From Coprothermobacter proteolyticus DSM 5265 (GTDB lineage Bacteria > Coprothermobacterota > Coprothermobacteria > Coprothermobacterales > Coprothermobacteraceae), in contig NC_011295.1 of NCBI RefSeq assembly GCF_000020945.1, positions 1,178,001 through 1,242,000 on the forward strand: a stretch of DNA of 64,000 nt, in the 5' to 3' direction. The notes under the pieces are model-generated. The model worked only from the letters and a program-made list of their open reading frames with translations, was not told where the DNA came from and searched no databases. How positions within the stretch are numbered: position 1 is the stretch's first letter; every line of letters begins with the position of its first letter. The position numbers and the translations under genes were made by a program. This document shows, one piece after another, positions 1-64,000 of the stretch.

Positions 1-413
1 CGCCATGCCCATAAAACATCTTCGATTTCATCAAGTGCCATGAATGAAAAATCACGCGAGTGCGATGGGGTTTCAATAATCACTTCATGATATCCAAAGC
101 CCACCATACTCCTATGTAAGTCATTTCCTGTTACTGTGTTTAGCTCTAAATCTGGTGAAAGTGCAGGGTACTTATTTCTAACCACTCTTAGTGTCCATCC
201 TCGTTGGTTGGATCCAGTACCTGGGCTCCTGTATGCCAGTACTTCTGGTGGAGTCATTAGTTCATTCCCGGAACAAAAGGGGCACTCCTCGCTCCATTCG
301 GCAAATTCTTCCACTTGAGCAGTTCTGTGATTAGCATCTATGGGCCTTTGGGCTCTTTCGGGGGCTATTATGACCCAGCTACCGGTAAGTGGATCTTTCC
401 TGAACTCTGGCAT
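1..413 (-). CDS. galT: Galactose-1-phosphate uridylyltransferase (N-terminal part, cut by window edge)
   Basis: Reading the minus strand from the ATG at 413 gives 137 residues that run off the left edge. The protein opens MPEFRKDPLTGSWVIIAPER, a typical GalT start. It has a CPFCSG zinc-binding motif near residue 44, followed by RVVRNKYPALSP and HEVIIETPSHSRDF, all GalT signatures. GalT swaps UMP between UDP-glucose and galactose-1-phosphate in the Leloir pathway. It starts 17 bp after the glgA stop, so the two are probably co-transcribed and link galactose entry to glycogen synthesis. A galE-like epimerase lies at 20279-21220. The C-terminal half, including the catalytic His-Pro-His, is outside the window. 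The family assignment is firm. Confidence 0.93.
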   Translation of the reverse strand, partial: MPEFRKDPLTGSWVIIAPERAQRPIDANHRTAQVEEFAEWSEECPFCSGNELMTPPEVLAYRSPGTGSNQRGWTLRVVRNKYPALSPDLELNTVTGNDLHRSMVGFGYHEVIIETPSHSRDFSFMALDEIEDVLWAW

Positions 414-430
414 GTATTACGCCCTCGGTT

Positions 431-1825
431 TCAACTGATAAGAGCTTTCTCATAAAGTTTCACGTACGCTTTAGCCGAACTATCCCAAGAGACATCAGAA
501 GCTATGGCTCTGTTGAAAAGGCTCTTGTGCATTTGTTCATCCTTGTAATAAGCAACTGCTCTCTTAACAGCCCCTAGCAAACCATCAACAGTAGGCTCGT
601 CAAACACAAAACCGTTGCCGTTTGGTTCTTTTTCAGCATCAAATACCGTGTCTGCCAACCCACCTGTACGCCTTACTATGGGAATACTGCCATATCTTAG
701 CGCTATCATCTGCCCAAGACCGCAGGGTTCAAACCTGGAAGGCATAAGAAAATGTGTGCTACCAGCATAGATTCGCTGAGCCAACACAGGATCGAAGGTT
801 ATGTTTACTGAGACCATGTTATGGTACTTACCGGCTTTCTTAAAGAGCAATTCTTCGTATTTCTTATCACCCGTACCCAGAGCAACAAGCTGCGCACCCA
901 GCTCCACGATGGAGTCTAAGGCTTCAGCTACCAAATCAATTCCCTTTTGCTCCACAAACCTACTAACCAAACCAATCACTGGATACGGTCCATTTTCCAA
1001 ATTCAGTTCTTTCCTCAGAGCTTCTGTATTTGCAAGTTTTTTCTCCCACTCGTTAGTAAAGTTTACATAAATGTGTGGGTCGGTAGCCGGGTTATAAAGC
1101 TCCACATCGATGCCGTTGAGAATACCTATGAGCCTGTCTTTTCTTTGGACGAGCACGTTCTCTAATCCCACGCCGTATTCTGGTGTTAGTATTTCCTTCG
1201 CATACGTGGGACTAACAGTGGTAACATAGTCGGCACATAAGATGCCACCTTTCATGGGGTTCATCGTGTTGTCATCTTGTCTTATCAGGGCATCCATGTC
1301 AGGTGTCAATTTCAGAAAACCCGAAAGCGACCGACTACATAAACCTTGGTAAGCAAGGTTATGTATGGTGAATACGGTTTTAAAAGGAAGTCCATCCTGT
1401 CGTACCAACACAGGCACTAAGGCAGTGTGCCAGTCATTAGCATGAAGAATATCAAATTTCTCACGTTTCGCAAGTTCCAAAGTGCCCATACTAAATGCGA
1501 AAAACCGTTCTGCATCGTCTTTCTCTCCATAGATATTGCTTCTGGAGAAATACTTTTCCTGCTCAAGAAAATAGTGCAAAATGCCATCTTTGTCTACACA
1601 TTTGAAAACTCTAAAAAGCATCGGACCAACACCTGTCTCCACGTTCAGGGCTGTCTCTTCTTCTAAAACGAACTGCTCTCTATCGATGCTCTGGTAAAGG
1701 GGTACAACAGTAGCGGCATTCACACCTTGGCGACTTATGTATTTGGGCAAAGCACCCAACACGTCGGCTAGGCCCCCAACTTTCACAAATGGTGCACACT
1801 CAGCCCCTATTAGCAGTACTTTCAA
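431..1825 (-). CDS. glgA: Glycogen synthase (ADP-glucose type, GT5)
   Basis: This 464-aa protein transfers glucose from ADP-glucose (or UDP-glucose) to the growing alpha-1,4-glucan. The N-terminus contains KVGGLADVLGALPKY, the nucleotide-sugar binding loop of GT5 synthases. LHANDWHTALVP, VGLVSRFVEQKGIDL and the C-terminal PSRFEPCGLGQMIALRYG, with the catalytic Glu motif, are all present. Length is normal for the family (about 480). The open frame extends to a GTG at 1846, but AAGGAG at about 1836-1841 is best spaced for a TTG at 1825, which gives the family-typical start MKVLLIGAECAPF. galT follows 17 bp downstream. Glycogen phosphorylase is at 27594-30086, so the window holds both synthesis and breakdown enzymes. 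No glgC or glgB is seen here. Confidence 0.95.
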   Translation of the reverse strand: MKVLLIGAECAPFVKVGGLADVLGALPKYISRQGVNAATVVPLYQSIDREQFVLEEETALNVETGVGPMLFRVFKCVDKDGILHYFLEQEKYFSRSNIYGEKDDAERFFAFSMGTLELAKREKFDILHANDWHTALVPVLVRQDGLPFKTVFTIHNLAYQGLCSRSLSGFLKLTPDMDALIRQDDNTMNPMKGGILCADYVTTVSPTYAKEILTPEYGVGLENVLVQRKDRLIGILNGIDVELYNPATDPHIYVNFTNEWEKKLANTEALRKELNLENGPYPVIGLVSRFVEQKGIDLVAEALDSIVELGAQLVALGTGDKKYEELLFKKAGKYHNMVSVNITFDPVLAQRIYAGSTHFLMPSRFEPCGLGQMIALRYGSIPIVRRTGGLADTVFDAEKEPNGNGFVFDEPTVDGLLGAVKRAVAYYKDEQMHKSLFNRAIASDVSWDSSAKAYVKLYEKALIS

Positions 1826-1862
1826 TGTTTTCACGCTCCTTATCACAGTACTCTAATAAAAA

Positions 1863-2636
1863 CTACGAAAGCTTATAAGCACTAGGAAGCCTATCCTTGA
1901 AAAGGTCGTTGTAACTGTTTATACTTTTCTGCAAAGCCAATCCCGGATCAATGTCAACCGCCAGTGCTTCCTCCTTAGTTTTCGTAGCTCTGTGTAGAAC
2001 TATGCCTCCAGGCGCAGTAATTTGACTAGCCCCTGTAAACTTGAGGCCTCGCTCTACACCTATTCTGTTGGCTGTTATCTCGAACACCCTATTCTCGATG
2101 CACCGAGTAACCATGGCATCCTGGCAATAAGGCAAAACAAGATTAGCTGGATGAAGCACAATCTGAGCTCCCATGAGAGCCAAGGTGCGCATAGCTTCAG
2201 GAAAAATCCAGTCGAAGCAGATCATGACCCCAAACACCGTGTCGTGCCAAGTAAAAGTGAAGAACTTATCGCCCCTATTGAAATAAAGCTTTTCTTCATT
2301 AAATAAGTGCACCTTCTGATAGATCTTTACCTCACCTTCAGGAGTGACCACAGCTGCAGAATTGTAAAAAACATCTCCAAAGCGCTCAGCAAAACCAAAA
2401 GCTAGTAGCGCTCCTTTTCTCTTGGAAAACTCCTGCATTCTCTTAATTGAAGGACCGTCATAAGGTTCGGCTAAAGTGACTATCTCTTCCTTGCTTTTGA
2501 ACACATAACCAGTATTTGCAAGCTCTGGAAACACGATAACTTCGGCATCCAACGTTGAAGCCATATCGATCATTTTAGAAACGTTATATTCTTTATCACC
2601 AAACTTTGGTCTAAACTGCACATATCCGACTTTCAC
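1863..2636 (-). CDS. Carbon-nitrogen hydrolase (nitrilase superfamily amidase)
   Basis: A 257-aa cytosolic amidase of the nitrilase fold. The Glu-Lys-Cys catalytic triad is visible: FPELANTGY (Glu near residue 38), KVHLFNEEKLYF (Lys near 108) and MICFDWIFPEAMR (Cys near 142). Length fits the single-domain amidase branches such as omega-amidase or N-carbamoyl amidases. The substrate cannot be told from sequence alone. It starts with GTG behind a good GGGAGGTG ribosome-binding site. It lies 37 bp upstream of glgA on the same strand, but nothing ties its function to glycogen. A second, more divergent member of the superfamily is at 16454-17440. Confidence 0.85.
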   Translation of the reverse strand: MKVGYVQFRPKFGDKEYNVSKMIDMASTLDAEVIVFPELANTGYVFKSKEEIVTLAEPYDGPSIKRMQEFSKRKGALLAFGFAERFGDVFYNSAAVVTPEGEVKIYQKVHLFNEEKLYFNRGDKFFTFTWHDTVFGVMICFDWIFPEAMRTLALMGAQIVLHPANLVLPYCQDAMVTRCIENRVFEITANRIGVERGLKFTGASQITAPGGIVLHRATKTKEEALAVDIDPGLALQKSINSYNDLFKDRLPSAYKLS

Positions 2637-2812
2637 AGGTGCACCTCCCTTTTATCAATGCCCTTGCCTGCGCACTTCGTACTTATCAGTATAATGCCAC
2701 GCTTTCTGTCAGAGAAGTACAGCTCAATCAAGGCTTATAATAATGAAAGAAGAAAGTGTACGTTACATCGCAATAGGAAAACCTAAAAACACACACTTAG
2801 GAGGTGAGCCCG

Positions 2813-3724
2813 TTGAAGAATTTCGACGAGCTATTGGAGTCCGTAAAGAAGGCAAACCCCGTGAAAGTCGCAGTGGCCCAAGCCAACGACATGGAAGTCA
2901 TTGAAACAGTAAAAATGGCAACAGAAAAGGGCATTGCCCAGTTTTATTTGGTAGGCGATGCCAAAGAAATTCAGGAGAAATGTCAGCAGCTAAATGTGGA
3001 CATGAATAAGGTTGAGATCATCGATGAACCCGAGCTTGAGAACGCACCCAGAGCAGCTGTATCACTGGTGAGCAGCGGAAAAGCGCAGGTTGTAATGAAG
3101 GGCTTAATTCACACAGCTGACTACCTCAGAGCCATTTTAGACAAGGAAATTGGGTTGAGAAAAGACAAGAGTTTGCTTAGCCACGTGGGAGTATTTCAAG
3201 TTCCTGCATTTGATAGATTTATCATCTTAACTGATGCAGCTATGATCATTGCACCAGATCTCCAGCAAAAAGTGTCCATCATAGAGAATGCTGTCGTGGT
3301 AGCTCGTGCATTGGGAATTGAGATGCCAAAAGTAGCAGCTTTGTCAGCAGTAGAGACGGTCAATCCAGACATGGTTTCCAGTGTGGAAGCCGCTATTTTG
3401 GCAAAAATGAGTGAAAGAGGCCAGATAAAGAATTGCATCGTAGATGGTCCTTTGGCTTTTGATAACGCCATTTCAAAGGAAGCAGCCGAACACAAAGGTA
3501 TCAAATCACCAGTAGCTGGTGCTGCCGACATTTTACTGGTACCTGATATTGAAGCGGGCAATATCCTCTATAAATCATTTACTTATGCTGCGGGAGCCAG
3601 CATGGCAGGCATTGTGGTGGGAGCCAAGGCGCCCGTAGTTTTAACTAGCCGTGCAGACACAGCCGAAAGCAAACTGTATTCCATTGCTTTGGCTGTTCAA
3701 GTAGCAAATTCCCAGAGCCAGTAA
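2813..3724 (+). CDS. Phosphate acetyl/butyryltransferase family enzyme
   Basis: A 303-aa protein of the phosphate acyltransferase family (Pta/Ptb), which interconverts acyl-CoA and acyl-phosphate. It shows the Ptb-type features VMKGLIHTADYLRAIL, LLSHVGVFQVP, ILTDAAMIIAPDL and the C-terminal AGIVVGAKAPVVLTSRADTAE. The length of about 300 matches phosphotransbutyrylase better than acetyl-specific Pta (about 330). The frame could begin at a GTG at 2804, but AGGAGGTG at 2799-2806 is correctly spaced only for the TTG at 2813. No butyrate kinase gene is adjacent. The gene stands alone and ends at a strong hairpin. In a fermenter it would serve ATP-yielding conversion of acyl-CoA, possibly branched-chain acyl-CoAs from amino acids; that is inference. 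Confidence 0.88.
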   Translation: MKNFDELLESVKKANPVKVAVAQANDMEVIETVKMATEKGIAQFYLVGDAKEIQEKCQQLNVDMNKVEIIDEPELENAPRAAVSLVSSGKAQVVMKGLIHTADYLRAILDKEIGLRKDKSLLSHVGVFQVPAFDRFIILTDAAMIIAPDLQQKVSIIENAVVVARALGIEMPKVAALSAVETVNPDMVSSVEAAILAKMSERGQIKNCIVDGPLAFDNAISKEAAEHKGIKSPVAGAADILLVPDIEAGNILYKSFTYAAGASMAGIVVGAKAPVVLTSRADTAESKLYSIALAVQVANSQSQ

Positions 3725-3762
3725 AGTCTAATAAAATAAGTTCTGTAGTAAGTAAAAAACAA

Positions 3763-3788
3763 AAGGGCCCTGCTTTCACAGGGCCCTT
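3763..3788 (+). terminator. Hairpin terminator after the phosphate acyltransferase gene
   Basis: A 10-bp perfect inverted repeat, AAGGGCCCTG / CAGGGCCCTT, with a 6-nt loop lies 39 bp after the stop codon. The downstream tract is only moderately T-rich. A second, imperfect hairpin (CTTCG-A-GGGCT / AGCCC-CGAAG, 3801-3828) follows at once. Together they separate this gene from the pyr promoter. The remaining intergenic DNA to 3981 shows no gene. Confidence 0.75.
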
Positions 3789-3981
3789 ACCTTTCTCAAG
3801 CTTCGAGGGCTTGGGGTTAGCCCCGAAGGGTGGATAGGGAGGTGTAAGGTGTTCTTTTCGATATGTATTATGCCAAAATTTATGCCTTATGACAACATAC
3901 AATGTTAAGTGTATTTAACAAACTTTTGTATGGTTTTCTACACCCGCTGGTGCATAATATGTTCTCTTCTCACCAAATCCC

Positions 3982-4009
3982 TTAACGATCAAATGCCTTA
4001 TGCTATAAT
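3982..4009 (+). promoter_or_regulatory. Promoter of the pyr operon
   Basis: A -35-like TTAACG (3982-3987), a 16-bp spacer and a perfect TATAAT (4004-4009). The -10 is preceded by TG one base upstream (extended -10). Transcription would start near 4016, just before the PyrR leader. Confidence 0.7.
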
Positions 4010-4020
4010 TGTCCTAGCAA

Positions 4021-4667
<647 letters not shown>

Positions 4668-4698
4668 CAAGCAGAACAACAACATTGGGCATCCATGT

Positions 4699-4747
4699 CC
4701 CTTTAAAGTCAGTCCCGTGAGGCTGAAAAGGGTGCCAAAGAAAGGGG
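4699..4747 (+). promoter_or_regulatory. PyrR-binding hairpin 2, before pyrB
   Basis: CCCTTT (4699-4704) and AAAGGG (4727-4732) close a hairpin with AGTCCCGTGAGGCT in the loop, the same PyrR motif as in leader 1. The pyrB Shine-Dalgarno AAAGGGG (4741-4747) follows 8 nt later, with no terminator between. CCCTTT could also pair with the Shine-Dalgarno itself. Control is therefore probably at translation, but its direction is not obvious from the sequence. Confidence 0.8.
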
Positions 4748-4757
4748 TGCAACAAAT

Positions 4758-5669
4758 ATGAAACATCTTTTGGGGTTAGAAAAGCTTTCCCGCGACGAGA
4801 TTTTGTCCATACTGCATCTGGCAGCTCCCATGAAAGACATTATTCTAAGAGAAGTTAAAAAGGTCCCCACTCTTCGAGGAAAAATAATTGGCACTTTGTT
4901 CTATGAGCCTTCCACCAGAACCAAGAACTCCTTTGAACTGGCAGCAAAGCTTTTAAGTGCTGACGTAGTCAGCGTCAGTGTGGCTACCAGTTCCGTTAAA
5001 AAGGGAGAAAGCCTTAAAGACACTGTGCTCACGTTGGAGGCTATGGGCATTGAAGCCATCGTCATAAGGCATAGTAGGAACGGTGTGCCAGCTTACTTGT
5101 CCAGCTGTTCAAAGGCTTCTATTATTAACGCAGGTGATGGGCAGCATGAACATCCCAGCCAAGCACTTTTGGATTTGTTCACCATTCAGCAATACAAAGG
5201 ACGCATAGAAGGCTTAAAAGTACTCATAGTGGGGGATATTATGCACAGCAGAGTAGCAAAATCCAATATCTATGGCTTGAGTAAGTTAGGAGCAGAGATC
5301 ATTGTTTCAGGCCCCCCTACTCTGATTCCAGAGGAAGTTAAGAATTATGCCCAGGTAGAATACGACTTGGACAATGCAATCAAGAAAGCAGATGTTGTTA
5401 ACGTGCTTAGGCTGCAGCTGGAACGTCAGGAAGCTGGGCTCATAACGTCATTAGAGGAATACCATCGGTTCTACGGCCTTACCAAAGAGAGAATGGCAAA
5501 AGCAAAAGAAGACCTACTTGTACTCCACCCAGGGCCCATGAATAGAGGGGTGGAAATCGATGAAGAAGTAGCTTACTGCGACAAGAGTGCCATACAAGAA
5601 CAAGTGTCCAACGGTGTTGCCGTAAGAATGGCAATTTACTATACGCTGATGGGAGGTAGGGAGGAATGA
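4758..5669 (+). CDS. pyrB: Aspartate carbamoyltransferase catalytic subunit
   Basis: A 303-aa enzyme joining carbamoyl phosphate and L-aspartate to N-carbamoylaspartate, the committed step of UMP synthesis. The carbamoyl-phosphate site [13 protein letters not shown] (STRT at 52-55) and [17 protein letters not shown] are intact, and so is the C-terminal [13 protein letters not shown]. Length is typical (about 305). ATG start; its last 4 bp overlap the start of pyrC. No pyrI regulatory subunit is present, so control is likely through PyrR only. carAB is not in the window. Confidence 0.97.
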
Positions 5670-6904
5670 TCATTAAAAACTGCACTGCTTTTGTGAACGA
5701 CGAATTTCAAAAAATGGACCTAAGAATAGAAAACGGCACAATTGCTGAGATCGGAGTAAATCTTGTAGGTGACGATGAAGTGCATGATTGCAACGGGATG
5801 ATTGTTTCTCCAGCATTTGTGGATCTGCATACCCACCTAAGAATAGGGCAGGAGTACAAAGAAGACCCGCAAATTACCGTAGAGAAAGCAATTAGAGGTG
5901 GTTACTGCGCCATAAATGTGATGCCGAACACTGTTCCACCCGTAAACACCGCTCCCATGGTCGAATACATAAAAGAGCTAAAAAAACCGGAAGGTTTCTC
6001 CATCATGGTCACAGGTGCCATAACCTGCGATGGCTTACTTGCAGAAATAGAAAACATGTCAGAAGCTGGTGCAATTGCCATCAGTGACGACGGAAATTGG
6101 ACCGAAAATAGCTTTATCTTCTATCAAGCACTTAAGTACGCTAAAAGGCACGATCTTTTGGTCATAGACCATGCTCAAGACACGGTACTTTTCAAGTCGG
6201 GACGCATTTACGAAGGTCAAGTAAGCTTTCAAACAGGATTAAAAGGATTTCCCAAAGCAGCTGAAGCGCACGCAGTCTACAGAGACGGTACACTAAACCT
6301 GACGGTGGGAGCAAAACTACACATAACACACTTGTCAACCGTTATGGGACTAGATACCATAAGTTTTCTTAAGCACCTGGGCAGCCATATTACAGCTGAT
6401 GTTACACCACACCATCTGCTATTCGACGACACCGCTTACCTCGAATATGAAACCAAGCTAAAAGCCAACCCACCTTTCGGCGATGACAGAGACAGGAAAG
6501 CACTCATTCATGCATTAAGAAGTGCTGAAATAGCAGCCATTGCCACAGACCACGCCCCTCACTCCGAACCCGAAAAAGACCAAGAATGGGAAGATGCGCC
6601 TTATGGCATTGCCAGCATTGACACAGCCTTTGAAGCTCTTTATGAAGGATTAGTAAAAACAAATCTTGTGCCCCTGGAAATACTGCTCAGTGCTTTGAGT
6701 ACAAGACCAGCTCAGATTCTTGGTATGAAGCATGGCATAGCGGTGGGCAATAATGCCAATTTAGTCTTCATAAAAGAAAACGAGCCTCATGTCATAAGCA
6801 GCTGCATGGGGGCAAAGAATAATCCCTATGTGGGAAAAGATTCCTCTGCAAAGATCATGGGCTTGATGCTAGACGGCACGATGGTGTACAAACATGCTCA
6901 ATGA
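5666..6904 (+). CDS. pyrC: Dihydroorotase
   Basis: A 412-aa zinc amidohydrolase that closes carbamoylaspartate to dihydroorotate. Metal ligands are visible in [10 protein letters not shown] (His55, His57), [15 protein letters not shown] and ATDHAPHS (catalytic Asp). This is the type I form, found in multi-gene pyr operons of Firmicutes and relatives. It overlaps pyrB by 4 bp (ATGA) and runs 11 bp into pyrK, implying translational coupling. Length is close to the usual 425. Confidence 0.96.
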
Positions 6905-7583
6905 AACCTTTAAGTTGGAAAAAACCGATCTGGGGCATTATGTAGTTGTTTTTTTCGGGCCGGTTGCAGAAGAAAACCTTCCGCAACCGGGGCAGTTTTA
7001 CATGTTCTACAAAGAATATGTGAAAAAACCCTTCTCTGTAGCATTTCTTAAGGAAAACCGCCTCTTCTTCATCATAAAGAAAGTTGGGCCCTTCACTAGT
7101 AGTATTCCTGATGAAGTCAGGGTTGAGGGCCCTTACGGAAAGCCTTTCCCTGCCGTGGTAACCAATACTTTCCTCATTAGTGGGGGCGCCGGCATAGCAC
7201 CCATATGCTTCCTCGCAGAGAAGCTTACAGAGCAAAACTTACCCTTTACGTGGTTGCACGGTGAAAGCAAGGCAGAAAATCTAATCTTGCTAGATTACTT
7301 ACCAGTAAAACCAAATAAGGTCTCGGTGGAACCCACTCTAGTCACAGATCTTCTACCCAAAGAAGCACAGTTCTATTGTGCTTGTGGCCCAAAGCCCATG
7401 CTTAAAGGGCTACACAGTAAATGGGGCACAAATGGCTTTGTTTCCTTGGAAGAACGCATGTCGTGTGGTTTCGGAGCTTGTTACGGCTGCGTAATTCCCA
7501 CCACATCTGGATACCAAAGGGTTTGTAAAGAAGGACCCGTCTTCGAGGCAGGTGAACTGTTATGGCAGGAGCTGTGCGTTTAA
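6894..7583 (+). CDS. pyrK: Dihydroorotate dehydrogenase electron-transfer subunit
   Basis: A 229-aa iron-sulfur flavoprotein that passes electrons from PyrD (type 1B) to NAD+. The FAD/NAD region has GPYGKPFP and the nucleotide loop SGGAGIAPICFLAEKL near residue 100. The C-terminal cluster MSCGFGACYGCVIP, followed by a fourth Cys in YQRVCKEGP, supplies the four ligands of the [2Fe-2S] centre. Slightly shorter than the typical 250-260 aa. It overlaps both pyrC (11 bp) and pyrD (22 bp), fitting a tight heterotetramer made from coupled genes. Confidence 0.95.
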   Translation: MLNETFKLEKTDLGHYVVVFFGPVAEENLPQPGQFYMFYKEYVKKPFSVAFLKENRLFFIIKKVGPFTSSIPDEVRVEGPYGKPFPAVVTNTFLISGGAGIAPICFLAEKLTEQNLPFTWLHGESKAENLILLDYLPVKPNKVSVEPTLVTDLLPKEAQFYCACGPKPMLKGLHSKWGTNGFVSLEERMSCGFGACYGCVIPTTSGYQRVCKEGPVFEAGELLWQELCV

Positions 7584-8386
7584 AGAAGCTTACCTTGAAA
7601 AATCCTTTCATAGCGAGCTCAGGAACGTGCGGCTACGCGGACGCCGATCTCATACCGCTAGACAAGTTTGGTGCTGCAGTGACCAAAACCATAACCCTGC
7701 TGCCGCGTCAAGGAAACAGGCCTCCGCGATTGGTGGAAACGCCAGCTGGTCTCGTTAATAGCATAGGCTTGCAGAACATGGGTTTGGAAGCCTTTAAACA
7801 ATTTCTCACAGATTTCAAGAAGCCCACTACCCTGATTGTGTCCGTCGGTGGTGAATCACCCGAAGACTTTGCCACCATAGTTGAGGAACTGAACACCTAT
7901 GACCTTATTGACGCGTTTGAGCTCAACCTTTCTTGTCCAAACGTAAAAACAGGAGGAGAAGTGGTCGGCAAGGATTACGTTACCGTATCTAACATACTGG
8001 AAGCATCCTTGAAAAGCACAACAAAGCCGCTTTTAGTCAAACTATCACCCTTCACAGAACAGTTAGATAAGATTCTGCAGCACTGGGAAAGCAAGGTAGA
8101 AGCGTTTGTGCTCTTTAATACATTTCCCGCCATGGACATCGACCCCCGCTCTGGCAAACCCGTTCTGGGCGCAGTAAGCGGTGGACTAAGTGGCCCTGCC
8201 ATATACCCCATCGTCCTCAATAGCATTTACAAATACTCAAAGGCACACACCTTAGTTGCTTCAGGAGGCATTGCCACTACCGATATCGCAAAGAAGTTCA
8301 TAATGGCAGGTGCCAGAGCACTTGAGATTGGTACCGGAAATCTGTGGAATCCTGCTTTCATAGAAATGCTTCTTAAGGAGGTGTAA
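7562..8386 (+). CDS. pyrD: Dihydroorotate dehydrogenase, type 1B catalytic subunit
   Basis: A 274-aa FMN enzyme that oxidises dihydroorotate to orotate. The start LKKLTLKNPFIASSGTCGY, the ELNLSCPNVKTGG motif with the catalytic-loop Cys and the C-terminal FMN-phosphate site VASGGIATTDIAKKFIMAGA identify the family. Pairing with pyrK marks it as the NAD-linked 1B form, which suits an anaerobe. Somewhat short compared with the usual 300 residues. It overlaps pyrK by 22 bp, and pyrF begins 7 bp after its stop. Confidence 0.95.
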   Translation: MAGAVRLKKLTLKNPFIASSGTCGYADADLIPLDKFGAAVTKTITLLPRQGNRPPRLVETPAGLVNSIGLQNMGLEAFKQFLTDFKKPTTLIVSVGGESPEDFATIVEELNTYDLIDAFELNLSCPNVKTGGEVVGKDYVTVSNILEASLKSTTKPLLVKLSPFTEQLDKILQHWESKVEAFVLFNTFPAMDIDPRSGKPVLGAVSGGLSGPAIYPIVLNSIYKYSKAHTLVASGGIATTDIAKKFIMAGARALEIGTGNLWNPAFIEMLLKEV

Positions 8387-8392
8387 CAGCAT

Positions 8393-9100
8393 ATGAAACC
8401 CAATTTGGTACTGGCATTGGATTTTCAAAAAAGAGAGTGCATTGACTACTGGATAGAGCAAACACAGCACTTATTCGACTGGTACAAAGTCGGCATGGAG
8501 GCCTTCTACGCTCAGGGTGACTACACCATCGCTAAACTGTTTGAGCGCGGCAAACACATTTTTCTGGATCTTAAGCTCTCAGATATTCCTAACACCGTTT
8601 ACAAGGCCACAAAAGCCCTACTATCTCGCTATCCCATCGACATGATAAACGTTCATGCACTTAGCGGTAGAGATACTTTGTCAGCTTTCAAAGAAGCCTT
8701 AATGGAGATGGCCGATCTTTACAAAAAACCCATTAAAGCTATTGGTGTTACCCTGCTCACTAGCTTATCTGAAGAAGATCTGCAAATGCTTGGACTTACC
8801 AATATAGAGCAAACTGTAATGACCTTGGCTCACATTGTTAAAAACGCAGGCTTAGACGGTGTTGTTTGTTCCACAAAAGAGGCTCCACGGATAAAACAAA
8901 AACTAGGCGAAGAATTTCTCACAGTCACGCCAGGTATACGCTTTGACCAGCTTTCACCTCATGACCAGAAACGTACCGGTACTTTGCAAGAAGCTGTAAA
9001 AGTATCTGATTTCATCATTATTGGTAGGGCCTTAACCGAAGCCCAAAATCCTCAAGAGGCTATAAGAACTCTGCAAGAAAGGTGGGAACAACTCCCATGA
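8393..9100 (+). CDS. pyrF: Orotidine 5'-phosphate decarboxylase
   Basis: A 235-aa TIM-barrel enzyme that decarboxylates OMP to UMP. The catalytic FLDLKLSDIPNTVYKA (Asp-x-Lys-x-x-Asp) lies near residues 57-72. TPGIRF and the C-terminal phosphate-binding IIGRALTEAQNP are also present. AAGGAGGTG just before the ATG is an excellent ribosome-binding site. The gene order pyrD-F-E with a 4-bp overlap into pyrE is the common one in Firmicutes-like operons. Length is standard for group I enzymes. Confidence 0.96.
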   Translation: MKPNLVLALDFQKRECIDYWIEQTQHLFDWYKVGMEAFYAQGDYTIAKLFERGKHIFLDLKLSDIPNTVYKATKALLSRYPIDMINVHALSGRDTLSAFKEALMEMADLYKKPIKAIGVTLLTSLSEEDLQMLGLTNIEQTVMTLAHIVKNAGLDGVVCSTKEAPRIKQKLGEEFLTVTPGIRFDQLSPHDQKRTGTLQEAVKVSDFIIIGRALTEAQNPQEAIRTLQERWEQLP

Positions 9101-9684
9101 GAGTCTTGGAAATTCTTGAGAAACGTGGAGCTATTTTACATGGGCACTTTTTACTTGCCAGTGGCAAACATTCTGACGTTTATGTACAGTGTCAAAGGGC
9201 TTTTGTTTATCCTGAAGACACCGCGTTCATAGCCAAAGAACTTATTGGTAAAGCGCAAGAGCAGTGCGACATAAAGAACATTGCAGGCGTAGTTTCGCCT
9301 GCGCTAGGTGCAGTAATCATTGGCTACGAAGTAGCAAGGCAGCTAGATAAACCCTTCCTCTTTGCCGAGAGGGAAGACGGAAAGCTCACCTTCAGAAGAG
9401 GGTTCGAAATACAACAAAACGGGCATTACCTCACAGTAGAAGATGTGTTCACCACGGGCGGTTCTACCTTGGAGCTCATAAACTTGGTAGAAAACATGGG
9501 TGGCCTCGTTGATTATGCACTAGCCGTAGTTCAGCGTCAGAAAGAAATAGCCCTGCCCGTTCCACATGACAGTCTTATATTCTTGGATCTACCCCTCTAT
9601 GAGCCAGAGAACTGCCCTTTGTGCAAAGCTGGTATACCTCTAGTCAAACCAGGAACAAAGCAGCAACAAAAAACCTCATCATAG
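9097..9684 (+). CDS. pyrE: Orotate phosphoribosyltransferase
   Basis: A 195-aa type I PRTase joining orotate and PRPP to OMP. The PRPP loop VEDVFTTGGSTLELINLV and the N-terminal HFLLASGKHSDVYVQCQ are diagnostic. The open frame reaches back to a GTG at 9082, but the ATG at 9097 overlaps the pyrF stop as ATGA and sits after AGGTGGG, so it is the likelier start. Last gene of the pyr operon. Its 3' end overlaps the convergent PLP-enzyme gene by 6 bp, with no room for a terminator between them. Confidence 0.95.
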   Translation: MRVLEILEKRGAILHGHFLLASGKHSDVYVQCQRAFVYPEDTAFIAKELIGKAQEQCDIKNIAGVVSPALGAVIIGYEVARQLDKPFLFAEREDGKLTFRRGFEIQQNGHYLTVEDVFTTGGSTLELINLVENMGGLVDYALAVVQRQKEIALPVPHDSLIFLDLPLYEPENCPLCKAGIPLVKPGTKQQQKTSS

Positions 9685-10755
9685 AGATCCTAAAGCACTA
9701 ACTATATCAGCATAAAGGCGATCTGGGGACTCCATGCCCACGTAAAAACGGATCAAACCGGGATTAAGTCCCCAGCTTTCAAGTACTTCCACCCTGTAGG
9801 ATGCCAAAAGAGGAGTGACCACAGGAATACTTCCGCCCCAGAATACGCCTTTTTGGAACAAACTTAGGTTATCGATGAAACGCGCTATATCCAAGAGACT
9901 TATGTTTAATTCCAGGGTGACAAACCCGCCCATTTTAACGGACTTCCCATTAGTGTCCCGTGGGTAGTAAACTTCTTTCACCATTGGGTGTGCACTAAGC
10001 ATGCTTTGCAGCTGGTAAACATTAGATCTAATTACCTCCAACCGTTGGCGCATACTTTCCATTTCCCCGATGAGGGCGTTGGCATCCCAAGGCATCATGA
10101 TACCCCCTAAAGTGCTACGTGCCATTTCCACAGGCTCTTTCCATCCTTCACTGCCCAGGAGAGCGCCACCAAGGATCCCACTATCCCCTGCCGGGTATTT
10201 ACTCAATGAAATAGCAACTAAATCAGCAAATGGGGTAATTTTCTCATAACCAAACCCAGCACTGTTGTCTACCATAACGCTAACCTGATACTTATCTGCT
10301 AAGCCCTTAATCTGCTCCAAGGGAGGGCAGGTAAGCGTAAAGGGTGCAGGCATTTCTAAGTAAATAAGTTCTGTATCTGGAGTGATTGACTCCTCGAGAG
10401 CGTCCACATCATTAACGTCCGTGAATGTGCATGAAACACCAAAACTCGGCAAATACTCTTCAAACAATAGGCGCGTAGGGCCATAGATTTCCTTTTGGAC
10501 AACCACGTGGTCTCCTTGGCTAAGCAAAGCCAAAAGTCCAGTACTTATGGCCGACATGCCACTAGAGAAAACCCACGCAAAATCTGCTGGTTCACAGCTT
10601 AGTAGAACCTGCTCCAATGCTTCCAGGGTAGGGTGACCATCTCGAACGTAGAAATAATCTTTCGAGTCACCGTAAAGTGCTGCCTGCATTTCTCGGAAGG
10701 AGTGGAAAACGAAAGACGTGGTTTTGAAGAGAGGCTCTCTTAAAGGTTTTGACAT
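9679..10755 (-). CDS. Cys/Met metabolism PLP-dependent enzyme
   Basis: A 358-aa fold-type I PLP enzyme of the trans-sulfuration family (cystathionine gamma-synthase, cystathionine lyase, methionine gamma-lyase). SSGMSAISTGLLALLSQGDHVV binds the PLP phosphate. AISLSKYPAGDSGILGGALLG holds the Schiff-base lysine; the usual motif is S-x-T-K-Y-x-x-G-H, so the Asp in place of His is unusual. Length is a little below the usual 380-400. Which reaction it runs cannot be said. It follows the phosphoesterase gene with a 3-bp gap, so the two form an operon. Confidence 0.85.
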   Translation of the reverse strand: MSKPLREPLFKTTSFVFHSFREMQAALYGDSKDYFYVRDGHPTLEALEQVLLSCEPADFAWVFSSGMSAISTGLLALLSQGDHVVVQKEIYGPTRLLFEEYLPSFGVSCTFTDVNDVDALEESITPDTELIYLEMPAPFTLTCPPLEQIKGLADKYQVSVMVDNSAGFGYEKITPFADLVAISLSKYPAGDSGILGGALLGSEGWKEPVEMARSTLGGIMMPWDANALIGEMESMRQRLEVIRSNVYQLQSMLSAHPMVKEVYYPRDTNGKSVKMGGFVTLELNISLLDIARFIDNLSLFQKGVFWGGSIPVVTPLLASYRVEVLESWGLNPGLIRFYVGMESPDRLYADIVSALGSL

Positions 10756-10758
10756 AAC

Positions 10759-11544
10759 TCAAGAACTCTCTTCTCGCACGTCCCAATCTGGACCGCCTGT
10801 CAAGATCACGGTTTTTAGCTTCCGCTTGCTTTCCTCACTTATGGGCATTCTGCCGATCTTTTCTGCAGTGGAAACCCTGTCATAGTCCAAACGTCTAAGA
10901 GACACGGAACCATTTTCTATAACCGCATAAGATGCCATGGGAATGTAATCACGAGGTTGTCCAACCGAACCCGGATTAAGAAATAGCAGCCCATCAACGT
11001 TAACAAAAAACTGTTCATGGCTATGCCCTACCAAAACAAAATCGTACTCGTTTTTCTCATCAGTGGAGAAAAGGTTGACCAAGCTGTGAGGATTTACGTT
11101 CCTAGCAGCTTCAGCCTCTCCTTCGAAGCTACCTTTATCACAAGCCCTCAAATACTTGTAAAGTGGATCAGAGGGTGCTGCATGAGTAGCCAAAAGTTTG
11201 TACTTGCCGACTGTCCAAGATTCCATTGCCCTAAGGCTTTTCAAGTACTGCTTGTTCTCTTCAGTCAGTGTTTTGACTGTGTAATTCATGCGCGTTTCCA
11301 CGCTTAATTCATAGAACATCAGACCACACTGACAACTGACGCCGTATACTGCAGCATAATCGTGATTTCCTATTAAAACCTTGGAAGTAACATTCTTTAA
11401 AGTATCTATTACCTCGTTCGGAGACGGCCCATAGTCCACGAAATCCCCTAAAAAGATAACCTCGTCTGCGTCAGACTCCTTATCAAGAACCGCGCGCAAG
11501 GCTTCAAGATTGCCGTGCACATCACTCATTACCAGTATTTTCAT
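10759..11544 (-). CDS. Calcineurin-like metallophosphoesterase
   Basis: A 261-aa cytosolic phosphoesterase with the full set of metal motifs: SDVHGNLEAL, GDFVDYGPSPNEVI, IGNHDYA, THAAPSDP and GHSHEQF. It belongs to the YfcE/MJ0936-like small phosphodiesterases, whose physiological substrates are mostly unknown. Two in-frame ATGs occur (11550 and 11544); GTGAGG is properly spaced for the second, which also gives the family-typical start MKILVMSDVHG. Same strand as, and 3 bp before, the PLP enzyme gene. Confidence 0.88.
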   Translation of the reverse strand: MKILVMSDVHGNLEALRAVLDKESDADEVIFLGDFVDYGPSPNEVIDTLKNVTSKVLIGNHDYAAVYGVSCQCGLMFYELSVETRMNYTVKTLTEENKQYLKSLRAMESWTVGKYKLLATHAAPSDPLYKYLRACDKGSFEGEAEAARNVNPHSLVNLFSTDEKNEYDFVLVGHSHEQFFVNVDGLLFLNPGSVGQPRDYIPMASYAVIENGSVSLRRLDYDRVSTAEKIGRMPISEESKRKLKTVILTGGPDWDVREESS

Positions 11545-11718
11545 ACCCATACCTCACAAGGTAGCTAAGTATTATCATTATTCTAATTGACAATCTGTCT
11601 TCATAAAACACATTTGAAAGAGTTTCATTTAGTATGATTGCTACTAAGCTGTCTAGAAATATGTTACAATCTTAATTTGTTTAGCGCTTGGAATTCCTTT
11701 AGGAGTTGAAAGACGACT

Positions 11719-12618
11719 GTGAAAACTGTACGAGATTATCAACCTGCAGAGCAGACTAGAAAATCGTATGTAAAAGCCTTCTACATAACTATAATTGGAA
11801 ACCTGCTGCTAGTCGCCGTAAAGGCGGTAGTAGCAAGCTTGACAGGAAGTGCCGCCCTGTATGCAGAAACTGCGAATTCTGCATCCGATGTGGTTTATTC
11901 GCTACTAATGGTATTTGGGCTGTGGATCTCTCAGAAGCCACCTGATCATTCCCATCCTCAAGGACATAGCCGTTTCGAACCATTAGTTGGACTCTTAGTC
12001 ACATTCTCCATGGCCTTTGCTGGTTACCAGGCAGCATCCACTTCAATTTTGAAGCTGTTAGCTGGGGGCATTGCTGTCAAACCAGGCTTACCTACTTTGG
12101 TTTTAGTGATGACCGCCATCACAAAAGGCGTAATGTACTATGCCATCTTGCAGTTATCACAAAAAACACAAAGTCCAGCACTGCATGCCACAGCACAAGA
12201 TAACCTTACCGATGTCATGACTTCGTCAGCAGCTTTTCTGGGTATCCTTGGTTCATATTATGTTTCCCCACTGTTAGATCCCATAGCTGGCTTATTGGTT
12301 TCAGCATGGATATTTAAGGCAGTCATAGGATTGATATTGGAAAACATAAAGTACATCACAGGTGGGTCAGCTGACAAAGATGTAGTGGAGCAAATTCTTC
12401 ATATAACTAATTCAGTACCGGGTGTGCTTAGGGTGCACGAGTTGGTAACTGAATATGTTGGACCTCGCCTAGTGGTTGAGATGCACGTGAACGTTAGAGG
12501 CGATTTGCCTCTAACAGAAGCTCACCGCATAAACGACGAAATTGTTAACAGAGTTCTGCACAACGTCCAGGATGTGGATAGGGTTTACGTACATTTAGAA
12601 CCAGAAAACGAAAGTTAG
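11719..12618 (+). CDS. Cation diffusion facilitator, probably Mn2+ exporter
   Basis: A 299-aa inner-membrane protein with about six hydrophobic helices and a cytoplasmic C-terminal dimerisation domain (about residues 215-299). DHSHPQGHSRFEPLVGLLV is the CDF signature between TM2 and TM3. The transport-site residues are N53-x3-D57 in TM2 and D161-x3-D165 in TM5, an N-D/D-D set. Zinc CDFs use H-D/H-D; bacterial manganese exporters of the MntE type use N-D/D-D, so Mn2+ is the best guess. GTG start with AGGAG upstream. Monocistronic, divergent from the phosphoesterase. Confidence 0.88.
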   Translation: MKTVRDYQPAEQTRKSYVKAFYITIIGNLLLVAVKAVVASLTGSAALYAETANSASDVVYSLLMVFGLWISQKPPDHSHPQGHSRFEPLVGLLVTFSMAFAGYQAASTSILKLLAGGIAVKPGLPTLVLVMTAITKGVMYYAILQLSQKTQSPALHATAQDNLTDVMTSSAAFLGILGSYYVSPLLDPIAGLLVSAWIFKAVIGLILENIKYITGGSADKDVVEQILHITNSVPGVLRVHELVTEYVGPRLVVEMHVNVRGDLPLTEAHRINDEIVNRVLHNVQDVDRVYVHLEPENES

Positions 12619-12662
12619 CCTATAGTTAACACTCCTTTTAAACCTTAAATAGAAATCAGTCA

Positions 12663-12668
12663 TACAAT
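12663..12668 (+). promoter_or_regulatory. -10 element of a probably leaderless gene
   Basis: TACAAT ends exactly 6 nt before the ATG at 12675, and no Shine-Dalgarno is present. Transcription should begin at or next to the start codon. No good -35 is seen. Confidence 0.5.
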
Positions 12669-12674
12669 GTGGCT

Positions 12675-13295
12675 ATGCAGATATATTTACTCAGACACCC
12701 CGAAACCGAATGGAACAAACAAGGACGATTCCAGGGACAAACAGATATACCAATAAATGAGACAGGTATGGATCAACTTGAGCGAACCCTCCCCTTCCTT
12801 GCCACCTTGCCAGTGCAAGTTATTTACAGTAGCCCCCTTAAGAGAGCAAAAATCGTAGCACAAAGAGTGAGCCGCGCTACAGGACTGCCAATGTTCGAAG
12901 ATACACGCATTATGGAAGTGAACTGTGGCAGGTGGGAAGGAAAAGTTGCTCAAACTCTGGCAATTGAAGAACCTGAACTATTCAGTTTGTGGAAATCAAA
13001 CCCCTACGATTTTAGGATCCCTGGAGGAGAAAGCTATCAAGACGTCGAAAACCGTACTAGTGCCTTCTTAAAAGACATTATTAGTGATGAGAAAAACGCT
13101 TTAGTAGTTAGTCACGGCATTGCCATAACTACTATGCTCAGATTCGTACTCCAGATCCCTAAAGAGCATGTCCGCGTACTTCACATCGAGAATCTTGGGC
13201 TAGCAAAACTGGAAGTAGATGCAAACGCCATTGCATACACCATAGTAAACCCTGCGCTTGAACTTAAAGTGGCTTCTCTTTTGCAGCAAGTGTGA
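12675..13295 (+). CDS. Histidine phosphatase family protein (phosphoglycerate mutase-like), copy 1
   Basis: A 206-aa histidine phosphatase. LLRHPETEWNKQGRFQGQTD carries the phospho-accepting His in an RHP motif instead of the usual RHG. YSSPLKRAKIVAQR, EVNCGRWEGK and VVSHGIAITTMLRF supply the remaining catalytic-core residues. Substrates of this family range from alpha-ribazole phosphate to sugar phosphates, and none can be assigned here. About half its residues match copy 2, 60 bp downstream, so the pair is a tandem duplication. An in-frame GTG at 12669 is possible, but the -10 spacing favours the ATG at 12675. Confidence 0.85.
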   Translation: MQIYLLRHPETEWNKQGRFQGQTDIPINETGMDQLERTLPFLATLPVQVIYSSPLKRAKIVAQRVSRATGLPMFEDTRIMEVNCGRWEGKVAQTLAIEEPELFSLWKSNPYDFRIPGGESYQDVENRTSAFLKDIISDEKNALVVSHGIAITTMLRFVLQIPKEHVRVLHIENLGLAKLEVDANAIAYTIVNPALELKVASLLQQV

Positions 13296-13343
13296 GACAC
13301 TCATCAAACACTGTAAAAGGTGCCACACCACTCGGAGGTTCGG

Positions 13344-13349
13344 TATAAT
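13344..13349 (+). promoter_or_regulatory. -10 element of a probably leaderless gene
   Basis: A perfect TATAAT ends 6 nt before the ATG at 13356. GGAGG at 13334-13338 is 17 nt from the start, too far to act as a Shine-Dalgarno. The promoter gives copy 2 of the phosphatase pair its own transcript. Confidence 0.55.
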
Positions 13350-13355
13350 TTACCC

Positions 13356-13970
13356 ATGAAGATATTCTTACTCAGACATCCAGAAACTGATTGGAACGGT
13401 GAATGGCGTTTTCAAGGTAGGACGGACATCCCGGTTAGCAAGAAAGGTAAAGAAGCCTTAGAAAAGGCTTTGCCAGTCTTATGCAAATTACCCATTGACA
13501 TTATCTACACCAGTCCTTTACAAAGAGCCAGGATTGTTGCTGAAATGATCAATGAGAGAACAGGCATCCCGTTTGAAGTAGATGAAAGAATTATTGAAGC
13601 AAACTGCGGCGAGTGGGAAGGAAGAAAGGTTCCTGAACTTATGAAGGAAGAGCCAGATTTTATGGCAAAATGGTGGGCAAATCCTTATGCTGTTCCCATA
13701 CCCGGAGGAGAAAGTTACCAAGACGTTGAGAAACGTACCAGTGCACTGTTGCAGGAAATCATCGCCAAGAACACGAACGCCTTGCTTGTGAGCCATGGCA
13801 TTGCCATAACCACCATGCTCAGATATATATTGGAGCTTCCTTACGAAAAAACATCCATTCTGAGAATCGAAAACCTTGGACTCGCCAAAATTGAAGTAGA
13901 TGACTTTGGAAAGGGATTTGTCATATCCAACCCAGCAGGTATTCTTGATTTGTTGTCCTTCCCTTTGTAG
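13356..13970 (+). CDS. Histidine phosphatase family protein (phosphoglycerate mutase-like), copy 2
   Basis: A 204-aa sister of the preceding protein. LLRHPETDWNGEWRFQGRTD, YTSPLQRARIVAEM, EANCGEWEGRK, PIPGGESYQDVEKRTSALL and LVSHGIAITTMLRYIL are shared almost word for word. It has the same RHP active-site variant. The frame extends up to a GTG at 13320, but that would place the promoter inside the coding sequence, so the ATG at 13356 is preferred. The two copies have diverged at scattered positions, so the duplication is old. Nothing recognisable lies in the 261 bp that follow except a small hairpin near 14099-14123. Confidence 0.85.
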   Translation: MKIFLLRHPETDWNGEWRFQGRTDIPVSKKGKEALEKALPVLCKLPIDIIYTSPLQRARIVAEMINERTGIPFEVDERIIEANCGEWEGRKVPELMKEEPDFMAKWWANPYAVPIPGGESYQDVEKRTSALLQEIIAKNTNALLVSHGIAITTMLRYILELPYEKTSILRIENLGLAKIEVDDFGKGFVISNPAGILDLLSFPL

Positions 13971-14231
13971 CTGCTGCCGTAGGCCCCTAGCGTAGCCACA
14001 TTCTCACCTGTCGATTTGCGTTCCTTATCTCATACTAAGATCTTGACGAAACTGTAACTGTGTTTCCCTTTCTATTTGGTCTCACAGAAACATACCCCAA
14101 GTTCCTCTTTTTGAGGAAAACTTTAACCTTTTCCTACCTATTGCAGTGATGTTGTGTACAAAGTTGATAACCTTGCCAAATTGTTTTAACGTCCCAGACC
14201 TCTTCGCCCATTTTTGGGGTTAAAAAGCATA

Positions 14232-15272
14232 CTATTTATCATTGTTCGTTAGCTTTCCCGTTATTACTCCTTTTCCACCACCACTGGCACCTTTCTCCCT
14301 GAACGCCTCAAAGTGCATGTTAGCATTCGGTCCTCCCATGGCGAAATACCCTTCTTGGTTCACGAGCACAATATCTTTATCCTTCTCATTACAGTACGCA
14401 GCTATTTGCTTCATACTTTGCATATCCAATGGTAGGTTTTTCCAAAAGACTTCATCGCTTTGAGCGATTTGGACTTTCACAAGTTCCAACAGATTCTTTT
14501 TCTCGAGTTCCAGCTGTTTCTTCTGCTCGAGCAGTTGGAATACCCTCTCTTCAACGTCCCCGGTAAGCAAATTCTTTAGTTTCTGCTCCCTTTCTATGTA
14601 ATTCTTGGCTATGCGAGCTAACCGGATTCCAGCAGCAAAAATCACTCTGACATAGCGTGTGTTCTTCCTTTCCACCTTTAGTATGGCGAAACCGCCAACG
14701 TAGCCAGTATTGGTAACATGCGTACCGCCGCAGGCACACTTGTCAATCCCCTCGATTTCCACAATGCGAGGATGTTCATAGTCTGTGTGTTTCCTAAGCT
14801 TTTCATCGACTTCTTCAGTTACATACACACGTACTGGGATTTGCCTTAAGATAACTTCGTTAACCTGACGTTCTAGCTGTGCGTATTTTTCTGGATCCTC
14901 ATCAGCACCAAGAAGTTCAATTTTTGACTCATCGTCAAAAATCGCAAAACCCTCTGAGGGCCATCCGTAAAGCTGCTCTGCCAAAGCCGAAAAAATATGC
15001 TGTGCCGTATGCTGCTGGCTCACTTCTAAGCGCCAAAGCTCGTCTATAACTACGTCAACTTCCACTTCTGTTTTTGGCACTTCACCTGATATGCTTCTAA
15101 CCTTCCAAAAAGTACCGCCCTTCTCCTTGAATGCCTCATCACTTTCTATGTAAAAACCAGGCCCTTTTACCTTTATTCGGTCGGCAGGCTGCCCACCGCC
15201 TCCTTCATAAATGCAAGCCTCAATTTGAAATAGCCCTTTCTCAGGATCGTAATTAAGTAGTTTACCTTTCAC
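14232..15272 (-). CDS. Alanyl-tRNA editing protein AlaX, long form with DHHA1 domain
   Basis: A 346-aa free-standing relative of the AlaRS editing domain that hydrolyses mischarged tRNA-Ala in trans. The zinc ligands are in HTAQH (near residue 87) and CACGGTH (near 178). GGGGQPAD is the N-terminal signature. A predicted coiled coil (about residues 235-275) leads to a C-terminal DHHA1-type end, GASGGGKGVITGKL. This is the AlaX-L architecture. Its ATG overlaps the stop of the upstream HAD gene by 4 bp, so the two are co-translated. Confidence 0.9.
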   Translation of the reverse strand: MKGKLLNYDPEKGLFQIEACIYEGGGGQPADRIKVKGPGFYIESDEAFKEKGGTFWKVRSISGEVPKTEVEVDVVIDELWRLEVSQQHTAQHIFSALAEQLYGWPSEGFAIFDDESKIELLGADEDPEKYAQLERQVNEVILRQIPVRVYVTEEVDEKLRKHTDYEHPRIVEIEGIDKCACGGTHVTNTGYVGGFAILKVERKNTRYVRVIFAAGIRLARIAKNYIEREQKLKNLLTGDVEERVFQLLEQKKQLELEKKNLLELVKVQIAQSDEVFWKNLPLDMQSMKQIAAYCNEKDKDIVLVNQEGYFAMGGPNANMHFEAFREKGASGGGKGVITGKLTNNDK

Positions 15273-15997
15273 TCCAGCACCTCCACGCTAACTTCTAAAA
15301 GAGATTGTACCCATGAATCTGCCTCAGGAATACGTATGCCCACAGCCACTGCTTTAGCTCCTGCAGAGTGTGCCATCTGAACATCACCCAAGCTATCACC
15401 GAAAACCACTAAATCCTCACAGGGTATTCCCATGAGACTAGAGACCTTTAGAAGCATGTCTGGAAACGGCTTACCTCTCTTCACATCTTCAGCTGAAACT
15501 ATGATCGGCAACTCTACTTGCCAAAACTTAAACATTTCTTCCACATTTGACCTTGAATCAGAGGTTGCTATCGCCACAGGTACATGCTGGCTTAACAATG
15601 TAAAAAGTTCTTTGGCTCCTGGCAAAGGAGAATAAACCATTTCTGGAGATATAACCCTTTGCGCTTCTTCTACAATTTCCTGTGACAGTTTTCTGCACGT
15701 GGCCCAATCAATTTTGTGCATGAGCCATATAGCTGCAGCTAGTAAACACTTAGCCTCTTCCATAGTGCACAAAGACAGCGGTGCAATTGAAGGATCTTCA
15801 TCGACGCCAAAAAGGTCAATTGCCACCTTTTCAACGCATAAACCTTTCTGAGAGGCTACTTTCATATAAAGAGAGAATATCTGTTTCCAAAGGTCAAAGC
15901 CTCCCGTTAGAACCCCATCTTTGTCAAAAACCACGCCTTTTACAACAAACTCGTCATTGCCGCAAGTGATTTTTACCTTTCTTGAATTCGTGACCAT
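15269..15997 (-). CDS. HAD-superfamily hydrolase
   Basis: A 242-aa haloacid-dehalogenase-like phosphatase of the phosphoglycolate phosphatase/beta-phosphoglucomutase group. Motif I is VVFDKDGVLTGG (nucleophile Asp near residue 20), motif II IATSDSR, motif III Lys in KRGKPFPDMLL and motif IV VFGDSLGDVQMA. A helical cap domain lies between I and II. The open frame runs up to 16108, but the extra 37 residues lack a ribosome-binding site, would overlap the divergent fur-family start, and precede a TAAAAT spaced for the ATG at 15997. Substrate unknown; coupled to the AlaX gene. Confidence 0.82.
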   Translation of the reverse strand: MVTNSRKVKITCGNDEFVVKGVVFDKDGVLTGGFDLWKQIFSLYMKVASQKGLCVEKVAIDLFGVDEDPSIAPLSLCTMEEAKCLLAAAIWLMHKIDWATCRKLSQEIVEEAQRVISPEMVYSPLPGAKELFTLLSQHVPVAIATSDSRSNVEEMFKFWQVELPIIVSAEDVKRGKPFPDMLLKVSSLMGIPCEDLVVFGDSLGDVQMAHSAGAKAVAVGIRIPEADSWVQSLLEVSVEVLE

Positions 15998-16004
15998 AGT
16001 ATTT

Positions 16005-16010
16005 ATTTTA
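16005..16010 (-). promoter_or_regulatory. -10 element of a probably leaderless gene
   Basis: On the minus strand TAAAAT ends 7 nt before the ATG at 15997, and no Shine-Dalgarno precedes that ATG. The divergent fur-family gene begins at 16038, so both promoters share about 40 bp. Confidence 0.45.
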
Positions 16011-16037
16011 GACTTAAATTGTGATACCATATGATAC

Positions 16038-16484
16038 ATGAATGCCATAGAAGATAAAATTGAAAATCTCAAAAACATTATAAAAAGAAACGGCGACCGT
16101 ATTACCAAGCCAAGGCTTGCTGTGTACGAGTTTCTAGTAAGTAATCAAGGGCATTTTAGCGCCCAACAAATTTATAATGCTATAAGAGAGACGATTCCAG
16201 ACATCACACTAGCCACTGTATACAATGTTCTTCGATACTTGGCCGATATCGGTGTAATCCAGGAGATCCCAACGCAAACCGAGACACTATATGACGGTAC
16301 TGAAGTACCTCATGCGCACCTTATCTGCATGGAATGTGGAAAAGTTCAGGACGTCGTGGCAGTCAACATTAATCCACTTATCAAGGCTGCCAAAATTTAC
16401 CATTGGAAACTAACTCAAAACCCCGTGTCCGTATTCGGCATTTGCCCAGAATGTCAGAAACGGTCTAACGGAAGCTTACTCTGA
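16038..16484 (+). CDS. Fur-family metal/peroxide-responsive repressor
   Basis: A 148-aa DNA-binding regulator. The winged helix covers RITKPRLAVYEFLVSNQGHFSAQ to ITLATVYNVLRYLADIGVI. HAHLICMECGKVQDV and the C-terminal CPECQ give two CxxC pairs that form the structural zinc site typical of PerR and Zur. The subfamily (PerR, Fur or Zur) cannot be fixed. In an anaerobe PerR-like sensing is common, and the bacteriohemerythrin genes of this genome would be plausible targets; that is speculative. The 3' end overlaps the convergent amidase gene by 31 bp. Confidence 0.9.
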   Translation: MNAIEDKIENLKNIIKRNGDRITKPRLAVYEFLVSNQGHFSAQQIYNAIRETIPDITLATVYNVLRYLADIGVIQEIPTQTETLYDGTEVPHAHLICMECGKVQDVVAVNINPLIKAAKIYHWKLTQNPVSVFGICPECQKRSNGSLL

Positions 16485-17440
16485 TAGAATTTGCTAAGCT
16501 CAGCCTGGAATCGAAAATCCCGTGGCTGTCGCACCCGGTTTAGGCGTTCATAATCCAATACAGCTGTAACAAGTTCCTCTTGATTGTATTTCTTACTCAA
16601 AGCGACGATGCCACTTAAATCTTCTGTGTAATCATGTGGAGCATAAACCCCAGCTTTCCCTTCAAATACGTAGTCCCCTAGTTTCCCTACTAAGAAAGAT
16701 TGAACCGTGAAAACCTGACTAGTCTGAGCCCTTGCCCAAGCACCTCTGATTTGTTCTCCTAAATAGAACGGTGCAGGGTTTGCTGAAGGCACTAAAAGCA
16801 AACGTGCCCCCATGTTTTCTAGTATGCGTGATTGCTCATAGTAAGTAGCATCCATGCACACCAAAACACCAGCCTTTTGAGTTCCTAAATCAAATAGTCC
16901 TAAGCGAGAACCTCTACTCATACCCCATTTCTCCTCCATAGGCATGAGATGTGCTTTATCCTGAGTTAAAATAACATTCCCTCGTCTGAACACAAAGGTG
17001 CGGTTTACCAACTTACCATTCTCCACAAAGGCTAACGTACCAGCCACAATCGTAGCATCAGTTTTGGCTGAGATCTGCGAAAAAATGTCAACATAGGTGG
17101 AGTACAGAATTGGAGAAATCATGCTAAGTAACTCCAGGGTGCTGGGGTCATCCAGATCAATAGGCTCACCAGCAATGCCCATTAAAAGGTTTCCGAAGTA
17201 TTCAGGGAAAAGGATCACACCAGCGCCCTTATCCAGGGCTGCCGTCATGTAACTAGCCACCGAATGAGCAAATTCCAATGCATTATCGTAAAAACGTAAG
17301 TTTGTATTGAAGGCAGCAACAATATTTGGATTTTGACTGTTCCTAAGCAGAAGTTGATCAAGAAAACTTCTATAAAGATTTGGGCTGCTGCTTCGGCTAA
17401 GCGTCACTTTTAGTCGCTGACGCCTCCACCAGCTAATCAT
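16454..17440 (-). CDS. Carbon-nitrogen hydrolase, divergent
   Basis: A 328-aa nitrilase-superfamily protein. The triad appears as ILFPEYFGNLL (Glu near residue 80), KAHLMPMEEKWGMSRG (Lys near 162) and VLVCMDATYYEQ (Cys near 195). It is longer than the amidase at 1863-2636, with about 40 extra N-terminal residues rich in Arg and Ser. It overlaps the upstream 166-aa gene by 8 bp, so the two are probably one transcript and may act together. Substrate unknown. Confidence 0.82.
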   Translation of the reverse strand: MISWWRRQRLKVTLSRSSSPNLYRSFLDQLLLRNSQNPNIVAAFNTNLRFYDNALEFAHSVASYMTAALDKGAGVILFPEYFGNLLMGIAGEPIDLDDPSTLELLSMISPILYSTYVDIFSQISAKTDATIVAGTLAFVENGKLVNRTFVFRRGNVILTQDKAHLMPMEEKWGMSRGSRLGLFDLGTQKAGVLVCMDATYYEQSRILENMGARLLLVPSANPAPFYLGEQIRGAWARAQTSQVFTVQSFLVGKLGDYVFEGKAGVYAPHDYTEDLSGIVALSKKYNQEELVTAVLDYERLNRVRQPRDFRFQAELSKFYQSKLPLDRF

Positions 17441-17933
17441 GATTCAGACCCTCCAATAGGTAGCGCTCATATTTAAGGTAAAGATCAGTATTCATGAGCT
17501 TTGGCAACATGTATTTCGCCCTAATCTCGTAAACAGCATTCATGGAAATGGATAAAGAACTCTCCAGAGGCTGTATGATACCAGTCCTGTCAGGACTAAG
17601 CTCCACAGGCACAATGCCAACAATAAAATTCCCTTCCTCGTGGAAGAAAACCTCAATAGCAACGAGCTGGTTTTCTTGAACACCTATCCACGTTCTATTA
17701 AAGAGTTCAAAACTATTCCCGTTCCATGGCCCAAAGCAAACAATTAGGTTTTTCCCTACATACCGTGCATATCTGTAGACAGACATGTCCATAGCAGATT
17801 TATGTCCGATAGCAAACCCCCAAGGTTCTTCCCGCACGTCATGTTCAGGATCGACTAAAAAAACACTACTATCATCAACTGTAATATAAAGCTGTTCACC
17901 ATCAAGCTCAGCGGATATTGTGCCCATCACCAT
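17433..17933 (-). CDS. Hypothetical protein, 166 aa
   Basis: Not recognised. It is a soluble protein with no membrane helix or signal peptide and a beta-rich look, with many alternating hydrophobic stretches such as KNLIVCFGPWNGNSFEL and LVAIEVFFHEEGNFIVGIV. It is probably real: it has its own promoter-like element, good length and an 8-bp overlap with the nitrilase-like gene after it, which suggests a partner or accessory role for that enzyme. Confidence 0.65.
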   Translation of the reverse strand: MVMGTISAELDGEQLYITVDDSSVFLVDPEHDVREEPWGFAIGHKSAMDMSVYRYARYVGKNLIVCFGPWNGNSFELFNRTWIGVQENQLVAIEVFFHEEGNFIVGIVPVELSPDRTGIIQPLESSLSISMNAVYEIRAKYMLPKLMNTDLYLKYERYLLEGLNHD

Positions 17934-17939
17934 GCATTC

Positions 17940-17945
17940 ATTTTA
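17940..17945 (-). promoter_or_regulatory. -10 element of a probably leaderless gene
   Basis: TAAAAT on the minus strand ends 6 nt before the ATG at 17933; no Shine-Dalgarno is present. Confidence 0.45.
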
Positions 17946-17997
17946 ACGCATTGTTTATAATAGAGCACAACTTCATACGCCACTAACTTGTATAACG

Positions 17998-18615
17998 CTA
18001 ACTGTTGAGTTCTTCTTCCAGATCATATGTCTTCTCAGCGTGCACATAAAAGTAGAACAGAGCTTTCCCCAGACTATAACGGTCATCGTCTAGCAAATAA
18101 GCATAGGAACTTTCTTCTAAAGGCGAAGAACAAACCTGTCTTTTTTGCTCCCACCAATTGCGCACCAAATCTGTTATGTCTTCGGCTCTTAAGCAAGAAA
18201 ACCCGGCTTCTACCATTTCTTCTACCAAATAATGTGATTTTGACTTTCTAGTATATGTAAAGCCAATCCTAGCCAAAGACTTTCTCACATTTCCTGGTAC
18301 TGACCTGGTCATCAAAACATCCGTAGTCAACAACTCTCCACCTAACCTGAGCAATTTATTAGCTGTCTTTGGCGTTAATTCAATACATGTATCGGTAGGC
18401 AAAATATGATCAACTAATAACAGATCCAAGGAACTCATATTAAGGACGTTCTCATTGAGTATGATGGTACAGCCATTTACATTAGGAACGACCTTTTGTA
18501 CCAGCAAACTACTGCCCACAACACCAATGCGTTTAGGGTTCATCGATACGATATCCTTCTTCATCCTGTCGAAGACAGGAGATAAGGCAGCATATTCATC
18601 ACCATGGCAAGTCAA
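17998..18615 (-). CDS. Hypothetical protein with degenerate methyltransferase-like pattern
   Basis: A 205-aa protein not assigned to a family. The order of elements resembles a small class I methyltransferase: RIGVVGSSLLVQKVVP where a SAM-binding loop would be, LDLLLVDHIL, then ANKLLRLGGELLTTDVLM, and a C-terminal MVEAGFSCLRAEDITDLV. The glycine-rich loop lacks the usual D-x-G-x-G, so SAM binding is doubtful. AGGAGGTGAT precedes it. The GTG at 18627 lies inside that site, so the TTG at 18615 is the better start. It ends near the divergent promoter of nothing obvious; 64 bp separate it from the 166-aa gene. Confidence 0.55.
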   Translation of the reverse strand: MTCHGDEYAALSPVFDRMKKDIVSMNPKRIGVVGSSLLVQKVVPNVNGCTIILNENVLNMSSLDLLLVDHILPTDTCIELTPKTANKLLRLGGELLTTDVLMTRSVPGNVRKSLARIGFTYTRKSKSHYLVEEMVEAGFSCLRAEDITDLVRNWWEQKRQVCSSPLEESSYAYLLDDDRYSLGKALFYFYVHAEKTYDLEEELNS

Positions 18616-18670
18616 CCGAGTTATCACCTCCTAAACGTACAGTCCTCTTGGACCAATAACAAAAGCACAT

Positions 18671-19603
18671 TCAGTAACTATCAGAAACAGTGCAGAGAGG
18701 TAAATCTATGTCCAGTCCTACACTTTCCAAGGGTGCTCTACTAGCCGTTATCCAAAGGTCCTCAAGCGGGATATTAAGCTTGCGGGACAAGCTGATTACA
18801 CCGTCTTTTAGATTGGTAGCGCTCCCCATTAGAGTATTATCCTCATAGACGGCTCCTTTTTCCACTCTTAGCACGTGTCCGTCTAGCTCATACACCCCAT
18901 CTTCCAAGCCCATCCCTTCTGTACCATTGGACACAAAAACTACTCTTGAAAGCCCTTTCGCCTTCAGAGTAAGCCCCACAGTAGCAGGATGAACATGTAC
19001 ACCATCTACGATAAGTTCCACATAAGCATCTGAAAACAACGCAGTTCCAATTGGACCAGGTTCTCTATGGTGAAAGAACTTCATTGAGTTGAACAAATGA
19101 GTAACCCTGTTGGCGCCAATGGAAATGGCTCTTTGCATCTGTTCGTAAGTGGCACCCGTGTGCCCCAAACTGACCACAACACCATTCTTAACTAGATAGT
19201 CGATGACCTCGGCTGCACCTGGCGCTTCTGGTGCCAAAGTAACAATGAGTGGCAATCCTTGGGCTGCTTTCACAAGTTTTTCAGCCTTTTGAAGTGAAGG
19301 CTTGATAATGTATTCTACTGGTTGCGATCCATGAAAATCGGGGTTCAGGAATGGTCCTTCTACATGAACACCCAGAATCCGAGCTTCAGCACTTGACTGC
19401 TGACGCGAAGCAATTACAATACTGTTTACCGCTTCAAGGATGCCATCCCATGGTGCGGTTCTTGTAGTAGGAAACCAGCCATATATACCGTTAAGTGCAA
19501 GGTATTCGCCTATTTCTTTAATGGCATCAATGCCATCCATAACAGACTTTCCAACAGCTCCGTGGACATGACTATCAACCAGACCGGGTAGTCTTCTGAT
19601 CAT
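18671..19603 (-). CDS. N-acetylglucosamine-6-phosphate deacetylase-like protein, reduced
   Basis: A 310-aa amidohydrolase related to NagA (usually about 380 aa). It keeps the metal and substrate motifs GLVDSHVHGAVG, HVEGPFLNPDFHG, SLGHTGATYEQM, THLFNSM and DGVHVHP. Two things are odd. It starts directly at the barrel (MIRRLPGLVDSH) and stops soon after the last barrel helix, so both halves of the usual beta-sandwich domain are missing. Where NagA has V-T-D-A with the catalytic Asp, this protein has V-S-N-G. Asn there would be expected to abolish or change the chemistry. Good AGGAGG ribosome-binding site, so it is expressed as a real protein. Confidence 0.78.
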   Translation of the reverse strand: MIRRLPGLVDSHVHGAVGKSVMDGIDAIKEIGEYLALNGIYGWFPTTRTAPWDGILEAVNSIVIASRQQSSAEARILGVHVEGPFLNPDFHGSQPVEYIIKPSLQKAEKLVKAAQGLPLIVTLAPEAPGAAEVIDYLVKNGVVVSLGHTGATYEQMQRAISIGANRVTHLFNSMKFFHHREPGPIGTALFSDAYVELIVDGVHVHPATVGLTLKAKGLSRVVFVSNGTEGMGLEDGVYELDGHVLRVEKGAVYEDNTLMGSATNLKDGVISLSRKLNIPLEDLWITASRAPLESVGLDIDLPLCTVSDSY

Positions 19604-19667
19604 ATCAGCCTCCTAAGAAGTTTAATTCAATGTTAATAGCATTTCTTTAATATTATAAACTACCGCT

Positions 19668-20027
19668 TTACTCTGGTTGACCTTCTCCTTTCTGTTCGTT
19701 CTCATTGTTGGCTTTGGTTTCAGGCCTAACTGTTTTTAGCAGGTCCTTTGTCAGATTCAGGTCCTCCTGCAGTTTTGATTTCTCGTCCTGCAACTGCTTT
19801 ATCTCATCTCGCAGGTTCTTCACTGTGCGCCCACGAGCATTGAAACTAGGCATGACGAGCAGAACACCCAATATGACACCAAGGAGCATAGAAATAACCA
19901 AAATCAGAGCTGCTGATCCCTGAAAACTCCAAAACAGAAAACTTATTGTGAGTGGAGTAGTGTTCTGCATACCAAACACTACGGCAACTACTGCAATTAC
20001 CAATATAAGCAATACAGTCCCAGCCAA
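19668..20027 (-). CDS. LapA-domain (DUF1049) membrane protein
   Basis: A 119-aa protein with two hydrophobic helices at residues about 3-20 and 38-60, separated by MQNTTPLTISFLFWSFQG, which is the LapA/YrvD-type signature. A predicted coiled coil follows (about 67-95, KNLRDEIKQLQDEKSKLQ). The family is widespread and linked in some bacteria to envelope or lipopolysaccharide assembly; no role can be fixed here. TTG start. Only 3 bp separate it from the DUF3783 gene, so the two form an operon. Confidence 0.75.
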   Translation of the reverse strand: MAGTVLLILVIAVVAVVFGMQNTTPLTISFLFWSFQGSAALILVISMLLGVILGVLLVMPSFNARGRTVKNLRDEIKQLQDEKSKLQEDLNLTKDLLKTVRPETKANNENEQKGEGQPE

Positions 20028-20030
20028 ACC

Positions 20031-20237
20031 TCACACCCCCTTTTGCTGTTTCATGTATTCATGTTCCTTAAGTACTTCTTCAATAAGCTCAGAAACCTTC
20101 CACTGCATGTTCGTCTCAGTAGTTACAGCGAAAACCAAATCTTTGTCGGGAAAGAGTGTCTTGCAGGTCTTTATTAAAACGTGAAGTTCTTCCTCAGTGA
20201 ATCCGTGAAACAAAAGAAACCTCTCAGATGCTACCAT
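20031..20237 (-). CDS. DUF3783-like small protein
   Basis: A 68-aa soluble protein. The pattern FHGFTEEELHVLIKTC followed by AVTTETNMQWKVSELIEEVLKEH resembles DUF3783 proteins, whose function is unknown. Good length and position: it directly precedes the LapA-like gene. A GGAGGAGGG tract lies about 12 nt before the ATG. Confidence 0.6.
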   Translation of the reverse strand: MVASERFLLFHGFTEEELHVLIKTCKTLFPDKDLVFAVTTETNMQWKVSELIEEVLKEHEYMKQQKGV

Positions 20238-20278
20238 TTCTAACTATCCCTCCTCCAAAATCAAGAAGCAATCGATCT

Positions 20279-21220
20279 TTACTTGTGTTCTTCAGCGAAA
20301 GCCTGAGCGGTTATTTCAAGCCCTTCTTCTAAATCGACCCTTGGTTCCCAACCAAGCACATCTTTTGCTTTCCCGTAGTCCAAACAACTTCTTTGTAGCT
20401 CGCCTGGTATGGCAGGGCCATGAACCTTTGGGAAGTCTTTTCCCACGTACTGCTTGAGAAGCCTAAATATGTCTAGCACACTGCTTTCCCTGCCAGTACC
20501 AATGTTAAACACACCCACTGCATCGCTACAAGCTGCCTTTATGTTAGCATCCACCACATCTTCAACAAACACAAAATCTCTGGTTTGAGTTCCGTCTCCG
20601 TTAATTACGGGGGTTTCGCCAGCAAGCATTTTTTCTAAGAAAATTGCAACTACGCCAGCTTCACCCTTCGTACTTTGCCCAGGTCCATACACATTGCTGT
20701 AACGGAGGGCCACGTAGGGCAAACCATGCACCACATGGTAATAATAAAGGTACTTCTCCACAGAAAACTTAGCCACACCGTAGGGCGATAAAGGATTAGG
20801 CTCAACGGTTTCTGGCGTAGGCAAAATATCCACATCGCCGTAAATAGCACCCCCAGTGGAAGAAAAAACAAACTTGACCTTGCTTATGTCTTCAGCACTT
20901 TCCACTAAGCTCTGCATGACATTTATGCTACCCAAAATGTTTATGGAAGCATCCTCCAACGGCTGCTGAAGGCTTCTCCGAAGGTTTATTTGAGCTGCCA
21001 GATGAAATACTACATCCGGCTTAAAATCCTTTATCACACGGCTAGCTTCCAAACTTCTAACATCTAAAGCTATGAGTTGAGCTCCCGAATCCACCTTTGA
21101 TGCATCGCCCATGGATAAATCGTCTATGACGACTACTTCAGCTCCTTCTGCAACAAGCCTCTTTACTAAATGACTACCTATGAACCCTGCCCCACCCGTT
21201 ACTAAAGCTCTCTTTTTCAA
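20279..21220 (-). CDS. NAD-dependent sugar-nucleotide epimerase (UDP-glucose 4-epimerase-like)
   Basis: A 313-aa extended short-chain dehydrogenase. The Rossmann motif VTGGAGFIGSHLVKRL starts at residue 8, the catalytic SSTGG is near 122-126 and Tyr-x3-Lys is SPYGVAKFSVEKY near 147. Its length and motifs match the bacterial UDP-glucose/galactose 4-epimerases of the GalE_2 type, and galT in the same window supports a Leloir role. Specificity among UDP-sugars is still open. TTG start behind AGGAGG. Transcribed upstream of the DUF3783/LapA pair with a 41-bp gap. Confidence 0.85.
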   Translation of the reverse strand: MKKRALVTGGAGFIGSHLVKRLVAEGAEVVVIDDLSMGDASKVDSGAQLIALDVRSLEASRVIKDFKPDVVFHLAAQINLRRSLQQPLEDASINILGSINVMQSLVESAEDISKVKFVFSSTGGAIYGDVDILPTPETVEPNPLSPYGVAKFSVEKYLYYYHVVHGLPYVALRYSNVYGPGQSTKGEAGVVAIFLEKMLAGETPVINGDGTQTRDFVFVEDVVDANIKAACSDAVGVFNIGTGRESSVLDIFRLLKQYVGKDFPKVHGPAIPGELQRSCLDYGKAKDVLGWEPRVDLEEGLEITAQAFAEEHK

Positions 21221-21349
21221 ATTGTCCGACCTCCTAAGAACACTTTTTTAAAAGATCTCCTTGCACAAACGTTCATCAAGTTAAGTATAATTCAATATGC
21301 CGTGAATAATCAGCCATATTCCACAGGTTGCATTCCAAACGCCTAGCAC

Positions 21350-22042
21350 TTAAGAAATATTCTCTCCTTTTATGCTGCGATAAAGCTTGGCGACCTCGTC
21401 ATCAGTAACCTGTTGAAAATTCAAATAAAATTGGCCCACTGCCATGAAATCTTCTGGAATCAACAGAGCCTTAACCTCATCCGCAAGACCTCTTAATTCT
21501 TCAAAGGTTTCCGGTGAGATAACCGGTACGGCAACCACTATCTTTTGAGCATTGTTGTTCTTCACAAAGCTAATCGCGGCTTTCATGGTAGCGCCAGTTG
21601 CCACGCCATCGTCTGTGACAATAACAATCATACTATTCAAGTTCCCGTAGCTGGAGGAGCCCCTAATGTAATTTAGTTGATCACGCAGCTCGACTAATTT
21701 CCTCGCCTTTGTGCCCTCAATGTAATCATCGCTGACTCCATAATGTTCTTTTATCCACCGGTCCACGTATATGCTTCCGTCAGGCGCAACAGCCCCGACA
21801 GCCAATTCTGGATCAAAAGGAGCACCTATCTTCTTTATGCCCAGCACGTCCCACGGCAAACCAAGGCACCTGCTTAGCGTGTGCGCCAGCACAGCACCTC
21901 CACGTAATATGCCAAGTACAATGGTTTCGTCTCTGCTCTTGTACTCAGAAAGGATATCTGCCAACTTTTGAGCGGCGTCTGTTCTTGAGGTAAACAATGC
22001 TACCACCCCACTCTCTAGGTAATACAGGTAGTACAAGTTCAT
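21350..22042 (-). CDS. Phosphoribosyltransferase family protein
   Basis: A 230-aa protein with the type I PRTase PRPP loop MIVIVTDDGVATGATMKAA and the N-terminal ETIVLGILRGGAVLAH. It matches the widely distributed putative phosphoribosyltransferases of unknown substrate. The start is uncertain. TTGAGT (22068-22073) and TAAACT (22046-22051) form a 16-bp-spaced promoter so close to the ATG at 22042 that transcription would begin inside it. A TTG at 21997 behind GGGGTGG would give the family-typical start MFTSRTDAAQKLADIL and is a serious alternative. Confidence 0.8.
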   Translation of the reverse strand: MNLYYLYYLESGVVALFTSRTDAAQKLADILSEYKSRDETIVLGILRGGAVLAHTLSRCLGLPWDVLGIKKIGAPFDPELAVGAVAPDGSIYVDRWIKEHYGVSDDYIEGTKARKLVELRDQLNYIRGSSSYGNLNSMIVIVTDDGVATGATMKAAISFVKNNNAQKIVVAVPVISPETFEELRGLADEVKALLIPEDFMAVGQFYLNFQQVTDDEVAKLYRSIKGENIS

Positions 22043-22122
22043 TTTAGTTTAAAACCCAACAAATCAAACTCAATTTCTACTGATATAATGCTAAGCGGAG
22101 AAAAATCGGAGGGAGCTATCGT

Positions 22123-22668
22123 ATGAAAACATCTGATCTGACGCACATAGCCCTAGGTACAGCTTTTTTGTGTGTAGCTGCTCAAATCTCTTTGCCACTA
22201 CCAGTTTTTCCTGTACCCTTTACACTTCAGGTATTTGCGATATTTTTCTTATCCGTACTAATGCCACCACGCCAAAGCCTGATGACAGTCCTAATGTACA
22301 TCCTGCTAGGAGCTCTTGGTTTACCTGTTTTTGCAGGTGGGAGTTCGGGGATTGGTATTCTGATGGGTAAAACAGGCGGCTTCTTACTGTCTTTCCCTTT
22401 CTGTGCGTACTTGATAAGCTGGATGCACAAAAGATTTGATACATACGGATATTGGGTAGGTATTACTGTTGGGCTATGCATTACCTATACTGCAGGAGTA
22501 TTACAGCTAAGCTTTATATCGAACACACCTTTTAGGGTCATCCTATGGGGTATGCTCCCATTACTGTTAATGGACCTTCTTAAAGCCATAGCTGCCTATA
22601 CTGTTGCTTACCCAATAACCAAAGTACTAAAGCAACTCATTCCGAGTACATCTGCTAAGGAGGGATGA
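22123..22668 (+). CDS. bioY: Biotin transporter substrate-binding component
   Basis: A 181-aa membrane protein with about six hydrophobic helices. SLPLPVFPVPFTLQVFAIFF near residue 25 and GGSSGIGILMGKTGGFLLSF near 72-90 are BioY signatures. It is the S component of an energy-coupling-factor transporter and captures biotin. No EcfA or EcfT is adjacent, so it probably uses a shared module. GGAGGGAGC ribosome-binding site, with TATAAT at 22084-22089. Overlaps the next gene's possible start by 4 bp. Confidence 0.93.
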   Translation: MKTSDLTHIALGTAFLCVAAQISLPLPVFPVPFTLQVFAIFFLSVLMPPRQSLMTVLMYILLGALGLPVFAGGSSGIGILMGKTGGFLLSFPFCAYLISWMHKRFDTYGYWVGITVGLCITYTAGVLQLSFISNTPFRVILWGMLPLLLMDLLKAIAAYTVAYPITKVLKQLIPSTSAKEG

Positions 22669-22673
22669 CTGGT

Positions 22674-22910
22674 ATGAGCCAACTCGGAAAAACCTTAGTC
22701 ATCTTCGGCATCTGCCTAATGATTCTAGGTGCAATTCTATGGGCACTGTCGTCCCTTAACATAAAGGGGATTCCCTTCGGCAGGCTTCCTGGTGACATTT
22801 ATATCAAGAAAGACAACTTTGTCTTTTATGCCCCCATAGTCAGTTTCTTACTACTTAGCGTGTTGCTCACTGTGGTTATCAACATTATCGTTCACATCTT
22901 CTTCAGATGA
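22674..22910 (+). CDS. DUF2905 family small membrane protein
   Basis: A 78-aa protein with two membrane helices (about residues 5-23 and 45-70). Between them is IPFGRLPGDIYIKKDNFVFYAPI, the DUF2905 signature. Function unknown. Two starts are possible, 22665 and 22674; AGGAGGG spacing favours 22674. The 3' end overlaps the convergent DedA gene by 60 bp, an unusually long tail-to-tail overlap. Confidence 0.8.
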   Translation: MSQLGKTLVIFGICLMILGAILWALSSLNIKGIPFGRLPGDIYIKKDNFVFYAPIVSFLLLSVLLTVVINIIVHIFFR

Positions 22911-23507
22911 GTCACGGTTGTTCTTGTACCTGTGCCAGGCTCCCATAACCACCGTCAGACTTGCAAAAGCCAGACCCCAACCAATCAGCATGGCGATGAG
23001 CCAATTCTGGCTAGCGTTTGCGCCAAGAATGGTAAGCAATAGTTTTGACCCCTGCCAAGTCGCCCAAAGCCAAGCGAAATTCCAGCTAAACGCTCCCATG
23101 GAAGAAAACAGCGTATAAACAGGTAAGTTCATACCCAAAGTACCAGCTAACAATATGGTTGGTGTTCTGATGGGACCAAACCACCTTGAAATAACTACAA
23201 CCCATGGTCCATACTTGTTAGCAAGGCTACGTAAATCCTCTATATCTTCTGGCTCTAGTCGCAAGAATTTTAGCTTTAGCACAAATGGCTCACCAAGTTT
23301 GTTCCCTATTAGATACCCAAGCACGTTTCCAAGAAGATTGGCAAGGCTGGCAAAAATCCAACACGGAACAAAAGGAACTTGCCCTTGTGTTATGAACATC
23401 GCCACGGCAAAAAATGCTGGCTGAAAGGGAACCCCGGGCATGCCAGTACCTTCCACGATGAGTAACAAATCAAGCACCAAATTTGCGATCCAAGCGCTAC
23501 TAAACAT
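22851..23507 (-). CDS. DedA-family membrane protein
   Basis: A 218-aa inner-membrane protein of the DedA/SNARE-associated family, whose members include undecaprenyl-phosphate and phospholipid translocases. VVVISRWFGPIRTPTILLAGTLGM is the family's conserved arginine segment. It has about four to five helices. The last 25 residues are polar and acidic (SSEEDVNDNVDNHSEQ) and are the part that overlaps the DUF2905 gene, so the tail may be a late extension. GGAG ribosome-binding site before the ATG. The 265 bp upstream hold no recognisable gene. Confidence 0.87.
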   Translation of the reverse strand: MFSSAWIANLVLDLLLIVEGTGMPGVPFQPAFFAVAMFITQGQVPFVPCWIFASLANLLGNVLGYLIGNKLGEPFVLKLKFLRLEPEDIEDLRSLANKYGPWVVVISRWFGPIRTPTILLAGTLGMNLPVYTLFSSMGAFSWNFAWLWATWQGSKLLLTILGANASQNWLIAMLIGWGLAFASLTVVMGAWHRYKNNRDSSEEDVNDNVDNHSEQHAK

Positions 23508-23772
23508 AATGACTCCAACTAGTTAGCGTTTCTTTAAATTCTTCAAGCATGCTACCAAAACCTGAATTTCGTATCAAGCCCTTTCTACAGAATAACAACT
23601 CTTAAAAACCAACTGATAACGCCATGGTTGGAAACACTGCTCTTTGAAATATCCATTCACCATGACATGAGTACGCAATCCTCATTAAACTATTCTAACA
23701 GCTCAGCCAAAAACTTAACAAAAAGAGACAGTGTAATTCTTTTAACCACGCTGACAACTGAAAAGTTACAGC

Positions 23773-24588
23773 CTAAATCAACCCTGTCCACAGGACAAAA
23801 GATAGCGGGTACAAAACCGTGCTCAACACTACAGCTTTGGAGATAAAACTAGTGTCCAGTCCCATTTGTTCCCCATAAATGGTGGAAACCACCATGGTTG
23901 GCATGCTACTCTGTAGTATCACCACGCTCTGATCAATGAGTGGTAGCCCCATAAGTGAAGAAAATCCCCAAGCCAGTGCTGGTAAGATAAAGAATTTCAC
24001 CAAGAGTGCTGGTATTACTCTGTAATCCCATTCTAGCGTCAAGATGTAACCCGTATAGATCATAGCTAGCGGTGAGGTTGTTTTTGCCAACATCGAAATG
24101 ACATCCATGAATGGCGTTGGAATCTTCACAAACTTCAGTAGTAGTCCCAGCATAGCCCCTACCAAAGGCGGACTAAAAACACTTTTCATCCCTTTCTGCA
24201 GCCATAGCAGGATGACCATTATAGTATTACTCTGGTCAAACACCACGGCACGAGAAAGTCCCTCTGCTCCAAATAGACCCTCCACTACCGGGTAACCCAT
24301 GAAGGCAGTGTTTCCAGCCCATCCAGCGAAAACAACCTCCTTAAGCGATTTTTTAGACAACCTAAAGCTCACATAACCCACAATGTGCAGCAAACCAACC
24401 AGCGCAGCAATAAGAAAGAAACTGCTATTAAACGTGCTACTGTACATGGCTTGAAACGCCATACAAGGAAGGCATACGTTGAATACAAACTTTCTTAAAG
24501 TATCAGCGTCCGCTTGTGATAAAAACCCTATTATTTTTAGCAAATAGCCCAACACAAGCAAGATGAGAAACGTGATAATAGAATCCAT
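23773..24588 (-). CDS. AEC-family transporter (auxin efflux carrier fold)
   Basis: A 271-aa integral membrane protein with about nine hydrophobic segments. LGYLLKIIGFLSQADADTLRKFVFNVCLPCMAF and the later VILQSSMPTMVVSTIYGEQMG match the two halves of the AEC family (typically about 300 aa). Bacterial members export or import organic acids such as malate. Slightly short, with a compressed middle. Monocistronic. It is probably leaderless: no Shine-Dalgarno, and a full promoter ends 7 nt before its ATG. Confidence 0.85.
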   Translation of the reverse strand: MDSIITFLILLVLGYLLKIIGFLSQADADTLRKFVFNVCLPCMAFQAMYSSTFNSSFFLIAALVGLLHIVGYVSFRLSKKSLKEVVFAGWAGNTAFMGYPVVEGLFGAEGLSRAVVFDQSNTIMVILLWLQKGMKSVFSPPLVGAMLGLLLKFVKIPTPFMDVISMLAKTTSPLAMIYTGYILTLEWDYRVIPALLVKFFILPALAWGFSSLMGLPLIDQSVVILQSSMPTMVVSTIYGEQMGLDTSFISKAVVLSTVLYPLSFVLWTGLI

Positions 24589-24595
24589 AAAGGGA

Positions 24596-24623
24596 ATTCT
24601 ACACTAAGGTGATCCCCTGTCAC
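24596..24623 (-). promoter_or_regulatory. Promoter of a probably leaderless mRNA
   Basis: On the minus strand -35 GTGACA (24618-24623), a 16-bp spacer and -10 TAGAAT (24596-24601), then 7 nt to the ATG at 24588. This is the most complete of the leaderless-type promoters in the window. Confidence 0.65.
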
Positions 24624-24670
24624 TTACAAAATCGTGGAGTTTCCCAGTGCTGCCTCGTGAAAGAAACTGT

Positions 24671-26500
24671 TTAACCAGCTCCCACAGAACTTCCGCCGGC
24701 ACCCCCACCCACACTAGCTCCAGAGCCAAAACCGCCTCCTCCTCTAATTCCACTCTTACCACCGCCCATACTTAGAAGTGCAGTAGTGGGCATCCCGTTC
24801 AACTTATCAACGATGAAGGGTCTAACATAGAGAGTCCCTGCTACTGGAGTTTCAGGTGGCGCAGTGGGATAGAGCTGACGCAAGTTTTTAAGGGTCTGTT
24901 TGGCAACGCCCAAAGCCGTACCATACACCAGCAGTTCGTCCCACATAGCCAAGGCCTGCGGTGGGTTCTGAGAAAGCAAAGTGAAGTCTGTCAAGTATTT
25001 CCGTAAAGCTTGCCACTGCTTAACGTACAACAATCCTTCTTCCGTCCAATGAGAGAACACTGCTCGGTTCATGAAAAGTACTATAAGCGCCATGATAAAG
25101 CTTACACCCATTCCTGCCATCATGAAGGTTCTTGCATCCATTAGAGGAAAATCAGTGTTCGCCGAAGCAGTAAGCATTATAATAGGCAGAGCTATGCCGC
25201 CTACCACTGCCACCGTTTTCGCTATGGTGTTTCCTGTGCTATTGAAGTACTTACGTTTCTGCGCCAAGACAGTAACGCTTTCCTCCCATTTCGTTAGATT
25301 ATCCCAAAACTTGTCTACTAAGCTTTTCTTCTTAAAGGTTTTCTCCAGACGAGAAAAAATTATCTCTCCTTCTTTGTTTGCGATAGCTTCCAAAGCTCCG
25401 CTAAGATAGGGGCGGCTTGTATCATCGTCTATTAGCTTCAGCCCTACCACTTCACCCGACTTTTCTATGAACGACAAATGTCCTTTACGCACCATGTCCA
25501 GCACAGCAGCAGAAAAACCATCATTATCAGGCTCCTTGCAAACCCTACTGACAATTGCATTGACAAGCTCTGGGGGGTCTTGCGTAGGTAAATCACGTTC
25601 ATACAGTGCATCATACTTTATCTTTCGTTCCCTGCCGTATAAAAGGTAGATACCTAAGAAGATTACAAAAAGCAGTATGGGGTAGAACAAACCAAGCATT
25701 TTAGTCCTTTGGTAAATACTTGTGTACTGTCTTTCAATTTCCTCCACGTCTGCCAAAGAAAGAACACTGTTCTTGTAATTTGTGCCTGTGCCAAGCAGTC
25801 TTGGAAAGACAAAACGACCTTCCACGTAAGTGTTAGCAGGTACCTGCTCAAATACGTAGTGGAACACGTACCTGTCATTTTGCAATCCCTTAGTAACTTC
25901 CTTTTTTAACCCCAAGGGATGCACATATACGGAGGAGGGTTCACCAAATACTGATGGAAATGCAATCATTACCACCAGTTTATCAGTCTTCACTGCAGTA
26001 CCTTCGCCTATGAACTTTACAAATAACTGCGAAAAATCATTGCATTCCATCATTATGTTACGGAGGTAGTACGAGAATTTTACTTGAACAATCTGTCCTT
26101 CTTTAGGAACATTTACATACACGCCCTGCCCACTAGAACTAGGACTTCTTGGTGCGAACCACAGTTCCAGAGAGACCACATTGTGTCTATTCATGACATA
26201 ATTGATTTCAGGTGTTAGGTTTGGCCCCTGCAAAACAGCAACTTGCAGATCTTCTATGTCTACCTCGCTTGGGTATTCTACACGCCAAGTAACATATCTA
26301 AAAGGATCCTTTAATAGCCATGTTACAGTTTCCTCTACCAGAGCAGAGCCGTCTTCTTCTACAACCATAGAGAAGGTTCTCTCCGGAAGCTCAAAAGTAA
26401 CAGCGGCTACAGAGCTCGGTAACAAGAAAACACTAACACACTGAAACAAAACTCCGAAACACAGAAAAACTAGGAGCCATAGGGTTATTCTTGTTTTCAT
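24671..26500 (-). CDS. DUF2207 domain membrane protein
   Basis: A 609-aa protein with an N-terminal signal or anchor (KTRITLWLLVFLCFGVLF), an extracellular beta-rich domain (to about residue 255), a membrane helix near 270 (MLGLFYPILLFVIFLGIYLL), a cytosolic region, two more helices near 430-480 and a glycine-rich C-terminus (GGGKSGIRGGGGFGSG). This is the DUF2207 layout; function unknown. The frame opens at 26569, but the ATG at 26500 fits both the signal peptide and TATAAT, which ends 6 nt upstream. The glycine-rich tail is normal for the family. Confidence 0.85.
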   Translation of the reverse strand: MKTRITLWLLVFLCFGVLFQCVSVFLLPSSVAAVTFELPERTFSMVVEEDGSALVEETVTWLLKDPFRYVTWRVEYPSEVDIEDLQVAVLQGPNLTPEINYVMNRHNVVSLELWFAPRSPSSSGQGVYVNVPKEGQIVQVKFSYYLRNIMMECNDFSQLFVKFIGEGTAVKTDKLVVMIAFPSVFGEPSSVYVHPLGLKKEVTKGLQNDRYVFHYVFEQVPANTYVEGRFVFPRLLGTGTNYKNSVLSLADVEEIERQYTSIYQRTKMLGLFYPILLFVIFLGIYLLYGRERKIKYDALYERDLPTQDPPELVNAIVSRVCKEPDNDGFSAAVLDMVRKGHLSFIEKSGEVVGLKLIDDDTSRPYLSGALEAIANKEGEIIFSRLEKTFKKKSLVDKFWDNLTKWEESVTVLAQKRKYFNSTGNTIAKTVAVVGGIALPIIMLTASANTDFPLMDARTFMMAGMGVSFIMALIVLFMNRAVFSHWTEEGLLYVKQWQALRKYLTDFTLLSQNPPQALAMWDELLVYGTALGVAKQTLKNLRQLYPTAPPETPVAGTLYVRPFIVDKLNGMPTTALLSMGGGKSGIRGGGGFGSGASVGGGAGGSSVGAG

Positions 26501-26506
26501 GAGCCC

Positions 26507-26512
26507 ATTATA
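26507..26512 (-). promoter_or_regulatory. -10 element of a probably leaderless gene
   Basis: TATAAT on the minus strand ends 6 nt before the ATG at 26500, with no Shine-Dalgarno. Confidence 0.5.
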
Positions 26513-26603
26513 TATCACCGAAGATATAAAAGTGCTTAATGCACAGTACTTCATAAAGCACATCGACACAACTAGGGATTCCTACAATGGTAAAATGGCT
26601 ATG

Positions 26604-26630
26604 ATGAGGTTTCCGAAAAGATATGGGTAG
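26604..26630 (+). other. Possible 8-codon upstream ORF overlapping a methyltransferase start
   Basis: TAAAAT (26591-26596) ends 7 nt before an ATG that opens MRFPKRYG and stops at TAG (26628-26630). The stop lies 3 bp past the ATG (26623-26625) of the methyltransferase gene, which has no well-placed Shine-Dalgarno. Termination-reinitiation coupling is plausible; it is inference. Confidence 0.35.
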
Positions 26631-27486
26631 CTTTAAAGAAGCATTACTAAAAAGCATGAACAAACTGTTTCCACTACCTGTTCATCCTTTTAACCTGCAA
26701 AAAGATGGTGTAAAAACTTATGCCGACTGGGAATTTGAAAAAGGTTTAAGCACTCTGCAATATTTTTTAGATTTTACTGACTTGGACCAACTTTTTAAAG
26801 ACAAAACAGTGCTGGACATTGGGTGTGGAGCCGCAGGCAAAACAGTATTTTATGCCACTTGCGGAGTAAAAGAGATTTACGGAGTAGACAAGGTTGAAAA
26901 ATACAAAGAACAGGCAGAGAGACTCGCTAAGAGCAAAGGTGTTGAGGACAAGTTTCACTTTGTTATTGCGGATGCAGCAACCTTGCCCTTTTCTGAGAAC
27001 ACCTTCGACACCATAATCATGAACGACTTCATGGAGCATGCGTCACAGCCTCAAAACGTTCTCCTAGAGTGTTATAGAGTTTTAAAGCCTGGCGGTATGT
27101 TATATGTGAATTCTCCACCTTATTACCATCCCTACGGAGCACATTTGAGTGACTTGATTGGTGTCCCTTGGGTACACGTGTTTTTTGACGAGCAAACGCT
27201 CATAAATGTTTATAAAGACCTTGCCAAAGGACTACCCGACGCTGAGGATCGGATTAAGCTACGTTTTTCCGTTGATAATACCGGAAAGCCTTACATTTCC
27301 TACATTAATAAGATGACCATCAAAAAGTTCCGCCAGTGGATAAAAAGTTCTCCATTCAGGTGCGTGTACTACAAAGAAGTTCCCCTACGTAAAAGTTTAT
27401 CGTTCTTAGCTAAATGGAGCCTAACCAAAGAGTACTTTGTTAAGATGTTAGTAGCCGTACTAAATAAGCCAATAGAGAAAACCTAG
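26623..27486 (+). CDS. Class I SAM-dependent methyltransferase
   Basis: A 287-aa cytosolic methyltransferase. Motif I is TVLDIGCGAAGKTVFYATCG (near residue 62). FHFVIADAATLPFSENTFDTIIMNDFMEH and ECYRVLKPGGMLYVNSPPYY complete the UbiE/Methyltransf_11 pattern. About 90 extra C-terminal residues extend past the core. The acceptor substrate is unknown. A possible tiny upstream ORF overlaps the start. Downstream, the glycogen phosphorylase gene begins after 107 bp. Confidence 0.85.
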   Translation: MGSFKEALLKSMNKLFPLPVHPFNLQKDGVKTYADWEFEKGLSTLQYFLDFTDLDQLFKDKTVLDIGCGAAGKTVFYATCGVKEIYGVDKVEKYKEQAERLAKSKGVEDKFHFVIADAATLPFSENTFDTIIMNDFMEHASQPQNVLLECYRVLKPGGMLYVNSPPYYHPYGAHLSDLIGVPWVHVFFDEQTLINVYKDLAKGLPDAEDRIKLRFSVDNTGKPYISYINKMTIKKFRQWIKSSPFRCVYYKEVPLRKSLSFLAKWSLTKEYFVKMLVAVLNKPIEKT

Positions 27487-27593
27487 CAAGCAGGTTTTTT
27501 GGGAAAGCATTGACTAAGCCTTAGATTGGATTTTGTTTGGTTATAATAGAGTGTTATAAGTTTGAAGTTAAGAGGCAAAAGGAGGTAGCTTTA

Positions 27594-30086
27594 GTGCTTA
27601 CGACAAAAGATAACATTGAAAAAAAGTTGCCAGAAAATCTTAAAGACCTGGCAGCTGTAGCATATAACTTTTGGCACACGTGGTCACGTTCTGCCATGAA
27701 ACTTTGGAGCAAAATAGACCCTGATCTCTGGAAGGCTTACCAAAACCCTGTTAAGCTCCTTTTAGAAACACCCAGCGAAAGGCTTGAAGAGCTTTCAAAA
27801 GACGAAGACTTTTTGTCCCTGTATGAATTGGTCACAGAAAGATTCCACAGTTACATGAAGGAGAGCAACACATGGTTCAATGCTAATTACCCCAACTGGG
27901 ACACAAAGTTTGTTTACATGTGCATGGAATATGGAATAAGTGAAGCACTGCCCATTTATTCAGGGGGCTTAGGTATTCTTGCTGGCGACCACCTAAAGTC
28001 TGCTAGCGATTTAGGAATACCACTAATTGCCGTTGGGCTTCTGTACAAACACGGTTATTTTGTGCAAGAAATCAGCTCCGATCTTACGCAACAAGAATTG
28101 TTTCCTCAATACAGTCCGGAAGACTTACCCATTACACCTTTGCTTGATGCAGAAGGCAAACCTGTATTAGTCCAAGTCCCTCTGGATGACCAAATGATTA
28201 CAGCCAGAGTTTTTCAAGCTGACGTAGGACGCGTTAAGCTTTACCTTTTAGATCCAGATACACCAGAAACTCCTCCTGAGTACAGGCTTATATGTGATTA
28301 CCTCTACAATCCGGGTATGGACATACGAGTTGCACAAGAAATACTGCTGGGTGTAGGGGGCATAAGACTTCTCAAAGAGCTGAATATAGAACCCGGATTA
28401 GTTCATCTTAATGAAGGGCATCCAGCATTTGCAGCTTTTGAACGCATAAAAGACCTTATGCAGAAGGGCTTGTCTTTTGAGGAATCACTGGAAGTGGTCA
28501 AGGAAAGTACCGTTTTTACCACCCACACACCTGTACCAGCTGGTCATGATAAGTTTCCAGTGGACTTTATCTATGGTCGTTTTAGGTCATTTTTTGAAGG
28601 TTTGCCAGCGGATAAATTTCTAAGTTTGGGCAAAGAAACAGAAGATTCTGGTGAGCTGAACATGACAGTTTTGGCCATACGCACTTCCGCCTACGTCAAT
28701 GGTGTGAGTCAGTTGCATGCACGTGTGTCCAGAGAAATGTTCCGCAATCTTTGGAAAGGTTACACGTTGGAAGAAGTACCCATAGAGGGCATTACGAACG
28801 GAGTCCATACATTAACATGGATTTGCTCAGAGTTTTCCAGAATCTATGACCGTGCACTCAGCAGGGTATGGCGTGAACACACAGATTTAGAAGGCATGTG
28901 GTACGGCGTTGAACGTATTTCGGACGCCGATTTGTGGGAAGCGCATTTAAAAGCAAAAAAGAACTTTATATCGCTCATGAAGGAGAAAATTCAGAGTAGA
29001 AACAAGCGCCTTAATCTGAGTGATCCGTTACCCGAAATTGATGAAAATAGCCTCATAATAGGTTTTGGCAGACGTTTTGCTACTTACAAACGCGCCATTT
29101 TGATTTTCCGTGATTTGGAAAGACTCAAGAAAATCCTGAACACACCAGGCCGACCGGTTTATCTGGTATTTGCAGGTAAAGCTCATCCAAACGATGGGCC
29201 AGGCAAAGAATTTCTTAGCCAAGTTCTTCGGATGACAAAGGAACCAGGATTCGCCGGCAAAGTGTTCTTCTTAGAAAACTACGACATTTCTTTAGCCAGA
29301 GCCATGGTATCAGGCGTTGACGTTTGGCTCAACACGCCACGACGTCCACAAGAAGCTAGTGGCACCAGTGGCATGAAAGCAGCCATAAACGGTGTTTTAA
29401 ACCTTAGTATTTACGATGGATGGTGGGTAGAAGGTTACAACGGCAAGAACGGATGGGTTGTGGGAGATGAATCTTTGGAACCTGAGCACGAAGAGAATGA
29501 TCAAAGGGACTCAGAAAGCCTGTACAACATACTCGAAACTCAAATAATCCCAACCTATTATGAAAACAGAACCAAATGGCTTTCAATGATGCGTGAGAGT
29601 ATTAAGAGCATTGTTCCGCGCTTCAGTACACATCGCATGGTCAAGGAGTACATGGACAAAACATATGTAAAAGCTTTTATCAATTCGGAACGTCTCTCCA
29701 AGAATGATTTTGAGAATGCTAAGCGCGACGTTAATTGGGAAAGTAGAGTCGTTGAAGCGTGGAACGGTGTTTCAGTAAAGAACGTTGCTGTGGAAGAAAA
29801 CGGAGCAAGCTTACGAGTCACCGTTAATTTGGGGCAACTTTCCCCTGAAGATGTCAAAGTTGAACTTTTTTTAGGCAGAGAAGGTACAGAACTAGAGAAA
29901 GTACGAACCGTTGAACTGCGCAGATATGTATCAGAAGGTGACAGCACTTTTACTTACTTTTACACCGATGGTTTCTTGCGACACCTTGGTAACCCTTGCT
30001 GGAAGTACTTTGTTAGAATCCTGCCTGACACTTCTGACACAGACATAATTCAGCACGTACCTATAATCTGGTACGTCATCCAGTAG
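27594..30086 (+). CDS. glgP: Glycogen/alpha-glucan phosphorylase (GT35)
   Basis: An 830-aa PLP enzyme that releases glucose-1-phosphate from glycogen or maltodextrin. YSGGLGILAGDHLKSASDLG, VHLNEGHPAFAAFE, THTPVPAGHD and the PLP-lysine motif EASGTSGMKAAINGVLNLS are intact. The order and length fit the bacterial alpha-glucan phosphorylases of the Thermotoga/archaeal type rather than E. coli MalP. The frame extends to 27537, but AAGGAGG at 27579-27585 sets the GTG at 27594 as start. It counterbalances glgA at the left edge. Ends at a bidirectional terminator. Confidence 0.95.
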   Translation: MLTTKDNIEKKLPENLKDLAAVAYNFWHTWSRSAMKLWSKIDPDLWKAYQNPVKLLLETPSERLEELSKDEDFLSLYELVTERFHSYMKESNTWFNANYPNWDTKFVYMCMEYGISEALPIYSGGLGILAGDHLKSASDLGIPLIAVGLLYKHGYFVQEISSDLTQQELFPQYSPEDLPITPLLDAEGKPVLVQVPLDDQMITARVFQADVGRVKLYLLDPDTPETPPEYRLICDYLYNPGMDIRVAQEILLGVGGIRLLKELNIEPGLVHLNEGHPAFAAFERIKDLMQKGLSFEESLEVVKESTVFTTHTPVPAGHDKFPVDFIYGRFRSFFEGLPADKFLSLGKETEDSGELNMTVLAIRTSAYVNGVSQLHARVSREMFRNLWKGYTLEEVPIEGITNGVHTLTWICSEFSRIYDRALSRVWREHTDLEGMWYGVERISDADLWEAHLKAKKNFISLMKEKIQSRNKRLNLSDPLPEIDENSLIIGFGRRFATYKRAILIFRDLERLKKILNTPGRPVYLVFAGKAHPNDGPGKEFLSQVLRMTKEPGFAGKVFFLENYDISLARAMVSGVDVWLNTPRRPQEASGTSGMKAAINGVLNLSIYDGWWVEGYNGKNGWVVGDESLEPEHEENDQRDSESLYNILETQIIPTYYENRTKWLSMMRESIKSIVPRFSTHRMVKEYMDKTYVKAFINSERLSKNDFENAKRDVNWESRVVEAWNGVSVKNVAVEENGASLRVTVNLGQLSPEDVKVELFLGREGTELEKVRTVELRRYVSEGDSTFTYFYTDGFLRHLGNPCWKYFVRILPDTSDTDIIQHVPIIWYVIQ

Positions 30087-30099
30087 GAAATTTCGAAAG

Positions 30100-30139
30100 A
30101 AAAAAGGCGGCCGCCTATGCTAAAGCGGCCGCCTTTTTT
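30100..30139. terminator. Bidirectional terminator that overlaps the ptsI stop
   Basis: A-tract, GGCGGCCGC, 10-nt loop, GCGGCCGCC and T-tract form a perfect 15-bp A-to-T stem serving glgP (+) and ptsI (-). The last ptsI codons and its stop (30115-30117) lie inside the hairpin, so the C-terminal Ala-Lys-Lys-Ala-Ala-Ala-Leu-Ala of enzyme I is encoded by terminator sequence. Confidence 0.92.
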
Positions 30140-31776
30140 GCAATTGCCTGAGCTTCTTCGTTATTTGTAGATAGAACAACCTTTTTCACTCTGGGAATGC
30201 TTGAAGGTGTCATACTAAACACTTGTAATCCAAGGCCAAGAAGTATTTCTGTGGCTTTATCATCACCTGCAAGCTCACCGCACATGGCAACCTCTTTTCC
30301 AAAAGCGTTTCCCACATCAATAACCCTCTTTATGAGTCTAAGAACTGCAGGGTGAAGCGGGTTATAGTATTCTCGCACTTTTTCGTTATCCCGGTCCACA
30401 GCAAGAGTGTACTGAGTCAAATCGTTTGTACCGATGCTAAAAAAGTCCACCTCTGGTGCAAGTAAGTCAGCGGCTACCGCGGCCGATGGAATTTCCACCA
30501 TAATGCCTACCTTTACATGCTCATCGAAAGGCTGGCCTTCTTCACGAAGCTCAGCTTTTGCTTCCTCTAGAACTTCCTTGGCTTTAACTACCTCTTCCAC
30601 TGAACTGATCATGGGAAACATAACGGCAGCTTTACCGTAAGCACTAGCTCGCAAGATGGCCCTTAGTTGAGTCTTAAGTACATCTCTGCGGTCTAAACAG
30701 TATCTTATAGCTCTCCAACCCAAGAAAGGGTTGTTTTCCCTTTGCAAGCCCAGATAAGGTAAATCTTTATCTCCTCCAATGTCAAGGGTACGTATGGTGA
30801 CCACTTGTCCCCGCATGCCCTCTAATGCCTTCTTATAGGCCTCAAATTGTTCTTCTTCTGACGGCAACGTGTTTCGGTCCATGAAAAGAAATTCCGTTCT
30901 AAAAAGCCCGACCCCTTCCGCACCGAATTTCAAAGCTATCTCAACTTCTTCAGGTCTGCCAATGTTAGCCTCCAGCTTAACCTGTGCGCCATCTTTGGTC
31001 ACGCTTGGCACAGTAATCAATTCCCCCAGATCACTCTGCTCTTTTTTCCATTGCAACTGCTTTTGCTCGTAGTTTTTCAGCGAATCCTCTGCAGGGTTAA
31101 CTTCAACTATGCCTTCGTTTCCATCAACCACGAGGAGGTCACCATTCTTTATCTCCCCAGTAGCATTCTTTGTGCCTACCACAGCAGGAATTTGAAAAGA
31201 TCTAGCCATGATTGCCACATGCGAAGTGGGACCACCTTCATCAGTGACCAATCCAACTACGTGTTCTCGATCGATTTGAGCAGTGTCTGATGGGGCCAAG
31301 TCCCTGGCAACGAGAACAGTATTCTGTGGAAGCTGAGAAAGGTCTAACAAAGTGCCCGTGAGGTTCCTAATGATACGCTCTGTAATGTCCTTTAGATCCG
31401 CAGCACGAGCTTTGAGGTACTCGTCGGTCATTTGTTCAAAAAACTGAATGTACTCTTGCCCTACGGACCAAACGGCGAATTCTGCATTCAACTTCTCATT
31501 CTCAATACTTTCTTTCACCTTCGCCAAGAACTCAGGATCATCAAGCATCATTAAATGGGCTTGCATAATATCTGCCACATCTTTGTTACCGTTTTTGCTT
31601 GCCCTCTCGAGTAGTTGAGAAACTTGCTGCTTGCTCTGATCCAGTGCCCTGTAGAATCTATCTAGCTCCTCTTTTGAATCCTCCAACGCAAAGCGCGGTA
31701 TATCCAACTCTTTCTTCAACACTTGTGCTGTCCCAATACCTATGCCGGGTGCACCCGGTATACCTTTTAGCGTCAT
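30115..31776 (-). CDS. ptsI: PTS enzyme I (phosphoenolpyruvate-protein phosphotransferase)
   Basis: A 553-aa cytosolic enzyme that takes phosphate from PEP and gives it to HPr. The phospho-His motif [21 protein letters not shown] lies near residue 187. The PEP-binding barrel has [15 protein letters not shown], and the C-terminal signature is [20 protein letters not shown] followed by the catalytic Cys in [10 protein letters not shown]. Length is typical (about 570). Its ATG overlaps the HPr stop by 4 bp. No sugar-specific EII gene is in the window, so the transporter it feeds must lie elsewhere, or the pair serves a regulatory or dihydroxyacetone-type role. Confidence 0.96.
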
Positions 31777-32057
31777 GATTCCACTTCTCCAAAATTATCG
31801 TGGATCAAGTCCAATAGAGCTTTAAGTGCTTCTTCAGCGTCTTCACCTTCTACACTGATTTTTATCCTACTTCCCTTGTCAGCACCTAGAGAGAGTACTC
31901 CCATGATGCTCTTAGCACTAACACTGCGTCCTTCTTTCTCAAGAGTAATATTGCTCTTGAACTTCGCTGCCGTCTGCACCAACAGCGATGCAGGCCTTGC
32001 ATGCAGACCCGTTGGGTTAGTCAAGATCACTTCTGTCTCAACATGCTGTGCTTCCAT
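31773..32057 (-). CDS. ptsH: HPr phosphocarrier protein
   Basis: A 94-aa carrier. The phospho-acceptor is His19 in [15 protein letters not shown] second conserved site, Ser50 in [10 protein letters not shown], matches the HPr-kinase target of Firmicutes-type HPr, hinting at catabolite control if an HprK exists in this genome. A few extra N-terminal residues ([10 protein letters not shown]) precede the fold. First gene of a ptsH-ptsI operon with a 4-bp overlap. Confidence 0.94.
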
Positions 32058-32085
32058 TCTCTATAACGCTCCTTCCAAAGTTAGA

Positions 32086-32499
32086 CTAAAACGACAAACC
32101 CGCCTGTTTTACATAAGGTACATATTGGATATCCGTCTTAGTAACGTGGTTTATTAACCAATCTACAAGTACTTTGTTCAGCTTCACTGTCAAAGTCACA
32201 CCAACACCCTTATTCTGTACCTCTTCTTGAAAGCTTCTTATCTGTTCTTTAAACCACTCGTGTTGCTTTTTGTGTTCTTCTAAACCAGGGTACTTTGCTC
32301 TACTCATGAGGTCTTGCTCAGCATTGAAATGGAAAATAGTGTAATCTTGCAAAAAATCAAGCATCTCCAAAACCGCATCTTTGCTTCCCTTGGGAATCTC
32401 ATCAAAAAGCTTGTTGATTCGAGCAAATAACTCTTTATGCTGTTCATCCACTGTCTTGATGCCCACAGAGTATTCTTCCTTCCACGTGATAGCCGGCAT
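32086..32499 (-). CDS. Bacteriohemerythrin, copy 1
   Basis: A 137-aa di-iron four-helix-bundle O2-binding protein. All ligand motifs are present: VDEQHKELFARIN, IFHFNAEQDLM (His and Glu), HKKQHEWF and NHVTKTD. It starts MPAITWKEEYSVGIKTVD, the classical bacteriohemerythrin start. In an anaerobe such proteins scavenge or sense oxygen. 28 bp upstream of ptsH but likely transcribed separately or as a read-through. A paralogue lies 89 bp upstream. Confidence 0.93.
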   Translation of the reverse strand: MPAITWKEEYSVGIKTVDEQHKELFARINKLFDEIPKGSKDAVLEMLDFLQDYTIFHFNAEQDLMSRAKYPGLEEHKKQHEWFKEQIRSFQEEVQNKGVGVTLTVKLNKVLVDWLINHVTKTDIQYVPYVKQAGLSF

Positions 32500-32588
32500 T
32501 TTTAATCACCTCTTTTTTGCTAATTAGGTCTCATCATTTAAATATTCTAAATTACTAATGCAATAACTTGCCATTTCCTTTTTGCACG

Positions 32589-32996
32589 CTATACAGCCTC
32601 TTCCTTAAGATAGGGAGCAAACTTAACATCGGTCTTAGTAACATGGTTTATGAGCCAACTGACTAGTAGCTTGTTCAGTCTCAGTGTTAAGCTTACACCA
32701 AGTCCGTTTTTCTCTACTTGTTCCCTGATAGAAAGTATCTCCGACTTAAACCATTCATGCTCATTCTTGTGCGACTCAAGTTCTGGATAGTTCGCTTTTG
32801 CCATGAGTTGTTCTTCGGCTGAGAAATGATAAATAACATAACTGTTTAGAAAATCAAGAGTTTCCAAAACGGTAGTTACATTACCTCTGGAGACATCATC
32901 GAAAAGCTTGTTTACCCGTCTGAATAATTCCTTGTGCTGATCATCTATAACTTTTACACCCACTGAATACTCATCTTTCCAGACAATGGCAGGCAC
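32589..32996 (-). CDS. Bacteriohemerythrin, copy 2
   Basis: A 135-aa paralogue of the previous protein. Its motifs are IDDQHKELFRRVN, IYHFSAEEQLM, HKNEHEWF and NHVTKTD. The frame opens at 33014, but GAGGTGG and alignment with copy 1 (MPAI) indicate GTG at 32996. The copies share well over half their residues and the same NHVTKTD end. The pair arose by tandem duplication and both keep every iron ligand, so both should be functional. Confidence 0.92.
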   Translation of the reverse strand: MPAIVWKDEYSVGVKVIDDQHKELFRRVNKLFDDVSRGNVTTVLETLDFLNSYVIYHFSAEEQLMAKANYPELESHKNEHEWFKSEILSIREQVEKNGLGVSLTLRLNKLLVSWLINHVTKTDVKFAPYLKEEAV

Positions 32997-33247
32997 TAAA
33001 ACCACCTCACTCAAACAAAGTAGTTACTCACGCAGTTATCTGTTATGACTTCAGTTCTGTCTACACTACATTTCTATTGTATTACTAAACACTCCAAGTA
33101 CATAGCCCAGTCAAAGAATGTTAAGAACAGTACAGAAACCCTTGATAACAGATGAGTAAAACGGTGCTACAATAATAGACTAAATAGAAATGGCATATAC
33201 GCATTTCAAAACGCATAAATCCCAAAAACTAGCCAAGAAAGTCTGGT

Positions 33248-34108
33248 ATGTTACTAGAAAAAGAACGTTCAGGTGATTTTAGAATTTTGGTAGTAGCTCC
33301 TCATCCTGATGATGAGGTAATAGCAGCTGGTGGATTAATAACCAGAGCTTGTAAACTCGGTATTGACGTAGGTGTTGTCCTAATCACTAACGGCGATGCC
33401 TACCAAAGAGCTGCAAAAGTGTTAGCACGAGGACAAGTTCCCACTGCAAAGACCTACTACCAACTGGGTTTAACTCGGCAAAGAGAAAGCATAAATGCAC
33501 TTACCTATTTGGGAGTACAACCGAAGAATATTATCTTTCTTGGTTTTGCAGACGCCAGCTTAAAATTCCTTCTTGACAAGTATTGGGAACAACCATGCAA
33601 CATTGGTGGAATAGGCACAACTTATTGTCCATATAAATCAGGTGTATATAATCCGGGTGTAGCGTACACAGGTGAAAACCTGTACAGGGCAATGCAGACA
33701 ATAATAAAGAGCTTTAAGCCCACCCACATCATTTATCCACATGAAAAAGACACTCACGATGATCATAAAGCGACGAACCGCTTGATAAATCAAATTGTTA
33801 CAAGAAGCCGAATTGAAGCTGTCCTTCTAAACTACTTAGTACATTTTCCCCAGTGGCCAGTTCCGAAGGGACTCTATCAGGATCTAGACATGCCGCTGCC
33901 TCCATTGGAAGAACCTGAAAACTGGACCAGGCTAAAACTGACCACAGATGAAATAAAGCGAAAATACCAAGCTATTTTGCTATATAAGTCCCAACTTTAC
34001 ACCCTAAAAGATTTCTTGCTGTCTTTCGACCGTAGCTCAGAAGTATTTGCACATCACCACATCAAGTATGAGCGTTTGCCATCTTCAGCTAAGAAAAGCA
34101 ACTATTAA
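33248..34108 (+). CDS. PIG-L family deacetylase
   Basis: A 286-aa zinc-dependent deacetylase of the LmbE/PIG-L/BshB fold. ILVVAPHPDDEVIAAGGL supplies His-Pro-Asp-Asp ligands near residues 19-22, and KDTHDDHKATNRL gives the third-ligand region near 176. Substrates of the family are N-acetylglucosaminyl conjugates, including bacillithiol precursors and antibiotics. The middle (residues 110-140, KYWEQPCNIGGIGTTYCPY) is an insert unlike BshB. Weak ribosome-binding site; own transcript likely. Its stop abuts the convergent peptidase gene with no gap. Confidence 0.83.
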   Translation: MLLEKERSGDFRILVVAPHPDDEVIAAGGLITRACKLGIDVGVVLITNGDAYQRAAKVLARGQVPTAKTYYQLGLTRQRESINALTYLGVQPKNIIFLGFADASLKFLLDKYWEQPCNIGGIGTTYCPYKSGVYNPGVAYTGENLYRAMQTIIKSFKPTHIIYPHEKDTHDDHKATNRLINQIVTRSRIEAVLLNYLVHFPQWPVPKGLYQDLDMPLPPLEEPENWTRLKLTTDEIKRKYQAILLYKSQLYTLKDFLLSFDRSSEVFAHHHIKYERLPSSAKKSNY

Positions 34109-35266
34109 CTAGGATTCTGCAAATTTTTCAGCAAAAGCTACGTCAGCCGCTGCCATCATCCACAACACGTCTTCATCAACGTTGAAATAAGGACTATGGT
34201 TAGGTGCAGTAATACCCTTTTCCGGATTGTTCGTATTGAAGAAGTAGAAAACCCCAGGCACCTTTTCCAAGAAGTAAGCCATGTCTTCCCCACCCATGTT
34301 TGCTTTTTCTGTTAGAACAACATGGCTCTCACCTAAATACTTTCCAATGGCTTCGACCATGAGATCAGTCATTTCTGCATCATTAATCATTGGTATATAG
34401 CCAAAATTATAGGTAAAATCAGCTTCCACTCCATAGGCTTCTGCCAGACCATGAGCTATGTCACCCAACCTTTCTGAAAAGTGGCTTCGGTCGTCGTTTA
34501 CTACTGTCCTTACTGTGCCTGTAAGGAACACTTCCTCAGGAATGATGTTGTTCGCCGTGCCACCATGGACACTTCCTATTGATATGACCGTTGGGTTATT
34601 TGGATCACTTTCTCTACTTTTTAGAACCTGCGTAGTTAGGATAAAAGTTGCAGCGGCCATGAAAGGATCTTTGCCTTTGTGTGGCTGGGAGCCATGGGTA
34701 CCTGCTCCCGTAAAAACCACCTCGAAATTGTCAGTGGCTGCTGAGGCAGTTCCCTTCTTAATCATGAATGTGCCCGTGGGTACCTCTTCAAATACTGGAC
34801 CAACATGTCCACCAATGGCAGCATGCACGCCCTCCATAGCGCCATGCTCGATCATGTCCACCGCACCAAAGTAACCTTCCTCTCCTGGTTGAAACAGGAG
34901 GCGAATACGACATGGCGGCTCGTGCACACTGAAATACTTAGCCACTCCCAACAACACGGCTGTGTGAGCGTCGTGACCACAAGCATGCATGTATCCCGGA
35001 TGCTCCGAGGCATAATCCAAATTTGTCAGCTCCTCAACAGGCAGAGCATCCATATCTGCTCTAATGGCTAAACACTTTTCCCCATGACCCACGTCACAGA
35101 TCAGCCCATGACCACACGGTTTGGGCTCAAAACCAAGTTCAATCAACGCTCTTTCCACGTATGCTTTCGTCTTAGGAAGTTCTAATCCCACCTCTGGAAT
35201 GCGGTGCAGATCACGCCGGTATCTAACAATGTCTTTGTTCAAACCTCTAAGGAATTCCAACTCCAT
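34109..35266 (-). CDS. M20-family amidohydrolase/peptidase
   Basis: A 385-aa metal hydrolase of the M20D group (N-acyl amino acid amidohydrolase, hippurate hydrolase and relatives). The metal motif MHACGHDAHTAVLLGVAKYF is near residues 93-112, and LLFQPGEEGYFGAVDMIEHGA contains the catalytic Glu. GTANNIIPEE and the C-terminal NMGGEDMAYFLEKVPGVFYF match the family. It probably deacylates amino acids or dipeptides in the cytosol, consistent with peptide-based growth. GGGAGG precedes the ATG. Confidence 0.92.
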   Translation of the reverse strand: MELEFLRGLNKDIVRYRRDLHRIPEVGLELPKTKAYVERALIELGFEPKPCGHGLICDVGHGEKCLAIRADMDALPVEELTNLDYASEHPGYMHACGHDAHTAVLLGVAKYFSVHEPPCRIRLLFQPGEEGYFGAVDMIEHGAMEGVHAAIGGHVGPVFEEVPTGTFMIKKGTASAATDNFEVVFTGAGTHGSQPHKGKDPFMAAATFILTTQVLKSRESDPNNPTVISIGSVHGGTANNIIPEEVFLTGTVRTVVNDDRSHFSERLGDIAHGLAEAYGVEADFTYNFGYIPMINDAEMTDLMVEAIGKYLGESHVVLTEKANMGGEDMAYFLEKVPGVFYFFNTNNPEKGITAPNHSPYFNVDEDVLWMMAAADVAFAEKFAES

Positions 35267-35426
35267 TACAGGTAGCCTCCCTTTCTTGCTTCATATATGA
35301 CTTCGCTACGTAAAGCAAGAACTTCATAATAACAATAATAAAACCAACTATTCCTTGAGTGAACTTCTATAATATGCTCAAAGATGTTACAGTATTGAAT
35401 CCGAACAGGTAAGGAGTGTGAAGCTA

Positions 35427-35969
35427 ATGGAGTTACATAGGGTAACAGTAACGCCACTTAAAAGTAACTGTTACATACTAAAATCAGGTACTGACATCGC
35501 AGTAGTTGACCCCGGAGGAGACCCAGAGAAAATACTAGAGCGACTGGCAAAGCTTGATGGCCAAGTAAAATTCATAATAGCAACCCATTACCACTTTGAT
35601 CACGTTGGAGCTCTAAAAGAACTCAAAGAAAGCGTAAGCGCGCCCTTTCTCATCCATAAAAATGATGTGCCTTTCCTTGACAACATAATCCCCGATCAAA
35701 CCCTAACGGAAGGTGATGAAATCTCTTTGGGAGAAGAAACGCTCCAGGTGATACATACCCCAGGGCACACTGCTGGGAGCATTTGTCTTCTTGGAGACGG
35801 ATTCATACTTACCGGGGACACGTTATTCCAGTTTTCCTATGGAAGAACAGATTATCCTGGAGGAGACGATTTTCAGATGCAGCAATCTCTAAAAAGGCTT
35901 CAGGACATACTTGTGCCGGGCATGACCGTGTATCCAGGACATGGGTTGCCTTTTGTCATCAAAAGTTAG
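35427..35969 (+). CDS. Metallo-beta-lactamase-fold hydrolase (glyoxalase II-like)
   Basis: A 180-aa protein with ATHYHFDHVGALKEL (metal motif), HTPGHTAGSICLLGDGFILTGDTLF and YPGHGLPF, the pattern of small glyoxalase II-like hydrolases. Substrate unknown, perhaps a thioester. A GTG at 35418 is in frame, but AAGGAG is best placed for the ATG at 35427. The next gene begins 9 bp later, so the two form an operon of MBL-fold proteins. Confidence 0.88.
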   Translation: MELHRVTVTPLKSNCYILKSGTDIAVVDPGGDPEKILERLAKLDGQVKFIIATHYHFDHVGALKELKESVSAPFLIHKNDVPFLDNIIPDQTLTEGDEISLGEETLQVIHTPGHTAGSICLLGDGFILTGDTLFQFSYGRTDYPGGDDFQMQQSLKRLQDILVPGMTVYPGHGLPFVIKS

Positions 35970-35978
35970 GTGATAAGA

Positions 35979-37544
35979 GTGGTCAATTTGCTTTTTTGGG
36001 ATGGCGTGGGATGCATTGGTGGTAACAAAATACTTGTGCAGGACAGTTCGAAGGATGAGTCACTTCTCCTCGATTTTGGGAAGAACTTTGGCGAGGAAAA
36101 CAAGTACTTTGATGAATTTCTAAAACCACGCGACCGCCTTGGCGTTTATGATCTGCTACGTATGAGAATGCTACCACCCATGCTTAATCTTTACAGAAAA
36201 GATCTCATTCCTGCGAACTTCGACTTTTCAACTGATCTGCAACAAGGAGTAAAACCTGTGGGAGGACTGCTCCTTAGCCATGCTCATTTGGATCATGCCG
36301 GATACCTGCCTTACCTTCGTGAAGATTTGCCTGTGACAACTTCTGTCATTTCAGGAGCACTCCTAAAATCCCTGCAAGATACAAACAGACAACTTTACTC
36401 AGAGCTTATTGCCGTGGTTGCTAAGGAACTCTTGGACACCGGCATACTTAAAACAGCTAAAGGTAGCCCGCTCCAACCAAGGCCTTTTCACCTTCTTCAA
36501 AGACCAAAGGACGTTAATGGCTTCAATGACAACGTTTGGAACTGCAATTACACAAAAAAACCCTACTTGCCAGCCACACCAGACTACTTGGAAAACTCTT
36601 GCCAGATTGCCAAGTACAACATAAAGGCTTGGCCTGTGGACCATTCCATACCAGGTGCCATGGCACATGGTGTTGAGACCTCAGAAGGCTGGATAGTTTA
36701 CACAGGCGATTTAAGGCTACATGGAAGCAAAGGCAACCTGACAAGAGCGTTTTTTCAAGAGGCAGCTCAATTGCACCCGCTTCTGCTAATCACAGAAGGT
36801 ACACACCCTGAAGAAACGAATCCTGTAACTGAGGAACAGGTAAAACAGCGCTCAATGGAAGTAGTAGCAAAAACTGAAGGTTTAGTAATTGCCGATTTTG
36901 GTGCAAGAAACGTTGAAAGGTTACTCTCCTTCCTCCAGGTCGCTTCCGAAACCCAACGGTACTTAGTTCTCACGCCCAAAGACTTCCTCATGCTTGAATA
37001 CCTTAACTACGCCACGCCTGAAGTTCCCAATCCACTTCGAGATCCGTGGCTACTCATGTATGTGGCTCCAAAGGGACGCACTGACGGCTGGGAAGACCAC
37101 GTTCGTTCTTTAGTGCCCGAGGAAAAAACAGTAGATGCTAGAAGAATACGCTCTCATCCCGATGATTACATATTGTGTTTTTCTTATTACGACTTTGCAA
37201 ACCTTTTGGATATTGATGTTCATAAAGGTTCCTACATTTACTCTTCCAGTGAACCTTTCAACGAGGAGATGGCAATGGATCACGAAAAAATTAAGAACTG
37301 GATTGACTTGTTCGGTTTTCATATTTACGGTCGCTTGGGACAAGCCGCAGGTGGGAAGGACGAGCGCGATCCATTCCATGGCAGTGGTCACATACATGCT
37401 CAAGGCCTTCAAGAAATGATTGAGACCATTAGACCAAAGTATTTGATCCCTGTACACACAGAAAAATCGGATTTCTTCCAACAATTCCAAGGCTTAACTA
37501 CGGTATTGACTGTACAAAGAAACAAACTGCTGAGATTGGACTAA
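35979..37544 (+). CDS. Beta-CASP metallo-beta-lactamase protein (RNase J/CPSF-like), with inserts
   Basis: A 521-aa protein. MBL motifs: LLLSHAHLDHAGYLPYL (near residue 100), WPVDHSIPGAMAHGV and IVYTGDLRLHG. Beta-CASP motifs: LLITEGTHPEE (A), GSGHIHAQGLQEMI (B) and KYLIPVHTEKSDFF (C). This is the nuclease-type layout of RNase J and archaeal CPSF. Compared with RNase J it has about 45 extra residues before the HxHxDH motif and about 70 between that motif and the DHS loop, and no C-terminal RNase J tail. Role in RNA or DNA cleavage is likely but unproven. GTG start behind AGGTGAT. Confidence 0.8.
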   Translation: MVNLLFWDGVGCIGGNKILVQDSSKDESLLLDFGKNFGEENKYFDEFLKPRDRLGVYDLLRMRMLPPMLNLYRKDLIPANFDFSTDLQQGVKPVGGLLLSHAHLDHAGYLPYLREDLPVTTSVISGALLKSLQDTNRQLYSELIAVVAKELLDTGILKTAKGSPLQPRPFHLLQRPKDVNGFNDNVWNCNYTKKPYLPATPDYLENSCQIAKYNIKAWPVDHSIPGAMAHGVETSEGWIVYTGDLRLHGSKGNLTRAFFQEAAQLHPLLLITEGTHPEETNPVTEEQVKQRSMEVVAKTEGLVIADFGARNVERLLSFLQVASETQRYLVLTPKDFLMLEYLNYATPEVPNPLRDPWLLMYVAPKGRTDGWEDHVRSLVPEEKTVDARRIRSHPDDYILCFSYYDFANLLDIDVHKGSYIYSSSEPFNEEMAMDHEKIKNWIDLFGFHIYGRLGQAAGGKDERDPFHGSGHIHAQGLQEMIETIRPKYLIPVHTEKSDFFQQFQGLTTVLTVQRNKLLRLD

Positions 37545-37671
37545 GCTGTTTTGACAGATTTACTGTTACTTTTCCTCTGGTGAGGAAGTAATATACAATT
37601 AATGGGGATGATGGTTCTTCATAAAACCAGAAGTGCACAAATAACAAGAAGGCCGAAGTGCAAAACAAGAT

Positions 37672-38964
37672 ATGACTTACAATAGCGACTTTGTAATTTC
37701 TCTAGTGGAACCAGTTTCGGCATTAGCAGAAGTGGTGGACCTATCAGATCCTAGGTTGGTTAGACATCAAGAACAGGTAGCTTACATCGCCCTTGCCATT
37801 GCTGAAGAACTCAGGCTTCCAAGTTATGAACAATGTCAGATAGCCTTAGCTGGTGAACTTCATGACATTGGTTTTCTATCTTTGGAGGATAGGCTAAAGT
37901 TTACCGAGCAAACTTTTGAAGTGAATGAAACCTATAACCATGAGCTCATTGGGTACGCTCTGCTGCGAAAACTGGATCCACTAAAAGAAGCGGCAGACAT
38001 GATTCGTTTTCACCACTTGCCCTGGAATAACGGGAAAGGCAAAACTGTTAACGGCATCGATGTACCTCTGGGCAGTCACATCATAAATTTGGCCGACAGA
38101 ATAGCCGTTTCCATTGATAGAAGAAAAGACGTGCTAGGGCAGGCAGATGCAATAACTGAGAGAATCTCTAATTACTCGGGAACACTGTTTCATCCAGATG
38201 CAGTTAAAGCGTTCTTGTCTTTATCAAGAATGGAATATTTCTGGCTGGATGCTTCGTCTTCATACTGCGGACGCATTGTGCAACGTAAACTTGAACCACT
38301 CAATATCTGGTTAAACATGAGAGACCTGATAATGCTAGCCGAGGTTTTTGCGCAGATTATTGATTTCAGAAGTCCATTCACAGCTCAGCATTCTAGCGGC
38401 GTTGCCGCAACAGCTGGTGCACTAGCTCGTTTAGCCGGTTTTTCTGCTAATGAATGCCAGCTCATACAAGTTGCAGGATACTTGCATGACATTGGCAAGC
38501 TTGCCATACCTGGTAATATACTTGAAAAACCTTGCGAATTAGACGAAACTGAGAAACGCATTATGAAAAGCCATGTCTACTATACCTACCACACACTTGA
38601 AAACATTCACGGGTTTGAGACCATAAATACTTGGGCTTCTCTGCACCACGAACGACTTGATGGCACAGGCTATCCTTTCCACCTGACAGCTGTCGACCTT
38701 CCCTTAGGTTCAAGAATCATGGCTGTTGCTGACGTCTTCACAGCAATCATGGAGGATAGACCATACAGAAAGGGTATGCCTTCAGAAAGCGCTCTGGAAC
38801 TCTTGGACAAGATGACCAAATCAGCTTTAGATCCCCATGTGGTTTCCATTCTCATAGACAACTTAGAAGAAGTAAATGCCATAAGAATGGCAGCTCAAAC
38901 GTTGGCAGAAAAACGTTACCATTCTTTCCGCACTGAAATATCAAAATCGTCCCCTATTTCATAA
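37672..38964 (+). CDS. Tandem HD / HD-GYP domain protein, likely c-di-GMP phosphodiesterase
   Basis: A 430-aa cytosolic protein with two HD domains. The first (about 30-190) has LAGELHDIGFLSLEDR. The second (about 230-400) is a complete HD-GYP: VAGYLHDIGKLAIPGNILEKP, LHHERLDGTGYPFHL and PLGSRIMAVADVFTAI. The HHExxDGxGYP motif marks phosphodiesterases of cyclic-di-GMP or related dinucleotides. No sensor or receiver domain is fused, so the N-terminal HD may play the regulatory part. No GGDEF partner is in the window. Weak ribosome-binding site. Confidence 0.87.
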   Translation: MTYNSDFVISLVEPVSALAEVVDLSDPRLVRHQEQVAYIALAIAEELRLPSYEQCQIALAGELHDIGFLSLEDRLKFTEQTFEVNETYNHELIGYALLRKLDPLKEAADMIRFHHLPWNNGKGKTVNGIDVPLGSHIINLADRIAVSIDRRKDVLGQADAITERISNYSGTLFHPDAVKAFLSLSRMEYFWLDASSSYCGRIVQRKLEPLNIWLNMRDLIMLAEVFAQIIDFRSPFTAQHSSGVAATAGALARLAGFSANECQLIQVAGYLHDIGKLAIPGNILEKPCELDETEKRIMKSHVYYTYHTLENIHGFETINTWASLHHERLDGTGYPFHLTAVDLPLGSRIMAVADVFTAIMEDRPYRKGMPSESALELLDKMTKSALDPHVVSILIDNLEEVNAIRMAAQTLAEKRYHSFRTEISKSSPIS

Positions 38965-39054
38965 AATGAAATAGGAGGAGTAGTAACTCATCCTTGCTTT
39001 TTTGGAGCGTTTAGCAAGAGAATATCGATAATAAGGAAAGGGGGAATGTGCAAC

Positions 39055-39534
39055 ATGGTGAGTTTGAATCCGGAACTAGAACAGAATGTCCTAATTGAGG
39101 TAGCAAAGAGGATGTGCATTGCCGCTAGAACTGCTCCCAAAGCAAACGGAAAAGATTTCTTGATTACCGCTATACTAAGCGGTGAAGAGCTAAAGCCTTT
39201 GCAAGAAGAAATGAAGCGATATGGCGAAGAAAATCATTTTCAGTACTTTATCAGAGATGCAGAAAACATTGAAGGAAAAGTGGTTGTCCTCATAGGAACC
39301 AAACTGAAAAACCCCGATGAGAGCGTAGAAAGTTACACATCTTCGGCCGTAGACCTTGGCATTGCCATAGGTTCAGCTGTGTCCGTTGCTGCCGACCTCC
39401 GGGTAGACAACCGTGTTATGTACTCTGTGGGAAAAGCGGCCCTAAACATAGGGATTTTGGGAGAAGATGTAAAAATTGCCTATGGTATCCCGCTAAGTAT
39501 TAGTGGCAAGAATCCTTTTTTCGATAGGAGATAG
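39055..39534 (+). CDS. DUF2148 protein lacking the usual cysteine cluster
   Basis: A 159-aa protein. AKRMCIAARTAPKANGKDFL, FIRDAENIEGKVVVLIGTKL, AVDLGIAIGSAVSVAADLRVDNRVMYSVGKAA and GIPLSISGKNPFFDR are the conserved blocks of DUF2148 (ferredoxin-domain) proteins. Family members normally have a Cys-rich stretch between the IG-T/K and DLGIAIGSA blocks; here that stretch reads NPDESVESYTSSA and contains no Cys. The protein therefore cannot bind the family's cluster there. An ATG at 39046 is in frame, but AAGGGGG fits 39055 better. 14 bp before an aminotransferase gene. Confidence 0.75.
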   Translation: MVSLNPELEQNVLIEVAKRMCIAARTAPKANGKDFLITAILSGEELKPLQEEMKRYGEENHFQYFIRDAENIEGKVVVLIGTKLKNPDESVESYTSSAVDLGIAIGSAVSVAADLRVDNRVMYSVGKAALNIGILGEDVKIAYGIPLSISGKNPFFDRR

Positions 39535-39548
39535 GAGGTGTCAATAAT

Positions 39549-40679
39549 ATGAAAGAATTACTTTTGATTCCAGGTCCGACTCCGGTAAGTGAAGAGGTTC
39601 TTAGTGCACTGTCCAAGGAAACCATTGCTCATACTGATGACCGTTTTGCAAGCATCATGACAAGTGCTCTAGACAAAACAAGAAAACTATTCGGTGCCGA
39701 AAAAGGATTCCCTTTCATCATTGCAGGATCTGGTACCCTAGGTATGGAAATGGCTCTTACCAACATATTGAATGAAGGAGAAAACCTATTGGTCTTGTCT
39801 CATGGATTCTTTGGCGATCGTTTTGTTGACATTGGGAAAACTCTCGGTGTAAACGTGGAGGTTTTAAAAGCTCCTGCAGGCGAAACAGTGCCCTTGACTA
39901 GCATCGAGAGTACTCTTAGAAAACACCATTTCCACGCAATCACCATAACGCATGTGGACACTTCTACTGGAACATTAGCCGATGTGGAAACAATTGCCAA
40001 CATGGTTCATGAGGTTAGCCCAGAAACCATCATCGTGGTGGATGGCGTTTGCGCCACCGGTGGAGTTGAACAGAAGTTTGATAAGTGGGGTATTGATGTC
40101 ATTTTCACAGGATCGCAAAAAGCTTTAGCTGTACCTCCTGGTTTAACCTTACTTGCTTTCTCTGAGCGAGCCATTGAAAAAAGAAAATCTATGGCAAAAG
40201 TTAGAACCTACTACGGCGACATTCTCCGGTGGATGCCTGTCATGGAAGATCCACATAAGTACTTTGCCACGCCAGCAGTGAACATGGTTTACGCATTGGA
40301 GAAAAGTCTTAGCATCATTACAGAATTCGGGCTTCCGGCTTATTATGAAAAACACACTCGCATGGCGGCTAAAGTCAGAGCTGCTCTCACTACCGTGGGT
40401 TTTGAACTGGTTAGTAAACACCCAGCACCCACACTCTCAGTATTCAAGTACCCCGATGGCATAGAAGATGCTGCTTTTAGAAGTAAGCTTGCCGTTAAAG
40501 GAGTAATCGTGGCTTCAGCGTTAGCAGAACTTCAGGGCAAAGCGTTCCGTATGGGACACATGGGCAGCGTAACTGAAGATGAACTGCTTGTAGCTCTTAA
40601 GAGAATGTTGGAAGTATGTCAAGAACTAGGCGTTAAAGTGGATAAAGGTCAGGCGCTAAATGCCTTCCTGGAAGCATAA
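39549..40679 (+). CDS. Class V aminotransferase (alanine-glyoxylate / serine-pyruvate type)
   Basis: A 376-aa PLP enzyme. LLIPGPTPVSEEVLSAL is the family start, VVDGVCATGGVEQKFDKWGIDVIFTGSQKALAVPPG carries the PLP Asp and the Schiff-base Lys (GSQKAL), and FRMGHMGSVTEDELL is the C-terminal signature. Likely donors and acceptors are Ala/Ser with glyoxylate, pyruvate or hydroxypyruvate; the exact pair is open. AGGAGGTG ribosome-binding site; co-transcribed with the DUF2148 gene. Ends at a strong bidirectional hairpin. Confidence 0.9.
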   Translation: MKELLLIPGPTPVSEEVLSALSKETIAHTDDRFASIMTSALDKTRKLFGAEKGFPFIIAGSGTLGMEMALTNILNEGENLLVLSHGFFGDRFVDIGKTLGVNVEVLKAPAGETVPLTSIESTLRKHHFHAITITHVDTSTGTLADVETIANMVHEVSPETIIVVDGVCATGGVEQKFDKWGIDVIFTGSQKALAVPPGLTLLAFSERAIEKRKSMAKVRTYYGDILRWMPVMEDPHKYFATPAVNMVYALEKSLSIITEFGLPAYYEKHTRMAAKVRAALTTVGFELVSKHPAPTLSVFKYPDGIEDAAFRSKLAVKGVIVASALAELQGKAFRMGHMGSVTEDELLVALKRMLEVCQELGVKVDKGQALNAFLEA

Positions 40680-40738
40680 TGGTCCAAAGCCTATCAAAAA
40701 CTTCTTAAATTCGTAAGAAATGAGCTCGCACCAGACAA

Positions 40739-40773
40739 AAAAGGGGCTGGCAAAAACATTGCCAGCCCCTTTT
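40739..40773. terminator. Bidirectional terminator between aminotransferase and Ca2+-ATPase genes
   Basis: AAAAGGGGCTGGC, 9-nt loop, GCCAGCCCCTTTT: a 13-bp perfect stem with A and T tracts at either end, located between two convergent genes. Confidence 0.92.
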
Positions 40774-40791
40774 CAAGTATTTATAGCTGCT

Positions 40792-43347
40792 TCATAGCCC
40801 CATTTCGTTCTTCCTAAATATCTTTGCAATCTCAGAGATGGTAAAAGGTACCAGAGCCAACACAATGATGTAAGCAAATTCTGTCGATGTGGGTGGAACG
40901 TTTTTGAAAACAGCAGCTATGGGTGGTACGTAAACCGTAACAAGCATGAGTGCAATGCCTATCAACGTAGAGTACGCCAAGAACCGGTTAGAGAACAGCC
41001 CCATCTTGAAAACATAACCTTCGAAGGAGCGAGCAGAAAAAGCTCTTATAAGTTCTGATAGAACTAGTACCATGTAAGCAATCGTACGTGCTTCTTCCAC
41101 ACTGCCTACCCTATTTAGGCCAATTACAAAACCGATCAGAGTAGCTGCAGTAATAGCAATACTTTGCACCGCAATAATCCCATAGTGATACCTTGTAAGT
41201 ATAGGTTCCTTATGTCCTCTGGGCTTGGCACGCATAAGGTGTGGTTCCCCCGGTTCCATCCCCAGTGCTAATGCCGGGAAACTATCAGTGACCAAGTTCA
41301 ACCAAAGTAGTTGTAGTGGTATAAGCGGAGGAGGAAAACCAAGCAGAATGGCAGTGAACATGATAAGCACTTCTCCTACATTGCAGGACAGTAGGTAAAC
41401 AATGAACTTACGCATGTTTTCGTAAATGGTACGCCCTTCAAATACTGCATCTACGAGAGTGGCAAAGTTATCATCCATGAGAACCATGTCACTGGCCTCT
41501 TTCGCTACCTCGGTGCCTGACTTACCCATGCTTACGCCAATATCCGCTTTCTTCAGTGCGGGAGCGTCGTTAACGCCGTCTCCAGTCATGGCTACCACTT
41601 CGTCCCTCTTCTGCAAAGCTTCCACAATTCTGAGTTTGTCCAAAGGATTAATCCTGGCAAATATGCTAATATCCTGCACTGTCTGCTGAAGCTCTTCATC
41701 ACTCATGGTAGCAAGTTCAGCAGAAGTGATTACTTTGCCTTCAGGGAAATCCAATTCCCTAGCAATGGCATATGCGGTTACTGGATGGTCTCCAGTAATC
41801 ATTATTGGTCTAATACCTGCCTCACGGCATTTGTCCACAGCATCTTTAACTTCAGGTCGAAGTGGGTCCTTCATAGCTACAAATCCCAAGAAGGTAAGAT
41901 CCTTCTCTATTTCTGAGTCTTCTTTGGGCAAGGAGCCTTCTATGACTTTCTGAGCAAACCCCAGTATTCTCAAGCCCTGAGAAGCTAACTCCTCAGATTG
42001 TTGTAAAATAAGTCTCTTTCTTTCTTTTGGCAGTGGTTTGACCTCACCATCTAGGAGCTCGCTGTTGCACAATGACAAAATCACTTCAATGGCGCCTTTA
42101 GATACCACTAGGAAGCGGCCGTCAACTTGATGCACTGTGGTCATGCGTTTGGTTTCTGAAGTGAACGGAATCTCATGCACACGTGGTAGTTTGTTTCTAA
42201 CATCTTCTACGAGCCCTTCGTCCAAGAAGCTTATTAATGCGATTTCTGTGGGGTCGCCAGCACTGTTTGTGGCATCGTTGCAGAGAATCATGGCACGAAG
42301 GAGCTCCTCTTCCAGTGCCTGCTGGCTGACTTGTTCCTCTTCTACATACTTATCGGAAAACCATGCTCCTACCAAGGTCATCCTGTTTTGCGTCAAGGTT
42401 CCCGTTTTATCGGTGCAAATGTGTGTCACCGCTCCTAGAGTCTCCACAGCTGGGAGGTTTCGTACTACTGCGTTTCTTTCAGCCATATCTGCCACACCAA
42501 GAGCCAAAACAATGGTTACTACTGCCGGTAATCCTTCTGGAATAGCTGCTACTGCCAAACTTATAGCGGTGAGTAGCATGTCCGTTACGGAGGCTCCCTG
42601 AAGGAAAACGCCCATTGCAAAGACCACGGCTGAAACAATTAAGAACAGCACACCAAGCAAGCGTCCCAACGTATCCAGTTGCCGCTCCAGTGGTGTTTTC
42701 TCCTTTTTAACCTCTCGTATTTTTGTTGCTATCTTTCCAAGCTCAGTCTCGGCGCCTATTGCGGTAACCAAGACCTTTGCTCTGCCTTTTGTGACTGCGG
42801 TTCCCATGAATACCATATTCTTTTCAGTGGGTTTGTCGCTACTGGGATCTACCGCATCCTTCTTTACCGATACTGATTCACCAGTTAGAGTTGATTCATC
42901 CAAATAAAGGGAACGTTCTTCTAGAATGATGCCGTCGCAGCTTACCTTATCACCGGCTTCTAACACCACCAAATCGCCTACTGTAACTTCCTCAGAATCA
43001 ATGACTTGAAGTTTCCCGTCACGTATGACTTTTGTAGTGGGGTTTGCCAGTTTCTTAACTGCCTCTAAAGCAGCCTCAGCACGTCTTTGCTGGGTCACCC
43101 CCAAAATGGCATTCAGCAACACCACAGCGATAATGGCGAGCGTATCAATGAGTTCACCGAAGAACGCAGAAATAACAGCGGCCGCTATAAGCACGATAAT
43201 CAGGAAGCTCTTGAATTGGTCGATAAATTGTTGCAGTAGCGTTTCCTTTTTTGCCTCAGGAAGTTTGTTAGGTCCGTATTTTTTCTGTGCCTCAGCAACT
43301 TCTTCGCTACTTAAACCTCGTTCCAGGAAATCTTTGTTAAGTAACAC
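40792..43347 (-). CDS. Ca2+-transporting P-type ATPase (type II), host copy
   Basis: An 851-aa membrane pump. The phosphorylation site ICDKTGTLTQNRMTLVG, the ATP-domain KGAIEVILSLC, the hinge MTGDGVNDAPALKKADIGVSMG and the PEGLPAVVTIVLA motif in TM4 identify the type IIA/IIB Ca2+-ATPases. About ten membrane helices are predicted. It probably exports Ca2+ from the cytosol. A second pump of the same class is carried by the inserted element at 52124-54760; many blocks match but the two are clearly diverged paralogues. The 211 bp upstream (43348-43558) contains the pcp terminator. Confidence 0.93.
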   Translation of the reverse strand: MLLNKDFLERGLSSEEVAEAQKKYGPNKLPEAKKETLLQQFIDQFKSFLIIVLIAAAVISAFFGELIDTLAIIAVVLLNAILGVTQQRRAEAALEAVKKLANPTTKVIRDGKLQVIDSEEVTVGDLVVLEAGDKVSCDGIILEERSLYLDESTLTGESVSVKKDAVDPSSDKPTEKNMVFMGTAVTKGRAKVLVTAIGAETELGKIATKIREVKKEKTPLERQLDTLGRLLGVLFLIVSAVVFAMGVFLQGASVTDMLLTAISLAVAAIPEGLPAVVTIVLALGVADMAERNAVVRNLPAVETLGAVTHICTDKTGTLTQNRMTLVGAWFSDKYVEEEQVSQQALEEELLRAMILCNDATNSAGDPTEIALISFLDEGLVEDVRNKLPRVHEIPFTSETKRMTTVHQVDGRFLVVSKGAIEVILSLCNSELLDGEVKPLPKERKRLILQQSEELASQGLRILGFAQKVIEGSLPKEDSEIEKDLTFLGFVAMKDPLRPEVKDAVDKCREAGIRPIMITGDHPVTAYAIARELDFPEGKVITSAELATMSDEELQQTVQDISIFARINPLDKLRIVEALQKRDEVVAMTGDGVNDAPALKKADIGVSMGKSGTEVAKEASDMVLMDDNFATLVDAVFEGRTIYENMRKFIVYLLSCNVGEVLIMFTAILLGFPPPLIPLQLLWLNLVTDSFPALALGMEPGEPHLMRAKPRGHKEPILTRYHYGIIAVQSIAITAATLIGFVIGLNRVGSVEEARTIAYMVLVLSELIRAFSARSFEGYVFKMGLFSNRFLAYSTLIGIALMLVTVYVPPIAAVFKNVPPTSTEFAYIIVLALVPFTISEIAKIFRKNEMGL

Positions 43348-43506
43348 TAAAGACTACCTCCTCTTTTCTACGGGATTAGATTACACAGCACAACTACGTT
43401 TCCTTTGACCCACACAATACACTTTTCAAAAGTGACATCCCTCAGCAAAAATGATACCAAATGATTAGCTTCAGTAAACCTATGTGTTTTTAAGTCAAAC
43501 TAATAA

Positions 43507-43530
43507 AGGGTGAAAGTGACACATCACCCT
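43507..43530 (-). terminator. Weak hairpin after pcp
   Basis: AGGGTGA / TCACCCT, a 7-bp perfect stem with a 10-nt loop 29 bp past the pcp stop. On the minus strand it is followed by TTTATTAG, so it is a modest terminator at best. Confidence 0.5.
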
Positions 43531-43558
43531 CCATACATACACAATTCTGTTTATGTGT

Positions 43559-44185
43559 TTATTTCTCTAATCCTTCTGCGACGACTTCCACGGCTATTTC
43601 TAGCCCCTTCACAATGACCTCCAGAGGCATGCTCGCCCTGGGTGGTTTTGCACCTGCTGCCTGCTCTAATATGAACGGGATGTGAATAAAACCGTTCAAA
43701 ACCCCGGGCTTATTATTTCTCAAGTAATGTGAGACACCATAGAATACCTCGTTACAGCAGTATGTCCCAGCCGTATAAGAAACAGAAGCAGGAATTACCT
43801 TTTCCACTAGTGAGTCAGCAATCTTCTCTACGGGTATGGTAGCAAAGTAGGCATCTGGTCCACCTTCCACCACAGGTGCATAACGAATTTGGTTGCCCTC
43901 ATTATCGGGTATGCGGTAGTCTTTAACATTTATAGCTACCTTCTCTATGCTCAGTTCTACACGTCCACCCGCTTGCCCCACGTTTAGTACAGCCACAGGT
44001 TCATACTTCTCAATTAGTTTTACCGCCTCGTCAATACATTTAACTGTGACCACTGGTAAAACTCCTGCTACCACTTCTAGCCCAGCAATGGTCTTGCCTT
44101 CCAGCTGCTTTACAGCAAGCTCGGAAGGATTTACTTTTTCTCCACCAAAAGGCTCGAAGCCTGTCAGTAAAATCCTCGACATCAT
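43559..44185 (-). CDS. pcp: Pyroglutamyl-peptidase I
   Basis: A 208-aa cysteine peptidase (C15) that removes N-terminal pyroglutamate from peptides. LLTGFEPFGGEKVNPSELA, the Glu region VGQAGGRVELSIEKVAIN, the catalytic Cys in YTAGTYCCNEVFYGVSHYL and the His in NGFIHIPF complete the Glu-Cys-His triad. Normal length. GGAGGAATCC precedes the ATG. Third gene of a DUF969-DUF979-pcp operon, so uptake of pyroglutamyl peptides or of pyroglutamate is a plausible joint function. Confidence 0.95.
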   Translation of the reverse strand: MMSRILLTGFEPFGGEKVNPSELAVKQLEGKTIAGLEVVAGVLPVVTVKCIDEAVKLIEKYEPVAVLNVGQAGGRVELSIEKVAINVKDYRIPDNEGNQIRYAPVVEGGPDAYFATIPVEKIADSLVEKVIPASVSYTAGTYCCNEVFYGVSHYLRNNKPGVLNGFIHIPFILEQAAGAKPPRASMPLEVIVKGLEIAVEVVAEGLEK

Positions 44186-44203
44186 GGATTCCTCCTTTCT
44201 TCC

Positions 44204-45133
44204 TTAAAACAAGATTATGTACGCAAAAATCAAAATGGTGATCCACATCACCACAGCAACAGGAGCCTGCCGCTTTATAACCCCGAAATTGTCCTTCATT
44301 TCTAGCAAAGCCACTGGAACAATATTAAAGTTCGCAGCCATTGGACTGATCAGTGTTCCGCAGTAACCTGCGAGCATACCTAATGTACCCAAAATCGCAG
44401 GATTTGCACCGTGCATTTCAATAACCAAAGGTATGCCTATACCTGTAGTGATCACAGCAAAGGCAGCAAATGCATTCCCCATTATTATTGTGAACAAGGA
44501 CATACCAATAAAATAGGCAGCAAGAGTACCCAAAGCATATTGCGTTGGCACCACTGCGGATATGAGCGAAGCCACCACCGCACCTACACCAGCAGCATTA
44601 AAAACAGCACCTAGCGCAGCCAAGAGCTGAGGCAACGTGGCTGCTGCACCCACAGCATCAATGAGTCTACGTCCCTCCTGCATGGTATTGCCAAAACCTT
44701 CCCGGAACATTATCATGGCGACGATTATGGCCGCTATAGATGCCAGCCCCAGTCCCATCAAAGCACCTAACTTTGTAAACTGAGCAACCGCAAACGTTAC
44801 AATGGGTATGATCAGAATAGGTATAAACAGCTTGTTTCCCCACTTATCCCTTTGCGCAGTTCTGTACTCCACGCTTGATTCTTTAGCAGATCCCACTCTA
44901 ATTTGCTTAAACCCTGACAACAAAGCCATAACAACGAGAAAAGCTCCGACTACGGTATCAGGAAGGTGAATAATCGGTGCCATGAACGTCAGCCCAAAAA
45001 GTGTCCAAAATAGCGCCGTGGTATAACGTGCAGGATTCCCTTTATCAAAAACTGTGTAAACAGATACAATGATAAGAACTAATCCAGTAAGAAAATATAT
45101 GTTGTCCAAGGTAACTATGCTAGCCACTTGCAT
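44204..45133 (-). CDS. DUF979 family membrane protein
   Basis: A 309-aa protein of about eight to nine hydrophobic helices. GMSLFTIIMGNAFAAFAVITTGIGIP and GTLGMLAGYCGTLISPMAANFNIVPVALLEM are the DUF979 core; the latter resembles ion-transporter re-entrant loops. It overlaps the DUF969 gene by 14 bp. The two families nearly always occur together and often beside pcp, suggesting a two-subunit permease. Function unproven. Confidence 0.85.
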   Translation of the reverse strand: MQVASIVTLDNIYFLTGLVLIIVSVYTVFDKGNPARYTTALFWTLFGLTFMAPIIHLPDTVVGAFLVVMALLSGFKQIRVGSAKESSVEYRTAQRDKWGNKLFIPILIIPIVTFAVAQFTKLGALMGLGLASIAAIIVAMIMFREGFGNTMQEGRRLIDAVGAAATLPQLLAALGAVFNAAGVGAVVASLISAVVPTQYALGTLAAYFIGMSLFTIIMGNAFAAFAVITTGIGIPLVIEMHGANPAILGTLGMLAGYCGTLISPMAANFNIVPVALLEMKDNFGVIKRQAPVAVVMWITILIFAYIILF

Positions 45134-45812
45134 TCACCTTCCTTTCACTAAAATACTTCTGAATCTTTCGGTCCAGCATAAGGTACTGCAGAGTTCCATA
45201 GATGATGGCAAAGATACCCACTGGTATGGCATACCTTGACATGGTCAAAAGGTCCACTTCAATGCCAGCCTCTTTGAAAACGCCTTGAATGAGAAGTAAC
45301 CCACTGGCAGCAACAAAGATATTCTGACCATAGAAGTTTCCGTAATTCTCAGAAGAAGCGGAATAACCCATTAAATCTTCGTAGAGATCTTCTGGTATTT
45401 CTTCAATCCCATACTTTGCCTGAACAGCGCCCGTGACCATTGGTGCCACCAAAGGTCTTACAAACTGAGCATGTCCTCCTAACCTCAGCCCCAAGGCTCC
45501 AATAAGAACCCTAAGAGCCAAGTACAAAGACATAATCCTTCCTGCAGTAGCAGCCTTTATGGAGCTAATCAGCTTGGCAGCTTGCTCTCTTAAACCATGT
45601 TTCTCCGCCAAGCCTATAGCAGGTAACGTCAGCACGAACAAAGACATGGCACGATTGTCTACAAAAGCTTTCCCCATAATACTTAGAATCTCCATAAAGT
45701 TGAGACCAGATACTAAACCCGTTATCACACCAGCAATTAGAACAATGAGCAAGGCATCTACTCTGAATACGAACCCTACGACAACAATCAAGATACCGAT
45801 AAGCTTAATCAC
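45120..45812 (-). CDS. DUF969 family membrane protein
   Basis: A 230-aa protein with about six hydrophobic helices. MIKLIGILIVVVGFVFRVDALLIVLIAGVITGLVSG and GLRLGGHAQFVRPLVAPMVTGA are typical of DUF969. It precedes DUF979 and pcp in one operon, probably forming a transporter with DUF979. No start promoter of consensus type was found. The upstream intergenic region is long (577 bp). Confidence 0.85.
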   Translation of the reverse strand: MIKLIGILIVVVGFVFRVDALLIVLIAGVITGLVSGLNFMEILSIMGKAFVDNRAMSLFVLTLPAIGLAEKHGLREQAAKLISSIKAATAGRIMSLYLALRVLIGALGLRLGGHAQFVRPLVAPMVTGAVQAKYGIEEIPEDLYEDLMGYSASSENYGNFYGQNIFVAASGLLLIQGVFKEAGIEVDLLTMSRYAIPVGIFAIIYGTLQYLMLDRKIQKYFSERKVNASG

Positions 45813-46333
45813 TCACGCTCACCCCATTTCGCATAATGTATGCTTCGAAGGAATAAAGGAGGTTACTAATTCAACTTTAGCACCGTGTGAACTCCATAAC
45901 GTTATCGTAACTTGAAATCCAAGCAAGAACGTTCATCGAATATCAATGCAGAATCAGTCTTTTTCAGAATATGTCGGCAATAAAAGTAATTTTCGTATAC
46001 GGTAATAGTAAGTATGGGGAGTAGCTTCCTTCCTCACAGTCAAAAAACAGCATTACTCAAAATACAAAGAAAGCTCGTTTACCAGGAACAGCTCAAAAAA
46101 CCTTCCTCCTTAGTGGAAGTAAATCGTTTATTGCTTCTCTGCCCTCCCTATTATCGGAAACTCAAGCTAAGCGTTAAACATGGGCTTATCATTAACCCCG
46201 CGCGCTGCTCAGATGCTTTACTCGGAGCATCCCTATGACAGTTACCTAACTCGATTGGGCGTGTCTCGTTTGAAGTTCTTGGAAGAATCAAATACAATAG
46301 CCACATTAGTCAAACCGTCACTTTAAAGGAAGA
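45813..46333. other. Intergenic region without a convincing gene
   Basis: About 520 bp between the DUF969 operon and the E1-beta terminator. A 74-codon plus-strand frame (46014-46238) has no ribosome-binding site and an unstructured composition, so it is not called. A small palindrome ATAACGTTAT lies near 45897-45906. I see no tRNA, riboswitch or repeat. Confidence 0.5.
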
Positions 46334-46355
46334 GTGGCGGCAAAAATGCCGCCAC
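46334..46355 (-). terminator. Terminator after E1-beta 1
   Basis: GTGGCGGC / GCCGCCAC with a 6-nt loop, 35 bp beyond the E1-beta 1 stop on the minus strand, followed by TCTTCCTTT. Confidence 0.75.
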
Positions 46356-46389
46356 CCTGTTCTTCATAATTCTTTGGAATTAGCTGTAG

Positions 46390-47358
46390 TTACTGCAATA
46401 CTTCTCTAATAGCCCTCGCTATTTTGTCCTTGTCAGGCATAACTTCTCTTTCAAGTACGGTTGTATATGGAGGTGGCACCTGTGCTCTAGCAACTCGCTT
46501 TACAGGAGCTTTCAAGAATTTAAATCCCTCATCAGCGGCAATGGCAGCTACGTCCGAAGCAAAAGAACTATCCCTGTAATCGTCTAAACAGACTACCAAT
46601 CTTCCAGTCTTCTCCAAAGAGCTGAGGATTAGTTCTTTGTCCAAAGGTTTTATAGTCCTCGGATCAACGACTTCTACGGAAATGCCTTCTTTAGCCAGTT
46701 CGTCAGCAGCCTCCAGGGCCATTGTGTTCGTGGATCCAGCAGCTACTACTGTGACATCTTTACCTTCTCTTTTTATGTCGCCTTTGCCTATGGGTACTAA
46801 GTATTCCTCATCTGGCACCTCACCTTTCACCATGGCAGATCTTATGTCATAGGCAAAGACTACTGGGTTATCATCACGTATGGCACTCTTAAGCAGTCCC
46901 TTTGCATCATATGGTGTGGAGGGATACACTACTTTGAATCCCGGATAGTGAACAAATAGTGAGCATATGTTATCGGAGTGTTGAGGTCCAGCACCTCCAC
47001 CACCCATGCTCATAGCCAGGTAAGTAACTGGCACGCATACATCTCCCCCGGTTGCGTATCTGAGGCGCCCAGCAACTGAGATCATTTGGTCTGCTGCCAC
47101 GTACATGAAACTCGCTGCTCCATATTCCACCACAGGTCTCATCCCTAATAGTGACGCACCTGTGGCAAGCCCCGTAAACCCAGCTTCAGAAATAGGTGTA
47201 TACCTTATCCGCTCGAAGCCAAATTCTTCATATAGCCCTGCCTCAGCACCAAACATGCCCAACTCCAAGTTCTCACCCATCATAAACACATTAGGGTCTC
47301 GCCGGAGTTCCTCTCTTAAAGCTTCATTTATTGCCTGCACGAACATCTTCTGACTCAT
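46390..47358 (-). CDS. Thiamine-diphosphate-dependent dehydrogenase E1 component, beta subunit (copy 1)
   Basis: A 322-aa transketolase-like beta subunit of pyruvate, 2-oxoacid or acetoin dehydrogenase. MFVQAINEALREELRRDPNVFMMGE, PISEAGFTGLATGASLLGMRPVVEY, GPQHSDNICSLFVHYPGFKVVYPSTPYDAKGLL and VVDPRTIKPLD are diagnostic. It closely resembles copy 2 (59120-60085). Its natural partner, E1-alpha 1, now lies 10.3 kb away at 57678-58667 because a composite element has inserted between them. The GGGGGGATT Shine-Dalgarno and ATG are untouched, but the link to the operon promoter is broken, so expression depends on read-through or a new promoter. Confidence 0.92.
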   Translation of the reverse strand: MSQKMFVQAINEALREELRRDPNVFMMGENLELGMFGAEAGLYEEFGFERIRYTPISEAGFTGLATGASLLGMRPVVEYGAASFMYVAADQMISVAGRLRYATGGDVCVPVTYLAMSMGGGGAGPQHSDNICSLFVHYPGFKVVYPSTPYDAKGLLKSAIRDDNPVVFAYDIRSAMVKGEVPDEEYLVPIGKGDIKREGKDVTVVAAGSTNTMALEAADELAKEGISVEVVDPRTIKPLDKELILSSLEKTGRLVVCLDDYRDSSFASDVAAIAADEGFKFLKAPVKRVARAQVPPPYTTVLEREVMPDKDKIARAIREVLQ

Positions 47359-47385
47359 TACAATCCCCCCTCGTATAATATGTCT

Positions 47386-47667
47386 TAGAAATTATCAAGA
47401 AGTTTTTATAGCTTCTTGATAATAAGGTGTGCCTTTGCGAAAATTAATTTGGGTTGGTCTGGGGTCACTCTTAATCCCCCCCTGTAGCCCACAAATATGG
47501 CCTACTCAGTTAAGAGTGAGACCCCTGCGGTGCAGTACTAGTTTCTTACTCGTGAGCCGAGCCAGCAGGCCTTCCGGCCCCTGGAGTCAGCAGGCCAGGG
47601 GTGCACCCCCGGTTGTCCTGTCAAGCTCTTATCGCCCGCGAGGCTGTTAGGTACTGCACCCGCAGGG
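47386..47667 (+). ncRNA. Candidate bridge RNA of IS110 copy 1
   Basis: Three structures in order. (1) A 12-bp hairpin, 47391-47402 with 47412-47423. (2) A target-type loop: GGGGTC-ACTC (47461-47470) with GAGT-GA-GACCCC (47514-47525), enclosing AAT-C7-T (47473-47483) and, on the other side, TTAAG (47510-47514). (3) A donor-type loop: a 16-bp helix 47523-47538 with 47651-47667, enclosing CGTGAG (47551-47556) and CGAG (47639-47642) around an inner CCCCTGG/CCAGGGG hairpin. AAT-C-T reads like the left target; CGTGAG and CGAG (reverse complement CTCG) match the element's right and left ends. The layout is that of IS621 bridge RNA; ends are approximate. Confidence 0.75.
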
Positions 47668-47706
47668 CACGCCCCTACTCCTGGCCAACTCAAGGAGGGA
47701 TATCCG

Positions 47707-48942
47707 TTGGCTCAGGTCATCTTCGCAGGCATCGATGTCAGCACCTCTAAGCTGGACATCATTTGCATCGATGAAAATGGTAATCAGCTTTCTCCCGCTA
47801 GGTCTTTCCCTAATAATGCCGAGGGCGCAAATGAGTTGATAAACGCTGTAGTTTCCCTAGCAGCTAAGTCCAATGTCTCCCAGCTTAATCTCGGATTAGA
47901 AGCTACTTCCATCTTCAGTGTCCCACTCCGAGATTTCCTTATGGATGCCCCTCAGTTAAAGCCTTTTTCGGTCCAGGTGTATGAAATTAACCCTTCTCTT
48001 GTGGCTGGCTTTAAAAAGGCTTTCGGCTCCAGACTTCCTAAAACCGATGCTATTGACGCTTATATAATCGCTGAAAGGTTACGCTTCGGACATCTTACAC
48101 CCTACAGCCATGAGGCTTCTGTTACAGCACCTTTGCGCCAGCTTACAAGGCTCAGATTACACCTTGTCGACCTCCTCGTTGAGGAGAAAAATCGGGCTTT
48201 GAATCTCATCTTTTTGAGGTTTTCTAATTACAAACAGGACAACCCTTTCAGCAATGCCTTCGGCAAGGCTTCTGTTGAGGTCCTGAAAGAGTTTACTCCT
48301 GATGAGATAGCTCAAATATCCGTAGAAGAACTGGCGGAGTTTATTCAGTCCCACGGAAAAAACAGGTTCGCTAATTCTGAGGAAATCGCCAGTGCCTTAA
48401 AGCAAGCCGCAAGGCGCGCTTACCGCCTAAACTCTAAAATGCAGCAGGTCTGCGAGATAGCTCTTTCCCTTACTCTTCAAAACATTGAGCATCTCAAAAG
48501 GCAGATTAAAAGCCTTGATAAGGTCATTTCCAGAGAGCTTAAGGCTATTCCTCAAACTCTCACTACGGTTAAGGGTTTAGGCGAGGTGTCGGCTGCAGGA
48601 ATAATCGCTGAAATAGGCGATATCAAGCGTTTCAAGAACGAAGCCTCTCTTGCTCAGTATGCCGGCCTCACCTGGACCCGTTATCAGTCGGGCGATTTTG
48701 ACGCTGAAGAGCGTCGTTTGACAAAGAGCGGGAACAAATACCTCCGCTATTACTTGGTCATGGCCGCAAACTCGTTGCGGGTGCACAACGAGGAATACAA
48801 GGCCTATTACCAGACCAAGTATCAGGAGGTGCAAAAGCACCAGCATAAGAGGGCGCTGGTATTGACTGCCCGCAAACTGGTTAGGCTGGTCTTTGCGCTG
48901 CTGAGCAAAGGCCAAATCTACAAGGGGACGGTGAGGAGTTAA
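47707..48942 (+). CDS. IS110-family transposase (DEDD recombinase)
   Basis: A 411-aa recombinase. The N-terminal RuvC-like domain shows Asp10 (IFAGIDVSTSKLDI), Glu65 (LGLEATSIF) and Asp114/Asp117 (PKTDAIDAYIIAERL), the DEDD set of the family. A coiled-coil linker follows (about 235-280). The C-terminal Transposase_20 domain has TVKGLGEVSAAGIIAEIGD and GLTWTRYQSGDFDAEE; Ser328 in YQSGD sits where the family's catalytic serine is expected. GNKYLRYYL closes the motif. TTG start behind AAGGAGG. In this family the enzyme works with a bridge RNA that pairs to donor and target DNA. Identical to the second copy. Confidence 0.95.
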   Translation: MAQVIFAGIDVSTSKLDIICIDENGNQLSPARSFPNNAEGANELINAVVSLAAKSNVSQLNLGLEATSIFSVPLRDFLMDAPQLKPFSVQVYEINPSLVAGFKKAFGSRLPKTDAIDAYIIAERLRFGHLTPYSHEASVTAPLRQLTRLRLHLVDLLVEEKNRALNLIFLRFSNYKQDNPFSNAFGKASVEVLKEFTPDEIAQISVEELAEFIQSHGKNRFANSEEIASALKQAARRAYRLNSKMQQVCEIALSLTLQNIEHLKRQIKSLDKVISRELKAIPQTLTTVKGLGEVSAAGIIAEIGDIKRFKNEASLAQYAGLTWTRYQSGDFDAEERRLTKSGNKYLRYYLVMAANSLRVHNEEYKAYYQTKYQEVQKHQHKRALVLTARKLVRLVFALLSKGQIYKGTVRS

Positions 48943-49148
48943 TTTTGTTTTTAAAACTTATTTGACCTCTTCTGTGCCAATTTTTCCCATACTAATTGGC
49001 TAGGGATATTATTGTCTTTTTTTGCCCTGATAATTTTATTTTCCAGTTTTAGGGTATTGACATATTACCGTGAGTCTTAATTTTATGATTGGAAAATACG
49101 TTAGTTAATTTATATTCTATCGCCGTTTTTAAAGTTCCTGCACAAAAA

Positions 49149-49182
49149 TAAAAAGCCTTCCTTGCAAAAGGAAAGCTTTTTC
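49149..49182 (-). terminator. Terminator after the 67-aa gene (cargo)
   Basis: AAAAAGC, TTCCTT / AAGGAA and GCTTTTT form an 11-to-12-bp stem with one mismatch, followed on the minus strand by TTTTTATTTTTG. Confidence 0.85.
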
Positions 49183-49192
49183 AGTCATTCAT

Positions 49193-49396
49193 TTATTTTA
49201 TCATATAATAAAAAGATTCGAGTTCTTCGCTGTCAGCTCGCGGAAGCTTCACCTTTAACTCCTGAATAACCTCATCGTCAACTTGGATAAATTTGTCTCC
49301 CAATAGGCGAGCGCATATATTGATGCTTGCCAGGGAATTTTTATGGTGGCTCACAAAGTCCAATATTTCCTCTATCTGCTTCTGCCGTTCGTCCAC
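49193..49396 (-). CDS. Hypothetical protein, 67 aa (cargo)
   Basis: Not recognised. A small charged helical protein (MDERQKQIEEILDFVSHH..., ending LESFYYMIK) with no membrane segment. GGAGGTG 8 nt before a GTG start, and a terminator just downstream, indicate a real gene. It is the last gene of the birA-side group on the minus strand. Confidence 0.65.
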   Translation of the reverse strand: MDERQKQIEEILDFVSHHKNSLASINICARLLGDKFIQVDDEVIQELKVKLPRADSEELESFYYMIK

Positions 49397-49439
49397 CCAA
49401 ATGCACCTCCATTATTATTGTGAGCCCGAAAATCTCTAT

Positions 49440-50419
49440 TTATTCCCTGAGCGACACATCGCCGCTTAAAACCCTTTCTACAGTGCCCCCATCGGTTTTA
49501 ACCAATAATGCGCCATCGCTATCCACATCTAGGGCTATCCCTTCTAATTCGGAATTCCTGCCAATTATCCTGACGCGCTTTCCCAGATTGCAGGAAAGTT
49601 CCCTCCATTCCCCCAGTATCTTTTCAAAATCACCGTTCTCAAGGTCTCTGTAGAATCCCTCAAATTGCGAAAGAAATTCGGTTAAAATTTTCAATCGGTC
49701 CACATTCTTTCCGGACGCAAGTTTCAAGGACGTAGCCGTTTCTTTAATTTCCGCCGGAAAATCCGTGTTATTCACATTGATACCTATTCCAGTTACCACA
49801 AAATTGATACTGTCCATGTCGGCGCTCATTTCCGTCAAAATCCCAGCCACTTTTTTGCCCTCCACCAGAAGGTCGTTCGGCCATTTTATCCGGCAATCTA
49901 TTCCGGCGACTTTCCTTATCGCTTTTGCAGCCGCTACCGCACAGGTCATGGTAATCCGGGGCGCTTCGTAGGGTTCCAGGGAAGGCCTTAGAATTATCGA
50001 CAACCATATTCCTTCCCGGGGCGGTGATATCCAGGTCCTTCCCAACCTCCCTTTTCCCCCGTCTGCTCTTCCGCAATCACCAGCGTCCCGTGGGGTGCTC
50101 TATTCTGAGCTAACTTTTTTGCTTCATCGTTGGTAGAACCTATCGAAGGGTAGTAGTAAATTTTGCGGGCCAGGAATTCGAGGCGGCTATTTTGTATAAT
50201 TTCTTCAGGCAAAAGCAAATCCGGCGACCTCTTCAGGCAATATCCCACCCTCGGCACCGAATCTATTTCGTATCCGAGCTTTCTTAAATGGTTTACCTGC
50301 TTCCATACGGCGGTGCGGCTGACTCCAAATTTTTCGCTTATTTCCTCACCGGAAACGTAACTGCTCTTTTTCGAAAGAAGCAACAGCAAAAGCTCGTTTA
50401 GAGAACCGTCTCTCGTCAT
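49440..50419 (-). pseudogene. birA: Biotin-[acetyl-CoA-carboxylase] ligase / biotin repressor, frameshifted (cargo)
   Basis: Two overlapping frames together make one BirA of about 325 aa. The first (from 50419) has the N-terminal winged helix YVSGEEISEKFGVSRTAVWKQVNHLRKLGY and the start of the ligase domain, ending at VIAEEQTG. The second (to 49440) continues LGRTWISPPREGIWLSIILRP, IKWPNDLLVEGKKVAGILTE and GIGINVNN. The frame breaks in a run of five G on the coding strand (C at 50056-50060); six G would restore T-G-G-K-G-R-L-G-R-T-W, the biotin-binding loop. It is either a real mutation or a sequencing error in a homopolymer. The host has bioY at 22123, but no host birA is in the window. Confidence 0.88.
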
Positions 50420-50495
50420 GGCTTAAATCCACCTTTTTCCAAAACCATTTTAAGCTACTTATAGTTTAATTTACCCGCTCATTTGTGTCAATGTC

Positions 50496-50528
50496 AAAAA
50501 GCCTGCCGGATTAAACTCCGACAGGCTT
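50496..50528 (-). terminator. Terminator after the OsmC gene (cargo)
   Basis: AAGCCTG-x-CGGA / TCCG-x-CAGGCTT with a 6-nt loop; on the minus strand it is followed by TTTTTGAC. Confidence 0.85.
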
Positions 50529-50541
50529 CGGACTTTGAATC

Positions 50542-50982
50542 TTATTTTTCGATAACCATATCGCCGTTAACTGGAACACCTTTTAAAGTGTCCTTTACGG
50601 GGCATCTTTCCTGTATGAGCTCGTAAAGTTTTTTTACGTTTTCCTCCGGGGAATCGGAAACTATGTGCATTTTATAACGTATCTCGGAAAAACCTTTCCT
50701 TACGTTCGGGTTTTTCCCAAGAAAACCATCTGGGTCGAGGTCCCCTTCAAGGTCCACGGAAAATCCTTTCAACTCCACGCCGCACATCGGAGCAAATGCG
50801 CTGGCTACTATCGCCATGCAGCCTCCCAAAGAGCAAAGTAGCATTTCCACAGGATTCATGGCGGTGTCGGTCCCGCCGAGCCCTTTGGGTTCGTCAACGG
50901 TGACTTTGAATCCCCTGGCGGTTCCTTCGGCTACCATTCCGCCTTTCCACTCCGTTTTAGCTTTGAAAGTAACTTTTGCCAT
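50542..50982 (-). CDS. OsmC family protein (cargo)
   Basis: A 146-aa protein of the OsmC/Ohr fold. GLGGTDTAMNPVEMLLCSLGGCMAIVASAFAPMCGVEL contains the two conserved Cys (in LLCSLGGCM and PMCGVEL), and the C-terminal SPEENVKKLYELIQERCPVKDTL is typical of YhfA-like members rather than Ohr. Members reduce organic hydroperoxides or bind thiol compounds. GGGAGG places the start at 50982 (MAKVTFKAK); the frame upstream to 51018 is non-coding. Own terminator, so probably its own transcript. Confidence 0.88.
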   Translation of the reverse strand: MAKVTFKAKTEWKGGMVAEGTARGFKVTVDEPKGLGGTDTAMNPVEMLLCSLGGCMAIVASAFAPMCGVELKGFSVDLEGDLDPDGFLGKNPNVRKGFSEIRYKMHIVSDSPEENVKKLYELIQERCPVKDTLKGVPVNGDMVIEK

Positions 50983-51210
50983 AACGATACCTCCCGGCCT
51001 AATAATGTCAGTTATCATCTAATCGAAATTATACCCTTTTGCATTACTATCTTCAACTGTTGTGACCCTCCTTCTATCCAACGGTGGCACCAGCTTTCCT
51101 TTCGATTCTTCCCCTTTTTTCCGAACACTTCCCATTCGCACTTTCCTCCCCTTTTTTTGTCTTCAATCTTAGTATCTTCAATTGCAGCGTTCGATATTTA
51201 TGAATCAATT

Positions 51211-51238
51211 AAAAAAGCCCCCTTCAAGGGGCTTTTTT
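51211..51238. terminator. Hairpin terminator overlapping the macro-domain gene's 3' end (cargo)
   Basis: AAAAAAGCCCC and GGGGCTTTTTT flank a tiny loop. The last codons (Lys-Lys-Ala-Pro) and the stop of the macro-domain gene at 51224-51226 lie in the stem. Confidence 0.9.
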
Positions 51239-51718
51239 CAATTCCTCTTCCAGGTATTTTATGAACTCACCGCTCACGTCCATCACCGTAATGTCTATAT
51301 CCTTTACATCACCGAGAACTTCCTTATAAACTTTTGCCACATCCTTTTTGGGGACGCCTCCGACGCCTGTAGCCAGCGCCGGCAGAACCATGGATTTAAC
51401 TTTCATTTCCCGGGCTTTCTCGAGGAGCGACTGAAGGCATTTCCTTACAATTTCTACGCTGGACGGCTCCGCCGGCCTCTTCATGGTCACTGCGTGAAAG
51501 ATGTACTTGGCTTTCAATCCGCCGGCGGTGGTAACGTAAACGTCTCCCGGCCGGGGGTCGAGCTGGCTGCAGACCCTTATGGCTTCGTCTTCAATCACTT
51601 TCCCGCCGGCTTTCTTTATTGCCAGGGCTACGCCGCCGCCCATGGGTCCGATGCCATTTGCCGCATTTACTATAACGTCGGCCTCGGCCTTCGTTATGTC
51701 TCCCATAACAAGCTTCAC
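51224..51718 (-). CDS. Macro-domain protein, ADP-ribose binding/hydrolase (cargo)
   Basis: A 164-aa single macro domain. VKLVMGDITKAEADVIVNAANGIGPMGGGVALAIKKAGG contains the ADP-ribose site (D-I-T, N-A-A-N, G-G-G-V-A), and VLPALATGVGGVPKKDVAKVY is the second phosphate loop. Proteins of this class remove ADP-ribose from proteins or hydrolyse O-acetyl-ADP-ribose. AAGGGGTGAT is best spaced for the GTG at 51718, although the frame extends to 51742. It follows the 102-aa gene directly, so the two are co-transcribed. Confidence 0.9.
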   Translation of the reverse strand: MKLVMGDITKAEADVIVNAANGIGPMGGGVALAIKKAGGKVIEDEAIRVCSQLDPRPGDVYVTTAGGLKAKYIFHAVTMKRPAEPSSVEIVRKCLQSLLEKAREMKVKSMVLPALATGVGGVPKKDVAKVYKEVLGDVKDIDITVMDVSGEFIKYLEEELKKAP

Positions 51719-51735
51719 TTTATCACCCCTTCGAC

Positions 51736-52044
51736 CTAACATTTTGCAAGTTCGGACAGCTCTTCCAGTTTCTTTTTCCAGTAATCCCTCTTAGCTTTCA
51801 ATTCCCCTATTAACTTCAGGTCGTGCTCGATGCAAAGTCCTTCCTGGACCCTGTTTTCGGCAAAATGAATGGCCTCATCAAAAGTTTCAAGAGCTCTTTT
51901 AAATAAATCTTCGGCATAACAAGCTCTCTCCCTTTCGTGAGGCCAGTTGGATTTTTTTGAATCCCTTATGACGGCTTTTAACACATCGAAGAACTTTTCC
52001 CCCTCCGTGTAAAGATTTATGGAAAAATCAAGATGTTTAATCAT
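51736..52044 (-). CDS. Hypothetical protein, 102 aa (cargo)
   Basis: Not recognised. A charged, almost wholly alpha-helical soluble protein with a likely coiled coil at its end (LKLIGELKAKRDYWKKKLEELSEL). GGGAGG precedes the ATG at 52044. It lies upstream of the macro-domain gene with a gap of about 17 bp and downstream of the ATPase gene. Real by position and ribosome-binding site; no function can be proposed. Confidence 0.65.
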   Translation of the reverse strand: MIKHLDFSINLYTEGEKFFDVLKAVIRDSKKSNWPHERERACYAEDLFKRALETFDEAIHFAENRVQEGLCIEHDLKLIGELKAKRDYWKKKLEELSELAKC

Positions 52045-52123
52045 TTTAAAACCTCCCGGCCACTTTTATATTATAATTTCCACAAAACTTTCAAAATTCC
52101 TCCTCAATTTTAAAATATATTTT

Positions 52124-54760
52124 TCACAGGACCGCACCCAGCCCGGAGAGGGCCAGAATCAAAAGCCACATTTTTCCATCAAGCGGCACGGTGTGGAAGA
52201 TAACCTGAAGCGACGACACGTAGACAACTCCAAAAAGCATTGCCGCCGAAATTATTACAGCCAGCGTGAGGAAGAGATTCGAGAACGGATTTTTCCCCCA
52301 TAAGGTGGCGTTTTCTTCCCTGCATTCAAAGGCAAATATGAGCTGGGACATCACCAGGGTGGAAAAAGCCACCGTTCTTGAGAAGTCTATCCCGGTGCCG
52401 CCGTAATACCAGGATATCAGGTATGAAGCCATGGTGGCAAGGCTTATAAAAAACCCCCTGTAAAATATTTTCCGTCCCATGCCGCCGGAAAAAATACCTT
52501 CCTGTCTTTTTCGGGGTTTGCGGTTCATCACATCCCTCTCGGGCGGGTCCGCTCCCAATGCAATGGCCGGCAGGCCGTCGGTTATAAGGTTCATCCACAG
52601 TACCTGTATGGGCAAAAGCGGCAGCGGCATCCCCAGGAGCGACGACCACACCATCGTCAGCACTTCTCCGATATTGCAGGAGAGCAAGTAACGTATGAAT
52701 TTTCGGATGTTGTCGTAAATGATACGCCCTTCTTCCACGGCGGATACGATGCTTGCAAAATTGTCATCCAGCAGTATCATCGCCGAAGCTTCCTTCGTCA
52801 CATCGGTGCCTGTTTTGCCCATTGAAATACCTATATCCGCTTCCTTTACCGCAGGAGCGTCGTTCACTCCGTCACCGGTCATGGCAACCACATGGCCCTT
52901 CTTTTTTAGCGCTCGAACTATTCTCAACTTGTGCTTGGGAGTCACTCGGGCGTACACCGAAATATCATCTATACATTTTAAAAACTCGGATTCGGACATT
53001 TCGTCAAGTTCCTGGCCCGTTATTATCCTCCCACCTTTGCCCATCATGTTCAGTTCTTTTGCCACAGCCCAAGCGGTGGCGCGGTGATCACCCGTTATCA
53101 TTACAGGCTTTATCCCTGCGGCAAAGCACCTTTCGACGGCTGAAGCCGCTTCGGGTCGCGGCGGATCTATCATTCCCATCAAGCCTAGAAAAATCAAACC
53201 GGTCTCGATATTTTCGCTTAAGTCCCGAGTACTGTTTAATTTTCTGTAGGCAAACGCCAGGACCCTCAAGGCTTCCCTTCCCATATCCTCGTTTATCCGG
53301 GATATTTTTCTCTTTTCTGATAAAGTCATCTTTTTAACATTTCCATTTTCTTCTATACCATCGCAAAGTTCCAGAATTACGTCCATAGCTCCTTTTATGA
53401 ACAGGAATAGCTCCCCCTTTTGGTTTTTCACCACCACCGACATTCGCTTCCGTTCCGAATCGAAAGGAATTTCCCTTATCCTTTTGTAAGTCCTTTCAAC
53501 GTCATTTTTAAAAATTCCGGCCTTTGCAGCCGCAACCAAAAGGGCAACTTCCGTAGGGTCTCCGGCGGGCACCATCTCCTTTGGCCTTCCAAAGCCAAAA
53601 ATTCCGGACTTTTGCTCACCAAGTTCAGCGTTATTGCATGAAACCGCAACCCTGAGCAGTTTTTCCATTGAAGGAGAAGTTTTTTTAAGCAGCCGGCCAT
53701 CGTTTGTAATGAAGTCCCCTTCAATTCTGTAGCCGCTTCCTGTTACCATCACCGTTTCGCCATCCACATAGATTTTCCTCACGGTCATCCTGTTTTCCGT
53801 AAGGGTGCCGGTTTTATCGCTGCAAATAACTGTAGCACACCCCAGGGTTTCTACGGCCGTAAGTTTTCTCACCAGCACATTCTTTTTCACCATCCGCTGA
53901 ACTCCCATAGCGAGCACCATCGTGACCACGGCGGGCAATCCTTCGGGTATTGCAGCTACGGCAAGGCTTACACCAAAAAGGAACATCTGGTAAATCTCCT
54001 CGCCCCTCAGAACCCCTAACATCGCGACCATAAAGCATAACAAAAGGCAAAGGACGAGGAGCTGCTTGCCAAGGTCATCCAGCCGCCTTTGAAGTGGGGT
54101 TTGCTCTTCCTCGACGCCTTCCATCATTCCGGCGATTTTGCCCATTTCCGTATTCATTCCTGTTTGCGTCACCACCATTTTACCCCTGCCGCTTACCACC
54201 ATGGTCCCCATGAATACCAAATTCGAACGGTGGATTTTCAAGGTTTCCAGCTCCCTGCTTTCTACGCTTTTTTCCACAGGTACCGATTCTCCCGTAAGCA
54301 TGGATTCGTCCACTTTAAGATTTTCAGCCTCAAAAAGTTCCCCGTCGGCCGGTACTTTATCACCGGTCTCCAGTATCACTACATCGCCCGGCACCACCTC
54401 TTTAGCCGGGATTACTTGTATCTTCCCATCGCGCACTACCCTGGCTACGGGAGCCGCCATTTCTTTCAAAGCCTCTAGAGCTCTTTCGGTGCGGTATTCC
54501 TGTATGAACCCCATAAAGCCGTTTAATACGATAATTGCAGTGATGGCCGCAGCATCGGCCATCTCGCCCAAAAAATACGATACTATTGTTGCTCCTAAAA
54601 GCACCAGGGTGATGGTGCTTTTAAACTGGTTGATGAAAAGGATTGCGGGTGATTTTTTCCGACTTTCATGGATTACGTTTTCTCCGAAGAGTTTTTTCTT
54701 TAAAGGTATCTCCCTGCTTGACAAACCTCTTTTTAGATCGGTGTTCCACGATGCCGTCAT
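52124..54760 (-). CDS. Ca2+-transporting P-type ATPase (type II), cargo copy
   Basis: An 878-aa membrane pump. VICSDKTGTLTENRMTVRK is the phosphorylation site, MTGDGVNDAPAVKEADIGISMG the hinge and VAAIPEGLPAVVTMVLAMGVQRM the TM4 ion-binding segment. About ten helices. It aligns along its whole length with the host pump at 40792-43347 but is clearly a different lineage. GGAGGG sets the start at 54760 (MTASWNTDL). With spmB and spmA upstream on the same strand it may belong to that operon; Ca2+ handling is relevant to sporulation in the presumed donor. Confidence 0.92.
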   Translation of the reverse strand: MTASWNTDLKRGLSSREIPLKKKLFGENVIHESRKKSPAILFINQFKSTITLVLLGATIVSYFLGEMADAAAITAIIVLNGFMGFIQEYRTERALEALKEMAAPVARVVRDGKIQVIPAKEVVPGDVVILETGDKVPADGELFEAENLKVDESMLTGESVPVEKSVESRELETLKIHRSNLVFMGTMVVSGRGKMVVTQTGMNTEMGKIAGMMEGVEEEQTPLQRRLDDLGKQLLVLCLLLCFMVAMLGVLRGEEIYQMFLFGVSLAVAAIPEGLPAVVTMVLAMGVQRMVKKNVLVRKLTAVETLGCATVICSDKTGTLTENRMTVRKIYVDGETVMVTGSGYRIEGDFITNDGRLLKKTSPSMEKLLRVAVSCNNAELGEQKSGIFGFGRPKEMVPAGDPTEVALLVAAAKAGIFKNDVERTYKRIREIPFDSERKRMSVVVKNQKGELFLFIKGAMDVILELCDGIEENGNVKKMTLSEKRKISRINEDMGREALRVLAFAYRKLNSTRDLSENIETGLIFLGLMGMIDPPRPEAASAVERCFAAGIKPVMITGDHRATAWAVAKELNMMGKGGRIITGQELDEMSESEFLKCIDDISVYARVTPKHKLRIVRALKKKGHVVAMTGDGVNDAPAVKEADIGISMGKTGTDVTKEASAMILLDDNFASIVSAVEEGRIIYDNIRKFIRYLLSCNIGEVLTMVWSSLLGMPLPLLPIQVLWMNLITDGLPAIALGADPPERDVMNRKPRKRQEGIFSGGMGRKIFYRGFFISLATMASYLISWYYGGTGIDFSRTVAFSTLVMSQLIFAFECREENATLWGKNPFSNLFLTLAVIISAAMLFGVVYVSSLQVIFHTVPLDGKMWLLILALSGLGAVL

Positions 54761-54828
54761 TTTTCTTCCCTCCAAGCAATGATCCACTTTAAATTTATTC
54801 CGGCATTTTGAAGGTTATGTCTCTTCCT

Positions 54829-55359
54829 TTATTCGAACAATCGTTTTACTATGTATACCGATGCCAGCAGGCTTGCAAAATCCGCCATAATTCCCACGGG
54901 AACGGCGTACCTCGTCTTTTTGATGCCTACCGAACCAAAATAGATTGCTATTATATAAAAGGTGGTATCGGTAGACCCCATCAGCGTGGACGCCAGCCTT
55001 CCCATGTACGAATCTGGACCGTAGGTGTCAAAAATTTCTACCATCATGCTGAGTGCCGCCGGTCCCGACAGGGTTCTCACTATAGACAAGAAGAGGGCAT
55101 CGGCCGGAATCTCCAAAAGCCGGATGACAGGATTTAAAACTTTCACCATCAAATCTACGGCTCCCGATTCCCTAAAGATGCTGACGGCAACGTAAATCCC
55201 CAAAAGATAGGGAACAAGCTTTACGGCAAGCTGCAAACCTTCCTGGGCTCCTTGTGTAAACACTTCAAATACCCTGACGTTATTTATCAAACCGTGTAAA
55301 AAGACCGCCGCCATCACAACGGGAATTATCCAGGAAGAAATTGAAATTTGCTCCGCCAA
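54829..55359 (-). CDS. spmB: Spore maturation protein B (cargo)
   Basis: A 176-aa membrane protein with the nucleoside-recognition (Gate) fold. SIVRTLSGPAALSMMVEIFDTYGPDSYMGRLASTLMGSTDTTFYIIAIYFG and GIKKTRYAVPVGIMADFASLLASVYIVK are typical SpmB blocks. In Bacillus and Clostridia SpmA/SpmB act in dehydration of the spore core. Complete (usual length about 175). It starts 5 bp after spmA. Its presence in a host with no other sporulation genes in view supports foreign origin of the cargo. Confidence 0.93.
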   Translation of the reverse strand: MAEQISISSWIIPVVMAAVFLHGLINNVRVFEVFTQGAQEGLQLAVKLVPYLLGIYVAVSIFRESGAVDLMVKVLNPVIRLLEIPADALFLSIVRTLSGPAALSMMVEIFDTYGPDSYMGRLASTLMGSTDTTFYIIAIYFGSVGIKKTRYAVPVGIMADFASLLASVYIVKRLFE

Positions 55360-55364
55360 ATTCC

Positions 55365-55958
55365 TTACCTCCTTCTTTCGATTTTCCGGTAAAGGAGCCT
55401 GAAAGCATAGTCGGCAACAACTGCAACCAGGGTGGAACAGGTAGTGGCAAAGAGAATGGCCCCCAGCACTTCCGATGGATTTTTAGAACCGGCCGCAGCC
55501 CTTAGAGCTATTATCGTCGCGGGTACCAGCGTCACGCTGGATGTATTTATGGCAAGGAATGTGCACATGGCCTCCGTTGCGGTATCGGGATTGGGATTTA
55601 GGGTTTGCAGTTCCTTCATAGCTTTAAGTCCGAAAGGCGTCGCTGCGTTGCCGAACCCCAGCATATTGGCGCTCAAGTTCATCAATATGCTCCCCATGGC
55701 CGGGTGACCTTTGGGTATGGAGGGGAAAAGCCACCTGAATAAAGGCGCGATAAACCTGCTGATACTATCTATAAGCCCTGATTCTTCCGCCACTTTTGCT
55801 ATCCCAAGCCAAAAACCCACGACTCCCATGAGACTTATCGCCCTCTCAATGGCGGTTTTTGCAGCTTCCAGTGCAGCGGGAGTTATTGAATCCAGCTTTC
55901 CGTTCCAAGCGGCGGCTAAAATCCCTCCCAGTATCAAAAAAGCAAAAATCCAGTTCAC
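55365..55958 (-). CDS. spmA: Spore maturation protein A (cargo, at the IS boundary)
   Basis: A 197-aa membrane protein of the same fold. FAFLILGGILAAAWNGKLDSITPAALEAAKTAI and the conserved MNLSANMLGFGNAATPFGLKAMKELQ and FLAINTSSVTLVPATIIALRAAAGS identify SpmA. The open frame runs back into IS copy 2, but the true start is the GTG at 55958, 10 bp from the IS, behind GGGGGATT. The IS is inserted exactly at that Shine-Dalgarno: the G run is kept and everything upstream is replaced by IS sequence. Confidence 0.92.
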   Translation of the reverse strand: MNWIFAFLILGGILAAAWNGKLDSITPAALEAAKTAIERAISLMGVVGFWLGIAKVAEESGLIDSISRFIAPLFRWLFPSIPKGHPAMGSILMNLSANMLGFGNAATPFGLKAMKELQTLNPNPDTATEAMCTFLAINTSSVTLVPATIIALRAAAGSKNPSEVLGAILFATTCSTLVAVVADYAFRLLYRKIERRR

Positions 55959-55984
55959 TTGAATCCCCCTCGTATAATATGTCT

Positions 55985-56265
55985 TAGAAATTATCAAGAA
56001 GTTTTTATAGCTTCTTGATAATAAGGTGTGCCTTTGCGAAAATTAATTTGGGTTGGTCTGGGGTCACTCTTAATCCCCCCTGTAGCCCACAAATATGGCC
56101 TACTCAGTTAAGAGTGAGACCCCTGCGGTGCAGTACTAGTTTCTTACTCGTGAGCCGAGCCAGCAGGCCTTCCGGCCCCTGGAGTCAGCAGGCCAGGGGT
56201 GCACCCCCGGTTGTCCTGTCAAGCTCTTATCGCCCGCGAGGCTGTTAGGTACTGCACCCGCAGGG
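55985..56265 (+). ncRNA. Candidate bridge RNA of IS110 copy 2
   Basis: Same folding pattern as in copy 1. The target-type guide is AAT-C6-T at 56072-56081, which is exactly the left target found beside copy 1 (AATCCCCCCT at 47362-47371). Donor-loop segments are unchanged. Confidence 0.72.
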
Positions 56266-56304
56266 CACGCCCCTACTCCTGGCCAACTCAAGGAGGGATA
56301 TCCG

Positions 56305-57540
56305 TTGGCTCAGGTCATCTTCGCAGGCATCGATGTCAGCACCTCTAAGCTGGACATCATTTGCATCGATGAAAATGGTAATCAGCTTTCTCCCGCTAGG
56401 TCTTTCCCTAATAATGCCGAGGGCGCAAATGAGTTGATAAACGCTGTAGTTTCCCTAGCAGCTAAGTCCAATGTCTCCCAGCTTAATCTCGGATTAGAAG
56501 CTACTTCCATCTTCAGTGTCCCACTCCGAGATTTCCTTATGGATGCCCCTCAGTTAAAGCCTTTTTCGGTCCAGGTGTATGAAATTAACCCTTCTCTTGT
56601 GGCTGGCTTTAAAAAGGCTTTCGGCTCCAGACTTCCTAAAACCGATGCTATTGACGCTTATATAATCGCTGAAAGGTTACGCTTCGGACATCTTACACCC
56701 TACAGCCATGAGGCTTCTGTTACAGCACCTTTGCGCCAGCTTACAAGGCTCAGATTACACCTTGTCGACCTCCTCGTTGAGGAGAAAAATCGGGCTTTGA
56801 ATCTCATCTTTTTGAGGTTTTCTAATTACAAACAGGACAACCCTTTCAGCAATGCCTTCGGCAAGGCTTCTGTTGAGGTCCTGAAAGAGTTTACTCCTGA
56901 TGAGATAGCTCAAATATCCGTAGAAGAACTGGCGGAGTTTATTCAGTCCCACGGAAAAAACAGGTTCGCTAATTCTGAGGAAATCGCCAGTGCCTTAAAG
57001 CAAGCCGCAAGGCGCGCTTACCGCCTAAACTCTAAAATGCAGCAGGTCTGCGAGATAGCTCTTTCCCTTACTCTTCAAAACATTGAGCATCTCAAAAGGC
57101 AGATTAAAAGCCTTGATAAGGTCATTTCCAGAGAGCTTAAGGCTATTCCTCAAACTCTCACTACGGTTAAGGGTTTAGGCGAGGTGTCGGCTGCAGGAAT
57201 AATCGCTGAAATAGGCGATATCAAGCGTTTCAAGAACGAAGCCTCTCTTGCTCAGTATGCCGGCCTCACCTGGACCCGTTATCAGTCGGGCGATTTTGAC
57301 GCTGAAGAGCGTCGTTTGACAAAGAGCGGGAACAAATACCTCCGCTATTACTTGGTCATGGCCGCAAACTCGTTGCGGGTGCACAACGAGGAATACAAGG
57401 CCTATTACCAGACCAAGTATCAGGAGGTGCAAAAGCACCAGCATAAGAGGGCGCTGGTATTGACTGCCCGCAAACTGGTTAGGCTGGTCTTTGCGCTGCT
57501 GAGCAAAGGCCAAATCTACAAGGGGACGGTGAGGAGTTAA
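56305..57540 (+). CDS. IS110-family transposase (DEDD recombinase), copy 2
   Basis: A 411-aa protein identical to the one at 47707-48942, with Asp10, Glu65, Asp114, Asp117 and Ser328 intact and the same TTG start and AAGGAGG. Both copies therefore look active. Expression from an inserted copy should be low because the -35 half of its promoter sits at the opposite end of the element. Confidence 0.95.
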   Translation: MAQVIFAGIDVSTSKLDIICIDENGNQLSPARSFPNNAEGANELINAVVSLAAKSNVSQLNLGLEATSIFSVPLRDFLMDAPQLKPFSVQVYEINPSLVAGFKKAFGSRLPKTDAIDAYIIAERLRFGHLTPYSHEASVTAPLRQLTRLRLHLVDLLVEEKNRALNLIFLRFSNYKQDNPFSNAFGKASVEVLKEFTPDEIAQISVEELAEFIQSHGKNRFANSEEIASALKQAARRAYRLNSKMQQVCEIALSLTLQNIEHLKRQIKSLDKVISRELKAIPQTLTTVKGLGEVSAAGIIAEIGDIKRFKNEASLAQYAGLTWTRYQSGDFDAEERRLTKSGNKYLRYYLVMAANSLRVHNEEYKAYYQTKYQEVQKHQHKRALVLTARKLVRLVFALLSKGQIYKGTVRS

Positions 57541-57677
57541 TTTTGTTTTTAAAACTTATTTGACCTCTTCTGTGCCAATTTTTCCCATACTAATTGGCTA
57601 GGGATATTATTGTCTTTTTTTGCCCTGATAATTTTATTTTCCAGTTTTAGGGTATTGACATATTACCGTGAGTCTTT

Positions 57678-58667
57678 CTAAGGAAGAACAAGATCCGTGT
57701 AAACATCTGTGAAAGCTTCACTCGGATCCGGGAATGGACTGGACTCCGCGAACTCTACGGCTTCTTCAACCTGCTTATTCACTTTGTCCCAAATCTGTGT
57801 TTTCTTCTCTTCGGTAAGTATTCCTTGAGCCATCAGCTTTTTCTCAAAATTCGCGACAGGATCTTTTTTCTTCCACTCTTCAACTTCTTCCTCAGGTCTG
57901 TAGATCCACCCCATTTGTTCGTCGGCTCCCGCCCCCGCATGATGGCCGTACCACCTGTATGTGATAGCCTCAATTAAAGTAGGACCTTCACCTTCTTTTG
58001 CTCTCTTCAACGCCTCGCTAACCGCCTCATAAACGGCCAGTACATCGTTTCCGTCAATTGTTACTCCCGGTATTCCATAACCTTTCGCTCTTTCAGAAAT
58101 GTTCTTCACGGAAACTGCGTAAGAAGCTGGGGTTGACACGGCATATTGGTTATTCTGAACCAAATAGACTACAGGTAACCTCCATATAGTGGCAAGGTTA
58201 AGACCTTCATGGAAGACTCCCTGGTTAGAAGCACCATCACCAAAGAAACAAATCGTAGCTCCGCCAGTATTCTTCATTTTTTGCGCCAGAGCAACACCTG
58301 CAGAAACAGGAATGGACTCGCCTACAATACTCAACATAGGAAGCACTTTAGCTTCAAACGCCTCAACGTGCATGTTGCCGCCTTTACCTTTACTGTACCC
58401 GGTAGCTCGCCCGTGTACCTCGGCAAACAAACGTTTCAGATCAACACCATCCCGTGCCGCAGCGTCACTAGTACCCCTGTGTGAAATCTCCCAGTAGTCT
58501 TCTGGTCCTAACGCCTTCACAGTTCCCACTGGAATTGCCTCTTGTCCTACGCCAGCCAACAGTGTCCATACCTTTCCTTTAGAGGATTGTTCTACAAGTT
58601 TTTCTTCAGCCTGGCGCAAAAGAACCATCTTCTCATACATTTCAATAAGATCTTCATTGGACAACAT
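57678..58667 (-). CDS. Thiamine-diphosphate-dependent dehydrogenase E1 component, alpha subunit (copy 1)
   Basis: A 329-aa alpha subunit. The ThDP motif runs from FFGDGASNQGVFHEGLNLA to VYLVQNNQYAVSTPAS (GDG to NN). SHRGTSDAAARDG, the phosphorylation-loop equivalent TYRWYGHHAGAGADEQMGWI and GVGQEAIPVG are present. Sequence and length follow copy 2 (60099-61088) closely. AAGGGGGTAAT precedes the ATG. The protein is complete, but IS copy 2 begins 2 bp after its stop, separating it from E1-beta 1. E1 is an alpha2-beta2 tetramer, so subunit balance is probably disturbed unless beta 2 substitutes. Confidence 0.92.
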   Translation of the reverse strand: MLSNEDLIEMYEKMVLLRQAEEKLVEQSSKGKVWTLLAGVGQEAIPVGTVKALGPEDYWEISHRGTSDAAARDGVDLKRLFAEVHGRATGYSKGKGGNMHVEAFEAKVLPMLSIVGESIPVSAGVALAQKMKNTGGATICFFGDGASNQGVFHEGLNLATIWRLPVVYLVQNNQYAVSTPASYAVSVKNISERAKGYGIPGVTIDGNDVLAVYEAVSEALKRAKEGEGPTLIEAITYRWYGHHAGAGADEQMGWIYRPEEEVEEWKKKDPVANFEKKLMAQGILTEEKKTQIWDKVNKQVEEAVEFAESSPFPDPSEAFTDVYTDLVLP

Positions 58668-59119
58668 TTAATTACCCCCTTTACTTTTTGCTTTTAACTT
58701 TCGCAGGCATCAGATCATAGGCAAACATCTCCTTTCCATTCTGGACAATCTTGTGCTCAAGAAAAAACTTGTTCTCTCACCAAGCAAAAGCCAGGATCTC
58801 AGTAATCCGCTAACGCTCGAGATCTCACTTTCCCCGTTCAACAGAACAGCTTTTATAAGAACATTATCGGAAGCTTCGAAAGGTACTTAAAACACAGCAG
58901 GGATCACAAGAAAGCCAAGGACTTGAACATATAAGAGCATAGTGACAATACTTAAACCAGCATCAATAACAGCATTCTAAATCTCACCCACACCGCAACG
59001 CAACGACTATGATTACAATTACAGCATCCTGTACATATCTCATGTGCAAAACCCATGAAGGGAGCATGTAACAGTGCGTCAAACATTTCTACTCCCTTCA
59101 TGGCTATCTGCCTAATTCC
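58668..59119. other. Intergenic region between the two E1 pairs
   Basis: 452 bp with no credible gene. It ends with a 12-bp perfect inverted repeat, CCATGAAGGGAG (59053-59064) and CTCCCTTCATGG (59092-59103), with a 27-nt loop. On the minus strand it follows E1-beta 2 and is trailed by GGTTTTGC, so it may act as terminator or attenuator between the gene pairs. A promoter for E1-alpha 1 should lie at 58680-58900, but no consensus is clear. Confidence 0.5.
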
Positions 59120-60085
59120 TTACTGTAGTATTTCCTTAACTGCTTTGATCAGTTTTTCTTCGCTTATGAGCATTTCCCTTTCAAGCACAGGAGAATGCGG
59201 GACAGGTACTTGAGCTCTAGTTACTCTTCTAATAGGAGCTTTTAAATATACATATCCTTTTTCCGCAACCACAGCAGAGACTTCCGAAGCAAAGGAACAT
59301 TGCCTCCAATCATCGTCACATACAACCAATCTACCAGTCTTTGCAACCGACCCCAGGATTACATCTTCGTCAAGAGGGGTAAGTGTCCGCGGGTCCACAA
59401 CTTCCACTGATACGCCTTCGCCCGCCAGTTTCTCAGCTACCTGCATGGCTAGGTAATTCGCGTAACCAGCACCAACAATGGTAACGTCTTTCCCTTCTCT
59501 TCTTACAATTCCTTTTCCTATGGGTACTGTGTAATCTTCATCTGGTACTTCCTCTCGATTCATGAACACTTTAAATTCCATAAAGTAAATGACTGGATTA
59601 TCATCACGTATGGCACTCTTGAGCAGTCCTTTGGCATCATAAGGGGTTGAAGGCATAACCACCTTGAGCCCTGGTGTGTGCACAAAATAAGCAGCAGTAT
59701 TGTCGGAGTGCTGACCTGCAGCCCCCCCACCCATGTTTAAAGCCATAAAAGTAACAGGAATCGTAGCTTGTCCACCTGTCATGTACCTGGTCTTTGCTGC
59801 TTGGTTGACAAGCTGATCCATGGCAACAAACATGAAATCTGATACCATAAACTCAACTACTGGTCTCATACCTCCAATGGCTGCACCTACGGCAGTTCCC
59901 GTAAAACCACTTTCCGAAATTGGAGTGCTCATAACTCTTTCAGGTCCAAATTCCTCAAAAATCCCTTTGGTTTCGCCGAAGGTACCGGTATGGACGTCTT
60001 CTCCCATTAGGATTACTTTTTCGTCTCTTCTAAGCTCTTCTCTGAGAGCTTGGTTTATGGCTTGAAGAAACATTAATTGGCTCAT
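59120..60085 (-). CDS. Thiamine-diphosphate-dependent dehydrogenase E1 component, beta subunit (copy 2)
   Basis: A 321-aa beta subunit. MSQLMFLQAINQALREELRRDEKVILMGEDVHTGTFG, PISESGFTGTAVGAAIGGMRPVVEF, GQHSDNTAAYFVHTPGLKVVMPS and VVDPRTLTPLDED are diagnostic. The frame reaches up to 60199 inside the alpha gene, but GGGGGG before the ATG at 60085 and alignment to copy 1 set the start there. It begins 13 bp after the E1-alpha 2 stop, which shows how pair 1 must have looked before the insertion. Confidence 0.93.
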   Translation of the reverse strand: MSQLMFLQAINQALREELRRDEKVILMGEDVHTGTFGETKGIFEEFGPERVMSTPISESGFTGTAVGAAIGGMRPVVEFMVSDFMFVAMDQLVNQAAKTRYMTGGQATIPVTFMALNMGGGAAGQHSDNTAAYFVHTPGLKVVMPSTPYDAKGLLKSAIRDDNPVIYFMEFKVFMNREEVPDEDYTVPIGKGIVRREGKDVTIVGAGYANYLAMQVAEKLAGEGVSVEVVDPRTLTPLDEDVILGSVAKTGRLVVCDDDWRQCSFASEVSAVVAEKGYVYLKAPIRRVTRAQVPVPHSPVLEREMLISEEKLIKAVKEILQ

Positions 60086-60098
60086 TACTCGTCCCCCC

Positions 60099-61088
60099 TT
60101 ATGAAGGTATATAGTCAGTGAACACGTCAGTGTACACTTCTGCGGGATCTGGCCATGGACTGGATTCTGCAAACTGTACTGCTTCTTCAATGTAGGCATT
60201 TACTTCGTCCCATACGACCTTCTTCTTGCTCTCGTCAAGTACACCTTGTTCCACAAGCTTCTTTTCAAACCTGGGTATGGGATCTTTTGCTTTCCATTCT
60301 TCAACTTCCTCCGCAGGTCTGTAGATCCATCCCATTTGTTCATCAGCCCCTGCCCCAGCATGGTGGCCATACCACCTATACGTCTTGCACTCAATCAAAG
60401 ATGGACCTTCACCTTGCCTTGCTCTTTTCATAGCTTCATCAACAGCTTCGTAAACAGCCAAAACATCATTGCCATCCACAGTCATTCCAGGGATGCCGTA
60501 TCCTTTTGCTCTTTCTGATATGTCCTTTACAGACACCGCATATGAAGCTGCAGTAGTCATTGCGTACTGGTTGTTCTGTACTACATAAACAATTGGTAAC
60601 TTCCAAACAGCTGCTAAATTCAAAGATTCGTGGAAGGTACCTTGGTTGCTTGCTCCGTCGCCAAAGAAACACAGAGTTGCTCCACCAGTCTTTTGCTTTT
60701 TCTGAGCTAAAGCTGATCCTGTTGCTAGAGGAATGCCTCCACCTACTATGCCAACCAGATTCAACACGTTGTCTTTGTAGGAAGCCAAGTGCATTGACCC
60801 ACCTTTGCCCTTGTTGTAACCAGTCGCTTTACCATAAACCTCAGCATAAACGTATTTGAGCTCCACTCCGTCCTTCACCACCATGTCACAGACTCCCCTG
60901 TGAGACGGTGCCCATTTGTCGTCAGATCCCATGGTTTTTACAGCACCAACTGGAATGGCTTCCTGACCTACACCAGCTAGAAGTGTCCCAACCTTACCTT
61001 GATTGGACAGCTGAACTAATCTCTCCTCTGCTTGGCGGAGGAGAACAAGTTTTCTGTACATCCACATTAAGTCTTCGTTTGAAAGCAT
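60099..61088 (-). CDS. Thiamine-diphosphate-dependent dehydrogenase E1 component, alpha subunit (copy 2)
   Basis: A 329-aa alpha subunit with GDGASNQGTFHESLNLAAVW to VVQNNQYAMTTAAS (ThDP site), TYRWYGHHAGAGADEQMGWIYRP and SHRGVCDMVVKDG. The frame extends to 61127, but AAGGGGGTAATGAA before the ATG at 61088 and the length of copy 1 mark the start. Together with beta 2 and the lipoyl carrier upstream it forms the head of the operon. Substrate (pyruvate, branched-chain 2-oxoacid or acetoin) cannot be set from sequence; the acetoin-type short alpha subunits are the closest in length. Confidence 0.93.
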   Translation of the reverse strand: MLSNEDLMWMYRKLVLLRQAEERLVQLSNQGKVGTLLAGVGQEAIPVGAVKTMGSDDKWAPSHRGVCDMVVKDGVELKYVYAEVYGKATGYNKGKGGSMHLASYKDNVLNLVGIVGGGIPLATGSALAQKKQKTGGATLCFFGDGASNQGTFHESLNLAAVWKLPIVYVVQNNQYAMTTAASYAVSVKDISERAKGYGIPGMTVDGNDVLAVYEAVDEAMKRARQGEGPSLIECKTYRWYGHHAGAGADEQMGWIYRPAEEVEEWKAKDPIPRFEKKLVEQGVLDESKKKVVWDEVNAYIEEAVQFAESSPWPDPAEVYTDVFTDYIPS

Positions 61089-61143
61089 TTCATTACCCCC
61101 TTCACTGTTAGTTTCCGTTCTCTCCAAAAGATCTCACCATTCG

Positions 61144-61386
61144 CTACCCCTCCGTTTCAATCTCTGCAATCTTCTGCTGAACAGGAATTTGGTCCCCCTC
61201 AGCACCATACAATTTCTTCACAATACCAGTAGCCGGGGCTTCAATATCAGTAGTGATCTTTGAAGTAATTACCTGAACTAACGGCTCACCTTTTTCTACC
61301 CTTTCCCCTTCTTTCTTGTAGAACTTTACAATTTCCACTTTCTCCACACCCAAGCCGAGTACGGGAACCAAAACCTCCACTACCAA
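61144..61386 (-). CDS. Stand-alone lipoyl (biotinyl/lipoyl attachment) domain protein
   Basis: An 80-aa single lipoyl domain. EVLVPVLGLGVEKVEIVKFYKKEGERVEKGEPLVQVI leads to the hairpin ITSKITTDIEAPATG, whose Lys (residue 43) takes the place of the lipoylated Lys in D-K-A turns. No E2 catalytic core or E1/E3-binding domain is attached. AAAGGAG is spaced for the TTG at 61386. First gene of the E1 operon, so it is probably the carrier that accepts the acyl group from E1. Biotin rather than lipoate is unlikely because the A-M-K-M motif is absent. Confidence 0.85.
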   Translation of the reverse strand: MVVEVLVPVLGLGVEKVEIVKFYKKEGERVEKGEPLVQVITSKITTDIEAPATGIVKKLYGAEGDQIPVQQKIAEIETEG

Positions 61387-61767
61387 AAGAACCACTCCTT
61401 TCTAACGGTTTAGCTAAGAATCAATTTGAGGTGACATCGAATGTATGCAACAAGGCTGCACATTGTTTTGTTGGAAAAACTAGACTTTAAGGTTCTAACT
61501 AATTAAATTCTCTAAGTCCTACCGAGAATGTCAAACTACTTCACCTCACTTTACATTTTATACCACGATTGTGTAATTTTATAAACTTTTTTGCCTAGAA
61601 CAATTAGATATAATATTCACATTTGCGTGATTGGATAAGTGAAATATGAATGCATATAGACAGCATAATCGCTACACAATTCAAATTGAGTTAAGTTTTA
61701 GTTCAACATTTGGTAACATGTGAACAGGGTGGTGAAGACACTAACCTTTAAAAGGAGGTAATAACCA
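61387..61767. other. Divergent intergenic region, E1 operon / P5C dehydrogenase
   Basis: 381 bp with no gene. TATAAT at 61609-61614 points toward the dehydrogenase but has no clear -35, and it lies 150 bp upstream. The region is AT-rich and must hold both divergent promoters. I see no riboswitch or conserved hairpin. Confidence 0.45.
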
Positions 61768-63399
61768 ATGAGCGATGCTGGTTTTCACATTCCATTTCCG
61801 AAAAATGAGCCTGTTCTTTCCTACGCCCCAGGGAGCCTAGAAAGGGCACAGCTTAAAGCAGAGTTAGAACGTCAAAGCAACACGACCATAGAAATTCCCC
61901 TCATAATTGGTGGAAAAGAAATTTACACAGGGCGTACAGGCAAAATAGTAATGCCTCACGACCATGGTCACGTTCTCGCTACTTATCACAAAGCTGGCCC
62001 AGAAGAAACAAAAATGGCCATAGAAGCTGCTCTAGAAGCAAAAAAAGATTGGGCGAACATGTCTTGGATCGACAAAGCATCCATATTTTTAAAAGCAGCC
62101 GAACTTCTTAGCACCAAATACAGGCATTTAGTAAATGCTGCTACCATGCTTGGCCAAGGTAAGAACGTCTATCAAGCCGAAATCGACGCTGCATGTGAGA
62201 GTATAGATTACCTTAGGTACAACCCTTATTTTGCCTCACTTATCAACCAATGGGAACCTGTATCCTCTAGCGACAGTTTCAACAGAATGGATTACAGACC
62301 ACTGGAAGGCTTTGTCTTTGCAGTCTCACCTTTTAACTTCACTGCCATTGCATTGAACTTGGCTACTGCTCCTGCGCTTATGGGTAACGTAGTGGTTTGG
62401 AAACCCGCGTCCACAGCAGTGCTGTCCAATTACTACCTAATGCAACTCTATAAAGAAGCTGGTCTTCCTGATGGAGTTATAAACTTTGTGCCAGGCTCAG
62501 GCCCCGACATTAGCAACGTTGTTTTCAATGATCCGTACTTTGCAGGTTTGCATTTCACGGGTTCAACTTCCACCTTTGATGGTTTCTGGAAAACTATTGT
62601 AGAACACATGGACACATACAAAACCTATCCACGCATTGTGGGCGAAACTGGTGGTAAAGACTTTGTAGTGGCACACCCTTCTGCCGATCCGAAAGCTCTT
62701 ATAACTGCACTTATACGCGGCGCTTTTGAATACCAAGGACAAAAGTGTTCTGCTGCCTCCAGAGCATACATACCACAATCCCTGTGGAAAGAAATAAAAC
62801 AAGAGCTTGTGGACCAAACTGAATCTATTCTCATGGGTGATGTTCGTGATTTCCGCAACTTCGTTAATGCTGTAATCGACGAAGCCGCCTTTGATAAGAT
62901 CATGGGCTACATAGAAAAAGCGAAGAACTCCAATGTAGCAAAAATCATCGCAGGCGGTCAGGGAGATAAAACTAAAGGGTACTTTATAAGACCCACCATA
63001 ATTGAAACCCAGGATCCGCATTTCGTAACCATGGAAGAAGAAATATTTGGACCTGTGCTAACTGTGTATGTCTATGAAGATAACCAGTATGAGGAAATTC
63101 TTCAACTTTGCAATGAAACCTCTCCTTACGGACTCACTGGTAGCATATTTGCCAATGACAGAAAAGCTATTAATAAAGCCTATGAAGTGCTACGCTTCGC
63201 AGCAGGTAACTTCTACATAAACGACAAGCCCACTGGAGCCGTAGTTGGTCAGCAGCCTTTCGGAGGCGCTCGCCGCTCCGGAACCAACGATAAAGCTGGC
63301 TCGCCCTTTAACTTACTCCGTTGGATTTCGCCAAGAACCATAAAAGAAAACTTCATACCCCCCACGAGCTGGACATATCCTTTCCTACAGGAAGAATAA
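61768..63399 (+). CDS. Delta-1-pyrroline-5-carboxylate dehydrogenase
   Basis: A 543-aa aldehyde dehydrogenase of the P5CDH (PutA/RocA-like) group that oxidises glutamate semialdehyde to glutamate with NAD+. AVSPFNFTAIALNLATAPALMGNVVVWKPAS is the family's cofactor region, IVGETGGKDFVVAHPSAD carries the general-base Glu and GAFEYQGQKCSAASRAYIP the nucleophilic Cys. NDKPTGAVVGQQPFGGARRSGTNDKAG is the P5CDH-specific end. Length equals the eukaryote-like and Thermus forms (about 540). AAAGGAGG ribosome-binding site. It would serve proline or arginine use, in keeping with an amino-acid fermenter. No proline dehydrogenase is in view. Confidence 0.95.
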   Translation: MSDAGFHIPFPKNEPVLSYAPGSLERAQLKAELERQSNTTIEIPLIIGGKEIYTGRTGKIVMPHDHGHVLATYHKAGPEETKMAIEAALEAKKDWANMSWIDKASIFLKAAELLSTKYRHLVNAATMLGQGKNVYQAEIDAACESIDYLRYNPYFASLINQWEPVSSSDSFNRMDYRPLEGFVFAVSPFNFTAIALNLATAPALMGNVVVWKPASTAVLSNYYLMQLYKEAGLPDGVINFVPGSGPDISNVVFNDPYFAGLHFTGSTSTFDGFWKTIVEHMDTYKTYPRIVGETGGKDFVVAHPSADPKALITALIRGAFEYQGQKCSAASRAYIPQSLWKEIKQELVDQTESILMGDVRDFRNFVNAVIDEAAFDKIMGYIEKAKNSNVAKIIAGGQGDKTKGYFIRPTIIETQDPHFVTMEEEIFGPVLTVYVYEDNQYEEILQLCNETSPYGLTGSIFANDRKAINKAYEVLRFAAGNFYINDKPTGAVVGQQPFGGARRSGTNDKAGSPFNLLRWISPRTIKENFIPPTSWTYPFLQEE

Positions 63400-63426
63400 T
63401 AGAGCTACAAACATAAATAGCATTAG

Positions 63427-63459
63427 GGAGAAGCATCTTCTGGGTGCTTCTCCTTTTTT
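63427..63459 (+). terminator. Rho-independent terminator after P5C dehydrogenase
   Basis: GGAGAAGCA / TGCTTCTCC with a 9-nt loop, followed by TTTTTTG and further T-rich sequence, 28 bp beyond the stop. Confidence 0.92.
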
Positions 63460-63476
63460 GTTTTTTCGTTATACGG

Positions 63477-63482
63477 TATCAT
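63477..63482 (+). promoter_or_regulatory. -10 element of a probably leaderless gene
   Basis: TATCAT ends 6 nt before the ATG at 63489; no Shine-Dalgarno is present. Confidence 0.45.
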
Positions 63483-63488
63483 TTTTGC

Positions 63489-64000
63489 ATGGAAGAGCAA
63501 AAGTCTATGTCCGTATATCGCTATGCCATTTTGTGGGCCGTTCTTATAGGGAACATCATAGGTCCCATAGATGGGAGCATGATTAACGTTGTTCTTCCCA
63601 CATTAAGCGACGCTTTTAGTGTCCCCATGTCTGTAGTGCAGTGGGTACCAGTTGTAAACCTAACAGTGGTGAGCGCTACTATGCTTCTCTTCGGCAAAAT
63701 AGGAGATGCTGTTGGCTATAGAAAACCTTTCCTGTGGGGGTTATGGCTGTTCTGCGCTGCATCTTTCATGGCAGGTTTTGCTCCATCCATCACTTTACTG
63801 ATTATTCTCAGAGCTCTTCAAGGACTAGGCGCTTCAATGATCATGTCTGTTGTCTTCGCCATTATTACCGCCGTTTTCTCACCTGATGAGCTTGGTAGAG
63901 CCATGGGGATAAATATTTTCACTGTGTCCTTGGGACTGGTAATAGGACCATTGTTAGCAGGCTTGTTAACAAACTATTTGAGCTGGCGCTGGGTATTCTT
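63489..64000 (+). CDS. MFS transporter, DHA2-like (N-terminal part, cut by window edge)
   Basis: Translating from the ATG at 63489 gives about 170 residues open to the window edge. They include AILWAVLIGNIIGPIDGSMINVVLPTLSDAF (TM1 with the drug-antiporter D-x-x-x-x-N-V-x-L-P motif), LLFGKIGDAVGYRKPFLWG (MFS motif A between TM2 and TM3), LRALQGLGASMIMSV (motif B) and GLVIGPLLAGLLTNYLSWRWVF (motif C region). This is the 14-helix DHA2 drug/H+ antiporter type. Substrate unknown. Confidence 0.85.
   Translation, partial: MEEQKSMSVYRYAILWAVLIGNIIGPIDGSMINVVLPTLSDAFSVPMSVVQWVPVVNLTVVSATMLLFGKIGDAVGYRKPFLWGLWLFCAASFMAGFAPSITLLIILRALQGLGASMIMSVVFAIITAVFSPDELGRAMGINIFTVSLGLVIGPLLAGLLTNYLSWRWVF

What the first reader, a model, noticed from the sequence alone, without database searches (positions are those of the whole stretch)
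47386..47667. Readable bridge RNA: target guide equals the occupied target sites
IS110-family recombinases are guided by a bridge RNA with target- and donor-binding loops (established for IS621). Here the 5' non-coding region folds into a 5' hairpin plus two internal-loop structures. The first loop holds AAT-C7-T (C6 in copy 2). The left target of copy 1 is AAT-C6-T and of copy 2 AAT-C5-T, both ending in the CT core. The opposite side of the loop has TTAAG, complementary to CTTAA right of the core in the cargo-side target and partly (CTT) in the host-side target. The second loop has CGTGAG, present at the right end (ACCGTGAGT-CT), and CGAG, whose complement CTCG opens the left end.
Basis: partly seen in the sequence, partly recalled or inferred. 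Interest (0 to 1): 0.9.

Follow-up and report, generated by a model that had tools for sequence, protein, structure and literature searches.

The report
Jumping gene guided to ribosome-binding sites
This bacterial jumping gene makes a guide RNA that carries the same short sequence the ribosome uses to find gene starts, so it lands just in front of genes without breaking them; two copies here flank a block of genes that came from an unrelated heat-loving bacterium.

Summary
Two 1.7-kb IS110 copies (47372-49075, 55971-57673) differ by one C, inside the target guide. The upstream RNA folds strongly and carries a target loop and a donor loop. Across relatives (38-100% identical recombinases) both loops track their DNA: left target guide vs left target 4.83/7 matches vs 3.58 when permuted; right target guide +1 base 90% vs 61%; donor guide present in 49/53 elements vs 4.7. 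It is an IS621-type bridge RNA.

In the clade the left target guide plus core is an anti-SD sequence (commonly CACCTCCT). 49 of 65 insertions sit 6-20 nt from the start of a gene on the opposite strand (background 15%); 92% have a strong SD (background 7%). These elements home on ribosome-binding sites and leave SD and gene intact.

The 6.9-kb block between the copies is 89-98% identical to the Thermovorax subterraneus chromosome, where both ends are unoccupied SD sites (dapB, spmA): SD-homing elements bracketed a gene block that moved into another phylum.

SD targeting by an IS110 element (IS900) was reported in 1997. I found no report of the anti-SD guide.

The parts
47372..49075 (+). IS110 element copy 1 (1704 bp), CT core at 47370-47371 and 49076-49077
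   Evidence: ends agree with multi-copy relatives and with the unoccupied sites in Thermovorax
55971..57673 (+). IS110 element copy 2 (1703 bp), CT core at 55969-55970 and 57674-57675; differs from copy 1 by one C in the guide
47707..48942 (+). IS110 recombinase, 411 aa (DEDD RuvC-like domain + Transposase_20)
   Evidence: PF01548, PF02371; NF033542 259 bits, cut-off 140; ISCro4, IS621 structures
56305..57540 (+). identical recombinase of copy 2
47386..47691 (+). predicted bridge RNA of copy 1 (5' hairpin, target-binding loop, donor-binding loop, basal stem)
55985..56289 (+). predicted bridge RNA of copy 2
   Evidence: same sequence less one C
47473..47483 (+). left target guide incl. core, AAUCCCCCCCU (anti-SD type)
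56072..56081 (+). left target guide of copy 2, AAUCCCCCCU
47510..47514 (+). right target guide UUAAG (complement CTTAA)
47548..47556 (+). left donor guide ACUCGUGAG (matches right end ACCGTGAGT-CT)
47629..47642 (+). right donor guide UUAU-CGCCCG-CGAG (CGAG complements CT-CG of the left end; UUAU could pair discontiguously with ATAA)
   Evidence: sequence; discontiguous pairing is inference by analogy with IS621
47362..47371 (.). target site C left half AATCCCCC+CT = SD (AGGGGGGATT) of the E1-beta gene at 46390-47358 (-)
55962..55970 (.). target site B left half AATCCCC+CT = SD of spmA (GTG start at 55958, - strand)
49076..49080 (.). target site A right half CT-TAA, on the cargo side (dapB SD site in Thermovorax)
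57674..57676 (.). target site C right half CT-T, just downstream of the E1-alpha stop codon
49057..49062 (+). TTGACA at the right end; in the circular form it lies 17 nt before TATAAT (47374-47379) and makes a consensus promoter
49076..55970 (.). foreign cargo block (birA broken by a frameshift, OsmC-like, macro domain, P-type ATPase, spmB, spmA), 89-98% identical to the Thermovorax subterraneus chromosome

Best explanation
The region encodes the bridge RNA of an IS110 recombinase. The target-binding loop reads the left target through a guide whose sequence (with the CT core) is an anti-Shine-Dalgarno sequence, and the core plus one to several bases right of it through the right guide; the donor loop reads the element's own joined ends. 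The recombinase therefore inserts its circular form directly upstream of ribosome-binding sites, in a fixed orientation (element diverging from the gene), leaving SD and start codon intact. Shown here by comparison: boundaries, CT core, covariation of the three testable guides with their DNA, SD/start-codon position of the targets, formation of a consensus promoter on circularisation, foreign origin of the cargo and its two unoccupied target sites. Inferred: that the RNA is made, bound and used as in IS621, and that the recombinase does the reaction. The two copies and cargo arrived either together or by recombination into a resident copy; which of these is open.
For: IS110 domains and solved relatives ISCro4 and IS621. 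RNA fold z -5.0 and compensatory stem changes. Left guide/target: 69 unique pairs, 32 guides, 4.83/7 vs 3.58 permuted, p = 5e-5, and 2.28/4 vs 1.43 in the positions outside the SD core. Right guide: +1 base 90% vs 61%, p = 5e-5. Left donor guide: right-end hexamer found in the loop in 49/53 elements of 16 types vs 4.7 permuted, p = 2e-4. SD: 49/65 insertions have an ORF of 40+ codons starting 6-20 nt from the core on the opposite strand vs 15.0% of control positions (p = 2e-27); ATG only 37/65 vs 5.9%; right-hand side 5/59; SD/anti-SD duplex energy <= -6 kcal/mol in 92% vs 6.8%. RefSeq-annotated genes start 12 nt from the core in 6 of 8 plasmid insertions. Unoccupied sites in Thermovorax: AAAGTCCCC|CT|TAATTT (dapB SD) and GAATCCCC|CT|TCTTC (spmA SD). 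Circle junction TTGACA-N17-TATAAT.
Against: No RNA or activity data. The left guide is one C longer than its own target in both window copies, and some relatives match poorly (ten of 65 loci have 3 or fewer of 7 matches). Two insertions (L108, L126) share a left flank that is not SD-like. Because most guides and most targets are anti-SD/SD, part of the match is shared by all loci; the permutation tests correct for this, but the margin is then about 1.2 bases of 7.
Confidence: 0.93

Rival explanations
1. The recombinase itself, or DNA openness at C/G runs, prefers SD-like sites and the loop sequence is only a coincidental echo.
For: Nearly all targets share C/T-rich left halves.
Against: Guides and targets change together in positions outside the SD core and in the right half; the guide CCTGCCCCT, not a good anti-SD, faces CCTGCCCCT (L160); two element subtypes in one genome (G466) keep different right targets CTTT and CTCT that match their own right guides.
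Confidence: 0.03
2. The match of flank and guide is a leftover of copied element DNA (guide copied from the flank or flank from the guide), not target recognition.
For: In the window the guide and flanks are almost the same sequence.
Against: Thermovorax has the same AATCCCCCT and AGTCCCCCT at sites with no element, and multi-copy relatives have guide-matching bases at their independent sites.
Confidence: 0.01
3. On how the cargo came: composite transposition. The left end of copy 1 and the right end of copy 2 recombined to a circle carrying IS-cargo-IS, which was inserted RNA-guided at the E1-beta SD.
For: Outer ends sit on one SD site with left and right halves fitting the guide; cargo ends are two SD sites occupied in the same orientation. 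IS1111-type elements can carry added cargo in the laboratory (PMC11187229).
Against: No other composite copy was found; by sequence not distinguishable from homologous recombination of a one-copy circle into a resident element at the same site.
Confidence: 0.45
4. On how the cargo came: homologous recombination. An element already sat at the E1-beta SD, and foreign DNA with element and cargo recombined into it.
For: The two copies are identical but for one base and recombination would give exactly this structure.
Against: No strain with a lone resident element is held; only two copies in the genome.
Confidence: 0.5

Closest known systems
IS621 / IS110 bridge RNA system (Durrant 2024, PMC11208160; structure PMC11208158)
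   Same: DEDD recombinase with N-terminal RuvC-like and C-terminal Transposase_20 domains; RNA in the 5' non-coding end; left guide pairs with bottom-left and right guide with top-right of the target, both including a CT core; donor loop; promoter formed across the circle junction
   Different: Longer RNA with an outer basal stem; the target is a Shine-Dalgarno site, not a REP element; recombinase of 411 aa that is only a distant relative (phmmer 8e-18)
IS900 of Mycobacterium avium subsp. paratuberculosis (IS110 family; motif CATGN6TCTCCTT, PMC8141618; Doran 1997)
   Same: Inserts at SD plus start codon, with the gene on the complementary strand
   Different: Known from insertion motifs; the papers found here do not connect it with an RNA guide; sequence relationship not tested here
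seekRNA of ISEc11/ISEc21 (PMC11187229)
   Same: RNA from the long non-coding region matches both target strands; natural reprogramming among relatives
   Different: Other targets (for ISEc21 a conserved region of IS3-family transposase genes); a donor loop is not part of that model

Membership tests
IS110 family (IS621-type bridge RNA elements) | DEDD RuvC-like N-terminal domain and Transposase_20 C-terminal domain | tested here: met
IS110 family (IS621-type bridge RNA elements) | long non-coding region upstream of the recombinase, folding into a two-loop RNA | tested here: met
IS110 family (IS621-type bridge RNA elements) | left and right target guides complementary to opposite strands of the target and covarying with it | tested here: met
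IS110 family (IS621-type bridge RNA elements) | donor loop guides complementary to the element's own ends | tested here: met
   left donor guide tested across elements; right donor guide only read from the sequence
IS110 family (IS621-type bridge RNA elements) | sigma-70 promoter reconstituted across RE-core-LE of the circle | tested here: met
   TTGACA-N17-TATAAT
IS110 family (IS621-type bridge RNA elements) | RNA bound by the recombinase; RNA-dependent recombination | not testable with these tools
   needs experiment
IS1111 group | long non-coding region downstream of tnp | tested here: not met
   the long non-coding region with the guide loops is upstream
IS900-like SD-targeting elements | insertion between genes at SD plus start codon | tested here: met
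   for this clade; homology of the guide with that of IS900 not tested
Rfam families | match to a curated RNA family | tested here: not met
   no match in the window

The most novel reading that the evidence does not exclude
A widespread IS110 lineage uses an anti-Shine-Dalgarno guide RNA as a near-universal address for gene starts; because the orientation follows the gene, neighbouring insertions are direct repeats that bracket whole, translatable gene blocks, which then move as RNA-guided composite transposons between phyla.
Probability: 0.4. Interest if true: 0.85.

Novelty: new variant of a known kind. Interest (0 to 1): 0.74.

Why it matters
It would explain, by base pairing, why some IS110 elements such as IS900 sit at ribosome-binding sites. 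It shows a guide RNA that uses the ribosome's own recognition sequence as its address: the address is present before most genes of many bacteria, and insertion there does not break a reading frame. It gives natural anti-SD bridge RNAs with dozens of mapped targets, a data set on mismatch and register tolerance. The window adds a traceable transfer between phyla bounded by such elements, with both pre-insertion sites of the cargo known.

Tried and rejected
Rfam search of the window: nothing. Viral contigs: no relatives. Empty E1-beta site in same-genus genomes: not found; G002 is 96-99% identical on the right but its contig ends at window 60009, and G001 is collinear (65-74% identical) on both sides but without a match at this place. 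RNAalifold pairs the GGGG of the outer stem with the C-run of the guide; I judged this a mistake of the consensus because the fold of the window sequence itself and the inner stems of relatives place the C-run in the internal loop. An outward promoter from the left end toward the target gene: none on the minus strand. A covariance model and a structure prediction were not run because the guide/DNA covariation already decided the question. L047, L103, L121 were left out of the statistics because their left end is unclear; L108 and L126 were left out of the guide-match test.

Full report
Observation. Copy 1 is 47372-49075, copy 2 is 55971-57673, each between CT cores. They differ by a single C, which lies in the target guide (C7 against C6). 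The left targets read AATCCCCC-CT and AATCCCC-CT; the right flanks read CT-TAATTTT and CT-TTCTAAGG. The genome (1,424,912 bases in one contig) holds only these two copies. From memory this size fits Coprothermobacter proteolyticus DSM 5265.

The protein. The 411-aa recombinase matches both IS110 Pfam domains, NCBIfam IS110 far above its cut-off, and the solved ISCro4 and IS621 recombinases.

The RNA. The 306 nt downstream of the -10 box fold at -126 kcal/mol, z = -5.0. In 14 relatives, 23 of 60 predicted pairs show changes on both sides, many of them in the donor-loop stem. The inner stem next to the target guide keeps pairing through many changes (GTAG/CTAC, GCAG/CTGC, GTGG/CCAC, GAGG/CCTC, GCAC/GTGC). 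Joining the right to the left end gives TTGACA-17-TATAAT, like the circle promoter described for IS621 (PMC11208160).

Guide and DNA change together. I collected relatives at 43-100% identity from genomes and at 38-47% from plasmids. Element ends were fixed by pattern and by comparing copies within one genome. Left target guide and target agree at 4.83 of 7 non-core positions against 3.58 when guides are dealt to other elements (69 unique pairs, 32 guides, p = 5e-5). In the four outer positions, where the SD helps least, it is 2.28 against 1.43. The base right of the core agrees in 90% against 61%. The three elements whose right guide calls for CTA all sit at CTA (L034, L100, L119), and one genome (G466) holds two subtypes, with right targets mostly CTTT and CTCT, each matching its own guide. 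The last six bases of the right end recur in the donor loop in 49 of 53 elements of 16 types, against 4.7 when permuted.

The targets are Shine-Dalgarno sites. Read on the other strand, the window sites are AGGGGGGATTGTAATG (E1-beta gene) and AGGGGGATTCAAGTG (spmA). Of 65 insertions, 49 have a reading frame of at least 40 codons starting 6-20 nt from the core on the opposite strand, against 15.0% of control positions in the same flanks (p = 2e-27). With ATG only it is 37 of 65 against 5.9%; on the right-hand side it is 5 of 59. Pairing with the 16S anti-SD is at or below -6 kcal/mol in 92% against 6.8%. In 6 of 8 plasmid insertions the RefSeq gene starts exactly 12 nt from the core. The left target guides are CACCTCCT, ACCTCCT, CACTCCT, CCCCCCT and the like: they copy, exactly or nearly, the anti-SD end of 16S rRNA (established knowledge: 5'-CACCUCCU). 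Core and left half stay beside the gene, so the SD and start are intact; the element separates the gene from what lies upstream.

Precedent. IS900, an IS110-family element, was reported in 1997 to target translation initiation signals, and its motif CATGN6TCTCCTT (PMC8141618) is SD plus start codon with the same strand relation. The bridge RNA and seekRNA papers do not mention SD targets in the passages found, and searches for bridge RNA or IS110 with Shine-Dalgarno, and for anti-Shine-Dalgarno with transposase, gave no paper that makes the link. The library lacks most subscription papers and bioRxiv, so this is not proof of novelty.

The cargo. The 6.9 kb between the copies (49076-55970) is 97.5% identical over 4.9 kb and 88.7% over 1.9 kb to one stretch of the Thermovorax subterraneus chromosome. 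Its spmA has no match in the six nearest relatives of the window genome, while the flanks of the composite are 96-99% identical to a same-genus genome on the right and collinear with another on both sides. In Thermovorax both ends of the block are free SD sites: AAAAAGTCCCC|CT|TAATTTATG before dapB and CTTGAATCCCC|CT|TCTTCAATC before spmA. The window flanks CT|TAATTTTATG and CTTGAATCCCC|CT fit these (one T more in a T-run). So in a Thermovorax-like donor, elements most likely entered the SD of dapB and of spmA in the same orientation, and the block between them then moved to the E1-alpha/E1-beta junction of the present host. Whether as an RNA-guided composite circle or by homologous recombination into a resident element cannot be told from the sequence.

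Limits. No RNA or activity was measured. The guide is one C longer than its own targets in the window, so register slip in the C-run must be tolerated if the reading is right. The host's own pre-insertion site was not found. Organism names come from record titles; the window's own name was not given.

Noticed in passing
L006, L015-L032 (genome G018): A distant IS110 (about 30% identity) present in 19 copies also sits at Shine-Dalgarno sites, but with the gene on the right and in the same direction (RE..CATAGGAG followed within a few bases by ATG in 18 of 19, by eye). SD targeting seems to exist in more than one orientation.
   Followed up: partly
49440-50419: birA in the cargo is split by a frameshift; the Thermovorax copy (L090:5883-6863) is a single 326-aa frame.
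   Followed up: no
51000-51072: A 73-base piece of the cargo recurs at three other places of the Thermovorax genome (93-99%) but not at the matching place there; it looks like a small mobile repeat of the donor lineage.
   Followed up: no
46390-47358 and 57678-61600: Two E1-alpha/E1-beta pairs of a TPP-dependent dehydrogenase appear to lie in tandem; the composite splits the second pair.
   Followed up: no
L108 and L126 (left flanks): Two different relatives share the non-SD left flank TCATTACAGGAATG|CT, perhaps a hybrid or an insertion into another repeat.
   Followed up: no
47693-47710: The recombinase's own SD (AAGGAGGGAT) is nearly complementary to the target guide, so the RNA could repress its own recombinase or mark the element as a self-target; untested.
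   Followed up: no
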